Positions 1 to 64,000 of a DNA stretch of 64,000 nucleotides are shown in pieces. The position numbers were made by a program, and so were the translations under genes. This stretch comes from an uncultured Paracoccaceae bacterium (lineage in GTDB: Bacteria > Pseudomonadota > Alphaproteobacteria > Rhodobacterales > Rhodobacteraceae): the NCBI GenBank assembly GCA_947497985.1, contig CANMIX010000002.1:62001-126000 (forward strand), in the 5' to 3' direction. The notes beneath the pieces are model-generated. The model was not told the origin of the DNA and did not search any database. It saw nothing but the letters and a program-made list of their open reading frames with translations. The first letter of the stretch is position 1. Each line of letters starts with the position of its first letter.

Positions 1-1781
1 AGGAAATGCGCCTGTGTGGCGGCGGTTTTGGCATCTTTGGCCATGGCAACGTGACCTGTCTCGGAGAGGCATTGAACACGGTGCATGAGGAGCTGCCACT
101 ATACCGTGGGCAGAACGAGCAAAGCATGGGATTCGCGGCAGCTGGTTACGCCAAACAATGGCTGCGCCGTCGGTTTATGTTCTGCACTGCCAGTGCGGGC
201 CCGGGTACATCCAATCTGGTCACCGCGGCAGGTCTGGCGCACGCCAACCGTTTGCCGATGCTGCTGTTGTGTGGCGACACCTTTATTACCCGCCTGCCAG
301 ACCCTGTTTTGCAGCAGATGGAGAATTTCAACGATCCCACCTTTGGCGTGAATGACGCGTTTAAGCCAGTGGTGCGGTATTGGGATCGTATTTGTCACCC
401 GGCGCAGATCATTCAATCGCTGCCTGCGGCCATTGCCACCATGTTGGATCCGGCCGATTGTGGTCCGGCGTTTTTGGGCCTGCCGCAAGACGTGCAGGGC
501 TGGACCTATGATTATCCAGTCAAGTTTTTTGAAAAACATGTCCACCGCATTCGTCGCCAATCCCCAGATCAGGCAGAAATCGCAGATGCGATTGCAGCAC
601 TGGCCGCAGCGGAACGTCCGATGATCATTGCCGGTGGCGGTGTGCAATATTCCGGAGCGGTGGCTGAGCTGACCGCATTTGCGGAGGCGCATCAGATCCC
701 GGTGGTCGAAACCATCGCCGGGCGGGCCAATATGGTTGCAACCCATTCGCTGAATATCGGCCCTGTTGGCGTCACCGGGTCAGACAGTGCCAATGCCATT
801 GCCGAAAAAGCCGATGTTATTCTGGCGGTTGGAACCCGGTTGCAAGATTTCACCACCGGTTCCTGGACCGCATTTGCGCCGGATGCGCGCATTATTGGGG
901 TAAACGCGGCCCGTCACGATGCAGCGAAACATATGTCGCTGACGGTTGTGGGCGATGCAAAACTGACGTTGAACGCTTTGGCCGCCGCGTTGAAGTATAA
1001 GACCCCGGCCGATTGGGTGGCGTTTGCGCGAAGTGAGCGCACGAAATGGGACAGCTATGTTGAGGGCAATGTCGCCCATGGTGATCGACCCAATTCATAC
1101 GCGCAGGCGATCGGAGTGGTGAATGATCTGTGTGATCCCCGCGACCGTGTTGTCGCCGCCGCCGGTGGCCTGCCGGCCGAGGTGACCGCCAACTGGCGCA
1201 CCAAAGATATCGGCACCGTTGATGTTGAATTCGGCTTCTCCTGCATGGGGTACGAACTGGCCGGCGCATGGGGCGCCCGCATCGCGCAGGCCGAACAAGA
1301 ACCGGATCAAGACACCATAACCTTCTGCGGGGATGGGTCTTATATGATGTTGAATTCAGACATTTATTCCTCGGTTCTGAGTCAGAAGAAAATGATCGTT
1401 ATGTTGATGGATAATGGTGGTTTTGCGGTGATCAACAAACTGCAGAACAACACCGGCAACGACAGTTTCAACAATCTGCTGGCCGACTGCCCCACAATCC
1501 CCGCGCCTTTTGGCGTCGATTTTGTGGCTCATGCGGCGTCAATGGGGGCCACGGCGGAAAAAGTCGCGAACCCGGCCGAGCTGGGCGAAGCCTTCATGCG
1601 CGCCAAGGCCAGCGACAAGACCTATGTGATTGTCATGGACGTGGACCCCTATGAGGGGTGGACCACCGAAGGGCACACGTGGTGGGAAGTTGGCACGCCG
1701 CATATCACCGAAAGCGACAAGGTCCGTGCCGCGCACATCGATTGGGAATCCTCCCGCAACAAGCAGCGGAAGGGCGTATAA
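1..1781 (+). CDS. iolD: 3D-(3,5/4)-trihydroxycyclohexane-1,2-dione hydrolase IolD (5' end outside window)
   Basis: Thiamine-diphosphate-dependent enzyme of myo-inositol catabolism that opens the ring of the trione intermediate to give 5-deoxy-glucuronate. The visible 591 residues start at the conserved GIFGHGNV segment. They continue through the ThDP-enzyme Glu-containing part (ENEQSMGF-like: YRGQNEQSMGFAAAGYA) and the C-terminal ThDP/metal motif GDGSYMMLNSD...DNGGFAVINK. The first in-frame ATG at 6 lies inside the domain and the frame is open to base 1, so the true start is upstream of the window. The stop overlaps the iolC start (TAATG at 1779-1783), which indicates translational coupling. 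Confidence 0.93.
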   Translation, partial: EMRLCGGGFGIFGHGNVTCLGEALNTVHEELPLYRGQNEQSMGFAAAGYAKQWLRRRFMFCTASAGPGTSNLVTAAGLAHANRLPMLLLCGDTFITRLPDPVLQQMENFNDPTFGVNDAFKPVVRYWDRICHPAQIIQSLPAAIATMLDPADCGPAFLGLPQDVQGWTYDYPVKFFEKHVHRIRRQSPDQAEIADAIAALAAAERPMIIAGGGVQYSGAVAELTAFAEAHQIPVVETIAGRANMVATHSLNIGPVGVTGSDSANAIAEKADVILAVGTRLQDFTTGSWTAFAPDARIIGVNAARHDAAKHMSLTVVGDAKLTLNALAAALKYKTPADWVAFARSERTKWDSYVEGNVAHGDRPNSYAQAIGVVNDLCDPRDRVVAAAGGLPAEVTANWRTKDIGTVDVEFGFSCMGYELAGAWGARIAQAEQEPDQDTITFCGDGSYMMLNSDIYSSVLSQKKMIVMLMDNGGFAVINKLQNNTGNDSFNNLLADCPTIPAPFGVDFVAHAASMGATAEKVANPAELGEAFMRAKASDKTYVIVMDVDPYEGWTTEGHTWWEVGTPHITESDKVRAAHIDWESSRNKQRKGV

Positions 1782-2761
1782 TGTCTGCATTGATTGACGG
1801 CGTCAAAGGCAACCACTTTGCGGTGTTTGGTCGGGCGGGCATGGATATGTTCGCCGACCCCATCGGAACCAAGAGCGAAGATGCCACCCAGTTTCGCGCT
1901 GATCTTGGTGGATCATCAGCCAATATCTGTGCGGGCCTGGTTAAATTGGGCAGCCAAGCTGCACTTGTCACAACCGTATCGGATGATGCGGTGGGTCGGT
2001 TCTGCATCAATCGATTGCGCGACTATGGCGTCGACACGTCCTATGTGCGGGCCATTGGCGGCGAATATCGCACCTCGCTCGCGGTTTATGAAAGCTGCAT
2101 CGAGGATTTCCAAAACGTCATCTATCGCAACGGTGCGGCTGATTTTCAGGTGACCGAGGCAGATATGGATGCGGTGCGCTACAGCGATTTCACCGCGCTG
2201 ATCACCGCTGGCACCGTCTTTGCCGCCGAACCGTCGCGCGGTGCAACGTTTCGGGCGTTTGAACACGCGCGGGCGGCGGGCTTGCCGGTGATTTTTGATA
2301 TTGATTACCGCCCGTACAGCTGGCCGTCTCCCGAAGTTGCAGCCGATGTGCTGTCACGCGCGGGCGACGAAAGCGATCTGATCGTTGGCAATGACGAAGA
2401 GTTCGGCTTCATGGCCGGTGGCATTGAGAAAGGCCTTGATAAGGCCCGTGAACTGGCCGCGAGCGGTAAGATGGTGATTTACAAAATGGGCCATGAAGGC
2501 GCGATCACCCTGGTCGATGGCCAGGAAATCCGCACCGGTATCTACCCTGTCACAGCCGTGAAGCCCAATGGAGCAGGCGATAGCTTTATGGCGGGGCTTT
2601 TGGCCTCGATTGCGGCGGGTCACGACCTGCGGGATGCGGTGCTGCGCGGCTCGGCCTGTGCGTCGATTGTCGTATCCAGCGCAGGCTGCGCCGGGGCGAT
2701 GCCCACAACTGCCGGGCTTGAGGAATTTCTGTCCTCTCATGCCGGCCCGACTGATACTTAA
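1781..2761 (+). CDS. iolC: 5-dehydro-2-deoxygluconokinase IolC
   Basis: PfkB/ribokinase-family sugar kinase, 326 residues, that phosphorylates 5-dehydro-2-deoxygluconate in inositol catabolism. It shows the N-terminal FGRAGMDMFADP region, the substrate glycines LGGSSANICAGL and the catalytic PfkB signature PNGAGDSFMAGLLA near residue 270. The frame is open further upstream, but the ATG at 1781 overlaps the iolD stop and matches the family N-terminus. It is a stand-alone kinase; many proteobacterial IolC proteins carry a C-terminal DUF2090 domain that is absent here. The aldolase role is supplied by the class II aldolase two genes downstream. Confidence 0.92.
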   Translation: MSALIDGVKGNHFAVFGRAGMDMFADPIGTKSEDATQFRADLGGSSANICAGLVKLGSQAALVTTVSDDAVGRFCINRLRDYGVDTSYVRAIGGEYRTSLAVYESCIEDFQNVIYRNGAADFQVTEADMDAVRYSDFTALITAGTVFAAEPSRGATFRAFEHARAAGLPVIFDIDYRPYSWPSPEVAADVLSRAGDESDLIVGNDEEFGFMAGGIEKGLDKARELAASGKMVIYKMGHEGAITLVDGQEIRTGIYPVTAVKPNGAGDSFMAGLLASIAAGHDLRDAVLRGSACASIVVSSAGCAGAMPTTAGLEEFLSSHAGPTDT

Positions 2762-2775
2762 TAAGGAACCTCCAA

Positions 2776-3633
2776 ATGCATATCCCCCCCTTTGATAATA
2801 AGAATAAACCGATCGTGGATGCAGAGCATGACTTGGTTCCGCTGAACTATTTCAACATCGTCAAACTGACCAAAGGCGAAATCTTTGAATACGCCGTACC
2901 TGGCTATGAGACCTGTATCGTGCCGGCCACCGGCACCGTGGATGTTGAAGTAGACGGTGTGAAATACGCGGATCTGGGCCTGCGCCGCGAAGATGTATGG
3001 GACGCGGAACCCGAAGGTGTTTACGTGCCTGTCGGGGCCAAGGTCCGCATCACCTGTAAGACCGACGCGACCGAGACATTTATCGCGGGTGCCAAATTTG
3101 ACAAGGTTCTGGAACCGTTTGACGTGCGTGCGGCGGATATCGACATGGTGCAATACGGGTCAGACGACACCAAAACCCACCGCAAGATCAAACACATCCT
3201 TGGCACCAAATATCATGACAAGGTCGGCCGTCTGCTGGTGTCTGAGCTGTTCACAGTCGGCGAAGGCGGCTGGTCCGGCTTCCCAAGCCACAAACACGAT
3301 ACAGATCGTCCCGGTGATGACGGTGACATGATCGAAACCCGCCATGATGAGACCTATAACTTTCGGTTCAAGCCCAACTATGGCTCGGGCGTGCAGATGC
3401 TGCAGCGTGAAGACAACAAACCGGGTGAGGCTTATCATATCATGGATGGGTCCACGATCATGCTGGACAAAGGATATCATCCTTGTGCGGTTCTACCGGG
3501 CTATCAGATGTATTACTTCACCATTCTGGGCGGCCTCAGCCAACGCAGCCTGAAACAGTATTTCCAACCCACGCATGAGGAACAGCTGCACACCATCCCA
3601 GGCATCATGGATATGGTGGCCAAGTTCAAATGA
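2776..3633 (+). CDS. iolB: 5-deoxy-glucuronate isomerase IolB
   Basis: Cupin-type isomerase, 285 residues, that converts 5-deoxy-glucuronate to 5-dehydro-2-deoxygluconate. The bicupin fold is recognisable: the metal-site segment FPSHKHDTDRPG lies around residues 173-184 and a second acidic/histidine part follows (ETRHDETYNFRF). The length fits the KduI/IolB family. A Shine-Dalgarno-like AAGGAACC precedes the ATG, 14 bases after iolC. Its stop overlaps the start of the next gene by 4 bases. Confidence 0.93.
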   Translation: MHIPPFDNKNKPIVDAEHDLVPLNYFNIVKLTKGEIFEYAVPGYETCIVPATGTVDVEVDGVKYADLGLRREDVWDAEPEGVYVPVGAKVRITCKTDATETFIAGAKFDKVLEPFDVRAADIDMVQYGSDDTKTHRKIKHILGTKYHDKVGRLLVSELFTVGEGGWSGFPSHKHDTDRPGDDGDMIETRHDETYNFRFKPNYGSGVQMLQREDNKPGEAYHIMDGSTIMLDKGYHPCAVLPGYQMYYFTILGGLSQRSLKQYFQPTHEEQLHTIPGIMDMVAKFK

Positions 3634-4454
3634 CCCTTGTAACGTTAAAAGATGTTCTGCAGCCGGCACTTGCCAACGGTCACGCGGTAGCCGGGTTGGT
3701 GACGCTGGGTTGGGAAGATATGCGCGCCTATGTAGCCGCGGCCGAAGCCGAGAACTGCCCGGTGATCCTGCAGGCTGGCCCGTCGTGTCGCGAACATACG
3801 CCGCTGCCGATTTTGGGCAAAATGTTCCGCCACCTGGCCGAAGGCGCTTCGGTTCCGGTGGTGGCTCATTTGGACCACGGATATTCAGCCGAGGATTGCC
3901 GGATTGCCATCGACAGCGGCTTCACCTCTGTCATGTTTGATGGCTCGCGCACGCCGTTGCAGCAAAACATTGATGACACGGGCGACATTGTGGAAATGGC
4001 ACATGCGGCGGGTGTGTCCTGCGAAGGGGAGATCGGCTTTGTCGGCTATTCCGGCGGTGAAAACTCTGCCGGAACAGACCCTGAGGAAGCGGCAAAATTC
4101 GCCCGTGACACCGGTGTGGACGCCATGGCGATCTCGGTCGGGAACGTGCATTTGCAACAGGACAAGGAAGGCGGGCTGGACGAACCCCGCATCCGTGCCA
4201 TCGAGGCGGTCACCGAGGTTCCATTGGTGATCCACGGCGGTTCCGGCGTACCGCTGGAGCAGCGAACCCGATTGGCACGCGGCTCAAAGATCTGCAAATT
4301 CAACATCGGAACCGAGCTGCGCATGGCTTTTGGCACCGCGTTGCGAGAGGCGGTGAACAGCGATCCAGATCGGTTTGATCGGGTCAGCATCCTAAAGGAA
4401 ACGCATGACCCGGTGGTCGCTGCTGCGCGGCGTGTGCTTCAGGGGTTTCGTTAG
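3630..4454 (+). CDS. iolJ: Class II fructose-bisphosphate aldolase family protein, probable 6-phospho-5-dehydro-2-deoxygluconate aldolase
   Basis: Zinc-dependent class II aldolase, 274 residues. It shows the active-site HLDHG (His80-Gly84), CEGEIGFVGYSGG, the second metal/phosphate segment VIHGGSGVP and the C-terminal FNIGTELR phosphate-binding part. In the iol operon the expected reaction is cleavage of 6-phospho-5-dehydro-2-deoxygluconate to malonate semialdehyde and dihydroxyacetone phosphate. The gene overlaps iolB by ATGA, so it is the last visible gene of the operon. The symbol is assigned from context; from sequence alone another class II aldolase such as a tagatose-bisphosphate aldolase cannot be excluded. 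Confidence 0.82.
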   Translation: MTLVTLKDVLQPALANGHAVAGLVTLGWEDMRAYVAAAEAENCPVILQAGPSCREHTPLPILGKMFRHLAEGASVPVVAHLDHGYSAEDCRIAIDSGFTSVMFDGSRTPLQQNIDDTGDIVEMAHAAGVSCEGEIGFVGYSGGENSAGTDPEEAAKFARDTGVDAMAISVGNVHLQQDKEGGLDEPRIRAIEAVTEVPLVIHGGSGVPLEQRTRLARGSKICKFNIGTELRMAFGTALREAVNSDPDRFDRVSILKETHDPVVAAARRVLQGFR

Positions 4455-4472
4455 AGCATTAAAATCAAAGCT

Positions 4473-4507
4473 TGTGGAAGGTCACATCTGCAATGTGGCG
4501 TTCCACA
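4473..4507. terminator. Imperfect 15-bp inverted repeat between convergent genes
   Basis: Arms at 4473-4487 and 4493-4507 (TGTGGAA...TTCCACA) pair over 15 positions with two mismatches or wobbles around a 5-base loop. It lies just after the aldolase stop and just before the 3' end of the convergent lysR gene. This suggests a bidirectional transcription stop or mRNA-end hairpin. No T-run follows, so factor-independent termination is not certain. Confidence 0.45.
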
Positions 4508-4530
4508 TGCCGGGCGACGCCCCGAAGTTA

Positions 4531-5430
4531 TCACTTGCTCATACAGGAAAAGGGATCCGAAGGCGTATTCAGACGTACATGGCGCATAAAAGCGAGGGCA
4601 ATACGTGGTACAGGTTGTTGTGACGACACTGCAAAATGCACTTTATACGCAATTGGCGAGTTGAAGCGAACAAACGCCATCTCATCTGATCGATAGTGGT
4701 AAAGAGGAAATGGGTTGATCACCGCAATGCCCATCCCTTCTCTAGCAAGATCTGCCGCTGCATATGAAGTTGACACTTCTGCCACAACATGCGGTTTTGC
4801 CTGTTCCTGATTCAACAACCGGTCTAACTGTCCTCGTCGCACATGTCGCCGGGTAAGCGCGATCAAATTCTGCCCGTCAAGATCCGCCGGGCTGATCTCA
4901 CTCCGCGTGGCAAAGGGATGGTCCAGGCTCATAGCGCAGACCGCGCTGACGGATCTGTAGGAGATCAGTTTTACCCCTGCCCGAGATGCATCCACGCCGC
5001 AAATCGCCAAGTCAAATCGCCCGTCCAAAATTCCGGTGACCGCATCATCATTCGTGCTGACTTCAAAACTGACGTAGTAATGCGGGTTGATCTGCAAAAA
5101 CCGGTTTATGTGGGACACGAGAAACCGCTGGGCAAAAGACGGCGGAGCAATCAGACGCAGTGTTTCCGACACAGGTTCTGACGGTCCATCAATTAAATCT
5201 AACGCATCAAACAGGGAATCCAGGCGCCGGTTTAGAACCAGCGCTTCCTGAGTGGGTTGCAGGCGTCCGGCAATTCGCTCAAAAAATATGCGCCCCTGAC
5301 GGGTTTCCAACGATGCAATCGAACGCGAGATGGCTGATTGTGACACCCCCAGCTGCGCCGCCGCAGCTGTGGCCGTTCCCGCCTGAATCAAGGCGCGAAA
5401 CGCCTCATACTCAGCTATAGAGTGTCCCAT
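4531..5430 (-). CDS. LysR-family transcriptional regulator
   Basis: About 299 residues. It has an N-terminal winged helix-turn-helix (AEYEAFRALIQAG...LGVSQSAISRSIASLE) and a LysR substrate-binding domain. The ATG at 5430 has an AGGA 5-8 bases upstream and is preferred over the in-frame ATG at 5454. It is divergent from the M19 dipeptidase/dipeptide importer operon, with nested palindromes in the gap. It therefore probably controls that operon in response to a peptide or amino-acid ligand; the ligand is not deducible. Confidence 0.9.
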   Translation of the reverse strand: MGHSIAEYEAFRALIQAGTATAAAAQLGVSQSAISRSIASLETRQGRIFFERIAGRLQPTQEALVLNRRLDSLFDALDLIDGPSEPVSETLRLIAPPSFAQRFLVSHINRFLQINPHYYVSFEVSTNDDAVTGILDGRFDLAICGVDASRAGVKLISYRSVSAVCAMSLDHPFATRSEISPADLDGQNLIALTRRHVRRGQLDRLLNQEQAKPHVVAEVSTSYAAADLAREGMGIAVINPFPLYHYRSDEMAFVRFNSPIAYKVHFAVSSQQPVPRIALAFMRHVRLNTPSDPFSCMSK

Positions 5431-5471
5431 TCGTCCTGTGCGCGCGCCAGCCATCCTGCAAAACCGTTATG

Positions 5472-5507
5472 GATCAATGAGTTTAACTCATGCACATTTT
5501 ATTGATC
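5472..5507. promoter_or_regulatory. Nested palindromes, probable LysR operator
   Basis: A near-perfect palindrome ATGAGTT-T-AACTCAT occupies 5477-5491. It sits inside an outer inverted pair GATCAAT (5472-5478) and ATTGATC (5501-5507). The position in the 126-base gap between divergent lysR and the dipeptidase operon is typical for LysR binding sites. The palindromes are seen; the regulator assignment is inference. Confidence 0.5.
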
Positions 5508-5556
5508 TATGCACGCTGAGTCGCAACCATCGTGATACTTTCACAAAGGTAATCTC

Positions 5557-6615
5557 ATGGTTGAGGCGATCCCTGCCGTTTTTGACGGCCATAATGATGT
5601 GCTCTTACGTCTTTATTCTGAAGGCGGCCGAGCAGCACTGGATAGTTTTCGTACAGGCCGCGACGGCGCAATCGATCTGCCCAAGGCGAGACAAGGCGGG
5701 TTCGGAGGTGGGTTCTTTGCGGTCTACGTGCCCTCCCCCATTGATCTGGATGAAAAATTAAAGGCAACGGCCTCTGACAGCTACGATCTACCCCTGCCGG
5801 ACCCAATCGACTGGGAAGTCGCGATCAGTGTTGTGCTTCATCAAAGCGCCCTTCTGACCGAATTGGACCGACGTGGTGATCTAAAAATCGTGCGCAATGT
5901 CGCCGATATTCACGCAGCCTGGTCACAAAACAAACTGGCTGCGGTCTTTCATATCGAAGGTGCCGAAGGCATTGATGAAGATTTGCATGCCTTAGACCTG
6001 CTTCATGCCGCTGGATTACGCTCACTAGGGCCCGTCTGGAGCCGCAATAACATCTTTGGTGAAGGGGTGCCGTTTCGCTTTCCGTCGACCGGAGATATTG
6101 GGGCCGGCCTCAGCGATCATGGCAAACGATTGATCCGGCGCTGCAATCAACTCAAAATCATGGTAGACTTGTCCCATCTCAACGAAGCCGGGTTCTGGGA
6201 CGTTGCGCGTATATCGGACGCGCCGCTTGTTGCGACCCATTCAAACGCGCATGCGGTTTCCCCGCACTCTAGAAACCTGACAGACAAGCAATTGGCCGCA
6301 ATTGCCGAAAGTGACGGCATCGTCGGACTGAATTTCGCTGTGTGTTTTCTGCGGGCAGACGGGCAAAACAGGGCCGATACGTCGCTGGATCAGATGTTGC
6401 AACATTTGGATCATCTGATTTCTGTGGTTGGCGAGGATCGCGTTGGCTTGGGGTCTGATTACGACGGGGCCACAGTACCCCAAGACGTCACATCAGTGAC
6501 GGACTTGCCCAATTTGCGACAGGCGATGGTCGCTCACGGATATGATGCAGAGCTGATCGAAAAGCTCTGCCACAAGAATTGGCTGCGCGTGTTGGCCAAA
6601 ACCTGGGGAGGCTGA
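5557..6615 (+). CDS. Membrane dipeptidase (peptidase family M19)
   Basis: Zinc dipeptidase of the renal dipeptidase family, 352 residues. It shows the HxD motif DGHNDV (His12, Asp14), the bridging Glu in FHIEGAEGI, and the later zinc ligands in MVDLSHLNEAG and THSNAHAV. It also has GLGSDYDG near the C-terminus. No signal peptide is seen, so it is probably cytoplasmic. AAAGG lies 8 bases before the ATG. It leads an operon with a dipeptide ABC importer, so it likely hydrolyses imported dipeptides; members of this family often accept D-residues at the second position. Confidence 0.9.
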   Translation: MVEAIPAVFDGHNDVLLRLYSEGGRAALDSFRTGRDGAIDLPKARQGGFGGGFFAVYVPSPIDLDEKLKATASDSYDLPLPDPIDWEVAISVVLHQSALLTELDRRGDLKIVRNVADIHAAWSQNKLAAVFHIEGAEGIDEDLHALDLLHAAGLRSLGPVWSRNNIFGEGVPFRFPSTGDIGAGLSDHGKRLIRRCNQLKIMVDLSHLNEAGFWDVARISDAPLVATHSNAHAVSPHSRNLTDKQLAAIAESDGIVGLNFAVCFLRADGQNRADTSLDQMLQHLDHLISVVGEDRVGLGSDYDGATVPQDVTSVTDLPNLRQAMVAHGYDAELIEKLCHKNWLRVLAKTWGG

Positions 6616-6672
6616 CGCAAGATCAGCCCCACGGTTTCCCACTTTGGATCACTATAAATCAGGAGAGGTACT

Positions 6673-8265
6673 ATGATGATTTTCAAATCCCTATTGGCGG
6701 GTGCCGCCATCGGACTTGCCATTAGCACGTCGCCTATGGCCATTGCCGCAACACCAGACAATGTTTTGGTTGTTGCCATGCGCATTGATGACATCACGAC
6801 CTTGGATCCCGCCGAGAGTTTTGAATTCGCGGGCGGAGATGTGTCGCGCAATGTCTATATGAAATTGGTGAATTTCGATCCAACTGACTTGGACGCCGGT
6901 TACAAACCTGAGATTGCCGAAAGCTGGACGGTGTCCGATGATGGCACCACAATTACCTTCAAAATCAAAGAGGGATTAAGCTTTCACTCTGGAAATCCAG
7001 TCACCGCCGAAGACGTGGAATTCTCTCTGCAACGTGCTGTTTTGTTGAACAAAACGCCATCTTTTATTCTAACGCAATTTGGGTTTAGCGCCGAAAACGT
7101 TGCGCAAACCATTAAGGCAGACGGGGACACCGTTACGATCACCACCGATCAGCCCTATGCGACGTCCTTTGTATTGAACTGCCTGACCGCAACCATCGGG
7201 GGCATCGTTGATAAAAAGACCGTTCTTGCACATGAAGTAGACGGCGACATGGGCAACGAATGGCTCAAGACAAATTCCGCAGGTTCCGGCGCCTATTCTG
7301 TGCAAGCTTGGAACCCAAGCGACAGCGTCGTCATGACCGCCAATCCCGACTACTATCGCGGCACGCCAGAGATGACCCGCGTTATCATCAAACACGTCCA
7401 AGAAAGCGCATCACAACGCCTGCAGCTGGAACGAGGCGACATCGATGTGGCCCGCAACCTGAACCCAGAAGATGTCGCGGGCATTTCCTCGGTTGAAGGT
7501 GTTAAGGTCGTCGACGAGTTGAAGGGGCGCCTGATGTATCTGTCCCTAAACCAGCAACATCCGGTTCTGTCCAAACCAAAAGTGCGCGAAGCCTTTAAAT
7601 ATCTGGTCGACTATGAAGGAATGACCCAATCGTTCCTCAAAGGTCAGTACACGGTTCATCAGAATTTCCTGCCGCAGACCTATCTGGGGGCTTCATCTGA
7701 AAATCCTTTTGCACTGAACTTGGAGAAAGCCAAGGCCCTGCTGGAAGAAGCCGGAGTTGACGGGCTTGAACTGACTGTTGGCGTGCGTGAGGCGCAGGAA
7801 CGGTTGGAAATCGCCCAGAGTTTCCAGAACAATGCCGCCGCAGCGGGTATCAAGGTGAACCTGACAGTTGGAACCGGCAAACAGATCCTTGGCCAATATC
7901 GTGCGCGTGAACTAGACGTATACCTTGGTGCATGGGGCCCTGATTATCCGGATCCACATACCAACGCAGGCACGTTTGCCTTTAACCCCGACAATTCCAA
8001 AGAGGCCAATGCCACCGGTCTTCTCGCCTGGCGCAATGGTTGGGACACGGCCGGTCTGACCGAAAAAACCGCCGCCGCCGTGGTCGAGAATGATCGTGCT
8101 GTTCGCGCGAAACTCTATGACGAGATCCAGGCAGAGTTCCGCGAAACCTCGCCGTTTATTGTCATGGCCCAGCAGATTGAACAAAACGCCATGAACGAAA
8201 AAGTCATGAATTTCTCTGGCGGGCAGGCAATCACCTCTGCGTCTTATTGGCAAGTGACCAAATAA
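6673..8265 (+). CDS. ABC transporter substrate-binding protein, peptide family 5
   Basis: Periplasmic solute-binding protein, 530 residues, DppA/OppA-like. The N-terminal signal peptide ends near residue 27 (MAIAATPDN). It is followed by the family segments TLDPAESFEF, PEIAESWTVSDDGTTITF and LSFHSGNPVTAEDVEFS. AGGAGAGG precedes the ATG. It lies directly upstream of the two permease genes and downstream of the dipeptidase, so it is expected to capture di- or oligopeptides. The exact ligand is not deducible. Confidence 0.93.
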   Translation: MMIFKSLLAGAAIGLAISTSPMAIAATPDNVLVVAMRIDDITTLDPAESFEFAGGDVSRNVYMKLVNFDPTDLDAGYKPEIAESWTVSDDGTTITFKIKEGLSFHSGNPVTAEDVEFSLQRAVLLNKTPSFILTQFGFSAENVAQTIKADGDTVTITTDQPYATSFVLNCLTATIGGIVDKKTVLAHEVDGDMGNEWLKTNSAGSGAYSVQAWNPSDSVVMTANPDYYRGTPEMTRVIIKHVQESASQRLQLERGDIDVARNLNPEDVAGISSVEGVKVVDELKGRLMYLSLNQQHPVLSKPKVREAFKYLVDYEGMTQSFLKGQYTVHQNFLPQTYLGASSENPFALNLEKAKALLEEAGVDGLELTVGVREAQERLEIAQSFQNNAAAAGIKVNLTVGTGKQILGQYRARELDVYLGAWGPDYPDPHTNAGTFAFNPDNSKEANATGLLAWRNGWDTAGLTEKTAAAVVENDRAVRAKLYDEIQAEFRETSPFIVMAQQIEQNAMNEKVMNFSGGQAITSASYWQVTK

Positions 8266-8266
8266 T

Positions 8267-9328
8267 ATGGTCTCCGTGACATCGCAGCCAGAAGAGGGGC
8301 GCAAATCTGCGCCCTTCCCAGCCTGGCTCCGCAAATTTCTGACCACATGTGGCTCAATCGCGGCGACCATGCTTGGGCTGCTTCTGGTGACCTTTGTCAT
8401 TGGTCGGGTGATGCCAATCGATCCGGTTTTGGCCATCGTTGGAGAACGCGCAAGCCAGGAAAGCTATGACGCAGTCTATCACCAACTTGGTCTCGACAAG
8501 CCATTGATGGTCCAATTTTTCTACTACTTATGGGATGTCTTGCACGGCGATTTTGGCAACAGCCTGCTGACGGCCCGGCCAGTCTCTCAGGACATCGCCC
8601 GTGTGTTTCCAGCGACCATGGAACTGGCCACTTTGGGCGTGGTAATCGGTATGTTCTTGGGCATTCCTATGGGCGTTTTATCTGCCGTACATCGTGGTAC
8701 ATGGATCGACCAAACAATCCGGGTGCTCACGCTTGTAGGCTATTCGATGCCGATCTTCTGGCTTGGCATGATGGGATTATTGTTGTTTTACGGTATCCTA
8801 GGATGGGTTGGCGGTCCGGGACGCCTGGACATCTTCTTCGAAGGGCTGGTCCCTTCGGTCACCGGAATGGTTCTGGTGGATGCCCTGTTAGCCGGCGATA
8901 TGGACGTCTTTTGGAACGGGTTTTCCCACCTCATCTTACCGGCCTCTCTGCTAGGATACTATTCATTGGCCTATATCAGCAGAATGACGCGGTCCTTCAT
9001 GTTGGAACAACTCAGCGCCGAGTACATTACAACCGCTCGCGTCAAAGGCCTGTCGGAACGTCAGGTGATATGGGGGCACGCTTTCAAGAACATTCGGGTG
9101 CAATTGGTAACCGTGGTTGCCTTGTCTTACGCCAACCTTTTGGAAGGCTCCGTCTTAACCGAGATCATCTTTAGCTGGCCCGGTATCGGCAGCTACATCA
9201 CAACTGCACTGCTGAGCGCGGATATGAATGCAGTTCTGGGAGGGACTGTTGTTGTCGGCCTGATTTTTATCTGCCTCAATATCCTGTCGGACCTTCTGTA
9301 CAAGATCTTTGATCCGAGGGCGAAATGA
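8267..9328 (+). CDS. ABC transporter permease, DppB/OppB-like
   Basis: Inner-membrane permease of 353 residues with an N-terminal transmembrane segment around residues 23-46 and further helices. The EAA loop region ITTARVKGLSERQVIWGHAFKN is recognisable, followed by the family C-terminus. It starts one base after the substrate-binding protein stop and overlaps the next permease by 4 bases (ATGA). It forms the membrane channel together with the DppC-like partner. Confidence 0.93.
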   Translation: MVSVTSQPEEGRKSAPFPAWLRKFLTTCGSIAATMLGLLLVTFVIGRVMPIDPVLAIVGERASQESYDAVYHQLGLDKPLMVQFFYYLWDVLHGDFGNSLLTARPVSQDIARVFPATMELATLGVVIGMFLGIPMGVLSAVHRGTWIDQTIRVLTLVGYSMPIFWLGMMGLLLFYGILGWVGGPGRLDIFFEGLVPSVTGMVLVDALLAGDMDVFWNGFSHLILPASLLGYYSLAYISRMTRSFMLEQLSAEYITTARVKGLSERQVIWGHAFKNIRVQLVTVVALSYANLLEGSVLTEIIFSWPGIGSYITTALLSADMNAVLGGTVVVGLIFICLNILSDLLYKIFDPRAK

Positions 9329-10239
9329 GCGAGCAAACCTTAAAACAATGGCTGCTGTCGGACGCCCCGACCTCGCGCATGCAGGCTCGGGTTGCCGGGC
9401 TGTACCAAGGGTGGCTGCGCCTGACCAGCAATTGGATGACCCTGACGGGGCTTATCATCCTGACCGCGCTTGTGCTGGTCGCAGTCTGTGCTCCCTTGTT
9501 GGCGCCACATGACCCCTTTGAACAAGATCTGCTGAACCGGCTAAAACCCATCGGCTATGACGATCACTACCTTGGCACCGACAGTTTGGGCCGCGATATC
9601 CTATCCCGGTTAATCTACGGCAGCCGGATCACGCTGTACATCGTCGCCCTGGTGACGTTGATTGCGCCGGTGGTGGGTCTGCTGGTTGGTACGGTTGCGG
9701 GCTATCTTGGTGGATGGACCGACCAGATTTTGATGCGCACGACCGACGTTTTTCTGGCCTTTCCCCGCCTTGTCCTTGCCTTGGCCTTTGTTGCCGCATT
9801 GGGGCCGGGCATCGAAAACGCAGTGCTGGCGATTTCACTAACGGCTTGGCCACCCTATGCACGCATGGCCCGTGCCGAGACTCTGACCATACGATCGTCG
9901 GATTTCATTGCCGCAATCCGTCTGCAAGGCGCAGGGCCGCTGCGCATTATCACCAGGCACATCTGGCCCTTGTGCATTTCATCGCTCATTGTACGTGTCA
10001 CACTTGATATGGCCGGAATTATCCTGGCCGCGGCGGGGCTTGGTTTCCTTGGACTTGGCGCACAACCGCCCAGTCCGGAATGGGGCGCGATGATCTCAGA
10101 AGGGCGGCGGTTTATCTTAGATCACTGGTGGGTTGCGACCATCCCCGGTCTCGCCATTTTCACGGTATCTCTGGCTTTCAATCTCCTCGGCGATGGCCTG
10201 CGCGACGTTCTGGATCCCAAAGACGGAGGTCACGGATGA
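9325..10239 (+). CDS. ABC transporter permease, DppC/OppC-like
   Basis: 304 residues. An N-terminal transmembrane helix lies at about 38-60. It is followed by the DppC hallmark HDPFEQDLLNRLKP...LGTDSLGRDILSRLIYGSR and an EAA loop (FIAAIRLQGAGPLRIITRH). It ends with the conserved GDGLRDVLDPK. It overlaps both neighbours by 4 bases, so the importer genes are tightly co-translated. Confidence 0.94.
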   Translation: MSEQTLKQWLLSDAPTSRMQARVAGLYQGWLRLTSNWMTLTGLIILTALVLVAVCAPLLAPHDPFEQDLLNRLKPIGYDDHYLGTDSLGRDILSRLIYGSRITLYIVALVTLIAPVVGLLVGTVAGYLGGWTDQILMRTTDVFLAFPRLVLALAFVAALGPGIENAVLAISLTAWPPYARMARAETLTIRSSDFIAAIRLQGAGPLRIITRHIWPLCISSLIVRVTLDMAGIILAAAGLGFLGLGAQPPSPEWGAMISEGRRFILDHWWVATIPGLAIFTVSLAFNLLGDGLRDVLDPKDGGHG

Positions 10240-11087
10240 CACTTCTCACAGTCAACGACCTTTGGGTCAGGTTTCCAACGCGGCAAGGCGTTTTCGACGC
10301 CGTACGCGGGATTTCGTTTGAACTTGGTCAGGAACGCTTGGGCATAGTCGGCGAAAGCGGGTCCGGGAAATCCATGACCGGCCGTTCCATCCTCCAGTTG
10401 ATCCGCAAACCCGGCGTGGTCCAAGCGGCTGAGATTTCCTTTCAAGGGCGCAATCTAATGGAACTGTCAGAACGCGACATGCGTTCAGTGCGGGGGAATG
10501 AAATCTCGATGGTCATGCAAGACCCCAAATTCTCATTGAACCCAGTGATGACCATTGGGGCGCAACTGATGGAAGCCTACCTTCAGCACAATCGCGACAG
10601 CCGCCAAAATGCACGCAACAAATGTATCGAAATGCTTGAAGCGGTTTCGCTGCGAGACCCGGAACGCGTGATGGACGCTTATCCCCATGAAATGTCCGGC
10701 GGTATGGGGCAACGTATTATGATCGCAATGATGTTGATCCCGGATCCCAAAATTCTGATCGCGGATGAGCCCACCTCGGCCTTGGATGTCTCGGTCCAGC
10801 GTCAGGTTCTCTCAATTATGGACCGGCTCGTCAGGGATCGCGGGATGGGTTTGATCTTTATCTCGCATGATCTCAATCTTGTCGCCGAATTCTGTGACCG
10901 AGTGTTGATCATGTATGCCGGCCGTATCGTAGAAAGCTGCCCGGCGTCCAAGTTACGCGAAGCCAAACACCCCTATACACGGGGGCTGTTAAACGCCCTG
11001 CCCCGCCTGGATAACCCGCGGACCCACCTTGAGGTGTTGCAACGCCAGGATGACTGGACTCACGCCGCATTGGAAGAAACACAATGA
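10236..11087 (+). CDS. ABC transporter ATP-binding protein, DppD/OppD-like
   Basis: 283-residue ATPase of the peptide importer. It has Walker A GESGSGKS, signature motif MSGGMGQR (Gly-Met variant), Walker B ILIADEPTSALD and the H-loop ISHDLNLVAE. It also has a C-terminal oligopeptide-transporter segment (HPYTRGLLNALPRLD) that in some relatives precedes an Fe-S motif not seen here. The start at 10236 overlaps the permease stop (ATGA) and gives the normal N-terminus. An earlier in-frame start would lie inside the permease gene. Confidence 0.93.
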   Translation: MTLLTVNDLWVRFPTRQGVFDAVRGISFELGQERLGIVGESGSGKSMTGRSILQLIRKPGVVQAAEISFQGRNLMELSERDMRSVRGNEISMVMQDPKFSLNPVMTIGAQLMEAYLQHNRDSRQNARNKCIEMLEAVSLRDPERVMDAYPHEMSGGMGQRIMIAMMLIPDPKILIADEPTSALDVSVQRQVLSIMDRLVRDRGMGLIFISHDLNLVAEFCDRVLIMYAGRIVESCPASKLREAKHPYTRGLLNALPRLDNPRTHLEVLQRQDDWTHAALEETQ

Positions 11088-11815
11088 CAGCCATCAATGT
11101 TCAAAACCTCGACGTCTGGTTCGGCTCGGTTTCTGCGGTGCGCTCGGTGTCGTTCTCAGTCGCACAGGGGCAAAGCGTTGGTTTGGTTGGCGAAAGCGGG
11201 TCCGGCAAATCCACCATTCTGCGCGCCATGACCGGTCTGGCTCCGGACTGGTCGGGTACAATCCAGATTTTGGGTCAAAATCTTACCGGGTCAACTCGCA
11301 CTCGCGGCTTCTTTAAGAAGGTGCAAATGGTGTTCCAAGATCCCTACGCCTCGCTCCACCCTCGTCATTCCGTAGACCAAGTGTTGGCCGAGGCGCTGCA
11401 TCTGCAAGGCATGGATGCGATCAACAAACGCACTGAAAAACTGTTAAATGACGTCGGCCTTGATCCACGGTTTCGTTTTAGGTATCCGCACCAATTGTCC
11501 GGCGGACAGCGGCAACGAGTGGCGATCGCACGCGCCCTCGCCGGAGAGCCTGAGGTGCTGTTGTTGGACGAACCCACCTCTGCCTTAGATGTTTCGGTCC
11601 AGGCAGAGATCTTGAACCTATTGACCGACCTGCGCGCGGCGCGCGGCCTGACTTACATCATGGTCAGCCATGATTTACCGGTCGTCGCCCACATGTGTGA
11701 CACGCTCGCAGTCATGCAAAACGGGTCTATTGTGGAGATGATGACAGCGCAGGCGTTGCGCGCGCATAAAGCGGTCGAGCCCTACACACGCGAATTGCTT
11801 GCTGCTTCAACTTAA
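11084..11815 (+). CDS. ABC transporter ATP-binding protein, DppF/OppF-like
   Basis: 243-residue second ATPase of the importer. It has Walker A GESGSGKS, signature LSGGQRQR, Walker B LLLDEPTSALD and H-loop VSHDLPVVAH. It is shorter than many DppF proteins (about 320), ending soon after YTRELLAAS. It overlaps the preceding ATPase by ATGA and closes the operon. Confidence 0.93.
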   Translation: MTAINVQNLDVWFGSVSAVRSVSFSVAQGQSVGLVGESGSGKSTILRAMTGLAPDWSGTIQILGQNLTGSTRTRGFFKKVQMVFQDPYASLHPRHSVDQVLAEALHLQGMDAINKRTEKLLNDVGLDPRFRFRYPHQLSGGQRQRVAIARALAGEPEVLLLDEPTSALDVSVQAEILNLLTDLRAARGLTYIMVSHDLPVVAHMCDTLAVMQNGSIVEMMTAQALRAHKAVEPYTRELLAAST

Positions 11816-11829
11816 AACCAGTGCCGCAT

Positions 11830-11866
11830 TTGGGCCGTCGTTGCACTCACACGATAACGGGCCCAA
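11830..11866. terminator. Inverted repeat at the convergent gene ends
   Basis: TTGGGCC at 11830-11836 pairs with GGCCCAA at 11860-11866 across a 23-base loop that overlaps the 3' end of the fucU-like gene. It may act as a bidirectional stop between the peptide-importer operon and fucU. The arms are short, the loop is long and no T-run follows. Confidence 0.25.
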
Positions 11867-12266
11867 CGGTCAACAGAAGATTGGCAAATCGGCGTGTCTC
11901 GCCGGTCGCGATAACCAACAACGTATCAGGTGATTTCACAGCTGCATAGAAATCTGCGCGCTGAACAAAAGACATCGGAGTTTCTTCCGGCAGAATGTCA
12001 ACGTAGCTTTGGTGGATTGTATTGTCGAAATCGTCAGGCCACGCCATCATTGTTGCCTGTTCCACAGAAATCATCTTGGCCACACCGCTCAACACAGTCG
12101 TGCTTGGGATCATATTGGGTGCAAAATTCAGGTAGACGATCTCGGCTGAGGGGTTGGCATTGGTTACAAAGGAATAATTGGCGTCTGCAATCAGAATCTG
12201 TGCCTTGTGTCCAGCCTTAGCCAAAGTCGCCAAAAGCTGCGGGTGGATGATATCTGTCTTTAGCAT
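11847..12266 (-). CDS. RbsD/FucU family sugar mutarotase
   Basis: 139 residues. It shows the family N-terminus (IIHPQLLATLAKAGHKAQILIADANY, with His near position 7) and the conserved sugar-binding DANY segment. These proteins interconvert sugar anomers (L-fucose mutarotase or D-ribose pyranase). The ATG at 12266 is chosen because GGAG lies about 10 bases upstream and the family begins here; the frame continues upstream without homology. No fucose or ribose genes are adjacent, so the sugar is unknown. Confidence 0.8.
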   Translation of the reverse strand: MLKTDIIHPQLLATLAKAGHKAQILIADANYSFVTNANPSAEIVYLNFAPNMIPSTTVLSGVAKMISVEQATMMAWPDDFDNTIHQSYVDILPEETPMSFVQRADFYAAVKSPDTLLVIATGETRRFANLLLTVGPVIV

Positions 12267-12407
12267 AATCTGCGCTCTCCGGACTTTGTTCACCACTGCT
12301 ATATGCCAAGCGAAGCAACGATACGAGCAAGCTTTTTCCACTTGTCCCGCATCCAGGCGGTTGCTGTGGTTGCCTGTGGTCACGAGTTGAGAAGCGGCGA
12401 AAAATCG

Positions 12408-13484
12408 TTAGTGAATGTCACGAGGCGCAATAGCGACGGATTTGATGATGGCAAAGCAATCCGTGCCCGGGGCAAGGTTCAACCGTTGGACGCTACGCTG
12501 TGTCACCCGTGCCAGAAATCGCCCGGCTTGGCTTTGCAGTGCGACCATGGCTCCGGGACCATCGCCCTTGTGTATCTGAGTCACGACTCCTGGCACAATG
12601 TTGAGCGCTGAAATCTCCTCAGGCAGTTTACGTGCAAGTATGACGTCATGCGCGGCGATACGAACGCTTACGCTTGTTCCGACCGCATGCGGCGTATGTG
12701 GAACAAACAGTGGTTGCCCCCCTGCCGAAAGCTCGGTCAATCCATCGGAATGTTGCCTCACCACAACGACGTCAAGCACCGACCCGGCGCCTCGAGGCCC
12801 CATAGGCAAGATCGCAGGATCACCAAACACCGACGCCGGATCACCTTGTTGCAGAACCCGCCCCCCAGAGAGGGTGACCACTGTTGATGCCAAGCGTGAC
12901 ACCTCCGAACTGGAATGGCTCACATACAACATCGGTGTGCTAATCTCGTCCCTAAGGCGTTCAAAATATGGCAGTATCTCCGCTTTGCGTGCTTGGTCCA
13001 AAGCTGCCAGTGGCTCGTCTGCAATGATCAAATCCGGCTTACTCAACAGCGCGCGCCCAATGGCCACGCGCTGCTTTTCGCCCCCCGACAGATGCGCAGG
13101 ACGACGCTCCAGCAGGGATTGCAATCCCAACAATGCAACGACGTGAGTAAATTCTTCTGGGTTGCTCCGCACCTTGGCAAACCACCGACCATACAACAAG
13201 TTCTTGCGCACGGTCAGATGGGGCAAGAGCCGCGCATCTTGAAAAACATACCCAATCCGACGGCGGTGTGGCGGCACCCAAATATCATGCTGCCGATCAG
13301 ACAGCACGCGGTCCCCCAAAACAACACGTCCGTCTTGCGGACGTAAGAGCCCCGCAACCAAATTGGCAATTGTCGACTTTCCAGACCCGGAAGGTCCGAA
13401 CAAAACCGTTATCCCGTTAGAGGCGGCAAAATCTACATTCAGTTCAAATTCTGTAAATCGATGGCGCGCTTGTACCTCCAGCAT
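12408..13484 (-). CDS. modC: Molybdenum ABC transporter ATP-binding protein ModC
   Basis: 358-residue ATPase. Walker A is GPSGSGKST (about residues 31-39), the Q-loop is VFQDARLLPHLTV, the signature is LSGGEKQRVAIGRAL and Walker B is LIIADEPLAALD. The C-terminal half carries the mobile TOBE (molybdate-sensing) domain typical of ModC (LSALNIVPGVVTQI...VALQSQAG). Its start overlaps the modB stop (TGATG), giving a modA-modB-modC operon on the minus strand. Confidence 0.94.
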   Translation of the reverse strand: MLEVQARHRFTEFELNVDFAASNGITVLFGPSGSGKSTIANLVAGLLRPQDGRVVLGDRVLSDRQHDIWVPPHRRRIGYVFQDARLLPHLTVRKNLLYGRWFAKVRSNPEEFTHVVALLGLQSLLERRPAHLSGGEKQRVAIGRALLSKPDLIIADEPLAALDQARKAEILPYFERLRDEISTPMLYVSHSSSEVSRLASTVVTLSGGRVLQQGDPASVFGDPAILPMGPRGAGSVLDVVVVRQHSDGLTELSAGGQPLFVPHTPHAVGTSVSVRIAAHDVILARKLPEEISALNIVPGVVTQIHKGDGPGAMVALQSQAGRFLARVTQRSVQRLNLAPGTDCFAIIKSVAIAPRDIH

Positions 13485-14182
13485 CAGAGACCCTCCAAAC
13501 GCTTATGCGCCCGCCGCGCCAAGGCTTCCGACAGGAACAATGCCGCCAAGGCGATACTGACCGAAATCACCACTAACCGCGCAGCTGCATCTTCCTGACC
13601 GGGAACTTGCAACAACGCATAGATAGCCGAAGGTATCGTTTGCGTCTGACCGGGAATATTGGCGGCAAAGGTGATCGTTGCACCGAACTCCCCCAAAGCT
13701 TTGGCAAAGGACAGGATTGTTCCGGTCAAAAGCCCGGGGATCATCAGTGGGACGGTAACGGTCGCGAAAACCCAAATCGGCGAGGCCCCCAACGTCGCAG
13801 CCGCCTGCTCTAGCCTGATGTCTATCGCCTCCAAGGACAAGCGCAACGCCCGCACCATCAGCGGAAAGGCCATGACCCCCGCAGCCACTGCGGCCCCGGT
13901 CCAGCGAAAGGCTAAAACGATACCGATGTCTTGAAGCCATCCACCGATGAAACCTTGCGTGCCAAACAACAACAGCAGCATATAGCCGGTTACAACAGGC
14001 GGCAGGATCAGCGGCAAATGCGCCAAACCGTTCAAAATGGTTTTTCCGGGAAACTCCCATCGAACCAAGGCATAAGCCGTCAGGAAGGCCATAGGCGTGA
14101 TCGCCAATGTCGCCCAGAACGCCACCTTGGCAGAAATAAGCACCGCCTGCCATTCCATCGGGCTAAGCCAGTTCTGCATCAC
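13484..14182 (-). CDS. modB: Molybdate ABC transporter permease ModB
   Basis: 232-residue inner-membrane permease with about five transmembrane helices. It has ModB hallmarks such as LPLILPPVVTGYMLLLLFG and the EAA loop EQAAATLGASPIWVFATVTVPLMIPG, followed by FAKALGEFGATITFAANIPG. It lies six bases after modA and overlaps modC by TGATG. Confidence 0.95.
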   Translation of the reverse strand: MMQNWLSPMEWQAVLISAKVAFWATLAITPMAFLTAYALVRWEFPGKTILNGLAHLPLILPPVVTGYMLLLLFGTQGFIGGWLQDIGIVLAFRWTGAAVAAGVMAFPLMVRALRLSLEAIDIRLEQAAATLGASPIWVFATVTVPLMIPGLLTGTILSFAKALGEFGATITFAANIPGQTQTIPSAIYALLQVPGQEDAAARLVVISVSIALAALFLSEALARRAHKRLEGL

Positions 14183-14187
14183 GCACC

Positions 14188-15045
14188 TTAGGGTTTAACC
14201 GGGCCAAAGCCGAATTGCTCCAACCGCGACTTAGTGGCATCGGATTGTAAGAAAACTATAAAATCCAACGTAGCCTTCGTTGGAGATTGCCCAACTGCGG
14301 CGGCGGGGTATTCGATTCGTGGGTGGCTTTCCGGTGGAAAAAGGCCAACCAAGAATACATCGGGCTGACTTTCCGCATCCGTTTCGTAAACCACAGCCAA
14401 CCGGGTTTCCCCCAAATGCACCAACGTGAGCGCCGCGCGCACATTGTCCATTTGAACCACCCGATCCCGCAGGTCACCCCATAGGCCCAAATACTCCAGC
14501 GCAACCTTGCCATATTGTCCCGCCGGCACCGCAGCAACCAGCCCCATGGCAACCCTGTCAGCGGCCTCCAGACTTGATAGTACCGTTTCAACCTCCCTGG
14601 ATTTATCCTCAGGAAATGAAGAAACCAAAGCCAGTCTGTTCCCCGCAAGTGGAAAGCGATTTGCGCTATCGACCCGGCCGACGGCTTCCAGATGATCCAT
14701 CCACTGTTGATTGGCCGACACAAAGACATCAACCGGCGCACCCAGTTCAATCTGTCGGGCCAGAAGCGCAGAGCCTGCAAAATTTACTTGGGCGCTATGC
14801 CCCGTTTCCGCCTCGAAATCTTGCACCAGCGTATCAAACACAGGTTTTAGGCTCGCAGCGGCAAAAACGGTAACCGGGTCAGCAGAAACCGGAACCGCAG
14901 AACCAACGAAAAGAGCGGCGCAAATACCACGAAATTGTCGCCCTGCAGAAAGTGACAAGGATTTTCGCAGCGAATTGCGATTACTCAAGTGTTTGCGACG
15001 GTTCAAAAGTTTCACCCGAACTGGGTGCGGTATTCGAAGGCGCAA
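14188..15045 (-). CDS. modA: Molybdate-binding periplasmic protein ModA
   Basis: Solute-binding protein for molybdate/tungstate. After a signal sequence ending near VPVSADP it shows the ModA segments VTVFAAASLKPVFDTL, NFAGSALLARQIELGAPVDVFVSA and VKLALVHLGE-like (LTLVHLGETRLAVVYETDA). The longest frame uses a TTG at 15045. In-frame GTG (15015) and TTG starts further in would give a more usual signal-peptide length. None has a clear ribosome-binding site, so the start is uncertain. Confidence 0.9.
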   Translation of the reverse strand: MRLRIPHPVRVKLLNRRKHLSNRNSLRKSLSLSAGRQFRGICAALFVGSAVPVSADPVTVFAAASLKPVFDTLVQDFEAETGHSAQVNFAGSALLARQIELGAPVDVFVSANQQWMDHLEAVGRVDSANRFPLAGNRLALVSSFPEDKSREVETVLSSLEAADRVAMGLVAAVPAGQYGKVALEYLGLWGDLRDRVVQMDNVRAALTLVHLGETRLAVVYETDAESQPDVFLVGLFPPESHPRIEYPAAAVGQSPTKATLDFIVFLQSDATKSRLEQFGFGPVKP

Positions 15046-15051
15046 GTCAAT

Positions 15052-15083
15052 AACAAGAAAAGCCGCACCTCATTTGGCGCGGC
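15052..15083 (-). terminator. Intrinsic terminator downstream of cheD
   Basis: On the minus strand GCCGCGCC and GGTGCGGC (bases 15083-15076 and 15069-15062) form an 8-position stem with one mismatch around a 6-base loop. It is followed by TTTTCTTGTT. It lies 28 bases beyond the cheD stop and ahead of modA, separating the two operons. Confidence 0.7.
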
Positions 15084-15110
15084 CCTTGTTCATGTGTAAA
15101 AGTTAAGCGA

Positions 15111-15671
15111 TCAGAATAGCATAACGTCGCCAGTGCCCGCCGCCGGTTTGGCCGCCGGTGCAGGCGTTGGCCGCGAAACTGTGCGTTCGATGTTTTCCAG
15201 TGTTTGATCGTTTTGAACCCGGGTTTGCTGTGCAGCTCCGGTGACCGGGTGAAAACGGACACGGCGCGCTGACGTGCCACCAACGCTGGACGACACACAT
15301 GGAATACCCTCGTCTCGCAAGAACCCTTGAATGAAGGATGCATTCTTGGAGCCGATGTCGGACAAGTTGACTGACATTTTTGCACCACCAAAAACTTTGG
15401 CTTGCAGATTGCGGCGGTCGGCGCCCTGTTTCATGACACCGTTGATCAAAAGCTCCATCGCATGCACACCATATCGGGCACTCGCAGGTCCGCCATTAGA
15501 TTGCGCCAAGAGGAAGTGGTTCATACCACCCACACCCTTCTTTTCATCGAAAATACAGGCTGCAATACAAGAGCCCAAAACCGTCGACAGAACCACATTT
15601 GGGTCTGTTGTCAGCTGGAACTCCCCCTGGAGTACCGTTACAATTTTCTTATTTACAAAAACAGTGCTCAC
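15111..15671 (-). CDS. cheD: Chemoreceptor glutamine deamidase CheD
   Basis: 186 residues. It deamidates glutamines on methyl-accepting chemotaxis receptors and in some species binds CheC/CheY. The CheD active site is visible: STVLGSC with Cys35, GGMNHFLL with His52, then ARYGVHAMELLIN and AKVFGGAKM. The GTG start at 15671 has AAGGAA six bases upstream and fits the family N-terminus. It follows cheB by 24 bases on the minus strand. The C-terminal Ala/Pro-rich tail is low-complexity. Confidence 0.92.
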   Translation of the reverse strand: MSTVFVNKKIVTVLQGEFQLTTDPNVVLSTVLGSCIAACIFDEKKGVGGMNHFLLAQSNGGPASARYGVHAMELLINGVMKQGADRRNLQAKVFGGAKMSVNLSDIGSKNASFIQGFLRDEGIPCVSSSVGGTSARRVRFHPVTGAAQQTRVQNDQTLENIERTVSRPTPAPAAKPAAGTGDVMLF

Positions 15672-15677
15672 GGCAGG

Positions 15678-15683
15678 TTCCTT
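15678..15683 (-). promoter_or_regulatory. Ribosome-binding site deciding the cheD GTG start
   Basis: AAGGAA on the minus strand lies six bases ahead of the GTG at 15671. No ATG is available near the expected N-terminus. Confidence 0.6.
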
Positions 15684-15695
15684 CCCAAAAAATCT

Positions 15696-16727
15696 TTATG
15701 TCTTGCAGGCTTGCAGCAACGCATTTGCCATGCGCGACAATGAAACTTGTTTCTGTGCGCCGCCGTTTTCCCATGCCACGCGCGGCATGCCGTAAACGAC
15801 AGAGCTTTGTTCATCCTGTGCGAATGTCGTCGCACCCGCTTTGCGCAGTTCCAAAAGGCCCTTGGCACCGTCCTGGCCCATGCCTGTCAGAATCGTTGCC
15901 ACAACATCGCGCGCAAACGGCACGGCAGATGTGAACAACGCATCGACAGAAGGCATATGCCCAGAGATCGGGGGACCATCTTTCAATCGCGTCCGTAACG
16001 GTTTGCGCTGCGACATGCCAAAATGGCGGGTTTGACCCGCTGCAACATAGACATGTCCCACCTCGATAGGGCGATTGTCATCAACTGCGACCACTTTCGC
16101 TGGGCAAATCCGATCCAACAGAGAAACCAGACCTTGCCCAAAATTCTTACCGGTGTGTTGGACGATCAGTGTCGGCGGACAACTGGTTGGAAAACCCACC
16201 AGAACATTACGCAGCGCTTCGACACCGCCCGTCGAAGACCCGATCAAAATCATTTTGTTTGATCTTGGGGCAGCTGGCGCCGAGGGTGCGGCCGCTCGCG
16301 TTCCGGGTTGATTGCGACGTGGCGCATTGACCATCATGTCATAGTACTGAATGAACTGACGTGGGCTATCGGATTTGGTCAATTCAAAAATGCCGGCCCC
16401 GACGTTCAACAGCGGCGATGCACGCCGCGCGGGATCCGCATTCAAGTCGTCCATGACCGACACCCAACGCACATCCAGAGCATTAAACAGCGCCAGCATC
16501 ATCTCAAATTCCGGGAGTTTGGTAAAACCATCCTCCACAAACGCGAATTTGGGTTGCCCGGCCTCTGCCTGATTATAGGCCATCATCAGATTGTTGGCCA
16601 AGAGCACCTGCATGCCAGCATAGGCCGACTGAAGATTACTTTGCAGCGATCGTGCGAAGTTTTTGTCAGTTGTAATGATTAAAACGCAAGAAGACGGCAA
16701 TTCAGCACCTTTAATTTTATGCGGCAC
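15696..16727 (-). CDS. cheB: Protein-glutamate methylesterase CheB with degenerate receiver domain
   Basis: 343 residues. The C-terminal methylesterase domain is intact: GSSTGG with Ser165, VQHTG with His191 and LTGMGQDGAKG with Asp286 form the expected triad. The N-terminal 130 residues are placed like a receiver but lack the usual paired acidic residues (TTDKNF instead of DDS). The phospho-acceptor position reads FVEDGF without the following MP. It may therefore not be phosphorylated normally. The longest frame starts at a GTG without a ribosome site; a TTG ten codons in (16700) has AGGTG upstream, so the start is open. Confidence 0.9.
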   Translation of the reverse strand: MPHKIKGAELPSSCVLIITTDKNFARSLQSNLQSAYAGMQVLLANNLMMAYNQAEAGQPKFAFVEDGFTKLPEFEMMLALFNALDVRWVSVMDDLNADPARRASPLLNVGAGIFELTKSDSPRQFIQYYDMMVNAPRRNQPGTRAAAPSAPAAPRSNKMILIGSSTGGVEALRNVLVGFPTSCPPTLIVQHTGKNFGQGLVSLLDRICPAKVVAVDDNRPIEVGHVYVAAGQTRHFGMSQRKPLRTRLKDGPPISGHMPSVDALFTSAVPFARDVVATILTGMGQDGAKGLLELRKAGATTFAQDEQSSVVYGMPRVAWENGGAQKQVSLSRMANALLQACKT

Positions 16728-17213
16728 GGGTGCCGTGTTTAGTCAATTTGGTCTGGCGAGGTAAATCTCTCTGCCGGAGTGTTCCAAGAAGGAAATTGGC
16801 TTGAAAAGCTTTCGGAAGGGTTTCTCCGACAGATATTTTGACGCTCTGATGATTAAATAAACTAAAGAAACCATCCAATTCGCGTAAAAGGTAGCCAAAT
16901 TAACGATCTTGGTAACGATTGAACGCGTCGGAGCAACGAAAAATACCCGGATACCAAAACACGAATCTTATACGTATCTTTTATATAGAGCCCAACACGT
17001 CTCTCTGGCCGTATAATAAGACTGTATCGAATTCACCGAACGCACAGCCGGTCGGAATTTAAATAAAATTCGACCCATCCCAAAACACCGGTTTGATAAA
17101 AAAATGACCGCAACTTGGGCACGGCGGCAATCAAATATTAAGGCCCACGCCCTACCAATATTGCATCGAAAGTCAAATCTGTCGCCAAACAACGGGGGTG
17201 CGAATCGCTGGAC
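16728..17213. promoter_or_regulatory. Divergent intergenic region of the chemotaxis genes
   Basis: 486 AT-richer bases between divergent cheB-cheD and the STAS-cheY-cheA operon. No convincing gene was found. Promoters for both directions must lie here, but no pair of boxes stands out. A direct repeat AACGAT at 16902-16907 and 16914-16919 (12-base period) and a small AT palindrome near 17056-17073 are possible protein-binding sites. Confidence 0.4.
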
Positions 17214-17501
17214 ATGTCGATGGAAGCACAAAAATTCTCATTGGATTTGCCAAATCCATTTGCCGAGCTTGAACCGCTTATCAATTTTCTTCGCGGTGCT
17301 CAGGCACAAGCAGTTGAGATCGACTGCAGCAACGTAAAAGTCATGCCCTCGCGTGGCCTGCAATTGCTGCTGAGCGCTGAACAACAATGGCGTTCTGAGG
17401 GGCTTGGTTTTGCCGTTAAAAATATCGGTGAAACATGCCGCAAATCCCTGACACTCTTGGGCCTGGAGCCCACACGATTTGAAGACGAGGAAACAGCATG
17501 A
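17214..17501 (+). CDS. STAS-domain protein of the chemotaxis operon
   Basis: 95 residues. It resembles STAS/anti-sigma-antagonist-like domains: a central EIDCSNVKVMPSRGLQLLLSA followed by FAVKNIGETCRKSLTLLGL. The usual phosphorylated Asp-Ser pair is replaced by Pro-Ser. It is the first gene of the che operon and its stop overlaps cheY by 4 bases. The role in chemotaxis signalling is unknown. A second in-frame ATG at 17220 is an equally possible start. Confidence 0.75.
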   Translation: MSMEAQKFSLDLPNPFAELEPLINFLRGAQAQAVEIDCSNVKVMPSRGLQLLLSAEQQWRSEGLGFAVKNIGETCRKSLTLLGLEPTRFEDEETA

Positions 17502-17872
17502 AGACCAAAGTTCTGGCAATCGACGATTCCCGCACAATCCGGAATCTGCTTGCAGCCGCCCTGGAAGAGGCCGGCTTCGAATATCACAGCGCCGTTGATG
17601 GCCGCGAGGGTGTCGACATGTATCCCAATGTTGCTCCGGATGTCGTGATCACCGATATCAACATGCCGAACCTTGATGGTTTTGGTGTGATTGAAGAACT
17701 GCGCGGCACAGGCATCAATTCTAAAGTGCCAATTCTGGTTTTGACCACCGAAAGTGCGCCTGAATTGAAAGCCCGCGCGCGAGATGCCGGTGCAACCGGT
17801 TGGATCACCAAACCTTTCGACGACCAGTCACTGATCTTCGCTCTGAAGCGCGTGACGGGAGCAGCTGCATAA
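17498..17872 (+). CDS. cheY: Chemotaxis response regulator CheY (first copy)
   Basis: 124-residue single receiver domain with acidic pair Asp9-Asp10, phospho-acceptor Asp53 (ITDINMP), switch Thr83 (VLTTES) and Lys105 (ITKPF). It probably receives phosphate from the CheA encoded next and binds the flagellar motor or acts as a phosphate sink. It overlaps the STAS gene and ends one base before cheA. Confidence 0.94.
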   Translation: MKTKVLAIDDSRTIRNLLAAALEEAGFEYHSAVDGREGVDMYPNVAPDVVITDINMPNLDGFGVIEELRGTGINSKVPILVLTTESAPELKARARDAGATGWITKPFDDQSLIFALKRVTGAAA

Positions 17873-17873
17873 G

Positions 17874-20024
17874 ATGTCGGGGTCCATTCAAGATACATTC
17901 TTTGAGGAGTGTGAAGACCTCCTTGAAGCAATGGACGAGGGTCTAACAGCCGTCGAAGGTGGCGAGCATGACCAAGAAGTAGTCAACGCGGTCTTCCGCG
18001 CTGTTCACTCCATCAAGGGCGGCGCAGGGGCGTTCGGCCTGGATGAACTGGTGGGGTTTGCCCATAAATTCGAGACTGTTTTTGATGAGTTGCGCAGTGG
18101 TAAGCTGGAATTCGATGCGGCTCTGATCCAGCTTTTGCTGCGGTCCAGCGACCATCTGGCAGATCTAGTTGCGACGGCTCGAGACGGCGGGACAACCGAC
18201 GAGGCACATCACAATGTGCTTATCGATGCGCTGCAAAAATACATTCCTGAAGAAGAGGAAGACCTAACCTTTGAGCCAATGGGCCTGGGTGGCGGCATGG
18301 GAGGCGGTTTTGCACCCGCACCGATCGTCGAGGACAAGGAGCGGGACTATCAAATCCGTTTCCAGCCACTCAAGGAAATGTACGGCACCGGCAACGAGCC
18401 ATACTTCCTGTTCCAAGCTTTGTCCGACCTCGGCGAAGTCGACATCAAACTGAATGATGCCGAACTGCCTGGGTTCGATACCATCGATGTTGATGAAAGC
18501 TACCTGTCTTGGGAAATTTCCCTGAAATCGGCAGAGTCGCAATCGTCTATCGAAGCTGTTTTCGAATTCGTTGAAGGACTGTGTGAATTGTCAATTTCTT
18601 CAGACGGCGATGCCGATGACGAGGCAAATGCACTCGCAGCGCTGAATGCCGCTTTCGGGACGGATGGTGATGACGCAGCGCCCGCCAGTGAGGCTCCTGC
18701 CGCCCCTTTTGAGGCACCGGTCCCCGCACCAGAAGCTGAGGTTTCGGTGAAACCTGAAGAGAAAGCTTCTTCTCCCAAGGCCGAGACCGCCAAGACGGAA
18801 CAGCGAGGCCCAAAGCCTACACTCCGTGTCGATCTTGAGCGGGTGGACCGGTTGATTAACGCCGTGGGAGAACTCATCATTAACCACTCCATGCTCGCGC
18901 AGCAGATTGCGAATTTGGATGCGGGTGATGTACGTGACGTCGAGACCGAACTTGAAGGTTTCAAAAACCTGGCGCGCGATATCCAAGAGGGCGTCATGTC
19001 CATTCGCGCACAACCGGTTAAGCCTTTGTTCCAACGCATGGCGCGGATCGTTCGCGAAGCTTCCTCTGCCACAGGCAAAACCGCCAAGCTGGTGACCGAA
19101 GGAGAAGCGACAGAAGTCGATAAGACCGTAATCGAACGCCTGTCAGATCCCCTTACTCACATTCTGCGAAATGCGGTCGATCACGGCATCGAGAAACCTG
19201 AAGATCGCGAGGCCGCGGGCAAGGAAAAAGCTGGTGAAATTCGCCTGACTGCGTCGCATCGGTCTGGCAGCGTCTGCATCGAGATCAGAGATGACGGGGC
19301 CGGTGTTAATCGCCCACGGGTCAAACAGATCGCGATTGAAAAAGGGCTAATTCCTGAAAATGCCGAACTGACGGATTCTGAAATCGACAACCTGCTGTTT
19401 ATGCCAGGCTTTTCGACCGCCAAGGAGGTATCAAACCTCTCAGGTCGTGGCGTCGGCATGGATGTTGTGAAGAACGCCGTGACAGGCCTTGGTGGTCGGA
19501 TCAATATCTCTTCCACACCGGGCAAGGGGTCAACCTTTACTATTATTTTGCCGCTTACGTTGGCAGTGATGGATGGAATGGTTGTCTCAGTTGCCGATCA
19601 AACCATGGTTGTGCCGATCACTTCTATCGTCGAAACGATGCGCGGTAGCGACGAAATGATCAACAACTTGGGCGCCGATGGCACCTTGTTATCAATCCGT
19701 GGAAATTTCGTACCGATCTGTGATGTTGCCGGCGCCTTAGGCCTACGCGGTGCATCCGATCAACAACCTGGTGTCTACCTACTTGTGGAAACCGAAACCG
19801 GCCAACGTAGCGCCCTAGCTGTCGACGACATCTTCGACCAACGACAGGTTGTTATCAAAAGCCTCGACGGCGTCTGTGGGAATATCCCGGGCGTGGCTGC
19901 GGCAACTATCTTGGGCGATGGTAAAATCGCCATGATCCTAGATCCAGAAAGCATCATTGCGGCCTCGCCTGCGGCAGCCGCCTTTGACACCGAGCGGAGA
20001 ATGAGCAATGCCATCGCAAGCTGA
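17874..20024 (+). CDS. cheA: Chemotaxis histidine kinase CheA
   Basis: 716 residues. The domain order is an HPt domain with His45 (FRAVHSIKGGAGAFG), then a P2-like insert around 155-245, then an acidic Ala/Pro/Glu linker. A dimerisation region follows (LERVDRLINAVGELIINHSM), then a GHKL ATPase (HILRNAVDHGIE, EIRDDGAGV, LSGRGVGMDVV) and a C-terminal CheW-like regulatory domain. It starts one base after cheY and overlaps the cheW start by 17 bases. Confidence 0.96.
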   Translation: MSGSIQDTFFEECEDLLEAMDEGLTAVEGGEHDQEVVNAVFRAVHSIKGGAGAFGLDELVGFAHKFETVFDELRSGKLEFDAALIQLLLRSSDHLADLVATARDGGTTDEAHHNVLIDALQKYIPEEEEDLTFEPMGLGGGMGGGFAPAPIVEDKERDYQIRFQPLKEMYGTGNEPYFLFQALSDLGEVDIKLNDAELPGFDTIDVDESYLSWEISLKSAESQSSIEAVFEFVEGLCELSISSDGDADDEANALAALNAAFGTDGDDAAPASEAPAAPFEAPVPAPEAEVSVKPEEKASSPKAETAKTEQRGPKPTLRVDLERVDRLINAVGELIINHSMLAQQIANLDAGDVRDVETELEGFKNLARDIQEGVMSIRAQPVKPLFQRMARIVREASSATGKTAKLVTEGEATEVDKTVIERLSDPLTHILRNAVDHGIEKPEDREAAGKEKAGEIRLTASHRSGSVCIEIRDDGAGVNRPRVKQIAIEKGLIPENAELTDSEIDNLLFMPGFSTAKEVSNLSGRGVGMDVVKNAVTGLGGRINISSTPGKGSTFTIILPLTLAVMDGMVVSVADQTMVVPITSIVETMRGSDEMINNLGADGTLLSIRGNFVPICDVAGALGLRGASDQQPGVYLLVETETGQRSALAVDDIFDQRQVVIKSLDGVCGNIPGVAAATILGDGKIAMILDPESIIAASPAAAAFDTERRMSNAIAS

Positions 20025-20496
20025 AGCAAAACAGTCTGACCACGAGGTCAAACATACCCAGTACAGTGAGTTCGTCAGCTTTGCGGTCACTGGCCAGGCA
20101 TTTTGCCTGAAAATCACCCAGATTCGTGAAATTCGACGTTGGTCGCCGGTTACAATCCTGCCACACGCGCCGTCAGACGTTCTGGGTGTAATGAACCTAC
20201 GCGGTGCAGTGATCCCGATTTACGACCTGTCTGCGCGTTTCGGCCTGCAGCAGACCGAAGCAACAGAACGCAACGTTGTCATTGTTGTCGCGGTTCACGG
20301 CAAACAAGTTGGCCTATTGGCTGAATCCGTTTCTGAGATCATCTCGATCAATCCGGAAGAGATCCAGGACACACCGCAAGTCGATAGCCGCAACACCATG
20401 GAGTACATTCAAGGAATCATTTCCCACAATGATACTATGGTTCGGATCATCAACTTGGACGCTGTAATTTCTGCCCCGGAACAGGTGATGCTTTGA
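20008..20496 (+). CDS. cheW: Chemotaxis coupling protein CheW
   Basis: 162-residue CheW SH3-like protein linking CheA to chemoreceptors. It has the typical FVSFAVTGQAFCLKITQIREI start, LPHAPSDVLGVMNLRGAVIPIYDLSARFGL, and GLLAESVSEIISI. GGAG precedes the ATG inside the 3' end of cheA. No chemoreceptor gene is present in the window, so the array receptors are encoded elsewhere. Confidence 0.95.
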   Translation: MPSQAEAKQSDHEVKHTQYSEFVSFAVTGQAFCLKITQIREIRRWSPVTILPHAPSDVLGVMNLRGAVIPIYDLSARFGLQQTEATERNVVIVVAVHGKQVGLLAESVSEIISINPEEIQDTPQVDSRNTMEYIQGIISHNDTMVRIINLDAVISAPEQVML

Positions 20497-21347
20497 CAAT
20501 AGCGAGCCCCATTGATCCCAAAGGTCAGGATTTTTCCATGACCGATGCCGACTTTGAGGTTGTCTCTCAGTATGCGCACAAGCATTTTGGGCTGGCGATG
20601 TCGAGCAGCAAAAAGCCGCTGGTGTCATCTCGGCTCGCCCGTCGTCTGCGACACCTCAAGATCGACAAGTTCAAAGACTACATCGCAAAGCTTGAAGGCC
20701 CAAATGCCGACAGCGAAAAGAATGAACTCTTGTCTTTGCTGACGACCAATGTGACGCACTTCTTTCGCGAACCACATCATTTTGAGACGCTTCGTGACGA
20801 TCATCTTCCGTCGGTGATCGAACAAGCGCGTCGTGGTGGTCGCCTTCGCATCTGGTCTGCGGCCTGTTCCACGGGCCAAGAGCCTTATTCAATTGCGATG
20901 CTTTTGAAATCGGTTTGCCCAGATATCGATCGTCTGGATGCAAAAATATTGGGAACGGATATTGATCCAGTCGTTGTGCAAAAAGCGCAAGCCGCCAAAT
21001 ATCCGTTGGATGAGTTAGCGCAAATTCCACGCGAATTTAAGCCAAAAGATCTATCAGGCGATACGATGCCGTCCAGCATTACGTCGCTTGTTACATTTGG
21101 CACGCTGAATCTCATCCAACCCTTTCCGTTTAAGGGAAAGTTCGACGCAATTTTTTGCAGGAACGTGGCGATTTATTTCGACACGCCCACTCAGCAAAAA
21201 GTTTGGAGCGCTTTCCAGCGGGTTTTAAATCCGGGCGGATTTCTCTTTATTGGTCATTCCGAACGCATATCGGGGCCCGCATCCGCCCATTTTAAGACTG
21301 CCGGAATTACAACTTATATCAACACGCCAGCCGGTGGGAATTCTTAA
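20493..21347 (+). CDS. cheR: Chemotaxis protein methyltransferase CheR
   Basis: S-adenosylmethionine-dependent methyltransferase that methylates receptor glutamates. It has an N-terminal CheR helical domain with TTNVTHFFREPHHFETL, a SAM-binding motif IWSAACSTGQEPYSIAM and IFCRNVAIYFDTPTQQKV. The longest frame starts at TTG 20493, overlapping the cheW stop with AGGTG upstream. The ATG at 20538 also has AGGA upstream and gives 269 residues. Both are plausible. Confidence 0.95.
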   Translation: MTIASPIDPKGQDFSMTDADFEVVSQYAHKHFGLAMSSSKKPLVSSRLARRLRHLKIDKFKDYIAKLEGPNADSEKNELLSLLTTNVTHFFREPHHFETLRDDHLPSVIEQARRGGRLRIWSAACSTGQEPYSIAMLLKSVCPDIDRLDAKILGTDIDPVVVQKAQAAKYPLDELAQIPREFKPKDLSGDTMPSSITSLVTFGTLNLIQPFPFKGKFDAIFCRNVAIYFDTPTQQKVWSAFQRVLNPGGFLFIGHSERISGPASAHFKTAGITTYINTPAGGNS

Positions 21348-21380
21348 GCACCCGGCAAAGCGAGCAAATGAGGGAATAAC

Positions 21381-21767
21381 ATGAGCTTGAAAGATCAGTT
21401 GAGAGTGATGGTTGTTGATGACATGTCCACCAGCCGTGGCATTCTAACCCAATGTCTGGATGACTTGGGTATCAGCAACTATATGGTCGAAAACAATGGT
21501 CAGTCGGCCTATCAAAAGTTAACGGCGACGCCAGTCCACCTTGTTCTTTCTGACTACAACATGCCCGGTATGGATGGTTTGGGTCTTCTAAAGGCACTAC
21601 GCGAACATCGTGTAACGCAACGCGTAGGTTTCATTTTGGTCACCGGCAAACCGACACCAGAAGTCATCGAAGTCGGCAAGCGTTTTGGTTTGAACAACAT
21701 CATTCGAAAACCCTTCACGGTTGCAACAATGAAGCAGTCCATCGAACAAGTTGTGGGTCGTCTGTAA
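21381..21767 (+). CDS. cheY: Chemotaxis response regulator CheY (second copy)
   Basis: 128-residue receiver with Asp13-Asp14, phospho-acceptor Asp58 (LSDYNMPGMDG), switch Thr (ILVTGKP) and conserved Lys (IIRKPF). GAGGGAA precedes the ATG. It differs clearly from the first CheY of the operon, so the two probably have different targets, as is common in Rhodobacterales. Confidence 0.93.
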   Translation: MSLKDQLRVMVVDDMSTSRGILTQCLDDLGISNYMVENNGQSAYQKLTATPVHLVLSDYNMPGMDGLGLLKALREHRVTQRVGFILVTGKPTPEVIEVGKRFGLNNIIRKPFTVATMKQSIEQVVGRL

Positions 21768-21769
21768 AG

Positions 21770-22096
21770 ATGAGTGGCCCAGAGAACGCTATAAACGATC
21801 TCTGTGCTGTCTCAGCACGCGAGATGCGCCAGCTACAGGAAAAGGTGCAGGTGCTCGAAGATGTTGTCTTGACGGTCTTTGAACGCGGCACCAAACCTAA
21901 CAGCCAGGAAATTCGCGCGCTGCAAGATTTCGACCTTGTGTCTCAAACCTTGGCTGGCATGTCGAGTTTCTTTGAAACGCTGCGCGAACACAATGTAGAA
22001 ACCGGTTCGGCAGACATCAACCTTGCCAGCGCGGGAGTGACTTTGGAAAAGTTACGCATGCGCTTACGCGATCATGGCGATCCGGCGGACGTATAA
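21770..22096 (+). CDS. Small conserved-looking protein at the end of the che operon, function unknown
   Basis: 108 residues, two bases after cheY. It is predicted largely helical (REMRQLQEKVQVLEDVVLTVFERG...LQDFDLVSQTLAGMSSFFETL), with no signal peptide or membrane helix. Its place before the operon terminator suggests a chemotaxis accessory role. CheZ-like phosphatase activity is a possibility only from position and helicity; no CheZ motif is evident. Confidence 0.7.
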   Translation: MSGPENAINDLCAVSAREMRQLQEKVQVLEDVVLTVFERGTKPNSQEIRALQDFDLVSQTLAGMSSFFETLREHNVETGSADINLASAGVTLEKLRMRLRDHGDPADV

Positions 22097-22104
22097 AGTC
22101 TTTG

Positions 22105-22140
22105 ACGCCGCTCCTGAGACGGGGCGGCGTTTTACATTTT
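22105..22140 (+). terminator. Intrinsic terminator of the che operon
   Basis: Ten-base stem ACGCCGCTCC/GGGGCGGCGT (22105-22114 and 22121-22130, one G-T pair) with a 6-base loop, followed by TTTTACATTTT. It begins nine bases after the last che-operon stop. Confidence 0.88.
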
Positions 22141-22265
22141 GCCTATCGTTGTCTTGCATATTGCGAAGTTCCAGTTGTTCATAGTCAGTATTCAACCAGC
22201 ATCATGTTGGTATCGGGTCAATTTCGCAGTATAGTTCCGATGCGTTATGTTCCGTAGGTGGGTCA

Positions 22266-23774
22266 ATGGTTTCCAAGTTTCTTCGCGTGTTGTGTAGTTT
22301 AGTCGTGGTTTCGCTGACCTCCGGTCAAGCCGCTTGGGCGGCATCTGATCGAATTGCGTTGGTGATGGGGATGGCGCGTTACCAATCCTTGCCGGGTTTG
22401 GACAATACCGCAAACGACGCGCGCGCCATGGCGGACACGTTGGAGACCATCGGTTTTGACGTTACACTGGCAGTCGACGCGAGCGGCGCAGAAATTACCC
22501 AACTGTTGGACGACTTTGCCTTTCGTTCCGAAGTAGCAGACCTTGCGCTGGTCTATTTTGCTGGTCACGGCATCGAGGTTCAGGGCGAGAATTTTCTGAT
22601 CCCTGTTGATGCGCAAGTGCAAAGCAATCGCGATGTCCAACGTCAATCGATTTCATTGAAGCAGCTGCTGGCCGCAGTCGACCGTGCGCGCAAGATGCGG
22701 ATTGTGATCCTTGACAGTTGCCGTGACAATCCGTTGGGCGATGGTATCGATCCAGTTCAATCAACTGTCGCGCAGCTCGCATCGGAACAGACCGCGCGCG
22801 GCGGCGGTGGTGGCCTCGCCGCAGCTGATCCAGATCGCGGCACATTGGTGGCTTTTGCTGCTAAGGACGGGCAAGTCGCGCTTGATGGTTCTGGTGAAAA
22901 CAGCCCCTTTGCTTTGGCTTTAATCGACAAAATGGTTGAACCGGGATTAGAAATCAGCCTGATGTTCCGACAGGTACGCGACAGTGTTTTGCGTCAAACA
23001 GGTAACTTGCAAGAACCCCACACCTATGGGTCACTAACTGGGATCCCCTTCTATTTGGCAGGTGCCGCCGAAGGCCAGCCGCAGTTGTCAAACAAGGCGA
23101 CTGAGGCATGGGCTGCAATCCGCCCCGATCAGGAAGAGCAGCTTCTCGCCCTTGCTGACCTTGGCGACACGCGTTCCATGTTGGGTTTGGCCTATATGCG
23201 GTTGAACCCCAATGAGGGGCAATTTGACCCTATCGCCGCCGTCTCATTTTTGCAGCGTGCCGCCGATGCCGGTTCTCCCGAAGCACAGTTCGAATTGGCA
23301 AAACTATATGAACGCGGGACGGGCGTCGAACCCGACGCCGAGAAGGCACTCGCACTCTATCGTGCCGCGGCAGATCAGAATTTTGCTGACGCAATCAACG
23401 ACTTGGGCTTTCTTCATTACCAAGGCGGCCTGGGATTGCCGGCCGACTCGCAAAAGGCCTTGCGGTTTTTCGAACGCGCTGCAGATCTGCGCCATCCACA
23501 GGCGCAGTTTAACTTTGCAGCGCTCATCGACGATGGGTTGATCCCAAGCAAAGGGCCAGAGGAGTCAGCCTTCTACCTCTATGCGGCTTTGCGGTCCGGC
23601 AGTGCGGATGTCCTTAATCTGTTGAGCGAACGCCCCAATATGTTCACCCCAGAAACACGGCGTGCGCTGCAAATGAAACTGCGGGAAAAAGCGTTCTATT
23701 CAGGTGCCATTGACGGTGATTTTGGTCCCGGAACCCAACGCGGCATTCGTCGCGCTTACGGGATTGAGGAATAG
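22266..23774 (+). CDS. Secreted caspase-like (C14) protein with Sel1 repeats and C-terminal peptidoglycan-binding-like segment
   Basis: 502 residues. A signal peptide (about 1-26, ending AAWAASDRI) is followed by a caspase p20-type domain with catalytic His101 (YFAGHGIE) and Cys152 (LDSCRDNP). Sel1-type helical repeats lie at about 305-440 (AQFELAKLYERGTGVEPDAEKAL). The C-terminal KAFYSGAIDGDFGPGTQRGI resembles a peptidoglycan-binding repeat. AGGTGGG precedes the ATG. It is the first gene of the T6SS island on the left and has a counterpart at 60505-61815. Substrates are unknown; a periplasmic location is inferred. Confidence 0.85.
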   Translation: MVSKFLRVLCSLVVVSLTSGQAAWAASDRIALVMGMARYQSLPGLDNTANDARAMADTLETIGFDVTLAVDASGAEITQLLDDFAFRSEVADLALVYFAGHGIEVQGENFLIPVDAQVQSNRDVQRQSISLKQLLAAVDRARKMRIVILDSCRDNPLGDGIDPVQSTVAQLASEQTARGGGGGLAAADPDRGTLVAFAAKDGQVALDGSGENSPFALALIDKMVEPGLEISLMFRQVRDSVLRQTGNLQEPHTYGSLTGIPFYLAGAAEGQPQLSNKATEAWAAIRPDQEEQLLALADLGDTRSMLGLAYMRLNPNEGQFDPIAAVSFLQRAADAGSPEAQFELAKLYERGTGVEPDAEKALALYRAAADQNFADAINDLGFLHYQGGLGLPADSQKALRFFERAADLRHPQAQFNFAALIDDGLIPSKGPEESAFYLYAALRSGSADVLNLLSERPNMFTPETRRALQMKLREKAFYSGAIDGDFGPGTQRGIRRAYGIEE

Positions 23775-23776
23775 GA

Positions 23777-24616
23777 TCACAATTTGCCTTCTGAAATCCA
23801 GGCGTCCAACTGACGGCGGCTGATCTCAAAATGCATACTGTCTTCGCGGCGAAAACCTGCACCCCAGACCCAACCTTCGTCAAAGAAGAAATCTGCCATA
23901 ATGGTGAGCCCAAGCTGGGTTTTGCCATCCGTAAAATTGTCCAGCTGGCCGTCAATATTCAGGTCCACGGCCAAGCCGTAACTATGTGTCGACAAAGCGT
24001 TCTGCGTCCCCCGGATACGGCGCACACACAGCGCACCCGCCGTGTTGATCCGGCGATACAGATCTGGGTCAGCCTTGCGGATGTTCTCAAAAACGACCGT
24101 CAGGCTTTCGATCGCTGGCCGCAACATGCTGACACGAATGGGGCCGACCTGCTCTGTGACCAGTTTTTCTTTTAGATCCGGGTTCGTCATGGGTTGGCAT
24201 TCGTCGCTTAAATTCTCGCGTGGTCGACCAAGGCGTTCGGTCAGATAACGCCCGCCAGTGACGCGCAGGCCGCGATTTACGTTCAAGCGATCTGCGATTA
24301 AGACCACCTGGGCGTAATCCAGATCGGCCCCTTCGGTCTGTTCCCAAATTTGTTGTTCCGCGTCTTCATCCGCAACGAATGGCACAGTCGGCGCTGTCCC
24401 ACCTGCAGGCAGCCGGGATAATTCATCCTCGACCTTTTGGGTTCGGACTTGCAGATCTTCGATTTGCTGACGCAATAGCTCTATTTCAATCCGCGCCCCA
24501 GAATCGATTGAGGCGCCCTGCCCCCCGTCCTGGGTCGAAAACCAAGACAATGCGAACCAAATAACCGGGGCTAGAACGATCCCGATTGCCAAAATGATGG
24601 CAGGCAATAACTTCAT
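23777..24616 (-). CDS. Membrane-anchored M15-family peptidase (VanY/D,D-carboxypeptidase-like)
   Basis: 279 residues. An N-terminal membrane anchor (1-25) is followed by a coiled-coil stretch (about 41-68). The C-terminal M15-type zinc peptidase domain has THSYGLAVDLNID (His211, Asp218) and SMHFEIS (His262). A periplasmic peptidoglycan peptidase role is expected for the family. It is convergent with the caspase-like gene (2 bases apart) and divergent from the OmpA gene. A role in opening the wall for the T6SS is conceivable but not shown. Confidence 0.82.
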   Translation of the reverse strand: MKLLPAIILAIGIVLAPVIWFALSWFSTQDGGQGASIDSGARIEIELLRQQIEDLQVRTQKVEDELSRLPAGGTAPTVPFVADEDAEQQIWEQTEGADLDYAQVVLIADRLNVNRGLRVTGGRYLTERLGRPRENLSDECQPMTNPDLKEKLVTEQVGPIRVSMLRPAIESLTVVFENIRKADPDLYRRINTAGALCVRRIRGTQNALSTHSYGLAVDLNIDGQLDNFTDGKTQLGLTIMADFFFDEGWVWGAGFRREDSMHFEISRRQLDAWISEGKL

Positions 24617-24716
24617 AACAGCCTCAAATACTCATACCTGTGTTCAGTTTGCGCGAAGTGGACGTCGCCCGTAAAGAGAGATGTGAAAATGTGAAACGCA
24701 TTCTGTGCGACACCCA

Positions 24717-24745
24717 TTGGCAGGTCACGGGGTGTGGTATACTAT
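24717..24745 (+). promoter_or_regulatory. Candidate promoter of the OmpA-ppkA unit
   Basis: TTGGCA at 24717-24722 and TACTAT at 24740-24745 are separated by 17 bases; an overlapping TATACT at 24738 gives a 15-base spacer. It is about 40 bases upstream of the chosen GTG start. Confidence 0.4.
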
Positions 24746-24767
24746 TATTGTCGATTGTATGTTAATG

Positions 24768-24775
24768 AGGGAGGG
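24768..24775 (+). promoter_or_regulatory. Ribosome-binding site deciding the OmpA-protein GTG start
   Basis: AGGGAGGG lies seven bases ahead of the GTG at 24783. It favours that start over in-frame ATG codons at 24759 and 24765 and a GTG at 24705. Confidence 0.65.
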
Positions 24776-24782
24776 TCGGGTC

Positions 24783-25367
24783 GTGCGACGTCTCAGCCAA
24801 GTTTCAAAAGCCTCTGTTTTTCTTCTGTGTTTTAGCGTCCTACCCGGTCACGCCCAACAAGCCGCAGGCGAAGAATTGAGCGTCGAAGAGATCACCGAAG
24901 CCTTTCGCAAGCAAAAGACACGCGGTTTGGTAATTGTGCCAAATACCAACGTCAGCGGCGCTGCAAATGAAGCGGTCCAAGGCACCACTGCCGTTGCCGC
25001 TGCAACCGAGGATTACACCCCCGTCGAACGTGAGACGCAGATCAACGTGCAGATCTCATTTGATTTCGACAGCGCCGCATTGCGCTCGGATCAGGCGCCA
25101 AAGCTCGACAATATGTGCACCTCGATGAAACTAATGGACGGAACCGTGTTTCAGATCATCGGCCACACCGACAGCTCTGGCTCTGCGGCCTATAACGAAC
25201 GTCTGTCATTGTTGCGCGCACAGGAAGTCCGCCGCCACCTGATCAGCACCTGCGGGATTGCCGACGATATGCTCAAAGCGATCGGTCTGGGGGAAACAGC
25301 GCCCTATGACAGCAGCGACCCGCGCGCCGACGTAAACCGTCGCGTTGAATTCCAGGCGCTCGGTTAA
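24783..25367 (+). CDS. OmpA-family peptidoglycan-binding protein
   Basis: 194 residues from the GTG with a strong ribosome site. A signal peptide ends near GHAQQ. The C-terminal OmpA-like domain carries ISFDFDSAALRSDQAPKL and GHTDSSGSAAYNERLSLLRAQEV, and ends with NRRVEFQAL. There is no lipobox, so it is periplasmic or attached by binding peptidoglycan. It lies 44 bases upstream of the kinase gene ppkA and is probably co-transcribed. It may present the wall to the periplasmic part of that kinase (inference). Confidence 0.85.
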   Translation: MRRLSQVSKASVFLLCFSVLPGHAQQAAGEELSVEEITEAFRKQKTRGLVIVPNTNVSGAANEAVQGTTAVAAATEDYTPVERETQINVQISFDFDSAALRSDQAPKLDNMCTSMKLMDGTVFQIIGHTDSSGSAAYNERLSLLRAQEVRRHLISTCGIADDMLKAIGLGETAPYDSSDPRADVNRRVEFQALG

Positions 25368-25411
25368 ACCCCGGTCTCTGCTGATCCTTTTGCACAAACG
25401 ACGAGGCCGCG

Positions 25412-27532
25412 ATGTTGGAGTCCATGCCCGGTGACCTGTTTCAACCGGGTGACCTTCTGAACAATACTTATCGGATTGAAGGGCTATTGGGTCGCGGAGG
25501 CACCTCTGACGTCTACAAAGCCCGGTCCGAGATTTCCGGTAACCTTGTCGCGGTCAAAGTGCTGAAACGTGAACACGCCGCCAATGAGGATTTTCATGTC
25601 CTCATGGCGCGTGAAGAAAACATCCGTGAAATCCGCCACGCAGCCGTGGTGCGCTATTCCGAAAACCACCGCACCCCGGACGGACATATTTATCTGTTGA
25701 TGGATTTTGTCGACGGTCCCGCGCTGGACAAAAAGCTGCGACAGGGCCCGATGGAGATGGAGGATCTAATGATCATCTGTCGCCGCGTCGCCCAAGGTCT
25801 AGAAGCCGCCCATCTGCGAAACATCGTGCACCGCGATCTGAGCCCGGACAATATCATCCTGCGCGACGGCAACCCAGCCGAAGCCGTGATTATCGATTTC
25901 GGAATTGCCAAGGATACAAATCCGGGTGCCCAAACCATTGTTGGCAATGAATTTGCCGGAAAATACTCTTACGCAGCCCCGGAACAGCTGAGCGGTCAGA
26001 CCGATGCGCGTTCTGACATCTACTCGCTCGGCGCGTTGATCTTGGCGAATTTCCGGGGCGCGGCACCGAAACTCGGCAACAACCCGATGGAAGTTGTCGA
26101 GAACAAGCAGAGCCCGTTGGACACGGACGCAGTTCCGGAGCCACTGAAAACTCTGATCGAACGCATGTGCGCGCCCAATCCAGATGATCGGTTCCAATCC
26201 GCGGCTGAGGTGGTGCAATTCATTGACAACCCCACCGCCGATCCCGAACCAGACCTCCTTGAAGAAGCGACAATTATAGTCCCGCAATCCGCGACCAAAA
26301 CCACACCAAAACCAGATACTGAGCCACAGCCAAAATCACGTGCGCCACTGGTGGCGATCATTGCTGTTGCGGTGTTCGGCGGTGGGGCTGCTGCGTTCTT
26401 TTCCGGTGCGCTGGACGGTGTCTTGGGGCCAAAACTGCCTGATGCGGATCCCTTTGCACTCGTCGTCGAGAAAATTGATGGAACGATCTCCGCCAGCGGC
26501 TTTGTCCCAGACAATCGGATCCTGACCACCCTGTCGGAACAATCTGGCCAAGCTGATTTGACGATCGCAAACGGTGATATCGCCGACAGCTGGAGTGTCG
26601 ATCTTGAAACTGTTCTGGCTGCGGTCTCTCCTTTTCCGGCCTGGAAGCTGAGCCTGTCTGGAAATTCCGGCACGCTCACGGCCTCCACAACGGATGCAAC
26701 ACAAGCCGCTATGTTGGAACAGGCCTTTGGTGGCCGTCTTCCAGGTGCCCTTGACGGCCCGGTTGAAGTGGCGTTTGAACTGCCAGTTTTACCAGCACAG
26801 GCTGTGTCCGACATTCTGAAAGACCATGCCGATTGCGGCCCTCTCACGGTGAACGCGCCGCTGTCCACGGCAGGTTATTCACCCGATGAAAGCTTGCAGA
26901 TCAAAGGACCGGTGGCGGATACAGCCACCCGCGTCACCCTGTTTGATGCATTGCGCGCGCAGGCAGATGACCGGCAGATAATTCTGGACGTGGAAGTCTT
27001 GAACGCCGCCCTTTGTGTTGTTGAACAACATCTGCCCAAAGCGCCGGTCGGCCCTGTTGATGTGACCTTTTCCGTCGGCGGTGAAGGCACGCCAAACCCA
27101 TCGGGGCGCTTTTATGTGGGCGAAAACCCGGTGATTGATGTGGTTTTGCCCAGCAATCTGACGGATGGATTTTTGACAGTGTCGATCCTGGATGTTTCGG
27201 GCAATGTCTTTCACCTGTTACCCAATATAAACCGACCCGAAAATGCGGTGGAAAATCTGCGGGACGGCCGCTCTGGTGAGGTCCCGGTCAGGGTTGCTTT
27301 TGATCTGCAGGAAGCTGCGGCAAACGGTGGGATTGCTTTTCAGGTGGACGATAGCTCGCTCGGGAAAAGCAAAATTCTGGTGCTCCATTCCAACGCACCG
27401 CTGTTTGAAGGTCTGCGCCCAACCACCGAAAGCGCAACCGGCTTTGCCGAAGCGTTGAAAGAAAGCTCAGATGCGGATGTTGGCCGGATCACATCCCTCA
27501 ACACGCAGATGCTGGTCACCGCCAATCCCTAA
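25412..27532 (+). CDS. ppkA: T6SS-linked transmembrane Ser/Thr protein kinase, PpkA-like
   Basis: 706 residues. The cytoplasmic kinase domain (about 20-275) has a glycine loop LGRGGTSDV, Lys49, HRDLSPDN (140-147) and DFG (162-164). One transmembrane helix lies at 311-331, followed by a periplasmic region. That region contains a Cys-bounded BON-like segment (about 475-540) and a DUF4384-like domain (about 545-690: SILDVSGNVFHLLPN). In known T6SS, PpkA phosphorylates the FHA protein and triggers firing; PppA and FHA genes are on the facing strand. It is convergent with pppA (4-base overlap). An alternative start at Met5 (25424) has GGAG upstream. Confidence 0.9.
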   Translation: MLESMPGDLFQPGDLLNNTYRIEGLLGRGGTSDVYKARSEISGNLVAVKVLKREHAANEDFHVLMAREENIREIRHAAVVRYSENHRTPDGHIYLLMDFVDGPALDKKLRQGPMEMEDLMIICRRVAQGLEAAHLRNIVHRDLSPDNIILRDGNPAEAVIIDFGIAKDTNPGAQTIVGNEFAGKYSYAAPEQLSGQTDARSDIYSLGALILANFRGAAPKLGNNPMEVVENKQSPLDTDAVPEPLKTLIERMCAPNPDDRFQSAAEVVQFIDNPTADPEPDLLEEATIIVPQSATKTTPKPDTEPQPKSRAPLVAIIAVAVFGGGAAAFFSGALDGVLGPKLPDADPFALVVEKIDGTISASGFVPDNRILTTLSEQSGQADLTIANGDIADSWSVDLETVLAAVSPFPAWKLSLSGNSGTLTASTTDATQAAMLEQAFGGRLPGALDGPVEVAFELPVLPAQAVSDILKDHADCGPLTVNAPLSTAGYSPDESLQIKGPVADTATRVTLFDALRAQADDRQIILDVEVLNAALCVVEQHLPKAPVGPVDVTFSVGGEGTPNPSGRFYVGENPVIDVVLPSNLTDGFLTVSILDVSGNVFHLLPNINRPENAVENLRDGRSGEVPVRVAFDLQEAAANGGIAFQVDDSSLGKSKILVLHSNAPLFEGLRPTTESATGFAEALKESSDADVGRITSLNTQMLVTANP

Positions 27533-28251
27533 AGCACGTCCACCACAATGATCGATATATTGTCGGCTCCGCCTCCCGTTAGCGCGACTTGCATCAGTTG
27601 ATCGCCAACGGTTTCAAGGCTGGCACCGCTCAATACATCCTGCAACATTGCCTCGGTGGTGTATTTGGTCAGCCCATCTGAACAGATCAGGAAACGGTCA
27701 CCAGACTGGGTTTCGCCTCGGATCTTGTCAATCTCGACCACGTCACCAACCCCGACCGCGCGGGTAATGGCGTTGGATTGCGGGTGTTGGTCGGCCTCGT
27801 CCCAGGTCATCTGCCCCGCCAAAACATAGGCCGCAACGGCTGAATGATCAGTGGTGAGCATCTCAACCTGTCCATCACGCAGCCGATAAATCCGACTGTC
27901 GCCCGCCCAAAGCGCCACGAAATGACCGGGCACCATCAGCAACGCAGCGACCGTTGCGCCAATCGTACCGCCTCCCCTGCGCTCTGCCTCTTGAATGATT
28001 GCGGCATGCGCCGCTTGAATGGCGTCGCGCAGGGCATGCATGCGTGCGGTGGGGTCCAAGCCGACCGCGATTGTGGCGACGCTGTCTGCAATCAATCGGC
28101 TTGCGAAATCACCTGCGTCATGGCCGCCCATTCCATCTGCAACCAGCCAAATGTCGTGATCCGGCAGGGCAAGAACCGCATCTTCATTCACTTTGCGCAC
28201 CAAGCCCGTATGGGTCTGAGCAGTATAGCGAAAATCACGTTGGTTGGTCAT
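27529..28251 (-). CDS. pppA: PP2C-family protein phosphatase, PppA-like
   Basis: 240 residues. Metal-dependent Ser/Thr phosphatase with VNEDAVL, VADGMGGHDAG, GDSRIYRLRDG, ICSDGLTKYT and DNISIIVVDV. It is expected to reverse PpkA phosphorylation of the FHA protein. The ATG at 28251 overlaps the tagF stop by ATGA; the frame extends seven codons upstream only to a TTG. It is the last gene of the long minus-strand T6SS run. Confidence 0.92.
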   Translation of the reverse strand: MTNQRDFRYTAQTHTGLVRKVNEDAVLALPDHDIWLVADGMGGHDAGDFASRLIADSVATIAVGLDPTARMHALRDAIQAAHAAIIQEAERRGGGTIGATVAALLMVPGHFVALWAGDSRIYRLRDGQVEMLTTDHSAVAAYVLAGQMTWDEADQHPQSNAITRAVGVGDVVEIDKIRGETQSGDRFLICSDGLTKYTTEAMLQDVLSGASLETVGDQLMQVALTGGGADNISIIVVDVL

Positions 28252-28931
28252 AACGGTGGCGCCTCCCTCCAAATGGGAGCATGCATGTCAAACAAGGCCA
28301 TGGCCATGGGCCCCCGTGGCAATCCCGGACAGGCAAGCATACGTGGCACCCCGTCCAAAACCGCACTCCAAATCGCGGCTTCGGGCATTGTTTTTGCCAT
28401 CAGTTGACCCGCTAGGATCCGCGCCAGACTGTCCCCCGCCGCAATCCCGGTCACCACAATGTTTCCCCCGCTACCCCGCACAGGCGGCACATCCGGCAAA
28501 GCCAGAGGGGGGATGCGGGACAGGCCTTCTCCCAATCGTTCCAATGTCGTGTCGTCTTCTAGCGCCATCAACGCCAGGTCTTCCAGCTTTTCGAAAAGCG
28601 GGTTTGCGCCCAGATGATCGGCCGAGGCAGGTCCGGCGGTGGAGACCGCCTGGACCAACGTCAAAGGAAACCGACGCCCAACCCGATCCACCGATGGCAT
28701 CAAAACGCCCACAAGCTTGTCAGCGCCCGCGATATCACGCGGCAGTGTGAACCGCCAAATCGGAGCGGACATGTAATGCGCGTCAAAACCAGTGCCATAG
28801 ACGGACTGCGCCTCGGACAGGGTCTCTTGCAACCAGGCGTCCCAAACCCGCACAAAACCGTTGGGTGGCGACAAGCGAAAGAAATCACCGACCGCGGGAA
28901 TTTTGCCGTATGCTCCGAAACCTCGCACCAT
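28248..28931 (-). CDS. tagF: T6SS-associated protein TagF (ImpM family)
   Basis: 227 residues with the ImpM/TagF signature GAYGKIPAVGDFFRL near the N-terminus, then APIWRFTLPRDIAG...GVLMPSVDRVGRRFPLTLV. TagF is a post-translational repressor of T6SS in other species, acting together with the PpkA/PppA pathway. The start overlaps the tssM stop (TAATG). No ribosome site is visible, so translation is probably coupled. Confidence 0.92.
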   Translation of the reverse strand: MVRGFGAYGKIPAVGDFFRLSPPNGFVRVWDAWLQETLSEAQSVYGTGFDAHYMSAPIWRFTLPRDIAGADKLVGVLMPSVDRVGRRFPLTLVQAVSTAGPASADHLGANPLFEKLEDLALMALEDDTTLERLGEGLSRIPPLALPDVPPVRGSGGNIVVTGIAAGDSLARILAGQLMAKTMPEAAIWSAVLDGVPRMLACPGLPRGPMAMALFDMHAPIWREAPPL

Positions 28932-31900
28932 TACATCGACTTGGGGCAGCTGAATTTCGCCATGGCCGGCAGGGCGAATGGATTGACCACGGACCCGGAT
29001 TGCAGCTCAAACAAGGCAAGCCGTCCACCAACGCGGAAATTCACCCGGCGGCGGTCTGACACATTGGTGCGGCGCACTTCGGCGGCGTCCAACAGCCTGA
29101 ACCAAGCCCAAGGTCCATCTCGCGACAGAGTGCTTTCGGCGTCACGTTTATCCGGCAACAGAGAAATCCGCGCCAGACCAACCGAACCCGGCCAGGTCAC
29201 TGCGACCGGCGTGGGCTGACCATCCTTATGGGCATAGCTCACTTTGGCGCCGTCGATTTCAAGCGCAACTTCCTTGGCCTTGGGATCCAGTGCCTTGGGC
29301 GTGATCTGGAACTGCACCTTGGGCGCGGCAGCCCCGGCAAAAAACGCATCGCGAATTTCGGCGGCGTATTGCATCTGTTGCAGGACTGCAGGGCTGATGC
29401 CTAGATCCACATCGTTAACCCGTTTCCACGTCCACGGGCGGCTACGGGTATCGATATGTTTGAGCAGGTTGTCGTCAACAAAGGCATCGATCAGCCCGCC
29501 CGGCGCAAACAGTTTGGAGAAATCCGCCATCGCCACATCGGCCCGTGCACGCCGGTTGAACGGGTAACGATTGTCCAATGCCTTCTCACAAAACGGCAGT
29601 ACATTGGCCTGCCAGCTCGCATTGATCGAGGCGCGCGTGCCCTCAGATGTGATCCCTGATGACCCCACGGTGATCTGCTTGGCCCAGCGTTGCAACGGCC
29701 CATCCACCCGGGCGGCGGCCTGTTGGAACTGCAACAAGGCCTGCCCACCTTCGCCAGATGTGATGCCACTGAACGACATCTTGTTCAGCTCTTGATAGAC
29801 CAACTGCAGCGACCCCATCAGATCATCCAATTGGGAGGGCTGTTGTTCAGGTCGAGCCACCAGATCGTGCAGCCACTGGAAACGATCCTCGACATATTGG
29901 CCCGGCGTCTGTGGCGGATCACCGGGTGCGTTTTGCGCTGAATCCACCAATGCTTCCAATAGGATCTGCGCCTCTACACTCAGGACCGAACGCGCCTCGA
30001 TTGCGGCTACGCTGGACACACCATCATTGATCGCACCGGAATCCAGCAACGAACGGTCTTCGGTCAACCGGGTTTCGTTTGAAACCGCCGTCAGGATATT
30101 CTTGATCGGTGACGTCGGACCGGACAGCACGTTGGTGACTTCAACTGCGTGGCTTAGGGACTCCAATGGGATGATGTCGATATCGCCTAGGATCTGGTCA
30201 TAGCGTGTCACGAAGTCATTGTAATAAAGGTCCAACACATCGCGGCTGAGCGCGATCAGAACAGCTTGGCTCTGGCTGTCTTCGGCGGCTTTGCCCAGAA
30301 CCCAGCTTTCGCGTTGTACCCGTTTGGCGACGCTAACCGCTTCGGGCAGAAAGACATTGTTGAACCCATCATAGGTGAAAATGCCCTCGATCCCATTGTT
30401 CAGCGCCTTGCCAGAACTGCGCACCAGCGCGCGTTTGACGGAAGGGCCGCCAATCTCGGTCAGACGCCATTTCGGCAGGCTCGTCGCTTTGGTGGAATTG
30501 ATGATCCCTGTATAAACCCGCTGGGCCAATGGCATTTCCGACAGGATGTCCTGCGCCTGTTGAATCAAGGGACCGTTCAACGCAACCTCTTGCATCGGTT
30601 GGTCCAACAACGCTTCAAGATGGGCCATCAGATCATCGCGCAGGGTGATCCGCGCCGCACCGGGGTATTGCACCAGCTCCCAATCGATCCGCAGCCATTC
30701 CTTAACCAGGTCCGGATTCATCGGTCCTTGAAGACCCAGCATCAGATAAATTTTGAGCGCTTCATACAGAACGTCTGGATTGTTCACATTGGCCGAGATC
30801 TGCTCTTCCAGACGGACCAAAAGACGTGGAAGCAGGCGTTGGTTCAAGGCGGCGCGATAGGTCTGCGCGGCTTGCGTCCCAATGACATCGCCCTGATACA
30901 GGCCATAGGTCATCGCGCGCGCCGGTTTTGGTGTTGCCACAACTGGATTGCCGGGCATGTCGCGCAAAATGTTTAGCGCATCTACCACCGGCACCAGATC
31001 CGTGTCGCCAATCGGGCTTGGTGGCAGAGTTGCAGCGGCAGCCTGGAACGCATCCAGCTGTTCGCCTACGTTTTCGGTAAATTCAGCGTTCTTCAGGTAG
31101 GAATTCACCCACAACCCGCCCGTCAGCAGCGAGACAAGTACAGTTGCGGTAATCGCAGCACGACGTGTCCAGCGATAGCGGCGCTCCACGCGGTCATCCG
31201 CAGAGACCAAGCCCGCCTCGGGGAACATGACCCCCTCAAACAGACGTGTCAGGAAATACGAGCGGCCCGACCCGCTGCCGGTGCCAATCGCTTGGCGCCC
31301 AATGCCAAAAGTCTGCGCCATACCCAGCATCAGACGGTCAATCGGCGTGCCTTCCTGCGTGCCGGACGTGAAATAAATCCCACGCAGCATCTGACGGCGT
31401 TCGAATTTGTTGTCCTGGAACACTTCGTTCAAAAAATCACGCGCGACGCCACGCATCGAGGCCACCTGCGCCGGGAAACCGGCCACCAATGCACGGCGCT
31501 GGGGATCGGTCTCCACCTGCATCTTTTCCAATAGCTGCGCGTTCAACTGCCCCAAAAGACCAGCGAACTCTTCGTCAAACCGTGCAATGGGGCCAGTGTC
31601 TGATTTGCCCTTGGGCAGATCAAGCGTAAAACCCCAGACCTGTTCACGGTCTTCTTTGCCCAGAATGTCAAAATACTCCTGAAAACCGGCAATCAGATCG
31701 GCCTTGGTGAAGAGGACATAGACCGGGAAGCGCACGCCCAGTTCTTCGCGCAACTCAGACAAACGTCGACGGATGGCCTGTGCATGGGACTTCTGGGTAA
31801 TCTCGTCCTGCAACGACAGATCCGACAGTGAAATCGCAATCATCGCGCCATTGATCGGCTGGCGTTTGCGGTATTTCTTGAGCAGACCAAGGAAACCAAC

Positions 31901-32500
31901 CCAGGCCGCATTATCACCTTCGGCGTCGCTGTCTTGGGTCGTATACCGTCCTGCAGTGTCGATCAGAACCGCGTTATTGGTGAACCACCAATCGCAGTTT
32001 CGGGTGCCGCCAATACCGCCAACCGCGGCCTTGCCCATCTTGTCCGCCAATGGAAACTGCAGGCCGGAATTGACAATCGCTGTGGTCTTACCGGCGCCGG
32101 GAGGGCCAATAATCACATACCACGGCAGTTCTTTTAGATGGCGGCGACCGTTTTTGGATTTGCGCAGCTCGGACATCGCTGTTTTGAATTTCCCGCGCAG
32201 CTCTACCAGCTCTTCGGCCCATTCATCATCGTCTTGGGTGTCCACCGCCTCAACGATCTCTTCGGTCATTGCCGTGTCGCGTTTGCGGCGCACCAAGAAT
32301 ACCGTCAGCAGGATCGCAAGGATCAGGAACCACACCACGCCAATCGCGACAACACGTGCGATCATCCCGTCAAAGGGACGCCAGTCATCGCTGCCAATAA
32401 AGGGCGCAAAAAACCAGATACAGCAGGACAGAACAACCGCCAGCAAGATCATCACGGTGTAGATCGAGCGGAAGAAAGGAATGATAAAACGCCTTAGCAT
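28931..32500 (-). CDS. tssM: T6SS membrane complex protein TssM (IcmF/VasK)
   Basis: 1189 residues. Two N-terminal transmembrane helices (about 9-32 and 43-68) precede a cytoplasmic NTPase-like domain with Walker A GPPGAGKTTAIVNSG. A third transmembrane helix near 445-465 (AAITATVLVSLLTGGLWVNSYL) leads to the large periplasmic part, ending with the TssM C-terminal domain. It forms the trans-envelope channel with TssL. It overlaps tssL by TAATG and tagF by TAATG. Confidence 0.96.
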   Translation of the reverse strand: MLRRFIIPFFRSIYTVMILLAVVLSCCIWFFAPFIGSDDWRPFDGMIARVVAIGVVWFLILAILLTVFLVRRKRDTAMTEEIVEAVDTQDDDEWAEELVELRGKFKTAMSELRKSKNGRRHLKELPWYVIIGPPGAGKTTAIVNSGLQFPLADKMGKAAVGGIGGTRNCDWWFTNNAVLIDTAGRYTTQDSDAEGDNAAWVGFLGLLKKYRKRQPINGAMIAISLSDLSLQDEITQKSHAQAIRRRLSELREELGVRFPVYVLFTKADLIAGFQEYFDILGKEDREQVWGFTLDLPKGKSDTGPIARFDEEFAGLLGQLNAQLLEKMQVETDPQRRALVAGFPAQVASMRGVARDFLNEVFQDNKFERRQMLRGIYFTSGTQEGTPIDRLMLGMAQTFGIGRQAIGTGSGSGRSYFLTRLFEGVMFPEAGLVSADDRVERRYRWTRRAAITATVLVSLLTGGLWVNSYLKNAEFTENVGEQLDAFQAAAATLPPSPIGDTDLVPVVDALNILRDMPGNPVVATPKPARAMTYGLYQGDVIGTQAAQTYRAALNQRLLPRLLVRLEEQISANVNNPDVLYEALKIYLMLGLQGPMNPDLVKEWLRIDWELVQYPGAARITLRDDLMAHLEALLDQPMQEVALNGPLIQQAQDILSEMPLAQRVYTGIINSTKATSLPKWRLTEIGGPSVKRALVRSSGKALNNGIEGIFTYDGFNNVFLPEAVSVAKRVQRESWVLGKAAEDSQSQAVLIALSRDVLDLYYNDFVTRYDQILGDIDIIPLESLSHAVEVTNVLSGPTSPIKNILTAVSNETRLTEDRSLLDSGAINDGVSSVAAIEARSVLSVEAQILLEALVDSAQNAPGDPPQTPGQYVEDRFQWLHDLVARPEQQPSQLDDLMGSLQLVYQELNKMSFSGITSGEGGQALLQFQQAAARVDGPLQRWAKQITVGSSGITSEGTRASINASWQANVLPFCEKALDNRYPFNRRARADVAMADFSKLFAPGGLIDAFVDDNLLKHIDTRSRPWTWKRVNDVDLGISPAVLQQMQYAAEIRDAFFAGAAAPKVQFQITPKALDPKAKEVALEIDGAKVSYAHKDGQPTPVAVTWPGSVGLARISLLPDKRDAESTLSRDGPWAWFRLLDAAEVRRTNVSDRRRVNFRVGGRLALFELQSGSVVNPFALPAMAKFSCPKSM

Positions 32501-33915
32501 TATTCGGCCTCCTGGATCAGCAGAACTTCAATGCGTCGGTTGCGTGCGCGTCCGGCTTTGGTGCCATTGTCGGCAATTGGCTCTTTGTCGGCGCGCCCTT
32601 CGGCTGACAAACGTGCCGGGTCATCGATTACTTTGGCCATGCCCGACATCACCGATTTTGCGCGCGCCAGCGACAGCGCCATATTGGAGGGGAAGCGGGA
32701 TGATCGAATTGGGATATTGTCCGAATGCCCCACCACAATCAGCCGTCCATTTTCATCGTTCAGAGATCGCGCAACCCGGTCCACCGGGTCAACAAACCCG
32801 CGCTGCAACTGATCTGAACCCGACCCAAACATGCCCGATCCAACCAAACGGATGATCAGCGTATTGCCGGATTGGAAAACTTCCACAACGCCATCGGCAA
32901 TCTCGGCCTCTAGGAAGCCCGAGACCTTGGCCACTTGTTCTTCAATCGACGGGGTTGGTGGCGGCGGTGGAGGCGGCGGCGCGCGCCGTTCCAAAACCGC
33001 AACCGGTCCGCTTTCGACAACCGAAAGCTGGCCGACAACATTTTCAGTATCCCGCGACAAAGCCCAGCTTAGGCCCGCGAATTGCAAGGCCAAGACCGTG
33101 CCCAAGACAGCCAGCGTCAACCAGACCAGTCGCCAAGCAGACAGGGCTTTGAACGGTTTATCCAACCCTTTCCATCTGGGGGACAAATCCCGCTCCACAT
33201 TGCCACGCTGGCCACGGATGATCCGAGCCAGACCGGCACGGATCTGCAGGTGCTTTTCACTTCCACCCTGCTCAACACGCAGGCGGCCCTCAAACCCAAG
33301 CGACATGCACATATAAAGGAATTCCAACATGTCGATATTGGTGGCCGGTTCCTTTTCCAGCCGCGCCAACAGATCATAAAACCGATCCCCACCAACCGTT
33401 TCCCGGTGAAACGTGCCAACCATCGACTGCAAACCCCAGGACGATTGCCCGCCCCACGGCGTGTTCAGCACCACATCATCCAACGTCGCACAAAGCGCAT
33501 AGCGCGCGACCTTCACGTTTTGTGCGGTTATTCCGGCCTTCAGCGCGCGGTTCTCAAAGGCGCGCACCTCGGCCACCACGCTTTGGCGCAGTTTATCCGG
33601 GTCCATGTGTTGCGCGCGATTGCGGATCCGGCTGATCAGCGCAAAAAGCGAGGTCGCACAGGCCGTCAGCTGGTTCATCCCCGTCAGCGCCACTTGGGTC
33701 GCTTTGGGCGCGGCAGCTTTGGGCGCAGCCGGAGCCGCAGGTTGCGGCAGTCCAAAAGCGTCCAATTCGGGCGTATCTGCAACAGGCTCCGGTGCCACAG
33801 CAGGTGTTGGCGCAGGCGCCGCAGCGGCAGCAGGACGCCGCCCCCCTGGATTGGGTTTGATCACCGTCTTGTCGGTGTCGCCCGGTTCTGCAAATGGATC
33901 GTCAAAATCAGCCAT
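32500..33915 (-). CDS. tssL: T6SS membrane complex protein TssL with C-terminal OmpA domain
   Basis: 471 residues. A proline/alanine-rich start (1-75) precedes the DotU/IcmH cytoplasmic domain (NTPWGGQSSWGLQSMVGTFHRETVGGDRFYDLL). A transmembrane helix lies near 258-280, then a proline stretch (APPPPPPPPTP). The C-terminal OmpA-like domain has LIVVGHSDNIPIRSSRFPSNMALSLARAKSV and NRRIEVLLI. Such extended TssL proteins anchor the complex to peptidoglycan without TagL. GGGAAG precedes the ATG. Confidence 0.95.
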   Translation of the reverse strand: MADFDDPFAEPGDTDKTVIKPNPGGRRPAAAAAPAPTPAVAPEPVADTPELDAFGLPQPAAPAAPKAAAPKATQVALTGMNQLTACATSLFALISRIRNRAQHMDPDKLRQSVVAEVRAFENRALKAGITAQNVKVARYALCATLDDVVLNTPWGGQSSWGLQSMVGTFHRETVGGDRFYDLLARLEKEPATNIDMLEFLYMCMSLGFEGRLRVEQGGSEKHLQIRAGLARIIRGQRGNVERDLSPRWKGLDKPFKALSAWRLVWLTLAVLGTVLALQFAGLSWALSRDTENVVGQLSVVESGPVAVLERRAPPPPPPPPTPSIEEQVAKVSGFLEAEIADGVVEVFQSGNTLIIRLVGSGMFGSGSDQLQRGFVDPVDRVARSLNDENGRLIVVGHSDNIPIRSSRFPSNMALSLARAKSVMSGMAKVIDDPARLSAEGRADKEPIADNGTKAGRARNRRIEVLLIQEAE

Positions 33916-33927
33916 GCTGCTTCCCGT

Positions 33928-35268
33928 TTACCCGTTCCGAATTGCCCAAAGCTCCATCTTGAGCCCCGGGTATTGCCCAGACACATGGACGGCGATCCCG
34001 CCCGAGGTTGTCATTTTGCCCCAATAGGCATTGTCCGCATCCAGCTCGAAATAGACCACGCCCGCATGATAAGGGATCTGGCGTGGCGCCACCGGCAAAG
34101 GCCTGAGCGTGATGCCCGGCAGGGCCGAATTCACCAGTTGCCGGATTTCCTCGACGGGTCCGATCTTGGTCTGGCCCGCAAAGTGGCGGCGCACGTCTTC
34201 GGCGGGAATATCTGCATCCACTGCCAGCACAAAGCCCGCGTTGCCGATCAACTTGCGATCTGCAATCACCCCGACAGAGATCCCGTATTTGCGCGGCTCC
34301 AGCTTGATCGGGATGGCGCTCTGCTCCAAAACGGCGCTCAGATATTGGCGCAACGTTCGCACAACCGGCGCAAAACAACTGGTCAGATCCGCATGAGTAT
34401 AAGCTGGCAAAACCGGCGCTTGTTTGTCGGCGGCCATGAATGTCGACAATTCGCCCGCCAACATACCGCAAGCGGCAAACAGATCCTCGGGGTGCAGGTT
34501 TTCAACCTGTGCCATATGCCGCACCAACGGCAAGGAACGGTTGACCACGGTCAGCAACATAAAGTCTGAGATATCGGCAACACCACGGGCACCGCCAGCC
34601 TCGGCCAGTCGCCCAGCCAATGCTTCCATCCGGTGCCCCAACAACCCTTCCAGCTCGCGCAGGAACCCGGACAGGGCCGGTGCGGCGCGAATGTCCAGAC
34701 AGGATGGGATAAACGCCTGATCCAGGATGATTTCCTGATCGGCGCGCACTTCGATGATACGGGCGATTGGAATGGCCAGAAGATCCGCAAGGTCATCCAC
34801 CTCCAACGCAAATTGCAACCGCAGTTTGCCCACGTCAATCTCAACCGGTTTCATCTCGGATGAGGTGACATCGGTCACCTCTTGCGTTGCCGGGCGCAGG
34901 CGGCTGGCAGACCGTTCGGTACCGCTCAGGTCGACCTCAACGGCGCCCTGGCGGCGTTGCGGCACCGTCAGGTAAATCACGCAATCCTTGACCGTTTGCG
35001 GCACTTCCAGCGCCGGGGGATGTGCATCCGCCATCGGCACCCGAAACACGGTGCCATCATGGGTCAGCCCCTCGCAGGATTTCACCGCAAACTGGCCGAT
35101 TTTGAGCGCTTCGTGGTCAATCTCAAGCGCGGTGACACCCCAGGCATAGGGGCGGATGCGCCGCGCCAACCCGGAAATCAAACCCTCGGCATAACGGTCC
35201 TGCTGCTGCAGGTGATGAGGTTGCAAAAACAACCCTTCGGTCCAAAGCACCTTGCTGTCCCAGGACAA
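33928..35268 (-). CDS. tssK: T6SS baseplate protein TssK
   Basis: 446 residues. The family N-terminus SWDSKVLWTEGLFLQPHHLQQQDRY is clear, as are RIRPYAWGV and LPPAL-like segments. TssK connects the baseplate to the membrane complex. The start is the TTG at 35268, chosen because AAGGAG lies six bases upstream and the family begins here. A longer frame to 35316 adds 16 unrelated residues. Confidence 0.95.
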   Translation of the reverse strand: MSWDSKVLWTEGLFLQPHHLQQQDRYAEGLISGLARRIRPYAWGVTALEIDHEALKIGQFAVKSCEGLTHDGTVFRVPMADAHPPALEVPQTVKDCVIYLTVPQRRQGAVEVDLSGTERSASRLRPATQEVTDVTSSEMKPVEIDVGKLRLQFALEVDDLADLLAIPIARIIEVRADQEIILDQAFIPSCLDIRAAPALSGFLRELEGLLGHRMEALAGRLAEAGGARGVADISDFMLLTVVNRSLPLVRHMAQVENLHPEDLFAACGMLAGELSTFMAADKQAPVLPAYTHADLTSCFAPVVRTLRQYLSAVLEQSAIPIKLEPRKYGISVGVIADRKLIGNAGFVLAVDADIPAEDVRRHFAGQTKIGPVEEIRQLVNSALPGITLRPLPVAPRQIPYHAGVVYFELDADNAYWGKMTTSGGIAVHVSGQYPGLKMELWAIRNG

Positions 35269-35274
35269 ATGCCT

Positions 35275-35280
35275 CTCCTT
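35275..35280 (-). promoter_or_regulatory. Ribosome-binding site deciding the tssK TTG start
   Basis: AAGGAG on the minus strand lies six bases ahead of TTG at 35268. The upstream in-frame start at 35316 lacks one. Confidence 0.65.
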
Positions 35281-35331
35281 CTCTTTGGGGTGCAATCCGC
35301 ACCCAAACTCCCACACGGCTTAGGCCGCGCC

Positions 35332-36777
35332 TTAATCTTTGAGCCGTTCCAACTGGGCCTGATAGGCCTTGGCGAATTCGCGGCTGAACAGTTCGTGGAA
35401 ATCGTTTTCCGCCTGATCTGCGATCTCGGCGTACAGTTTTTCGTAGACGTCCCAATACTGGGCCTTCTTGCCGCGCAAAAGCCCGCCAAGCCCCCCGCGT
35501 TGTTCGATTTTGCCTTCCAGCATCTTGGGATCCAACCGCGACAGGACCCCCTTTAGGGCCGCCTCCATCCCGGTGACCATTGCCACCTCATGGGCCTTGA
35601 TGTCCTCAAGCGCCTGATTGGCGGCGCTTTCCGGGCTCAGGTACCCTTTGGTTGCCGGGCGCACCATTGCTTCGATCGCCTGCTCCGGCGTGATCGAGAA
35701 TTTCAGCGGGTTATTTCCCCCGGCCGAAATCATGGTCTGTTCGATGCGAAACTCGGATTTGATCGTGGTGCGGGTCATTAGAATTTCCCGCAACCCCGTG
35801 ACCAAGGTTTTCATCACCCGCCCCATGCGCAGGAACGTCCCATACTGATCTTCGGGCGCGATTTTCAAATCTTCTGCACCAAGCCCCGTGAGGATGGCCT
35901 GCAATGCATCTGTCTGATCCGTGGCAACCGGGATCGGGGTCGCAACCTTTGCATCTGGAACCGAAACCACGTCCGGCTCCACCTTATCCGGCGCAGGTGC
36001 CTCCGCCTGAGGGGCGAGAGGCGCGGTGGGTTCAGGCGTCGGCGCAACTGGCACAGCAGCGGCAGGTTGCTGGGGTTGCCCCTCTTCGCCAAGGCCTGAG
36101 AAAAATTCATCGTCCCAATCATCCGGAATGACCGAAGACGCGGTGGGTGCCGCACTTGCAAAACTGTCAGAAGCAGAAGGTGCGTGATGTGGCAGGCTGG
36201 CGCCTTCACCGCCCCGGCCATCTTGCGCTTTGGCAAAGAACGGATCCTCGTCTTCGCCCAGGGGCGGCAACAGATCATCAATGGGATCCACAGGCTTCAA
36301 CTGCGACGGGCCGGTCGGCCCTTCCCCCAACAGATCGTCCAGAAAATCTCCGCCGGGACCTGCATCATCCAGCAGCGCCAACGGGTCGGGTGCATTTTCC
36401 GCCACACCAGGAGATGCCGCAACAGCCGCCGCCGGGGCCAGATCCAGCGGATCCACTGCCGTGTCGACAAATTCAACCACCAGCTCATAGCTGCCAACAC
36501 AAAGAACATCGCCGTCATTCAACGGGGTTGGCGTGCGTCCCAACGGGATTTTTGCATAATTCAGAAAGGTGCCATTGGCGCTCAGATCCACAACAACAAC
36601 ATTGCCGTTGTGGTCCTCAATCACACAATGATTGCGCGACAGTTGCTGGTCGGGATCTGGCAGCACCAGATCACACCCTGCACCACGCCCAACAGTAAGG
36701 CTGGGCCCGTTCATAACAACCGGCTCACCGCGTCCGGGGACAGATCCTGAGCTTTGAAATTTCAGCCGTACGCCCAT
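35332..36777 (-). CDS. tagH: T6SS FHA-domain protein TagH (Fha)
   Basis: 481 residues. The N-terminal FHA domain (about 25-102) has GRGAGCDLVLPDP, LSRNHCVIE and DLSANGTFLN for phosphothreonine recognition. A long acidic Pro/Ala linker (about 108-310) contains motifs DFLDDLLGE (144-152) and PIDDLLPPLGED (165-176) like those in the sheath-fusion gene. The C-terminal TagH domain is DQYGTFLRMGRVMKTLVTGLREILMTRT...SPESAANQALEDIKAHEVAMVTGM. It is the expected target of PpkA/PppA. Confidence 0.93.
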   Translation of the reverse strand: MGVRLKFQSSGSVPGRGEPVVMNGPSLTVGRGAGCDLVLPDPDQQLSRNHCVIEDHNGNVVVVDLSANGTFLNYAKIPLGRTPTPLNDGDVLCVGSYELVVEFVDTAVDPLDLAPAAAVAASPGVAENAPDPLALLDDAGPGGDFLDDLLGEGPTGPSQLKPVDPIDDLLPPLGEDEDPFFAKAQDGRGGEGASLPHHAPSASDSFASAAPTASSVIPDDWDDEFFSGLGEEGQPQQPAAAVPVAPTPEPTAPLAPQAEAPAPDKVEPDVVSVPDAKVATPIPVATDQTDALQAILTGLGAEDLKIAPEDQYGTFLRMGRVMKTLVTGLREILMTRTTIKSEFRIEQTMISAGGNNPLKFSITPEQAIEAMVRPATKGYLSPESAANQALEDIKAHEVAMVTGMEAALKGVLSRLDPKMLEGKIEQRGGLGGLLRGKKAQYWDVYEKLYAEIADQAENDFHELFSREFAKAYQAQLERLKD

Positions 36778-36783
36778 CGCCGA

Positions 36784-37083
36784 TCACCCGCCAACAAGCA
36801 CGGTGAATTCACCTTTGACGATGGGACCACCACAGGCGGCCTGGTCCAGCATCCGGGCCGCTGGCAGTTTCTGGATCAGGACAGTCCCGGATCCTTTGAT
36901 AATGGGGTGGGGTGGTACGGCGGCCGTCATGTCGGTCATGCGCGCGGCCGGCAATTTGCCCACCAAGACCTGCACTGCACAGGGCGGAAGGATCGGGATC
37001 GGCACTGGCAGCACCGGCGGCGGAGGTGTCGACGGCAGCGTACAGGCGTGCAGATCGCTCACTCGGGCCTGGGGCATTGTCAT
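36784..37083 (-). CDS. PAAR-domain spike-tip protein
   Basis: 99 residues. PAAR repeats sharpen the VgrG spike. The sequence shows two PAAR motif copies (KLPAARMTDMTA and KLPAARMLDQAACGG) and metal-ligand His/Cys, with a proline-rich loop (TPPPPVLPVPIPILPP) between strands. There is no C-terminal toxin extension, so effectors would have to be separate. GAGG precedes the ATG. It lies six bases upstream of tagH. Confidence 0.92.
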   Translation of the reverse strand: MTMPQARVSDLHACTLPSTPPPPVLPVPIPILPPCAVQVLVGKLPAARMTDMTAAVPPHPIIKGSGTVLIQKLPAARMLDQAACGGPIVKGEFTVLVGG

Positions 37084-37143
37084 CCGTTACCTCATATACT
37101 CTTCAAACAAATCACAATTCGCGCAATCGACCAGTACGGCTGA

Positions 37144-37737
37144 TCACGCATCGTCGACCGTAACTACACCACGGCCTCCCTTGGCAATATCCAATGCGCG
37201 GTCCACCAACAAGCGGCCGTGTTCTTCAAACTTATCAGACAATTGACCCAAGGCCACCATATTCATCGCAAATGCCGCAGTTTCTGCCGCTCCGGCGGGC
37301 GCTGGATATTGGCGCAAATCGCCGGGACCCAGGGTTCCGTCGTAATACAAAACCGCCAAGGCGCAATTCACTGTGTCATCATCCACATAGGCGTGATCGA
37401 TGGTTACCCGTGCCGCATCGCGGTTTTCCTCGGAGGGATCCAACACCCAGGCCTCGGATGTGGCCAACGACGGCGGGTCCTTGGGGCTGCGCGGCCCGAT
37501 ATAGTCGCGCGCCGCCAGACAGGCCCACCAGACCCGTTCCCGTGCAGGCAACAAGACGCCCCACACGCGCAGCAAATCCACCAACGCGCCCTTGCGCTCC
37601 AACTCTTCCAGAACCACCCCGGCCAATGCCGTCGGCGGCGCCTCCAACGGCGTTTTCAACAGCACGTTGGCACGCGACAACAGTTTGGCCACAGGATCTG
37701 GTGGAATTTTCACCAGACTATCAAATCGACCGCTCAT
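37144..37737 (-). CDS. T6SS-linked protein between PAAR and VgrG, function unknown
   Basis: 197 residues, mostly helical, soluble, no signal peptide. It recalls a small family (possibly DUF6931, from memory) found beside vgrG in this group; no catalytic motif is seen. The ATG at 37737 is preceded by GGTGG and lies nine bases after the vgrG stop. The position between the spike genes suggests an adaptor or chaperone loading PAAR or cargo on VgrG, which is inference. Confidence 0.75.
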   Translation of the reverse strand: MSGRFDSLVKIPPDPVAKLLSRANVLLKTPLEAPPTALAGVVLEELERKGALVDLLRVWGVLLPARERVWWACLAARDYIGPRSPKDPPSLATSEAWVLDPSEENRDAARVTIDHAYVDDDTVNCALAVLYYDGTLGPGDLRQYPAPAGAAETAAFAMNMVALGQLSDKFEEHGRLLVDRALDIAKGGRGVVTVDDA

Positions 37738-37746
37738 ACCCACCAC

Positions 37747-39831
37747 CTAGTTAATCATCGTCAGGCCACCCTTAAGGGTAAGCATTGCATCACCTTTGAC
37801 CGTCGTCATCGGAGCTTTGGCTTCCACCATACCGCTGCCCTCGATTTTGATCATTGGACCTTTGATTGTTACGCCGGAATTGTCGATTTTCACTGACGAG
37901 GCGCCCACCTGCAACAAAATCTCCATACCGGCCGTCATCTTGACCTTGCCTGCTGTCACATCCACCGTCAGATTGCCCAGCTTTACGGTTTCCTTGTGAT
38001 CGCCCATCTCAATGGTTTCTGTCATGTCCCCTTTTTCAATGGTCTCAATCTTGTTGCCCGTTTTCACGGTCTCGGTGCGATCGCCTTTGTTGACAGTCTC
38101 GGTGACATGTTCCTCAACCGTCATCACATAAGATTTTTCATCTGCAGCGGTCACCTCGGGCGACGGCTCATCCAGACCAATAGTGACGGTTGACCGGTCC
38201 TTGATCAGCATCTGATGGTCCTTTTGCGCCTGCACACGCATCAGCTCGCTGTCTTTTTTGTCGTCAAACATCAGCTCGTTATAGCCGCCTCCCCCTTTGG
38301 AGGAGTTGGTTTTGATCCCCAGCTGGGTCTGATAGTCCGGGTAGTTATAGGGAGGCATTGTGTCCTTGTTGAACAGCATGCCCGTACAGATCGGACGATC
38401 CGGGTCGCCTTCCTCAAATTGGATCACCACTTCCTGACCCATACGCGGAATCGCAACCATGCCCCAGTCGGTCCCCGACCACGGCGTCATCACCCGCACA
38501 AAACACGAGGATTTTTCGTCCTTCTTCCCTTCGCGATCCCAATGGAACTGGATCTTGATCCGGCCGTGTTCATCGGTCCAAATCTCTTCACCGCTGGACC
38601 CCACAACCGTCGCCGTATGCAGGCCGCTGATCTCGGGCCAGGCGGTCGTCAATGGGGCACGGAATTGCTCCGCCTTCTCAATCGCACCAAAGGTCGAGGA
38701 ATAAGAGTCACCGGCAACTTCTTCGGGGAAATCCATGTTGACCGGCTTGATATCGCGCCGCATCTCACCCTGATCGCTGTCTTTGGTTTTGCGCTGTTCG
38801 CGTTCGGAATAGTCGCCAGAAACCTGCAGGTAATGGATGGCATCCGTGACCAGATACTCGCCGTTTAAAACCTTGTCCGGATGTTCTTTTAGCTTAAAAG
38901 TATTGCCGGTCCCCATCATCCGCACATTTGAAGCCCCACGCCAGCGCTTATAGCGGGTCGCCTCTGCTTCCATCCGCACACGAGCCTGTTTGTTCCCCAG
39001 CGTGGTTTCCTTGCGGTAGTGACCGGGGTAGTCATAGAACTCAAAATTCTTGTGACTGTGCGAGCCTTTGGGAATTGCATCGCTGACCTCCAGACCCGCA
39101 GAGGGGCTGAGGAAGTCAAAGTCATTCAACGACACTTTGCCTGTTGTCAGATTTTCCGCCATCGACAATTCGGAAATATGATCTTCGCGGCGGCGGTCAT
39201 TGTCATCACGGGCGTGAAATTCAATATCGGTATGTCCCGCGACCGGCGAATGCGCACTGATCCCGTCGCATAGGATCATCTTCTCCACCGTATCGGCATT
39301 GCTTTCACTGTCGAAGTAGAAGTAGATCCCTTCTTCTTCCATCAACCGGCAGATAAAGTCGTAATCGCTTTCGCGATATTGCACGCAATATTCACGCTTC
39401 TCATAGGTTTCGCTCAGCTTGTCGCTGTAGTCGCTGAACCCATGATCGCTAAAGATCTGTTTGATGATCTCAACAGCTGTTTTTTCCTGGAATACACGGC
39501 AATCAGTGGTGCGCGTCAACAGCCACAACCATGGACGCACCTCTGCCACATAAAGCCCGTAACCATCACGAAACCCCATGTTTTCTATAGAAACACAAAG
39601 GCCCGCAAACCGGCGCTCGGTCATGTCGGCGGCAATCACATGCAGGTTCATGGTCTTGCCGACCAGTTGATCCAGCTTGACCGCCTTGTTCTTGGACTGG
39701 ATCTCGATTGTCGTCTCGGTCAGTTGGCTCAACCCCTCACGCACAATCGCCCGCTTCATGAACAGGTCTTTTACTGAATAGCTTCCCGCCATCCAAACCA
39801 TGTCACTCTTGTGGGATTTACTAACTACCAT
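37747..39831 (-). CDS. vgrG: T6SS spike protein VgrG (TssI)
   Basis: 694 residues. It has gp27-like domains ([52 protein letters not shown]) and a gp5 OB-fold ([68 protein letters not shown]). It ends in a C-terminal beta-prism needle of repeats ([20 protein letters not shown]). It ends after the needle (LKGGLTMIN), so it has no fused effector. GGAGGGG precedes the ATG. Confidence 0.96.
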   Translation of the reverse strand: [694 protein letters not shown]

Positions 39832-39891
39832 GTCCCCTCCTTCCGAGATCGGAGGCTTGCGAGCGTAAATTCGTCATGTCTCGCCTCATCA

Positions 39892-42800
39892 TCACAAATC
39901 ATCCAACAATGCGGCAAGTTCCGCATCAAAATCATCATCACCATCGCTGGCCACGTCCGCATCGGGCGTGGTGTCGTCAAATCCCGCCAACAGCGCGTCC
40001 AGCTCCGCATCCAGATCTTCGCCTTCCTCGGCCGCCGGTGCAATGTCTTGCGCCACCTCATCGGCCGCAGGTTCCGGCACTGCTGCCACTTTCGGCGGCG
40101 AAGGCGGCGGCACCGGAATACCGCTCCAGGGACCGGCCAATGGTCCACCAGTCAACGCCATAAACGAGGTAAGGCGGATCTCATCGCGTCCTTTCACGGC
40201 GGCGATGGTCATATACCCACGTTCCTTGGCGGCGGCGATCTTGTCCAGATCTATGTTGCGTTCGGTACACGGCAGCGCCACCTGATCGCCGAAACGGTCC
40301 AAAACATAGTGATACGGCATCTCCCCCAAGGACATGATCGACCCAAGGTTCAGACCCGCGCCATTCTCCTTGAACGAACGTGCCATCAGGATGGCGGCCA
40401 GAGCAACAGGATTGCCCCACAACATGCCGCTCAAGCCCTCAGATTGCGAGAACTCCTCAAAGTCGAACTCATAAATAGGATCCGTCTTGGCCCCATACGG
40501 CCTGCGCAGCAGGAAACGCGGCGACACAAGGCCAAGGTGGCTCGCCTCGCTCATACCTGCCAATGTGTCCCATGCCTCGGCCACCAATTTTGGTCGTTCT
40601 TCTTTGGCGCTGGCGAGGAACGTTGGGGCAATTGCCGTCAGGAACGGCGCATCAATATGGGCCGCAACCCGCGCCAGACGCCCCAACAGCTCGGCATGGG
40701 GCGGCGTTTCCTCAAAAGTGTAGAGCCCAACAACCGCAGAATAACCACCGCGACCCAATTCCGGGTCCATCGGTTCTTCGGTCAACAGGCGCAAAAAGCC
40801 GCTTTGTGTCAGGTCTTCCTCCGCCGCGAGATCCGCCGCCAACTCCTCGGCGGAGACGTCATAGAGCATCAGTTCCAACGTATCATCGGTCTGGATCGAC
40901 CGCGCCATCAGATCCAGCGTGCGCCACTGCGCCTCAACCGCTTGAAATTCTGGATGATGCAGAACCATCCGCATGGCATGGGTCAAGGACTGCGTCACCG
41001 CATCGGCCATCGCCGTGGCATTGGGATCGGGCAAGGCGCGGATATAGGGACCAACCACCCGTTCCAACAGCTCTGCAACCGGCGAGCCTTCGGTGACTTG
41101 CGGGGTTGTGTCGCCGATCAACCTTTGAAAATCGCTCAACCGCAGATCGGCAGGAACCGAGGTCGCCGAGGACGTCAACCGGGGCGCCGCCGCCGGGGTG
41201 CCGTATTTCTCACCCCATGCTTTCAACGCATTCGCCGCGTGCTCTGCAGTCGCCCCACTGGCCAATTGCTGTTTCAATCCTGCAAGTTCGGAAAACAGAT
41301 CCAGCTTTTCATACAGCTCATCCGGGTGCAGATCATCCAAACCACCCAAGGGCACATTCAAAACCGCACCGTCTTTGCCAATGGGCAGGGCCAGGTCGCC
41401 AGCAAACCCTTCGATCACTTCCTCAACGGTGTCCACATCCAACAGCTGCGCGGGTCGATTGGCCAGGTCATCGCCAAGACCCAACATGCCCTTTGCCGCA
41501 CGGCCCGAGAAATCACCCAAAACCGCGATCCGGAACCGACGCCGTTTCAATTGCTCCGCTGCAGGCCGCTCAGCCGACATTGTGCCAAAGGGGAATTCAA
41601 TAGCATCACGCGCAGGGGTCGCCGCATCGCCGGGCGCATCTGCCAATTCGCCATCCGCGTCCAAACCATCGAGCAGACCAGCCAGATCGTCACCAACGCT
41701 TTCCGGGGCATCCGCCAACAGATCATCCAGATCCACGTCAAGCGCGCCATCGACCTGATCGGCGGTTTCGATATCGGACAACAGATCATCCAACCCCGTG
41801 TCGGCCTCGTCATCGTCAAGGCCCAACTCTCCCAACAAATCGTCTAATCCTAAATCATCAACTACGCTTGCGGCGGGTTCAGGTTCAGAAACCGTTGCTG
41901 CCGCAGGCTCGTCTTCAATCCCAAGATCCGCAAGAATGTCATCAACATCCACCCCCGCGTCATCCCCAGCGCTTTCCGGCTCGTCTGTCGTCTCGGTCTC
42001 GGTCAATTCGCCCAACAGGTCATCCAGACCAAGGTCGTCACCCGCGCCCTCGTCGGTCTCCACCTCGGTCAAAGCCGCCAATGTTTCGGCAACATCATCC
42101 ACCTCCGACGTCTCGGCGACGTCAGACGAAAGCCCGGCCAGAATATCGTCGACACCAGCCGCACCCGCATCATCCTCCGACGGCGTTTCATCCAGATCCG
42201 CCAACAGATCACCCAGATCAACCTCAGCCTCGACTGCTTCTTCAGGCGCGGCCTCGGCCAGCGCTGCCAGCGTCTCCGCCGCGGCATCAGGCGTGTTTTG
42301 CGCCACGGGAACAGCCTCAGCCAGATCCGCAAGCACATCGCTCAGGTCCGTTTCATCACCGTCCTCAGCTTGCGGAGCGGCCGCGCTAATCTGTTCCAGA
42401 ACATCTGCAACGGCGTCCAGATCTTCTGCCGGATCAGAGGCCTCAGCCGCCGCCAGATCCCCTAGAATGTCGGCGACATCATCACCCGATACATCAGGAA
42501 CTTCCGCGCCAGCCTGTGCGATACCAGCCAAAATATCGTCAGCCTCGTCTTGCACTGGACCCGTGTCGCTTGGCTCTTCTGCACGCAACGCATCCAGCAC
42601 ACCCTCCGCCGCGTGCGGATCTTCCGCTCCCGCATCCGCAGTTTCCGTTGCCGCCAAACCTGCAAAGGCCTCCGCGACTTCGTCACGACCCGTGGTGTCA
42701 GACTCCCCACCTGCTTGCGCAACCCGGGCCAACACGTCATCCGTATCAAGTGTATCGTCGGCGACATCCGCAGGCGCCTCAGCACGCAAAGCGTCCAGAA

Positions 42801-43560
42801 CTCCGGCCGCGGTCCCTTCCTCCGCACTCTCTTCAGGCGCGGCATCGGCAAGGGCACTCAAAACATCTGCGGCTGTGTCGCTCGCAACGGGCGCCGCCGG
42901 TGCGGACGCCGCCAATCCATCCAGAACCGCTTGCGCGTCGGGTTCCGGCGGCGCTTTTGCCACCGGTGCAGCCGCCGCCAGGCTGGCAAGGGCCTCCGCC
43001 GTTGCATCCCCCTCTTCCGCTTCAGGCGTCTGTGCGCGCAATTCATCCAGAACCGCCGCCAGATCTTCGGGCGCGCTCTCATCGGGTTGAAACCCGGACA
43101 AGAGGTTTGGGTCCTGCAGGATTTTCTCCACCAACGCCTCGGCCCCGGCCTTACCATCCATATAGGCCATCAGCGTTGTCAGCTCTTGACGCGCTTGCAA
43201 CAAGGGCTTCAGCGCGTCCACCTTGGAAGCTATCGCGCCCGGCGTAAAATCATCAAGGCTCTCAAAGGTCAGATCAACAGCCAGATTGCCCTCACCGGTC
43301 AATGTATTGGGCACGGTAAAGGCCGCACGCGGCGCCATCGCCCGCATACGTTCGTCAAAATTATCGACGTCAATTTCCAGAAACTTCCGGTCCGCAATCG
43401 AGGGCTGTTCCACTTTGGATTTGCCCACAAGATCGCTCATCACTCCCATGACAAAGGGCAGCTGGACTTTCTTTTCTGCGCCATAAAGCTCTACGTCATA
43501 TTCAATCTGAACACGCGGCGCACGATTGCGGGCAATGAATTTCTGGGAATTGTCAGCCAT
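39892..43560 (-). CDS. Giant sheath-like fusion: TssB domain, acidic repeat, second TssB-like domain, shortened TssC-like domain
   Basis: 1222 residues. Residues 1-155 are nearly the same as the separate TssB at 54504-55016. Residues 165-650 are an Asp/Glu/Ala/Leu-rich repeat with about 22 copies of a short helical motif such as VLDALRAE or LDDLLGEL. Residues 675-775 are a second TssB-like domain (RFRIAVLGDFSGR, LDDLHPDELYEKL). Residues 810-1140 are TssC-like (HHPEFQAVEAQWRTLDLM, LVSPRFLLRRPYGAKTDPI) and stop before the last approximately 105 residues of normal TssC. The tail (1150-1222) is proline-rich, then acidic with two more motif copies. It overlaps the sodium-channel gene by 8 bases, and GGGAGG precedes the ATG. 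Canonical tssB and tssC are also present, so this is an additional component; its role is unknown. Confidence 0.9.
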   Translation of the reverse strand: MADNSQKFIARNRAPRVQIEYDVELYGAEKKVQLPFVMGVMSDLVGKSKVEQPSIADRKFLEIDVDNFDERMRAMAPRAAFTVPNTLTGEGNLAVDLTFESLDDFTPGAIASKVDALKPLLQARQELTTLMAYMDGKAGAEALVEKILQDPNLLSGFQPDESAPEDLAAVLDELRAQTPEAEEGDATAEALASLAAAAPVAKAPPEPDAQAVLDGLAASAPAAPVASDTAADVLSALADAAPEESAEEGTAAGVLDALRAEAPADVADDTLDTDDVLARVAQAGGESDTTGRDEVAEAFAGLAATETADAGAEDPHAAEGVLDALRAEEPSDTGPVQDEADDILAGIAQAGAEVPDVSGDDVADILGDLAAAEASDPAEDLDAVADVLEQISAAAPQAEDGDETDLSDVLADLAEAVPVAQNTPDAAAETLAALAEAAPEEAVEAEVDLGDLLADLDETPSEDDAGAAGVDDILAGLSSDVAETSEVDDVAETLAALTEVETDEGAGDDLGLDDLLGELTETETTDEPESAGDDAGVDVDDILADLGIEDEPAAATVSEPEPAASVVDDLGLDDLLGELGLDDDEADTGLDDLLSDIETADQVDGALDVDLDDLLADAPESVGDDLAGLLDGLDADGELADAPGDAATPARDAIEFPFGTMSAERPAAEQLKRRRFRIAVLGDFSGRAAKGMLGLGDDLANRPAQLLDVDTVEEVIEGFAGDLALPIGKDGAVLNVPLGGLDDLHPDELYEKLDLFSELAGLKQQLASGATAEHAANALKAWGEKYGTPAAAPRLTSSATSVPADLRLSDFQRLIGDTTPQVTEGSPVAELLERVVGPYIRALPDPNATAMADAVTQSLTHAMRMVLHHPEFQAVEAQWRTLDLMARSIQTDDTLELMLYDVSAEELAADLAAEEDLTQSGFLRLLTEEPMDPELGRGGYSAVVGLYTFEETPPHAELLGRLARVAAHIDAPFLTAIAPTFLASAKEERPKLVAEAWDTLAGMSEASHLGLVSPRFLLRRPYGAKTDPIYEFDFEEFSQSEGLSGMLWGNPVALAAILMARSFKENGAGLNLGSIMSLGEMPYHYVLDRFGDQVALPCTERNIDLDKIAAAKERGYMTIAAVKGRDEIRLTSFMALTGGPLAGPWSGIPVPPPSPPKVAAVPEPAADEVAQDIAPAAEEGEDLDAELDALLAGFDDTTPDADVASDGDDDFDAELAALLDDL
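41611..43068 (-). repeat. Coding repeat of short acidic helical motifs
   Basis: The stretch encoding residues 165-650 of the fusion protein repeats a pattern of the form [D/E]-x-[D/A]-[V/I/L]-L-x-x-L-[A/R]-x, spaced about 15-35 residues. Examples are AAGVLDALRAE, EADDILAGIAQ, DLSDVLADLAE, GLDDLLGELT and DLDDLLADAP. The N-terminal half is Ala/Pro-rich; the C-terminal half is more Asp-rich. The repeats are similar but not identical at the DNA level. Confidence 0.85.
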
Positions 43561-44413
43561 CCGCGCCTCCCTTTAGCGCCGCCACTTCGCGGCGCAAGGC
43601 TTTGATCTCTTCGTGCAGCGCCAGCACGTGGGCGTCGACCATATCCGTCTCGGTGCGCACCAGATCGCGCAGCTTTTCAAACTCCTGTTCGGCTTCTTCC
43701 TCCACCGCAGACTGCATGGTGTTGACCAAGAGACCGATAAACAGGTTCAAGACCGAAAAGGCTGTGATGATGATGAAGGGGACAAAGAACGCCCAAGCCG
43801 CCGGGTGTGCCTCCATCACCGGGCGCACGATGCCCATCGACCAGCTTTCCAGCGTCATGATCTGGAACAGCGAATAAAGCGACCGGCCAAGGGTGCCGAA
43901 CCATTCATCGAAACTGGCGCCATACATCAGCGTCGCCATCACGCCAAAGACGTAAAAGACGATAGAAATCATAATGATAACAGCGCCCATTCCCGGCAGC
44001 GCATCCAACAAAGCCTGCACCACCGCCCGCATCTGCGGGATGACAGACAACAGACGCATCGCCCGGATCACCCGCAAGCCCCGCAGCGCCGAAAGGCCCT
44101 GACGGTCCGGCAACAGGCCAAGCCCCACAACCACCAGATCAAAGATATTCCAAGCCGAGGTAAAGAACCGCAGCCCATAGGCATAAAGCTTGAGCAGCAG
44201 CTCGATCACAAAGATCGCCAGAACGATGTCATCCAGCAGCGAGATAAAGCCGCCAGCCACCGACATCACATTCGCTGATGTCGACAGCCCCAGCATGATG
44301 GCGTTGAAAATGATGATCGCAAGAATAGCATTGCCGACCCAGCGGGTTTCGACAAAATCGCGCACCTTATCGCGCATCGTGGCCCCTTCTGGGCGCGTGC
44401 TTTCTACGTTCAT
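43553..44413 (-). CDS. Voltage-gated sodium channel (BacNav type)
   Basis: 286 residues, one six-helix subunit that would form a tetramer in the inner membrane. The S1-S4 sensor lies at about 27-130, with S4 arginines at 111, 114, 117 and 120 in regular three-residue spacing and another at 129. S5 is near 141-165 and the selectivity filter is TLESWSM at 187-193, as in bacterial sodium channels. S6 is near 209-232, followed by a C-terminal coiled coil (233-282). GGAG precedes the ATG. It overlaps the sheath-fusion gene by 8 bases, so it is an integral part of the T6SS operon. A calcium-permeable variant cannot be excluded from the filter alone. Confidence 0.92.
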   Translation of the reverse strand: MNVESTRPEGATMRDKVRDFVETRWVGNAILAIIIFNAIMLGLSTSANVMSVAGGFISLLDDIVLAIFVIELLLKLYAYGLRFFTSAWNIFDLVVVGLGLLPDRQGLSALRGLRVIRAMRLLSVIPQMRAVVQALLDALPGMGAVIIMISIVFYVFGVMATLMYGASFDEWFGTLGRSLYSLFQIMTLESWSMGIVRPVMEAHPAAWAFFVPFIIITAFSVLNLFIGLLVNTMQSAVEEEAEQEFEKLRDLVRTETDMVDAHVLALHEEIKALRREVAALKGGADG

Positions 44414-44448
44414 CTTCTGTCTCCCCGTTTAGAGCTCAGCTCACTCGA

Positions 44449-45402
44449 TCACAGAATGTCGGACGCAACTTCAAAGACCTTGAGCGCGATATCGATGGCT
44501 TTCTTGACCTTTTCCGCATGGGCTTTGACGGTTTTCAGATCCAGTTTCCCTTGGGTTTCCTTGGTCTTCTGCAGCGCCAATTCCGCGAATTTGCGGCCGT
44601 TCTTCTCGGTCGTGTTGAACTCGATGATCTGCACGATCATATCGTTGATGGCTTTTTCCTGCTTCTTGGTGACCGCGACGCCATCGTCTTGAAGCTGCAG
44701 CAGTTGTTCCAAAGGTTTCGCCATTGACGACGCCTTTTGCCGCGCGGCAGTCAGCTTGACCTTGTATTCTTTTACTGTGTCTTCGACCTTGGTGATGTGG
44801 CTTTTGCCAACTTTGCCGTCTTGGGTTGCCTTGGCCATTTTTTCCAAGGCTTTCATCAGGTCTTCGCGCACCTTGGCCTCGGTTGCGATGGCTTTCTTGA
44901 CCTCTTTGGCGATGCTGTAGACCGATTTGGCGACCTTGTAATATTCATCCAGCTTCGCGCCAGAGCTGGCCACCAGGGCGGCGATAGATTTACCGATCTT
45001 GACCACGCCCCAGGTGATATTGGCGGCGATCTTCAGCTTCCACTTGGTGTATTCTTTGTTCTCTTTCTTGATCTTTTCCCAGGACGATTTGATCCGGTTC
45101 TGGGCTTCTTTTTCCAGGTTTCCGACCAGCTTTTTCAACTCGGCATTGACCAGCTTGGCCTTCTTCTCGACCGCGGCCTTGTCGCTCATCCCTTCGAATT
45201 CTTTGTCGTATTTCTGGATCGCGGGATTGATGGCGATTTTGCTGTAGTCGTTCAGATAGGCGTAGACCGGCTCCATGATCCGGGCCAGCAAAGAGGTGTC
45301 GACCTCCTTGCCGGACACTTTCAGGGTGATTTTCCCATCCGGCAGGTCCAGATTCTTGGCTTTTACCGTGATCAGTTGGAAGGTTCTCGTGACTTCGGCC
45401 AT
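44449..45402 (-). CDS. Lysine-rich helical protein of unknown function in the T6SS operon
   Basis: 317 residues. A short N-terminal beta-like part (1-32, TRTFQLITVKAKNLDL) is followed by long charged helices very rich in Lys. A moderately hydrophobic helix lies at about 124-149 (AANITWGVVKIGKSIAALVA). There is no signal peptide and no recognised catalytic motif. GAGGAG lies eight bases before the ATG. It sits between clpV and the sodium-channel gene and is co-oriented with the T6SS genes. A secreted membrane-active effector or a structural accessory are both possible; no immunity-like gene is obvious unless the channel gene has another role. Confidence 0.8.
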   Translation of the reverse strand: MAEVTRTFQLITVKAKNLDLPDGKITLKVSGKEVDTSLLARIMEPVYAYLNDYSKIAINPAIQKYDKEFEGMSDKAAVEKKAKLVNAELKKLVGNLEKEAQNRIKSSWEKIKKENKEYTKWKLKIAANITWGVVKIGKSIAALVASSGAKLDEYYKVAKSVYSIAKEVKKAIATEAKVREDLMKALEKMAKATQDGKVGKSHITKVEDTVKEYKVKLTAARQKASSMAKPLEQLLQLQDDGVAVTKKQEKAINDMIVQIIEFNTTEKNGRKFAELALQKTKETQGKLDLKTVKAHAEKVKKAIDIALKVFEVASDIL

Positions 45403-45440
45403 TCTATGTTCTCCTCACACGTTGGCATGCGCCGCGTGCA

Positions 45441-48173
45441 TTATTCAAAGCTGTAGGTGAATTCGCCGTCGGCGACGTCAATGGCGACTTTCTCGGCGTC
45501 CTTGCCTTCGATCAGGCGGCGCAGAAATTCGTTCGAGACCTCGGGCAGCATGGTATTGGTGACAATCGCGTCAATCATCCGGCCACCGCTGTCCAACTCC
45601 TGACAACGGTTGACGATCTCGGCCACCACGGCGTCCGTGTATTCAAACGGCACACTGTGCGCTTCCTCGACGCGTTTTTTGATCCGGCCAAGCTGTAGTT
45701 TCGTGATTTCCGACAGCATATCCGGGCTGAGCGGATAATAGGGGATCGTCACGAGACGCCCCAACAGCGCGGGCGGGAAAATTTTCAACAGTGGATCGCG
45801 CAAGGCCTTGGCGATCCCATCTGGTTCCGGCATCAGATCCGGGTCACTGCACAGATCCATGATCATTTCCGAACCTGCGTTTGACGTGAGCAAGATCAGG
45901 GTGTTTTTGAAATCAATCACCCGCCCTTCGCCATCTTCCATGATGCCTTTGTCAAACACCTGAAAGAAGATCTCATGCACGTCGGGGTGGGCTTTTTCGA
46001 CCTCATCCAGCAGGACCACGGAATAGGGTTTACGCCGCACCGCTTCGGTTAGAACGCCGCCTTCGCCATAGCCAACGTAACCGGGAGGCGCGCCTTTGAG
46101 CGAGCTGACAGTATGCGCCTCTTGGTATTCTGACATATTGATGGTGATGATGTTTTGCTCACCACCATACAGCACCTCAGCGAGGGCCAGCGCGGTTTCG
46201 GTTTTGCCCACGCCCGAGGTGCCTGCGAGCATGAAGACACCGATGGGTTTATTGGGATTGTCCAGACCTGCACGGCTGGTCTGGATGCGTTTTGCGATCA
46301 TCTCCATCGCGTGGTCCTGACCGATGACGCGTTTGGCCAGATGGGTTTCCAGGCTCAAGATGGTCTCAATCTCATCCTTGACCATACGGCCCACGGGGAT
46401 GCCGGTCCAATCGCCGACAACCGAGGCCACCGCCTGATGATCCACAATCGGCAGGATCAAGGGACGGTCGCCTTGGAGCGTTTCCAGCTCGGCGTTCTTG
46501 TCCTTGAGCTCTTGCATGAGCTTAGCGCGGTCTTCATCCGACAACGGGCTGTCTGTCTCGGTTTCGGTGGCGCCCTCCGCACCTTTACCCCCAGCATCCG
46601 CGGCAGTGTCAACGGGCGCGGCGCCCTCCCGGAGTTTGGCGCGCAGGTCCAAGATCGCGTCGACGCAGGTCTTTTCCTTGTCCCACTGCGCGGTCAGATC
46701 CGCCAATCGCAGCTCTTCTGCGTCCTTGGCAGCGGTCACGGTGGCGCGGCGGTCGGCGACTTCATAGCCAGCGGTTTCGTCGCGGCCAATGATTTCCAGC
46801 TCGGTCGTCAGCGCTTCAATGCGGCGCTGGCTGTCGTCGACCTCGGCTGGGACTGCGTGTTGGCTGACCGCAACGCGTGCACAAGCCGTATCCAACAGGC
46901 TAACCGATTTATCCGGCAATTGCCGCGCGGGGATATAACGCGCCGACAATGTTACCGCGGCCTCGATCCCTTCGTCCAAGACCTGAACCCGGTGGTGTCC
47001 TTCGAGCATGGTGGCAATGCCGCGCATCATCAGCGTTGCTTTGACGATGTCGGGTTCGTCCACTTTCACCACCTGGAACCGGCGGGTCAGGGCGGGGTCT
47101 TTCTCGATGTATTTCTTATATTCTGCCCAAGTGGTCGCACCAATGGTCCGCAAGGTGCCACGTGCCAAGGCAGGTTTCAGCAGGTTGGCCGCATCCCCGG
47201 TCCCAGCGGCACCGCCCGCCCCCACCAATGTGTGGGTCTCATCCACGAACATCACGATGGGCACAGGGCTGGCCTGAACCTCATCGATCACCTGACGCAG
47301 GCGGTTTTCAAATTCACCCTTCATGCTGGCCCCGGCCTGCAACAGACCCACATCCAGCACCAACAGGCGCACATCCTGCAGCGACGGCGGCACATCACCG
47401 CGTGCAATGCGCAGGGCAAAACCTTCGACCACAGCCGTCTTACCAACACCCGCCTCGCCGGTCAGGATCGGATTGTTCTGGCGGCGGCGCATCAACACAT
47501 CGACGATCTGGCGGATCTCTTCATCGCGGCCCACAATGGGGTCAATCTCACCGTTTTTGGCCTGTGCCGTCAGATCCGTGCAGAACTGCTCCAGCGCCTC
47601 GCCCTTGCCCATGGCACCCGGAGCCATCGCGCCAGAGGCTTCGCCCGGTTCCGCTCCACCACCAACGTTTGATCCATCCTGCGGCGCCAGCCCCTCTTCG
47701 GGGGAGCCGTCGGTGGCGTCCATAAAGTTATCGGCCAGATCATCCGCACCGATCTTGGACAGTTCGGGTGAAATCGACATCAGAATGTTGCGCAACGCCG
47801 GGGTTTTCAAAATCCCCAACAGCAAATGCCCCGACCGCACCTGATTGGCGGAATACAAGAGCGACCCCCAAACCCAGCCGCGTTCCATCGCGTCCATCAA
47901 ATGGTCGGACAGATCGGAAATCGTCGAAGCCCCCCGTGGGAGCCCGTCCAGATTGCGGGTCATTTCAGCAGCAATTTTGCCAGTGTCCAGATCGTAATGA
48001 GCAATAATCCGGTGCAGGTCGCTGTCCTGTCCGGCAAGCAATTGATGCATCCAATGCACCAGTTCCACATAGGGGTTTCCGCGCATTTTGCAGAAGACCG
48101 TCGCGCTTTCGACGGCCTGATAGCCCAGTTTGTTCAACTTACCAAAAAGCGCGACGCGGCTGATTTCGGTCAT
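45441..48173 (-). CDS. clpV: T6SS sheath-recycling ATPase ClpV (TssH)
   Basis: 910-residue AAA+ ATPase of the ClpB/ClpV family. It has an N-terminal Clp repeat domain (1-160), first Walker [10 protein letters not shown] with [12 protein letters not shown], a middle coiled-coil (about 470-590), and a second Walker [10 protein letters not shown] with LLDEVEKAH. It also has the ClpV C-terminal domain. It disassembles contracted TssB/TssC sheaths. GAGGAG lies nine bases before the ATG. It follows tssG by 13 bases. Confidence 0.96.
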
Positions 48174-48186
48174 AACTCGTTACTCC

Positions 48187-49212
48187 TCACTGAGCTGTGC
48201 CAGGGTACAAATACAAATCATCAACATCCGGCTGGTCGACGTCCGGATCAGGACGCGATCGGATCCAGCTGGTGTGTCCCAGCCGGGTCATTCCACCCAA
48301 CTGGCTGCGCGGAACAGAATCCCCCGCCAAAATAAGGTTCACGTCCCAATCAAGCTGATCACCGATATAGGTGCGCACGATGGCTCGCAGCCTCCCCAGG
48401 GACTCGCCGCCGGGCAACAGGCGTTCGTAATCGGCCAAGGACAACGGACCGATCCGCAAGCGGAATTTGGAACTGCGGCTCCAGACCTTTTGACCCACAT
48501 TTGTGGTCTGCCCCAAGGTGCCCTGGCCCAATTGCCACAGATCATCCGGCTCCAGATGCAGCCAGCTGCCAACAAATTCCTCAAGCGTGACCGGCACGCC
48601 CAGGAACTCTTCCAAGATGGTTTCCAACCCTTCCGGGTTGCCCGCGCCCTGTGACAACAGGCCGGAAAAATGCAGCCGTGCCAGATCGGGCATATCATCA
48701 CGGTCCGACAGCGCATCCGCGTTATATCCGCAGACAGAGGCAATGCGGCGCGCCATCGGGTCATCGTCGCGGTCAAAACTATTGGCCAATGCCCCTTGTG
48801 ACCACGCCCGATACAGCAACCCCATCAACCGATGCGTCAGCATATCGGCAAACGCCACCATCCCACCGTCACGGTGGTTGCGTTTGCGATCGCGCGCATA
48901 GCCGGTCAAATGCAGCGGCAGCGGCCCTTGCGGACCAAACAGGCCAAAGAACCGATTGGTCAGCTTGGCCGGAGCCCCACCGCCACCGGGTTGGAAATCG
49001 GCAATCGTTGTTGGTGGAAATGCCAGCTCGGCTTCTTGCCCCAGACGCACCGCATCCTGACGCGGACGTCGGCTTTCGCCCAAACGCGGCGCGTCGGCGT
49101 GCTGCGCTTCAAGGATACGCAACGCCTGAAAGATATGATGTGCCTTTGGATCCGCCGCCAGACGGGCAGAAAGGCCTATATCATCCGGCCGAGGCCCACC
49201 GTCGGACGCCAT
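48187..49212 (-). CDS. tssG: T6SS baseplate protein TssG
   Basis: 341 residues with family segments FFQALRILEAQ-like (HHIFQALRILEAQHADAPRLG), FFGLFGPQGPLPLHLTGYARDR and NAFDRDDDP-like (ANSFDRDDDPMARRI). With TssF and TssE it forms the baseplate wedge. GGGGGAG precedes the ATG. It overlaps the end of tssF by 37 bases. Confidence 0.95.
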   Translation of the reverse strand: MASDGGPRPDDIGLSARLAADPKAHHIFQALRILEAQHADAPRLGESRRPRQDAVRLGQEAELAFPPTTIADFQPGGGGAPAKLTNRFFGLFGPQGPLPLHLTGYARDRKRNHRDGGMVAFADMLTHRLMGLLYRAWSQGALANSFDRDDDPMARRIASVCGYNADALSDRDDMPDLARLHFSGLLSQGAGNPEGLETILEEFLGVPVTLEEFVGSWLHLEPDDLWQLGQGTLGQTTNVGQKVWSRSSKFRLRIGPLSLADYERLLPGGESLGRLRAIVRTYIGDQLDWDVNLILAGDSVPRSQLGGMTRLGHTSWIRSRPDPDVDQPDVDDLYLYPGTAQ

Positions 49213-51053
49213 CGGGCAATCTCCCCCCGTTTTTCGGTTTTCAGAACTGTTTCGGTAAAGCTGTTGATGGTGGCATAGCCACGGAAGAACCGTTCCAGCA
49301 CCGCCCCCAATGCATAGATGTTGGAGCCTTCAAAAAAGCTCTCGTCAAACCCCAGAGTGATCTCCATCCCGCGCACCGCTGTCGACAGAATCTGATCGCT
49401 CATCCGGCGCACGATGGGGCGCGAGTTGACCGAGACGATGCCTTCAAGCTGTTTCTCTGTCACCCGATTGCCAAGCGGCGCATAAAGGCCAATCAACTCG
49501 CGCAGCGCCTCAGCGGACTGTCCCCGATCGGTCTGCGCAATCGACGCGTAATTGAGGCTCAGGTGCGAGATCAGCCGCCACGCCGTGTCCCCTTGTGCCA
49601 GGGTTGGATGGGGCCGCGTCGGCGACACCGGCAGGGTGATCTTTTTGACCGGCCCACCTTCGGGCAGATGGAACACATCGGCATCGCCCGTGGCCAGCAA
49701 CATCGGCAAATCGCGGTTGGTGCACAGGGCGGTCACCGCCAGTTGCTCCAATTTGGCGCTATAGGGTGCCTGCGCGCGGTCCACCAAGGACAGATAGACC
49801 TCAGAACCGAGGTAGGAACTGCGCACGCCCCGCAACCGCTCCTTCTCGGAGCGTTGCCGCATCCGACGTTTGATCGCGTAATAAGCTGGGTGGGTTTCAC
49901 CGGCGGCAGTGAAATCATCAGCAGAATAGAAGGGCCGGAATTCAACGTCCTTTTCACCCGCCGCACTGATGCCCGTGACCGACTTCAGCGCATAAAGTTC
50001 GAAATCCAACCCCGCAGTCCGATTGGGCACCACGTGATGCTCCGTTTCGGTCGGTGTCACACGCACCCGGTCACAGCGTTTTTCAAACAGGTTCACGGCC
50101 GGTACCGCATTCAACAGGAAGGTTTCAGGCACCACCAAAGGCGCAACCGCGCTCATCCCGTCGCGCAACAGGATATAGACATCAACCTCGGCGCCAGCAG
50201 CCCGGGCCAGACCTTCATTTAGCCCCTGCAACTCGACAAAGCGGAAGCGTTCAGGCATGGCAAAGAATTCTTGCAGCAACCGATAGCCATCAAACACCCG
50301 GCGCGGCAGCGGCAACAGCGCTTCCTCGGGGCTGAACCCGCGCTGCACAACTTTTCCTGCGCTCAACCGATGGGTCCAATCGGCACGTCGATCGGTGGAT
50401 TTTGCCGTGATCCCCTGCACTTGTGTGCACAGAAGCTCCAGCAACGGCCAGCTGTTGCCGCCGGAACTGGACAGGAACATGTTCAGGTTATCCAGATCCA
50501 AATCGCGGATTGGATCGCCGTCGCTGCGCTTGAGCCGCAGACGAATGGCGGCGCGCGCGTCCACATTGGCGGCGACGCCTGCGGCCACCAGATCACCGCG
50601 CCCGCTGATATACTCGGCTTCGGTGATCTCAATCGGCCACATCACCGTATCGGCGGCGGTGCGAAACTCACAAGCGGTCTGCGCACCATCGGTCAGACGT
50701 GACCGCAAAACCGATCCCCGTGGCAGTTTGAACCCTGATTTTACTGCAGAATTCGCCTTGTCCGGCTCAAAGGCGGCAATCATCATCGATGGTGTTGGCG
50801 CCAGATAATGCGGATAAATGATCTCCAACAGGTTCGAGGTGAAATTGGGATACTGTAGCTCCAATTCCAGCTGCACCCGCGCCGACAAAAAGGCCACGCC
50901 TTCCAGCAGACGTTCCACGTAAGGGTCGAGGACCTCGACCCCTTCCATGCCCAAACGGGCCGCGATCTTGGGGTATGCGGATGCAAATTCCGCCCCCATG
51001 TCGCGCAGAAAGGTCAGTTCGCTTTCGTAATGTTCCAGCAGTCGCGTGTCCAA
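49176..51053 (-). CDS. tssF: T6SS baseplate protein TssF
   Basis: 625 residues. It opens with the family N-terminus MDTRLLEHYESELTFLRDMG and AARLGMEGVEVLDPYVERLL. The start is a TTG at 51053 with a GGGGGGG run seven bases upstream. It lies three bases after the tssE stop. Confidence 0.95.
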   Translation of the reverse strand: MDTRLLEHYESELTFLRDMGAEFASAYPKIAARLGMEGVEVLDPYVERLLEGVAFLSARVQLELELQYPNFTSNLLEIIYPHYLAPTPSMMIAAFEPDKANSAVKSGFKLPRGSVLRSRLTDGAQTACEFRTAADTVMWPIEITEAEYISGRGDLVAAGVAANVDARAAIRLRLKRSDGDPIRDLDLDNLNMFLSSSGGNSWPLLELLCTQVQGITAKSTDRRADWTHRLSAGKVVQRGFSPEEALLPLPRRVFDGYRLLQEFFAMPERFRFVELQGLNEGLARAAGAEVDVYILLRDGMSAVAPLVVPETFLLNAVPAVNLFEKRCDRVRVTPTETEHHVVPNRTAGLDFELYALKSVTGISAAGEKDVEFRPFYSADDFTAAGETHPAYYAIKRRMRQRSEKERLRGVRSSYLGSEVYLSLVDRAQAPYSAKLEQLAVTALCTNRDLPMLLATGDADVFHLPEGGPVKKITLPVSPTRPHPTLAQGDTAWRLISHLSLNYASIAQTDRGQSAEALRELIGLYAPLGNRVTEKQLEGIVSVNSRPIVRRMSDQILSTAVRGMEITLGFDESFFEGSNIYALGAVLERFFRGYATINSFTETVLKTEKRGEIARWRPTVGLGRMI

Positions 51054-51056
51054 GGA

Positions 51057-51566
51057 TCAGCCCCCCCGATCCACGTCAACTTCGCCGGTCGTCAGATCCA
51101 CTTTGCTGCGTAGATACAGCTCAATCGGCATCGGTTGCGCCCACATATCGGCGCGAATATCCAGACCCACAGTCATATCCGCAGGGTCTGTTCCCTCGCG
51201 TAGCTGCACATCCACCGACCCTTCGATGATACGCGGTTCAAACTGGGAAATCGCATTCGAGATCGACCTACGCACGGCTTCGGCCCGCTCGCTGCCGGTG
51301 TATTTCCCCGACACTTCCGACAATCCAAAATTCAACACCGAGGCCGCCACGCGTGGAAACCGTTCCGTATCCATATGGCTTTCGGCGTTTTGCGTATTCA
51401 GCAGCCAGGACAAGTCCCTTTGAATGATCGCCCGCAACCGGTGCAGATCAATCACCCGACTGTCACGCGACTCCTTCAGGTTTCCGGGATCATTGTCCGT
51501 CAACCGATCCAAAAGGGAGGGTTGCAGCCGTTCCGCAAGAGACTTGTCAACCATCGGTGTCGGCAT
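51057..51566 (-). CDS. tssE: T6SS baseplate protein TssE (gp25-like)
   Basis: About 169 residues with the gp25-like pattern: AERLQPSLLDRLTDNDP, LRAIIQRDLSWLLNTQN and the C-terminal SNAISQFEPRIIEGSVDVQL...IRADMWAQPMPIELYLRSKVDL. Possible starts are ATG at 51593, 51566 and 51554; none has a well-spaced ribosome site, and the gene overlaps the tagJ end. 51566 is a compromise. Confidence 0.9.
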   Translation of the reverse strand: MPTPMVDKSLAERLQPSLLDRLTDNDPGNLKESRDSRVIDLHRLRAIIQRDLSWLLNTQNAESHMDTERFPRVAASVLNFGLSEVSGKYTGSERAEAVRRSISNAISQFEPRIIEGSVDVQLREGTDPADMTVGLDIRADMWAQPMPIELYLRSKVDLTTGEVDVDRGG

Positions 51567-52350
51567 CTCCCGCCATGACAAGCGAGCGCACATCCATCAA
51601 CGCCACGTCGCTTTGATCGGTGGCAAGCAGGCGCTGGCCCAGACCGACAAACGTATCGTGGCCAAGGTCTTGCCACTGGGTGGCACGCGCCATTTTTGCC
51701 GCCTCGTCACCCTGTGCAGAGCCGGGATACCGTGTCGGGATCAGCGCCGCCAGTTCGCCGCCATTCACCAACGTCAGCACGCCCGCCATCCAGACAGTAT
51801 CGCGCAAATCGCTTGGCTCTTCGATTTCCAGACTTTGGATCTGGGAAAACGGCAGCCAATAGTATTTGCCGTTGATCAGCACTTCCAACACAGGTCCCAA
51901 CCGCACATCAGCGTCAGCAACCCATTCAAAAGAAACGCCATTTAAGGTTCCGCTGCTGGTGGGGGCTGCATCAAACGCCTGCGCGCGCAGGCTGGCGGCC
52001 TCTTCCACACGGCCTGCGGCCAGATGTTTTTGCGCCTCGATCAAATGCGCAAGCCATGGCTCTGGCTCACCCAGGATCAAAGGGTCTTTTTCGCCCGCGA
52101 ACACTTTGTCACGGTACACTTCACAAATAATCGCCTCGCGGTAGGTCTGCGCCATCATGGTGGCGCTTTCGTCCAATTCCGCGCTCAGCTTCAACTGGGC
52201 AATCGCCCGTTTCCAATCCCCGAGAATACACAACAGCTGAAACAGGAAAATCCGCAGCTTAGGGTTGGACGGATCCTTGCGCACACTGTCTTGCAACGCA
52301 GCCAGCGCTTTTACGGGATCGCCCGCTTTTAAATAGTCTTCTGCGGTCAT
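51547..52350 (-). CDS. tagJ: T6SS accessory protein TagJ (ImpE family)
   Basis: 267 residues. An N-terminal TPR-like part (MTAEDYLKAGDPVKALAALQDSVRKDPSNPKLRIFLFQLL) precedes the ImpE C-terminal domain (LIPTRYPGSAQ...DVRSLVMAG). In other T6SS, TagJ binds the N-terminus of TssB and assists ClpV. The ATG at 52350 has GGAG upstream; the frame is open further upstream without homology. Confidence 0.92.
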   Translation of the reverse strand: MTAEDYLKAGDPVKALAALQDSVRKDPSNPKLRIFLFQLLCILGDWKRAIAQLKLSAELDESATMMAQTYREAIICEVYRDKVFAGEKDPLILGEPEPWLAHLIEAQKHLAAGRVEEAASLRAQAFDAAPTSSGTLNGVSFEWVADADVRLGPVLEVLINGKYYWLPFSQIQSLEIEEPSDLRDTVWMAGVLTLVNGGELAALIPTRYPGSAQGDEAAKMARATQWQDLGHDTFVGLGQRLLATDQSDVALMDVRSLVMAGDADTDG

Positions 52351-52381
52351 GGCGCGGCTCCGGGGAAACTTGTTACTTGGG

Positions 52382-52410
52382 TTATGCCCCGCAACGGATG
52401 CGGGGCATAA
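52382..52410 (-). terminator. Strong hairpin downstream of hcp
   Basis: A perfect 12-base stem TTATGCCCCGCA/TGCGGGGCATAA (52382-52393 and 52399-52410) with a 5-base loop lies 11 bases beyond the hcp stop and before tagJ. No T-run follows on the minus strand. It is more likely an mRNA-stabilising or attenuating hairpin that raises hcp level relative to downstream genes than a full terminator. Confidence 0.6.
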
Positions 52411-52421
52411 AATAGGCCGGA

Positions 52422-52925
52422 TCAGTACTCGAACTTGCCTTTTTGAACGTTCCACTTAAAGACCACAGGGCTTTCCAGCTTACCGGTCTTCTGGTTGGTC
52501 GATTTGTAAGTGTGCTCAATCGCGGCATAGGCCAGCGACCAAGTTTCCTCAGGAATGCCATCTGCGCTGGCCGACAGGGAATAGCTGTCGATCACCACTT
52601 CCTTGAACTTCCAGACGGAATATTCCAACAGGCCATCAGCTTGCGCGTCACCTGAACGACACCAGTGCATGGTGATTTCAGGACGGATGGTGCCGTTGGC
52701 AACCGACTTGGCAATCTCATTCGAGGCTTTGCCCATCTGCGAGGTCAGCTCAACTTTACCAAAGTTGGAGTTGGCGTGCATACGCTGGGTGGACCCCAGG
52801 TCGCTCATCTCAACCGAACGTTCAACGTTCCAGCTCGCGGATTCGATAACAATCCACTTCTCGTGTTTTTGCTCCATCGAATCCCCATCGATGTCGGAGA
52901 TCTCGATAAACATATTCGCAGCCAT
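52422..52925 (-). CDS. hcp: T6SS tube protein Hcp (TssD)
   Basis: 167 residues. Hcp forms the stacked hexameric inner tube. Family features: MFIEISDIDGDSMEQKHEKWIVIESASWNVER near the start, the CRSGDAQADGLLEYSVWKFKEVVIDSYSL segment and ETWSLAYAAIEHTYKSTN. AAAGGA precedes the ATG. It lies between tssC and tagJ, with a strong hairpin after it. Confidence 0.96.
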   Translation of the reverse strand: MAANMFIEISDIDGDSMEQKHEKWIVIESASWNVERSVEMSDLGSTQRMHANSNFGKVELTSQMGKASNEIAKSVANGTIRPEITMHWCRSGDAQADGLLEYSVWKFKEVVIDSYSLSASADGIPEETWSLAYAAIEHTYKSTNQKTGKLESPVVFKWNVQKGKFEY

Positions 52926-52992
52926 TGTGCTGTCCTTTCAAAAATCAGTAACCGTTTACGTGTTGTGTGAAGCAAGGGTGATTTGTGAAATA

Positions 52993-54492
52993 TTAACCTC
53001 CCTTTTCTGAAGGCAGTTTGGATACCAGGCGGAGCGAAATCGACAGCCCCTCCAGCTGGTAATGGGGACGCAGGAAGAATTTCGAGCTGTAGTAACCCGG
53101 ATTGCCTTCGACCTCTTCCACAACCACTTCGGCAGCCGCCAGTGGTTTGCGCGCCTTTTCAGACTCTGACGAAATGTCAGCGTTGAAATCCACGTAATTG
53201 TTGATCCATTCCTGCAGCCAGTTTTCCATGTCCTGACGGCTTTTGAAGGAGCCGACTTTGTCGCGCACCATACATTTCAGGTAATGGGCAAACCGGCAGG
53301 TCGCGAACAGATAGGGCAGACGTGCGCCCAGGTTCGCGTTGGCAGTTGCATCGGGATCATCATATTCAGCGGGCTTGTGCAGAGACTGCGCGCCCATGAA
53401 TGTCGCCACATCGGTGTTTTTGCGGTGGATCAACGGCATCATACCGTTTTTCGCCAACTCCGCTTCGCGACGGTCGTCAATCGCGATCTCGGTTGGACAT
53501 TTCTGATCCACGCCACCATCCGTGGTCGGGAAGGTATGCGATGGCAGATCCTCCAGGGTACCGCCGCTTTCGACGCCCCGGATCCGCGAACACCAGCCGT
53601 ACATTTTGAACGAGCGGGTGATATTCACCGCCATGCCATAGGCCGCATTGACCCAGCCATATTTCTCGCTGCCCGCACCTGCGGTGTCTTCCTCAAAGGC
53701 AAACTCTTCCACCGGATCGGTCTGCGACCCATAGGGCAGACGGCCCAGGAAACGTGGCATTGCAAGACCCACATATTTCGCATCTTCGCTGTCACGCAGC
53801 GAACGCCAGGCCGCATATTCCGGCGTCTGGAAGATCTTGGTCAGATCCCGCGGGTTTGACAGTTCGGACCAGCTGTCCATTTGGAACAAGGTCGGCTTGG
53901 CCCCGGTGATCAATGGCGCATGGGTTGCCGCCGCGATCTTGGACATTTCACCCAGCAGTTCGATGTCTGGTGGAGAATGGTCAAAGTGGAAGTCCGCCAC
54001 CAACGAGCCATAGGGTTCACCACCCAATTGGCTGAATTCTTCGGTATAAAGCTTTTTGAAGATCGGGGATTGATCCCAGGCGGTGCCTTTGAACTTCTTG
54101 AGCGTTTTACCCAGCTCTTTCTTGGTGATCGGCATCACCCGGATCTTGAGCATTTCGTCAGTTTCGGTGTTGTTCACCAGGTAATGCAACCCGCGCCAGG
54201 CACTTTCCAGCTGCTGGAATTCCTCGTTGTGGAGGATCTGGTTCACCTGTTCGGTCAGCTTCTTGTCAATTTCTGCGACAATGCTCTCAATCGAGCGCAG
54301 CGCGTCGTCTGAGATTAACCCGGTGTTGGCCAGCGCCTGTTCGGCGAGGGTTTTGACCGCGCTTTCAACAGCTGTCTTTGCCTGATCCGACTTGGGGCGG
54401 AATTCCTTCTGCAGAAGGTTTGCAAATTCGCTGGAACCAAAAGCCGCTTCGCCAGCGGCCGCTTCCTGTTGGAGATCTTGTTCAGCCATCAT
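52993..54492 (-). CDS. tssC: T6SS contractile sheath large subunit TssC
   Basis: 499 residues with canonical TssC segments: ILHNEEFQQLESAWRGLHYLV, FHFDHSPPDIELLGEMSKIAAATHAPLI, GLAMPRFLGRLPYGSQTDPVEEF, and the C-terminal FATCRFAHYLKCMVRDKVGSF...FFLRPHYQLEGLSISLRLVS. Two adjacent ATG codons (54492 and 54489) follow AAAGGAG. This is the normal sheath protein, in contrast to the shortened TssC-like domain at 40141-41133. Confidence 0.96.
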   Translation of the reverse strand: MMAEQDLQQEAAAGEAAFGSSEFANLLQKEFRPKSDQAKTAVESAVKTLAEQALANTGLISDDALRSIESIVAEIDKKLTEQVNQILHNEEFQQLESAWRGLHYLVNNTETDEMLKIRVMPITKKELGKTLKKFKGTAWDQSPIFKKLYTEEFSQLGGEPYGSLVADFHFDHSPPDIELLGEMSKIAAATHAPLITGAKPTLFQMDSWSELSNPRDLTKIFQTPEYAAWRSLRDSEDAKYVGLAMPRFLGRLPYGSQTDPVEEFAFEEDTAGAGSEKYGWVNAAYGMAVNITRSFKMYGWCSRIRGVESGGTLEDLPSHTFPTTDGGVDQKCPTEIAIDDRREAELAKNGMMPLIHRKNTDVATFMGAQSLHKPAEYDDPDATANANLGARLPYLFATCRFAHYLKCMVRDKVGSFKSRQDMENWLQEWINNYVDFNADISSESEKARKPLAAAEVVVEEVEGNPGYYSSKFFLRPHYQLEGLSISLRLVSKLPSEKGG

Positions 54493-54503
54493 CCGCTCCT
54501 TTC

Positions 54504-55016
54504 TTATTCTTCGCTCTCATCGCTGCCCGGTTTGGACTGCGCGGCAAGGGTTTTCAAAAGGCTCGGATCCTGAATGATTTTTGAAATCAGATCCTCAGCA
54601 CCGGTTTTACCATCCATATAGGTCATCAGGTTCGACAGCTGGGTGCGGGCTTCCAACAGCTCGCGCAGCGGCTCAACCTTGGCAGCGATGGCGGCAGGTT
54701 TGAAATCATCCATGCTCTCAAAGGTGATATCGACGGCCATATTGCCCTCGCCTGTCAGCGTGTTGGGCACGGTAAAGGCGGCACGTGGCGCCATCGACTT
54801 CATCCGGTCGTCAAAGTTATCAACATCGATTTCCAGGAATTTGCGGTCCGCAACAGCGGGCTGCTCAACCTCGGATTTGCCAACCAGATCGCTCATCACC
54901 CCCATGACAAAGGGCAGTTGGACCTTTTTCTCGGCACCATAAAGCTCCACATCATATTCAATCTGGACCCGTGGCGCCCTGTTGCGGGCAATGAACTTCT
55001 GTGAACTGTCGGCCAT
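54504..55016 (-). CDS. tssB: T6SS contractile sheath small subunit TssB
   Basis: 170 residues with the TssB pattern RVQIEYDVELYGAEKKVQLP, FVMGVMSDLVG, RKFLEIDVDNFDDRM and LTFESMDDFKPAAIAAKVEPL. Along residues 1-155 it matches the N-terminus of the giant fusion at 39892-43560 at most positions, showing a recent duplication or ongoing constraint. AAGGAG precedes the ATG. It lies 11 bases before tssC. Confidence 0.96.
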   Translation of the reverse strand: MADSSQKFIARNRAPRVQIEYDVELYGAEKKVQLPFVMGVMSDLVGKSEVEQPAVADRKFLEIDVDNFDDRMKSMAPRAAFTVPNTLTGEGNMAVDITFESMDDFKPAAIAAKVEPLRELLEARTQLSNLMTYMDGKTGAEDLISKIIQDPSLLKTLAAQSKPGSDESEE

Positions 55017-55085
55017 CTAGCTCTCCTTACTCGTCACCTGAGTGCGGCGACGGGATGCATGCCCATCGCCCTGTTCTCAATTGGG

Positions 55086-56147
55086 TCAATCGTCGTCTTC
55101 GATACCGCCGATCAGATTGACATTGTCGACCCCTTCGGGCGCCATGTCTTTCATGATCGTCATAAAGTCTGCACCAACCAATCGCTTGGCACGGTGCAGC
55201 ATGATCGGCAGCGGGCTGGACGGTTCAACCCGCTCGTAATACGAAATAATCCGGTCCAATGCGTTGGACACATCCGCCGGGGTATTGATCGCGCCCGGAA
55301 CGGCAGCAGCAACTGGCGCGGCTGCAACCGCTGCCCCGCCACCTGCTGGTGCAGAAGCTTCCACATCAGATCCTGCGTCATCGGCGCTTGCACCGCTCAT
55401 CCCACCCAGATCGCGCATCTTGGCAGACAGGGTGCGCAGCAATTTGATCAGCGGGTCCAGCTCGGGGCCCTGCCCCGGTGTCTTGTCGTCAAAGACGGCC
55501 GAAATCGCGCGTACATCCGCCTCGGCCTGCTCCCAGGCGGCCAGCCATCCGGCCAGCTCATCGGCGTCACTGTCCTGAAACGCCGCGCCAACCGTTGCCG
55601 CATCCGGCGGGTTTTCCATGTCACTGGGCGCGGCGGTCAGCCCTTCGGCCACCTCAATGTCACGCAGGGAAAAGCGACCAAAGCCACGGCTGTTGGTCAG
55701 CGGCACCCGCCGCAACGACCGATAGACCGGAGACGGCCCAGCCATCCCATCCGGTTGGCCGCACAGATCCTGCACTGCATTGATCCGCATAGTGGGATCA
55801 CCATCGTCTTCGTCCAACTCGGGGTGGCAGCTGTCCCAGAACTGCTCAAGGCAGCCGCGGACATAGGCCATCACTTTGGCAAAACCTTCGGGGCCTTCAA
55901 TATTCAACAGCGCATCGGCAAGGAACACAGCCGCACGCAATTCATGGCTCTGTTCCAGAACCTCAACCGCTTTGGTGCGTACTTCGCGATAGTCGGGATC
56001 ACTCGCCTCGATCCGCTCGTCACCCATCACCGACTCTTCGCCGGGTTGGGCCGCCAATTCCATTTCGGTAAAGACGGGATCGTATTCCAGATTCTCGCCG
56101 CTAGGTGCAGCGTCACCTTTTGATTGCAAAAGGATCTCAGGATCCAT
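55086..56147 (-). CDS. tssA: T6SS protein TssA (ImpA N-terminal domain)
   Basis: 353 residues. It has the ImpA N-terminal motif AAPSGENLEYDPVFTEMELAAQPGEES and DPDYREVRTKAVEVLEQSHELRAAVFLADALL, then an Ala/Gly-rich linker and a short C-terminal helical domain (ALDRIISYYERVEPSSPLPIMLHRAKRLVGADFMTIM). TssA starts tube/sheath assembly. The ATG at 56147 is chosen because the family begins MDPEILL; upstream the frame only reaches a TTG. It is the first gene of the long minus-strand run. Confidence 0.94.
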   Translation of the reverse strand: MDPEILLQSKGDAAPSGENLEYDPVFTEMELAAQPGEESVMGDERIEASDPDYREVRTKAVEVLEQSHELRAAVFLADALLNIEGPEGFAKVMAYVRGCLEQFWDSCHPELDEDDGDPTMRINAVQDLCGQPDGMAGPSPVYRSLRRVPLTNSRGFGRFSLRDIEVAEGLTAAPSDMENPPDAATVGAAFQDSDADELAGWLAAWEQAEADVRAISAVFDDKTPGQGPELDPLIKLLRTLSAKMRDLGGMSGASADDAGSDVEASAPAGGGAAVAAAPVAAAVPGAINTPADVSNALDRIISYYERVEPSSPLPIMLHRAKRLVGADFMTIMKDMAPEGVDNVNLIGGIEDDD

Positions 56148-56324
56148 GCAACGGCCCCCCAAACTCAGTAACCCGGTTAATTACGACAGAAGCGCGACCG
56201 GCAGATCCCCTCCCCGTCACACATTCGAAATCGTCGAACCTAAAAACAATATCTTGACCCAGAGGAAGCCTTATCGGCATCCTAAAGTCAATTGTTTTCA
56301 CGAGTTTGTTGAGAGTGTCAAAAT
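56148..56324. promoter_or_regulatory. Divergent promoter region of the T6SS operon
   Basis: 177 bases between tssA (minus) and the unknown gene at 56325 (plus). TTGACC at about 56254 (plus) and TTGACT at about 56286-56291 read on the minus strand face each other as an inverted pair. They could serve as divergent -35 elements or a binding site; no convincing -10 partner was found. Confidence 0.35.
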
Positions 56325-57173
56325 ATGGCGGCGACAAGGATCGAAGGGGCAGATATTCGCGCGATGATGCGCGAAGGCGCCAAGAAACGCATGAGTTTTG
56401 GCTTCTGCATCGACAAAAACAAGGATCCGTTGTTGATGATCCAACCCGGCAATAAGCCTGAAACTCTTAGACCTTTAATGAAAAAGTCGGGCGGCACCAC
56501 ACCGATGATCTGGGGAACCTATACCGCGCGGTCCGATGTGGCCGAATTGATCTGTGAAGATTTCGTAAAATCAACACTAGCGCTGTTCAAACGCTTCCTG
56601 AAACAGAATCGCCCAGGCGTAAATGTGGTCTTTGTCGACAGTGGCGGCAACATGCTCGACAGTCTCAAACCCGAAGGTGCCAGCCAGGGACAAGAGGCTG
56701 AGGATACCGATGATATCGACACAACCGGACAACAGGATCAGGCGGTACAACCGCTGATCCGTCGCCTGAAACGCATCGAACCCCGCATCGCATTGGCCCC
56801 CGGCAAGTTGGAGTTAAAACTGAAACGCGCGCTGGCAAAATGCGTCACCCAGATCAACAATGGGGAGCTGCAACCAGCCGAAACCACATTGACCGTGATC
56901 GAACGCGCCATCGCCCGTATCGGTGCGGACCGCGAGGATGAAGGTGCCGCAATGGCCCGCGCCCAGCGGGAACAACAGGGACGCGCCCTGCAGTCCGGGG
57001 CGGCACGCGCCCGCAAACTCAGCTCCAATATCGCGCGCTCTTCTGGAGGGCCCGCCCGCGACAAACTGGACCGTGCCGTGCATCTGGCCGCGCGCCTTTT
57101 GAAAGACAAGAACCCCGACAAGGCAAGCGCGGTGATGGACCGGGTCGAGGCGGCGCTGACCCAACTCACCTGA
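56325..57173 (+). CDS. Unknown cytoplasmic protein divergent from tssA
   Basis: 282 residues, no signal peptide or membrane helix. An N-terminal domain (1-110) contains MSFGFCIDKNKDPLLMIQPGNKP and GTYTARSDVAELICEDFV. An acidic spacer (about 120-142) follows, then a basic helical C-terminal half (RRLKRIEPRIALAPGKLELKLKRALAKC). I do not recognise the family. Divergence from tssA and orientation with the ExbB/ExbD block suggest a T6SS or regulatory role, which is inference. Confidence 0.75.
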   Translation: MAATRIEGADIRAMMREGAKKRMSFGFCIDKNKDPLLMIQPGNKPETLRPLMKKSGGTTPMIWGTYTARSDVAELICEDFVKSTLALFKRFLKQNRPGVNVVFVDSGGNMLDSLKPEGASQGQEAEDTDDIDTTGQQDQAVQPLIRRLKRIEPRIALAPGKLELKLKRALAKCVTQINNGELQPAETTLTVIERAIARIGADREDEGAAMARAQREQQGRALQSGAARARKLSSNIARSSGGPARDKLDRAVHLAARLLKDKNPDKASAVMDRVEAALTQLT

Positions 57174-57208
57174 CATTACGCATCAATGAAATTTGGCTGG
57201 AGAAGACG

Positions 57209-57637
57209 ATGTTTCAACAATTCCGAGGATTTGCGATGGCTCTGGCGGTGGCACTCCTGCCCGGTGCCGCCATTGCCCAGGACATGGGGCCTCTGGGCGT
57301 CGAACTCAACAAAACAGAAGAGATCGACGGCGGCGGGTGCCGGGCTTTCTTTTTGTTTCGCAACGGATCAGGCAAATCCTTTGAGGCCTTTGAAATGTCT
57401 CTGGCGATTTTGGACCAACAGGGTGTGATCGACCGCCTGTTGTCGATCAACGCCGCCCCCCTGCCCGTGCAGCGCACCACGCTGAAACTGTTCGAAATCC
57501 CCGAAATCGCCTGCGCCGAGATTTCGGAAATGCTGCTGCATGACATTCCCGCCTGCACGCCCCAGAACGAAGACCCGATGGATTGCTTCTCCATCCTGTC
57601 TCTGTCCTCGCGTGCGAACGCCCAATTGGTGCAATAA
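57209..57637 (+). CDS. Small secreted protein of unknown function upstream of exbB
   Basis: 142 residues. A signal peptide ends near AAIAQDMGP. The mature part has four Cys (CRAFF, EIACAEI, IPACTPQ, DCFSIL), compatible with disulfide bonds in the periplasm. GGAG lies before the ATG. Its stop is three bases before the ExbB-like gene, so it is probably a fixed partner of that proton-channel module. Family not recognised. Confidence 0.75.
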   Translation: MFQQFRGFAMALAVALLPGAAIAQDMGPLGVELNKTEEIDGGGCRAFFLFRNGSGKSFEAFEMSLAILDQQGVIDRLLSINAAPLPVQRTTLKLFEIPEIACAEISEMLLHDIPACTPQNEDPMDCFSILSLSSRANAQLVQ

Positions 57638-57640
57638 ATC

Positions 57641-58258
57641 ATGGGCCTCCCGTTTGACAGTTTGGGCAACAGCGCCCCGATCCTTGTTCTTTTGCTGCTG
57701 ATGTCACTGGTCTCTATCGGCATTATCATCGCCAAGATCGTCCAGCTTTGGCCCGCCGCCGCAGGTGCCTCCAATCGCAGCGCCGCGCTGGAGGATTGGG
57801 AGGGCGGCGATCGCACCGCCGCCAGTCGTCGCATCGCAGACTCGCATGTGCCCGCCGACCGAGTGTTGCATTTTGCCATGACCTCGCTGGAGCGCGGCGT
57901 GGCCGCAGGCCCGTTGGAACGTGAATTGGAACGGCGCGGCAACGAGGAGGTCAGCAAGCTCAACACCCTGATCCGCCTTTTGGAGCTGATCGCCATGGTC
58001 TCTCCGCTGTTGGGACTGTTGGGCACGGTCCTGGGCATGATCCAAAGCTTTCAGGATCTGGAACTTGCACAAGGGGCTGCCAATGCCTCGATCCTGGCCG
58101 GAGGGATCTGGCAGGCACTGTTGACCACGGCAGCGGGTCTTTTGGTAGCCATCCCTGCGGCGGTGGCGGCCGGGCTTTTTGCCGCCCGCATCGACCGCGC
58201 CGCGCAAACCATCGAAGGTGCGGTGAGCGAGCTGATGTTGATCGAAAGCACCCGGTAG
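57641..58258 (+). CDS. MotA/TolQ/ExbB-family proton channel protein
   Basis: 205 residues with three transmembrane helices (about 13-37, 115-140 and 155-182). It has the family core AMVSPLLGLLGTVLGMIQSFQDLE and LAGGIWQALLTTAAGLLVAIPAAVA. It forms the proton-conducting core with the ExbD-type proteins encoded next. There are no flagellar or TonB-receptor genes nearby, so it most likely serves the T6SS-linked system. Confidence 0.92.
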   Translation: MGLPFDSLGNSAPILVLLLLMSLVSIGIIIAKIVQLWPAAAGASNRSAALEDWEGGDRTAASRRIADSHVPADRVLHFAMTSLERGVAAGPLERELERRGNEEVSKLNTLIRLLELIAMVSPLLGLLGTVLGMIQSFQDLELAQGAANASILAGGIWQALLTTAAGLLVAIPAAVAAGLFAARIDRAAQTIEGAVSELMLIESTR

Positions 58259-58262
58259 CGCG

Positions 58263-58673
58263 ATGAAACTCAACCGTCGCCACGCCCCAAAGGCTCTGAT
58301 CTCACTCGTTCCGATGATCGATGTGATGATGATCCTTTTGGTGTTTTTTATGGTGACCTCGACCTATCTGAACCTTGATATGATCCCGGTGGTGCAGCCC
58401 GCCAGCGGGTCGGGAGCATCCCAGGGCACGGACCGCGCCTCGCTGATGATCCGCATTTCCGCCGATGGCAGGTTCATGGCGCGCGGCACCTCCCTAACGC
58501 GTGACGATCTGCGCGCGCTTTTGGCCCAAACCGCACAGAGCGCACCGGAAACCCGGCTGTTCCTGTTGCCCTCGGGCGCGGCACCATTGCAATCTACCGT
58601 CGCCCTGATGGATCTGGCGGCGCAATCTGGCCTGTCGGACCTGCGGATCTTGCGGCTAGAGGCGCGCCCATGA
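58263..58673 (+). CDS. ExbD/TolR-family protein (first copy)
   Basis: 136 residues. One N-terminal transmembrane helix has the proton-carrying Asp (LVPMIDVMMILLVFFMVTSTY). It is followed by a periplasmic ExbD-type domain (ISADGRFMARGTSLTRDDLRALL). It starts four bases after exbB and overlaps the second exbD by ATGA. Confidence 0.92.
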   Translation: MKLNRRHAPKALISLVPMIDVMMILLVFFMVTSTYLNLDMIPVVQPASGSGASQGTDRASLMIRISADGRFMARGTSLTRDDLRALLAQTAQSAPETRLFLLPSGAAPLQSTVALMDLAAQSGLSDLRILRLEARP

Positions 58674-59077
58674 AACTGCGCCGCCCCCGCTCGCCTGTGC
58701 AGTCCGACACGATTGTTACCCTGATCGACGTGGTGTTTTTTCTTTTGGTCTTCTTCATGTTGATCGGCCGGATGGACGCCACCGCACCGTTTGATGTCTC
58801 ACCTCCCGTCGCACTCAGCGGGCAGGACATGCCAACGGGCGGCGTTACCGTTTCGGTCGCCCAAGACGGCGCGCTGGCCTATGCCGGGACTGTACTCACC
58901 CTAGCGGATTTGGCCGAAACACTGACCCCGGACGACGCCAACCCGCGCCTGCGCATCAACGCCCATCACCTGACCGCCACCCGCCATGTGCTGCCGCTGA
59001 TCACCCTCGGTGAAGAGCTCGGCTTTGACGAAGTTGTCCTGGTTGTCACGCCCAACACCCAACAGGCCGCACGATGA
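58670..59077 (+). CDS. ExbD/TolR-family protein (second copy)
   Basis: 135 residues. The transmembrane helix has the conserved Asp (VTLIDVVFFLLVFFMLIGRM) and a periplasmic domain follows (VSVAQDGALAYAGTVLTLADLAETL). Two different ExbD genes in tandem suggest a heteromeric 5:1:1-like arrangement with ExbB. It overlaps both neighbours by ATGA. Confidence 0.92.
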   Translation: MKLRRPRSPVQSDTIVTLIDVVFFLLVFFMLIGRMDATAPFDVSPPVALSGQDMPTGGVTVSVAQDGALAYAGTVLTLADLAETLTPDDANPRLRINAHHLTATRHVLPLITLGEELGFDEVVLVVTPNTQQAAR

Positions 59078-60504
59078 GGCAGCACGCTGGCATCTGGGCA
59101 CTGGCGTTGGTTGGCTCATTTGTGGTGCATGCGGGGGCCGTGGTGTTTGTCATGCACCGGTTTGCCGCCCGCCCGATCCCGCCGCAACCCACCGTCACCA
59201 GCCAGCTGTCGGTGCAGTCCGAACCGGTCCGGCAAGACAACGCCCCGGCCCGCGACACCCGTGGGGACACCGCAGCCGAACAAAACCCAACCGGTCAATC
59301 GCTCACCTCCGGTGCGGTGCCAATCTCCACAGCGACCTCTGTCGTGCCGCGCGCAACCCCGGTGGCTGAGGTGACACAGCCGGCAACGCCCCTGCCCGCC
59401 AGCCAACCGCCCGTGCAGATCAGTCAGGCAACCGCCTTGCCCAGCATTGAAACCAGCGCGGTTCCCACACCAACCCCGCAACTGGCGGCCGCGCAACTGC
59501 CCACGGCCACGCTTGTGCCCCAAACCTTCGCCACCCCTGCGCTGACGTCGACCCCGGCGGCGATAATACCGGTCGCCGCGACCGCCAGCACGGGCGTGTC
59601 GCTGCCCGACACACCACCCCCGGGCGTCACCGCAAACACCGTCGCCCCTGAGGCCACCTCATTGGTGGTGCAAGACCCCACCGGCCAACCCATCACTGCT
59701 GAGCTTGCTTTTCTCGGCACCGCCCAGGACGTCGACGCACAATCCCTTGCCGCCTTTCAAAGCTTCACCCAGCCCGGTGACCTGACGGCCCAATCCGACC
59801 CGTTGCGCGATGGGGTGGCGCAGATCCTGGCGCAGGTGCCGTGTTCCCGGCTGCAAGTCGAATTTGACCCCGACACCACCACATTGAACGTGCGCGGCCA
59901 CCTGCCGGATCCGGCCCTCAAGGCTCCGGTGCTGACGCTTTTACAACAACAAATGGGCAGCAATATCGCGGTCTCTGACAAAATGGCGCTGCTGCCACGC
60001 CCCCAATGCGGCGCATTGCAAGCCATCGAAAGCGTCGGCCTGCCACAAAGCACCGATCAGATCACCAACCCGGCCCTTCTTGGGGCGGATGCGCACGTAA
60101 AGACCTTTGATTTTCGCGCCGGGGATCTGCTGTTTCTGGACCTGACCGGACCGGATTACCCAGCATTTGTTTATGTGGATTATCTGGATGCGGCGGGAAA
60201 CGTCCTGCACCTCAGCCCCAACGACCATGTGCCGCTGATTGAACTGGCTGAAAAACAACCCTTTTCCGTGGGCGCGCGTGCCGGTCAAACAAGCGGTCTG
60301 CAATTGGTTATCGCACCGCCCTTTGGACAGGAAATCGTTGTCGCATTTGCCGCGTCACACCCGCTTTATGACGGCACCCGTCCGCTGGCTGAACCTGCGG
60401 AACCGTATCTCAATTGGCTGACAGATCGCGTCGCCGAAATGCGCACGACCCAGCCAGATTTCAAAGGGGAATGGGTCTATTTCCTGGTCTCAACCGGGCC
60501 GTGA
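59074..60504 (+). CDS. TonB-like membrane-anchored protein with the PpkA-type periplasmic module
   Basis: 476 residues. One N-terminal transmembrane helix (about 6-30, GSFVVHAGAVVFVMH) with a His like TonB is followed by a long Pro/Ala/Thr-rich linker (33-205). A Cys-bounded BON-like segment (about 258-320, CSRLQVEFDPDTTTLNVRG) and a C-terminal DUF4384-like domain (about 340-465: VDYLDAAGNVLHLSPN, SHPLYDGTRPLAEPAE) end the protein. Both C-terminal parts align in order with the periplasmic half of the kinase at 25412-27532. There is no TonB C-terminal domain. It closes the exbB-exbD-exbD operon. Confidence 0.8.
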   Translation: MRQHAGIWALALVGSFVVHAGAVVFVMHRFAARPIPPQPTVTSQLSVQSEPVRQDNAPARDTRGDTAAEQNPTGQSLTSGAVPISTATSVVPRATPVAEVTQPATPLPASQPPVQISQATALPSIETSAVPTPTPQLAAAQLPTATLVPQTFATPALTSTPAAIIPVAATASTGVSLPDTPPPGVTANTVAPEATSLVVQDPTGQPITAELAFLGTAQDVDAQSLAAFQSFTQPGDLTAQSDPLRDGVAQILAQVPCSRLQVEFDPDTTTLNVRGHLPDPALKAPVLTLLQQQMGSNIAVSDKMALLPRPQCGALQAIESVGLPQSTDQITNPALLGADAHVKTFDFRAGDLLFLDLTGPDYPAFVYVDYLDAAGNVLHLSPNDHVPLIELAEKQPFSVGARAGQTSGLQLVIAPPFGQEIVVAFAASHPLYDGTRPLAEPAEPYLNWLTDRVAEMRTTQPDFKGEWVYFLVSTGP

Positions 60505-61815
60505 TCAACGACAGGAATTATCGGCCCAGGCCCGCAGCACGGTTTTGAACTGGCCGCCAAAGGGGTGCGGTTTGTGTAGCGACCGCGCCGAGGCTGTGAC
60601 CTGATAGCGTTGACCCTGTTCGCACAGGCGTTCGCGGTTCCAGTCGTGGCAATTGCTACAGCTCTGCCCTTTCCAGACCTCTTCGGGCAGACCTTCGATG
60701 GGGGCATAATTTGGCGTGCCAGTGATCAGATCCGCCATGCTGCGCCCGGCAATCTCGGACAGGCCTGCGTCCAGCCGCGTCTCATACGTGACCGAGGCCA
60801 GCGCTTCAATTGGCATGGCCGAAGCTGTCTCGGACTGGGCCTCTGCGCGCAAGGCCTCAATGGCTGCCTGCACCGCGCTCAGATGCGCACCTTGCGGATA
60901 GGTCCGCAAATAGGCTTCCAGTGCCTCAAGGCTTTGACTGGCTTCGGCTTCTTTATACATCGCCATCTCGGCCGATGGCAGGTTCGCAACTTCGCTTGGC
61001 ACCTCTGTCACATCGGGCACCGACGCGGTGACCGCAACCTGTGGTGCGGGTGTGCTGCCCTCACGACGAAATGCAAAATCGCTGACAAGTGATGAGGTAT
61101 CCCAGGGCGTCTGCAACCCCTGGCTCTGCTCCAGAACATCGCGGCGCACGTTTTTAAACGCCTGTTCGATCTGCAACCCCGGCACATCCATCTGTTTGAC
61201 CAAAGCTGCGGTGAACGGGCTGTTGCTGCCCTCTCCGTCAAAGGCCACTTCGCCCGGCGCTGTGGCATAGGCCACAAAACTGCCAGTGGGGGCTTTCATC
61301 TCGGCAAGGCCGTTTTCATCCAGCTCTGCAATGGTTTCAAACGGGTTGTTGCGACATGCGTCCAGGATCACAATATTGGTGCGATTGCGCGCCGAGGCCA
61401 TCTGGCGCAGCACCGACTGCGCCTCAACCGCGACCAGATCCAGATCCGCCGCATCCAACAAGGCCACATCCACGGGCAACAGATAGTTGTTGCCAAAACT
61501 CTGAACCCCGTGACCCGCATAATAAAACAGACCCGTCGTGTCTTCACCCGCCATCCGCAAATCACGGCCAAACTGGGCAATCGCCCGTTTCATGGTGATC
61601 TGATTGGCGTCCACCAGCAGCCTTACATCAAACCCAAGCCGCTCCAATGAGGTGGCCATCAGTTGTGCATCATGGCGAGGATTGTCCAGTGGCGAGACCT
61701 GCCCATAGGTGCTGTTACCAACAATCAAGGCAATACGCGCTTCTGCCGAAACAGACACCGTCTGCACCACATAGAATACGCAAAACACCAAAAAGGACCA
61801 AAACCGATTAATCAT
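60505..61815 (-). CDS. Secreted caspase-like (C14) protein with C-terminal CxxCH motif
   Basis: 436 residues. A signal peptide (1-24) is followed by a caspase p20-type domain with catalytic His102 (YYAGHGVQ) and Cys154 (LDACRNNP), then a helical linker. The C-terminal Cys-rich domain contains CSNCH at 386-390 plus Cys398 and Cys435. It is the counterpart of the caspase-like gene at the left of the T6SS island but has no Sel1 repeats. It abuts the TonB-like gene convergently with no spacer. CxxCH could bind haem c or be a disulfide site; I cannot decide. Confidence 0.85.
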   Translation of the reverse strand: MINRFWSFLVFCVFYVVQTVSVSAEARIALIVGNSTYGQVSPLDNPRHDAQLMATSLERLGFDVRLLVDANQITMKRAIAQFGRDLRMAGEDTTGLFYYAGHGVQSFGNNYLLPVDVALLDAADLDLVAVEAQSVLRQMASARNRTNIVILDACRNNPFETIAELDENGLAEMKAPTGSFVAYATAPGEVAFDGEGSNSPFTAALVKQMDVPGLQIEQAFKNVRRDVLEQSQGLQTPWDTSSLVSDFAFRREGSTPAPQVAVTASVPDVTEVPSEVANLPSAEMAMYKEAEASQSLEALEAYLRTYPQGAHLSAVQAAIEALRAEAQSETASAMPIEALASVTYETRLDAGLSEIAGRSMADLITGTPNYAPIEGLPEEVWKGQSCSNCHDWNRERLCEQGQRYQVTASARSLHKPHPFGGQFKTVLRAWADNSCR

Positions 61816-61976
61816 TTACTCTTTCACTCGCGGTACAAGAACCGCATCACCATAGACCTGCAAGGTTGCATTTGAAGCGTCGCTCGGCAATCCTTTGCGT
61901 GGTTAAGATCTTTCCTTTTGCGGGAGCTTCCCGAATTGTCCCGACCGGGGCACGTGTTTATTAACAAGTGAGCCTT

Positions 61977-63086
61977 ATGAAACGGTTTCTTCTCTTACTC
62001 ATCAGCCTTCTTTTCCTTCAAACCCCTGCCGACGCCCGCTCCCCCTTCGAAGGGGGTTGGACGCTGCAGCCCGGCGCATCATCTCTTCATTTCACCTCGG
62101 TCAAAAAAGGCTCGGTTGCGGAAACCAGCCATTTCGACACGATCGAGGGCCAGATTGATCCCACCGGGCTTGTGCACCTGAAGGTCAAACTGGAATCTGT
62201 TGATACAGGCATCGACATCCGCAACGTGCGCATGCGCTTCCTGTTTTTTGAGACCTTTACACATCCTTTTGCCGAAATTGTGGCACAGGTGCGTGATGAG
62301 GATGTTGCCGGACTGTCCGTTGGACAAAGTCGCGCCTTGGTTCTGCCGCTGCTGCTTACCCTGCACGGGGTGACCGCCGAGGTGGACGCCCATGTGCGCG
62401 TCAGCCTGCTAAGCGACCGCGACGTGAGCATCCACACCACGCAACCGCTGTTCATCCCTGCCGACTCCTTTGATCTGCTGACCGGGCTGCGCAAGCTGGA
62501 AGAGGCCGCAGAGGCCAAGATCATTCCCCTGGGCATGGTCTCAACCCATCTGCATTTCCGTCGCGAAGCGGGGCCTGCCACGGTGACCACCCCCGCCAAA
62601 CCCGTGACCGCCAGCGCGCCCGCTGCACAGCGATCCCAACCCGCGCGCCCTGTAGCCACACCGGTCAGCACCGCACAAGAGACACCGGGCCTGCCCAGCC
62701 CCGACCTCAGCAGCGCCACATCTGGGGGCTGTCTGGCAGGTCTGGTACAGATGGCAAAATCCACCCGCGTGTCCTTTGCCGATGGCGGCGCGCAGCTGAC
62801 ATCGGCTGGCATCTCTGCGCTGGACCAACTGGCGGTCTCTTTGTTCCAATGTCCTGCGGCTTTGCTGGAAATCGGCGGGCACACGGACAGCACCGGCGGT
62901 GCAGTGTCGAACAAACGCCTCAGCCAGCGGCGCGCGGATCGGGTCGCCTCTTACTTGTTTGAACAAGGCATTCCGGAACATCGCATCGCGGCCATCGGTT
63001 ATGGCGAGGCGTTTCCCCTGTTGCCCAACACAACGGACGAAAACCGCGCTCAGAACCGGCGCATCACTCTGCGTGTGTTGAACTGA
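61977..63086 (+). CDS. OmpA-family protein with N-terminal YceI-like domain
   Basis: 369 residues. A signal peptide ends near TPADARS. A YceI-like lipocalin domain (about 25-190: GWTLQPGASSLHFTSVKKG, IRNVRMRFLFFET) comes first, then a Pro/Ala/Thr linker. The C-terminal OmpA domain has VSFADGGAQLTSAGISALDQL, GHTDSTGGAVSNKRLSQRRADRV and NRRITLRVL. The ATG at 61977 is preferred to the GTG at 61968; neither has a strong ribosome site. It is divergent from the caspase-like gene with a 161-base gap. Confidence 0.85.
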   Translation: MKRFLLLLISLLFLQTPADARSPFEGGWTLQPGASSLHFTSVKKGSVAETSHFDTIEGQIDPTGLVHLKVKLESVDTGIDIRNVRMRFLFFETFTHPFAEIVAQVRDEDVAGLSVGQSRALVLPLLLTLHGVTAEVDAHVRVSLLSDRDVSIHTTQPLFIPADSFDLLTGLRKLEEAAEAKIIPLGMVSTHLHFRREAGPATVTTPAKPVTASAPAAQRSQPARPVATPVSTAQETPGLPSPDLSSATSGGCLAGLVQMAKSTRVSFADGGAQLTSAGISALDQLAVSLFQCPAALLEIGGHTDSTGGAVSNKRLSQRRADRVASYLFEQGIPEHRIAAIGYGEAFPLLPNTTDENRAQNRRITLRVLN

Positions 63087-63097
63087 TCAAACATCCA

Positions 63098-63126
63098 GAC
63101 GCGGGCCACATCAAATGGGCCGCGTC
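63098..63126. terminator. Inverted repeat between convergent genes
   Basis: GACGCGGGCCA (63098-63108) and TGGGCCGCGTC (63116-63126) pair over 11 positions with one mismatch and a 7-base loop. They sit across the end of the acetyltransferase gene and just after the OmpA gene. It is a possible bidirectional terminator without a T-run. Confidence 0.45.
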
Positions 63127-63584
63127 ACATCCATCCGATATTTCAGAAAAGCCACCCCATCATAGGTGATCGGATCCATCTGCTTGGCGCCCATCCGCTC
63201 CAACGCACCCAGACTGCGCCGGTTTGGCGGCAGCAGAAATGTCACCTCGGATATCCTTGCGTCTGCGCGTGCAAACGCCATGGCCTGTCGCGTGATCACC
63301 GCTCCCAGCCCAAAGGCCTGCGCGGTTAGCACCAGACCAAAATCCCACTCATCACCTTCTTTCTGAAATCCGCCCCACCCCACATAGGTGCCATCCTGCA
63401 AAAACGCCCAATGCCCCAGCCCATCCTCCTGCCAGCAGCCTTCCTTGGCCGCGACCAACTTCTCACTGGCAGCATCGTCCCAGTGATCCGGCATCAACGG
63501 CAAATAGCGCGTCACCCGTGGGTCACACATATGGGTGGTGATCTCCGCCAGCGGGACCTCGGACAGGCGTGCAAATGTAATCAT
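63111..63584 (-). CDS. GNAT-family N-acetyltransferase
   Basis: 157 residues. It is RimJ/RimL-like, with the acetyl-CoA-binding part FGLVLTAQAFGLGAVITRQAMAFAR and the terminal LLPPNRRSLGALERMGAKQ. Substrate unknown. The ATG at 63584 fits the family start; a longer frame reaches a TTG at 63629 inside the upstream gene. It is not obviously connected with the T6SS island. Confidence 0.8.
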   Translation of the reverse strand: MITFARLSEVPLAEITTHMCDPRVTRYLPLMPDHWDDAASEKLVAAKEGCWQEDGLGHWAFLQDGTYVGWGGFQKEGDEWDFGLVLTAQAFGLGAVITRQAMAFARADARISEVTFLLPPNRRSLGALERMGAKQMDPITYDGVAFLKYRMDVTRPI

Positions 63585-63612
63585 AAACTGTTTCGATTTT
63601 TCATGGGTCGCC

Positions 63613-64000
63613 TCAACTCTTTTGAACAACCTTACCCATAAGCCTGCGAAGTTCGAGACGTTCCGCTTCGGTTAGTCCTGCCAAAAGATCATCCTCCACC
63701 TGACGTATCATCGGGATGAGCTTCTTGAGCACTTCACGCCCTTTTGCAGAAGATCTCAACAATCGGCTTCGACCGTCGTTTTTGTTGGACCGTGACAATA
63801 TCCAACCCCGTTTCGACAGGCTTGCGATTGCACGGCTTACCGCAACTTTGTCCATGCTGGACTGTTCGACAAGCTCAGCCGGTGTGTAGACATTTGCCGC
63901 ACCCAAAATCGCAAGCGTGCGCCATTCATACGGCTTCATGCCGTATTCAGTGCCATACACACAGGCAACCGCCTCAGAGACATGTTTGTAAAAAACACGC
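63613..64000 (-). CDS. MarR-family transcriptional regulator (5' end outside window)
   Basis: The visible 129 codons run to the window edge without a stop. They begin in-frame with RVFYKHVSEAVACVYGTEYG, followed by MKPYEWRTLAILGAANVYTPAELVEQSSMDKVAVSRAIASLSKRGWI (winged helix) and the wing NKNDGRSRLLRSS. An internal GTG at 63960 is inside the conserved first helix, so the true start lies beyond 64000. Confidence 0.9.
   Translation of the reverse strand, partial: RVFYKHVSEAVACVYGTEYGMKPYEWRTLAILGAANVYTPAELVEQSSMDKVAVSRAIASLSKRGWILSRSNKNDGRSRLLRSSAKGREVLKKLIPMIRQVEDDLLAGLTEAERLELRRLMGKVVQKS

What the first reader, a model, noticed from the sequence alone, without database searches (positions are those of the whole stretch)
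39892..43560. Giant T6SS sheath-like fusion: TssB + acidic repeat + TssB-like + truncated TssC-like
Seen: one 1222-codon frame joins a near-copy of the locus TssB, an approximately 490-residue acidic repeat, a second divergent TssB-like domain and a TssC-like domain lacking about 105 C-terminal residues of normal TssC. Known: normal T6SS sheaths use separate TssB and TssC, and both are present here as well. Inference: the fusion could be a sheath cap, baseplate-proximal starter, length gauge or tether linking sheaths to another structure. A truncated TssC-like domain could stop sheath growth.
Basis: partly seen in the sequence, partly recalled or inferred. Interest (0 to 1): 0.92.

Follow-up and report, generated by a model that had tools for sequence, protein, structure and literature searches.

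The report
TssCL: T6SS sheath-subunit mimic fusion
A marine bacterium's molecular syringe carries, beside its normal sheath proteins, a giant protein joining a well-kept small sheath subunit, a floppy acidic string and a sheath-subunit look-alike that lacks interlocking parts; its gene overlaps that of a dedicated voltage-gated-type sodium channel, which hints that the syringe may be wired to the membrane.

Summary
One 1222-codon gene (39892-43560, minus strand) encodes a TssB domain (81% identical to the locus TssB), a 492-residue acidic array of 22-residue period, a divergent TssB-like domain and a TssC-like domain without the C-terminal gpW/gp25-like domain. It is no artefact: 51 loci with relatives were found and selection is purifying. 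It is not new: Suria et al. 2022 named it TssCL, function untested. Added here: (1) the C-terminal half belongs to a family that also stands alone, a single-chain sheath body without the inner linker-accepting domain and the conserved TssB arm, so it should not polymerise; (2) TssB was joined to it at least twice; (3) 24 of 25 fused TssB heads keep the TagJ-binding residues; (4) the array is a flexible run of short helices like those fixed at the C-terminus; (5) a dedicated BacNav-type channel gene overlaps or abuts TssCL in every fused locus whose upstream DNA is held (40 of 40; 25 of 25), in 2 of 9 stand-alone loci and 0 of 32 T6SS loci without linked B'C'. Best reading: a sheath-tethered, non-polymerisable protomer mimic that caps or holds the sheath (inferred, 0.4); a membrane-linked role through the channel is the main rival.

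The parts
39892..43560 (-). tssCL: 1222-aa TssB-array-B'C' fusion
43096..43560 (-). N-terminal TssB domain (residues 1-155), 81% identical to locus TssB; keeps the TagJ-binding residues
41620..43095 (-). acidic array (residues 156-647), period 22 residues, 19 matches of the short-helix pattern
41161..41619 (-). B': divergent TssB-like domain without the conserved TssB arm (about residues 648-800)
40165..41001 (-). C': TssC-like VipB core (residues 854-1132) without VipB_2
39895..40017 (-). conserved tail with two short helices, LDALLAGF and DAELAALLDDL at the C-terminus (residues 1182-1222)
43553..44413 (-). T6SS-linked BacNav-type sodium channel (filter TLESWSM); overlaps the tssCL start by 8 bases
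54504..55016 (-). tssB (normal small sheath subunit)
52993..54492 (-). tssC (normal large sheath subunit, VipB + VipB_2)
51547..52455 (-). tagJ (TPR + ImpE, PF07024)
45441..48173 (-). tssH/clpV; groove residues R6, F10, I85, D87, L88 as in the ClpV1 class (read off the sequence)
55086..56162 (-). tssA (PF06812, 91.8 bits)
37747..39831 (-). vgrG, directly downstream of tssCL (by synteny with annotated Leisingera plasmid)
37144..37746 (-). DUF6931 protein (PF22011)

Best explanation
The gene makes TssCL, an accessory protein of the H1/TagJ class of T6SS. Shown by sequence and model: its C-terminal half (B'C') has the body fold of one sheath subunit in a single chain, but without the gpW/gp25-like domain and what follows it in TssC, and without the conserved TssB arm sequence; these are the parts that stitch sheath rings together. 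Its N-terminal domain is a conserved TssB that keeps the TagJ-binding residues and most of the hydrophobic positions of the helix region near its C-terminus. The two are joined by a flexible acidic string of short helices. Inferred: the TssB head pairs with a free TssC (or with TagJ) and so fixes the protein to a growing sheath; the B'C' body docks against sheath subunits through ordinary body contacts, but can neither receive nor give linkers, so nothing can be built on it. It would thereby cap the distal end, or occupy a fixed site near the baseplate, limiting or steadying the sheath, while the many short helices of array and tail bind a partner in many copies. Which partner is not known.
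Against: No interaction or localisation was tested here, nor found in the papers seen. B'C' occurs without TssB and array in nine loci (L040-L044, L051, L106-L108), so tethering by TssB cannot be the whole function. The TssB head is degenerate in L025 and L135 and missing in L137, and divergent orphan B'C' genes lie away from the T6SS locus in G424 and G453. Six of 35 loci of this class have no linked B'C', and in four of those six genomes none was found at the thresholds used. TssA, which moves to the distal end, and TagJ, proposed to form a collar at the baseplate (PMC7896307, passages), are encoded here, so a further cap is not obviously needed.
Confidence: 0.4

Rival explanations
1. TssCL is the cytoplasmic half of a membrane-linked module: the BacNav-type channel encoded just upstream anchors it, or signals to it, and TssCL links sheath or baseplate to the membrane or to membrane voltage or sodium flux.
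For: The channel gene is present in 40 of 40 fused-type loci whose upstream DNA is held and in 25 of 25 of the order sample (the two sets overlap in species), in 1 of 6 and 1 of 3 stand-alone B'C' loci, and in 0 of 32 fetched T6SS loci without linked B'C' (stretches of up to 20 kb, three of them shorter). In the fused loci it ends 11 bases after to 8 before the tssCL start. It is a dedicated paralogue: 27 T6SS-linked copies separate from 20 chromosomal ones at 100/100. All 68 linked copies keep the TLESWSM filter.
Against: Linkage is not interaction; the channel might be cargo, immunity or a bystander. Seven of nine stand-alone B'C' loci lack it. The chromosomal copies examined have the same filter (20 of 20), so the filter says nothing special. 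No binding site on the channel was identified.
Confidence: 0.25
2. TssCL is a recycling or recruitment adaptor: its TssB arm collects TagJ and hence TssH/ClpV, and the array multiplies docking sites for TssH or another factor on contracted sheaths.
For: TagJ-binding residues are intact; TssH has the ClpV1-class groove residues, a class in which TagJ is thought to recruit ClpV (PMC4239648, passages; TssH sequence). The array units are short amphipathic helices, and one outside member, G340, carries a segment SFLDSIMQETQ that looks by eye like a ClpV-binding TssC helix.
Against: In this ClpV class the helix groove is blocked by R6 and D87, so helix-in-groove binding is not expected. The ordinary TssB already offers the same arm in many copies.
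Confidence: 0.15
3. TssCL is simply an extra structural sheath subunit, a fused TssB-TssC protomer that polymerises with the rest.
For: Suria et al. 2022 leave open how far TssCL, TssB and TssC form a functional sheath together (PMC9515649, passages). Complete single-chain TssB-TssC fusions do exist in other alphaproteobacteria.
Against: VipB_2 is lacking in 29 of 29 and the TssB arm sequence is lacking from B'; the complete fusions keep VipB_2 in 2 of 2 scanned.
Confidence: 0.07
4. Length gauge: the array measures sheath length as a tape measure does.
For: A long flexible repeat lies between two sheath-like ends.
Against: Array length ranges from 339 to 1201 residues over 37 proteins, and related arrays differ by whole stretches.
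Confidence: 0.04
5. Assembly or reading-frame artefact joining two genes.
For: L054 (Pseudophaeobacter leonis) has it as two frames overlapping by 4 bases.
Against: Of the 51 loci, 36 hold the whole fused frame (1059-1936 codons), 6 a stand-alone B'C', 8 are cut by contig ends and 1 is split; dN/dS is far below 1.
Confidence: 0.01

Closest known systems
TssCL of roseobacters (Suria et al. 2022, PMC9515649)
   Same: Two VipA and one VipB domain, first VipA close to the locus TssB, VipB about 31% identical to TssC, separate tssB and tssC kept, H1-like group 3 T6SS. This window's protein is a member.
   Different: A term search of the paper's main text finds no mention of acidic, repeat, PF18945, truncation, ClpV, ion channel, ion transport, sodium or voltage, and it reports TssCL only in Alphaproteobacteria.
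TssC40/ImpD (Agrobacterium, Rhizobium)
   Same: A second, divergent TssC-like protein beside normal TssB/TssC; needed and non-redundant for Hcp secretion in Agrobacterium (PMC3702570, passages).
   Different: ImpD of R. johnstonii has VipB and VipB_2 and no VipA domain; it is not this family. The four genomes of the order sample with a fetched ImpD have no B'C'.
Single-chain sheath proteins of eCIS, R-pyocins and phages
   Same: B'C' aligns as one chain from about 25 to 503 of the model.
   Different: 8-14% identity in those rows; B'C' ends before their C-terminal part in many of them, and sits beside a two-subunit T6SS sheath.
TssA / TagA / TagJ / TagB sheath-end and baseplate stabilisers
   Same: Possible role: cap, anchor or collar of the sheath (PMC7896307, abstract and passages).
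   Different: No ImpA_N domain in TssCL; tssA and tagJ are separate genes here.
Bacterial voltage-gated sodium channels (BacNav)
   Same: The upstream gene: E 3e-80 to solved channel 5hvx and 7.2e-66 to the NavAb entry 6p6w; filter TLESWSM.
   Different: A separate, T6SS-linked paralogue clade whose gene overlaps or abuts tssCL.

Membership tests
TssCL (Suria 2022) | Two VipA domains and one VipB domain in one chain | tested here: met
   (PF05591 two stretches, PF05943); second VipA weak alone, E 0.0063
TssCL (Suria 2022) | First VipA close to the TssB of the same locus; VipB about 31% to TssC | tested here: met
   81%; 30% over 298 residues
TssCL (Suria 2022) | Locus keeps separate tssB and tssC of an H1-like T6SS with ImpE/TagJ and FHA genes | tested here: met
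   H1-likeness from TssH groove residues read off the sequence, no tree with P. aeruginosa made
Functional TssC (PF05943 + PF18945) | C-terminal gpW/gp25-like domain VipB_2 and TIGR03355 above cut-off | tested here: not met
   VipB_2 in 0 of 29 B'C' sequences
TssB | TIGR03358 above cut-off over the N-terminal domain, arm residues kept | tested here: met
   (N-terminal domain only)
TssB | Forms a complex with TssC and enters the sheath | not testable with these tools
   needs co-purification or imaging
ImpD/TssC40 | VipB + VipB_2 without VipA, gene between tssC and tagJ | tested here: not met
TssA/TagA-like caps | ImpA_N domain (PF06812) | tested here: not met
   (none at E up to 1); the genome's PF06812 gene is elsewhere
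BacNav (upstream gene) | Ion_trans domain and TLESW-type filter | tested here: met
   (filter type recalled)
BacNav (upstream gene) | Voltage-gated sodium current | not testable with these tools
   needs electrophysiology

The most novel reading that the evidence does not exclude
TssCL and the adjacent dedicated BacNav-type channel form one device that couples a T6SS to the inner membrane: the channel anchors or informs TssCL, whose TssB head sits in the sheath and whose non-polymerisable B'C' body caps or locks it, so that membrane voltage or sodium entry controls sheath growth or firing.
Probability: 0.25. Interest if true: 0.92.

Novelty: new member of a known kind. Interest (0 to 1): 0.62.

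Why it matters
How T6SS sheaths are stopped, held and told to fire is open, above all in systems with a short TssA and no TagA. A natural sheath subunit without the interlocking parts is a ready-made probe of sheath termination. If the co-inherited channel belongs to it, this would be a T6SS tied to a voltage-gated-type channel, and would offer a role for some bacterial sodium channels, whose physiology is largely unknown (recalled).

Tried and rejected
Considered and rejected: (a) the C-terminal half as an ImpD/TssC40 orthologue: ImpD keeps VipB_2 and lacks VipA. (b) TssCL as a stand-in for a missing tssA: tssA is present. (c) The array as ClpV groove ligands: this TssH has the residues of the class with a blocked groove, so kept only as a weak rival. 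(d) Array as a folded solenoid: AF2 gave pLDDT 45.9 and pTM 0.22 with an alignment of 3, so no sign of a fixed fold, though shallow. (e) Length gauge. (f) DNA-level tandem repeat: one trivial row.

Results that needed repair or limits. Array boundaries were wrong for some proteins (L005 for one; L025 and L037 were dropped there) and were redone, where L008 dropped out for want of the boundary motif (37 of 38 counted). State labels were wrong for L135, L137, L144 and L121 and were corrected; the tree is unaffected. The 'BC' column includes some array; the core was redone, where L136/L142 gave no boundary and L130/L144 no dS. L135's degenerate head was left out of the tree and. In one search locus L056 (39 residues, Lachnospiraceae) was dropped as spurious. 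Five of the eight one search hits, with frames of 170-267 aa, were taken as TssB-sized and not counted as B'C'. The strict tail pattern missed 4 of 49, which end in the same stretch. The loci fetched are 60 of the 83 full TssC places outside this genome listed, best-scoring first; the 23 lower-scoring ones were not fetched, nor was a fifth adjacent TssC pair (G581; no B'C' match). The class of 35 loci was recognised by DUF6931 or the channel, so it is not independent of the channel. The locus sets overlap in species.

The fold comparison tests B'C' only; absence of other folds from its list is not evidence. Literature (open-access library): no paper reporting such a channel in a T6SS was recognised among the 4 listed, the 11 or the 20 listed of 11,946 by the loose (titles and abstract starts only); TssCL occurs in 1 paper; terms for natural TssB-TssC fusions found 2 papers, not opened.
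Full report
What is there. The reading frame 39892-43560 (-) encodes 1222 aa. Pfam and NCBIfam place a TssB domain at 6-155, and a TssC-type VipB core at about 850-1132 without the gpW/gp25-like VipB_2 that the locus TssC has. The head is 81% identical to the locus TssB. A second, short TssB-like domain precedes the VipB core.

It is a real gene. A scan of one genome per species gave 52 loci, 51 of them relatives, whose titles name Rhodobacterales-type organisms but for L051 ('bacterium'); the 52nd, L056, is spurious. Of the 51, 36 hold the whole fused frame (1059-1936 codons), 6 a stand-alone B'C', 8 are cut by contig ends and 1 is split in two. dN/dS is 0.03-0.04 for the TssB head in 5 pairs, and 0.02 and 0.03 for the B'C' core in the two pairs that gave a value; dS is above 1 in most pairs, so these are rough, but the close pair L136/L142 gives 0.04 for the head at dS 0.2.

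It is already described. Suria et al. 2022 (PMC9515649; section 12 read whole, abstract and other parts as passages; [quoted passage not shown] The term occurs in this one paper of the library. The window's protein is a member. What follows is what the data here add.

The C-terminal half is a family of its own. It stands alone, without TssB and array, in L040-L044 and L051 (570-600 aa) and L106-L108 (632-673 aa as frames); in Eleftheria terrae, a betaproteobacterium (592 aa as annotated); and as divergent 477-520-aa proteins in G122 (beside tagH, tssK, tssL, tssM), G340, G424 and G453 and 509 aa in G793. In a phylum sample the profile found such proteins in 3 of 398 genomes including this one; in an order sample in 31 of 292; in a class sample, with a broader profile, in 2 of 337 including this one. 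All 31 of the order sample also have an ordinary TssC; 80 of 292 have any VipB match. It is not ImpD/TssC40, which keeps VipB_2 and has no VipA.

The TssB head. In a tree of 35 locus TssB and 24 heads, 21 heads form one clade (100/99); the heads of L109/L111 and of L120 group with their own locus TssB (99/92 and 99/90), so TssB was joined at least twice, L120 being perhaps a conversion. The 24 heads keep the residues by which P. aeruginosa HsiB1 binds TagJ (K9, F10, R18, Q20, Y23, V25; PMC4239648, passages) and nine hydrophobic positions between 99 and 134, while other positions drift (mean entropy 0.81 and 0.94 against 0.09 and 0.34 for positions 101-110 and 111-120). Against a simple tether: the head is degenerate in L025 and L135 and missing in L137. 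The window TssH has R6, F10, I85, D87 and L88, read off its sequence, as in the ClpV1 class that goes with TagJ.

The array. In 37 proteins it is 339-1201 residues (median 666), 23-40% D/E, under 5% K/R, with the strongest hydrophobic period at 19-23 residues in 36 of 37 and more motif copies than any shuffle in 36 of 37. AF2 shows short helices and no fixed fold (pLDDT 45.9). The unit resembles the fixed C-terminal tail by eye, as if one docking helix had been multiplied. The tail ends in [DE]LAA[LM]LxxL in effect in 49 of 49 (45 by the strict pattern) and is also in Eleftheria; the divergent G122, G340, G424, G453 and G793 lack it.

The neighbour. The gene upstream (43553-44413) is a bacterial voltage-gated-type sodium channel: E 3e-80 to the solved channel 5hvx, 7.2e-66 to a NavAb entry, filter TLESWSM in 68 of 68 T6SS-linked copies. 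It overlaps the tssCL start by 8 bases here; in the fused loci the distance is -11 to +8. Presence: 40 of 40 fused-type loci with upstream DNA (5 of the 51 loci lack that DNA) and 25 of 25 in the order sample; 1 of 6 and 1 of 3 stand-alone loci; 0 of 32 fetched T6SS loci without linked B'C'. A channel homologue is common in the order (235 of 292 genomes), but the T6SS-linked ones form their own clade, 27 of 27 against 20 of 20 chromosomal ones, 100/100 (window plus 26 of 67 other linked copies, and 20 of the chromosomal ones). In the searches made no paper reporting such a channel in a T6SS was recognised.

How it may work. Committed reading (0.4): a sheath-tethered, non-polymerisable protomer mimic. 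The TssB head takes TssC or TagJ; B'C' docks by body contacts and blocks further stitching, as a cap or a collar; array and tail recruit a partner in many copies. TagJ is proposed to form a collar at the baseplate while TssA moves to the distal end (PMC7896307, passages), so either end is possible. Main rival (0.25): the channel is the partner and TssCL ties sheath or baseplate to the membrane. The linkage supports it; no binding has been shown.

Verdict.

Noticed in passing
window 43553-44413 (-): A dedicated BacNav-type sodium channel gene inside the T6SS operon, overlapping tssCL; present in every fused-type locus whose upstream DNA is held and rare or absent otherwise.
   Followed up: yes
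L206 1467-3392, L207 6318-8273, L208 4596-6575, L209 6800-8728, L210 7211-9205, L211 6331-8259, L212 6922-8820: Single-chain TssB-TssC fusions of 632-664 aa in seven alphaproteobacterial genomes of 0.6-2 Mb; VipB_2 is kept in the two scanned (L190, L203).
   Followed up: partly
L054 10001-13866: In Pseudophaeobacter leonis TssCL is split into a 703-aa TssB-array frame and a 585-aa B'C' frame overlapping by 4 bases; recent break or sequencing fault not resolved.
   Followed up: no
window 44449-45402 (-): 317-aa lysine-rich protein between tssH and the channel, relatives in only part of the loci, no family above cut-off.
   Followed up: no
window 37144-37746 (-): DUF6931 protein (PF22011) directly after vgrG; found next to vgrG also in the six loci of this class without linked B'C'.
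   Followed up: no
order sample, G405, G538, G563, G569: Genomes with a fetched ImpC/ImpD pair have no B'C' (0 of 4), so the two kinds of second TssC did not occur together there.
   Followed up: partly
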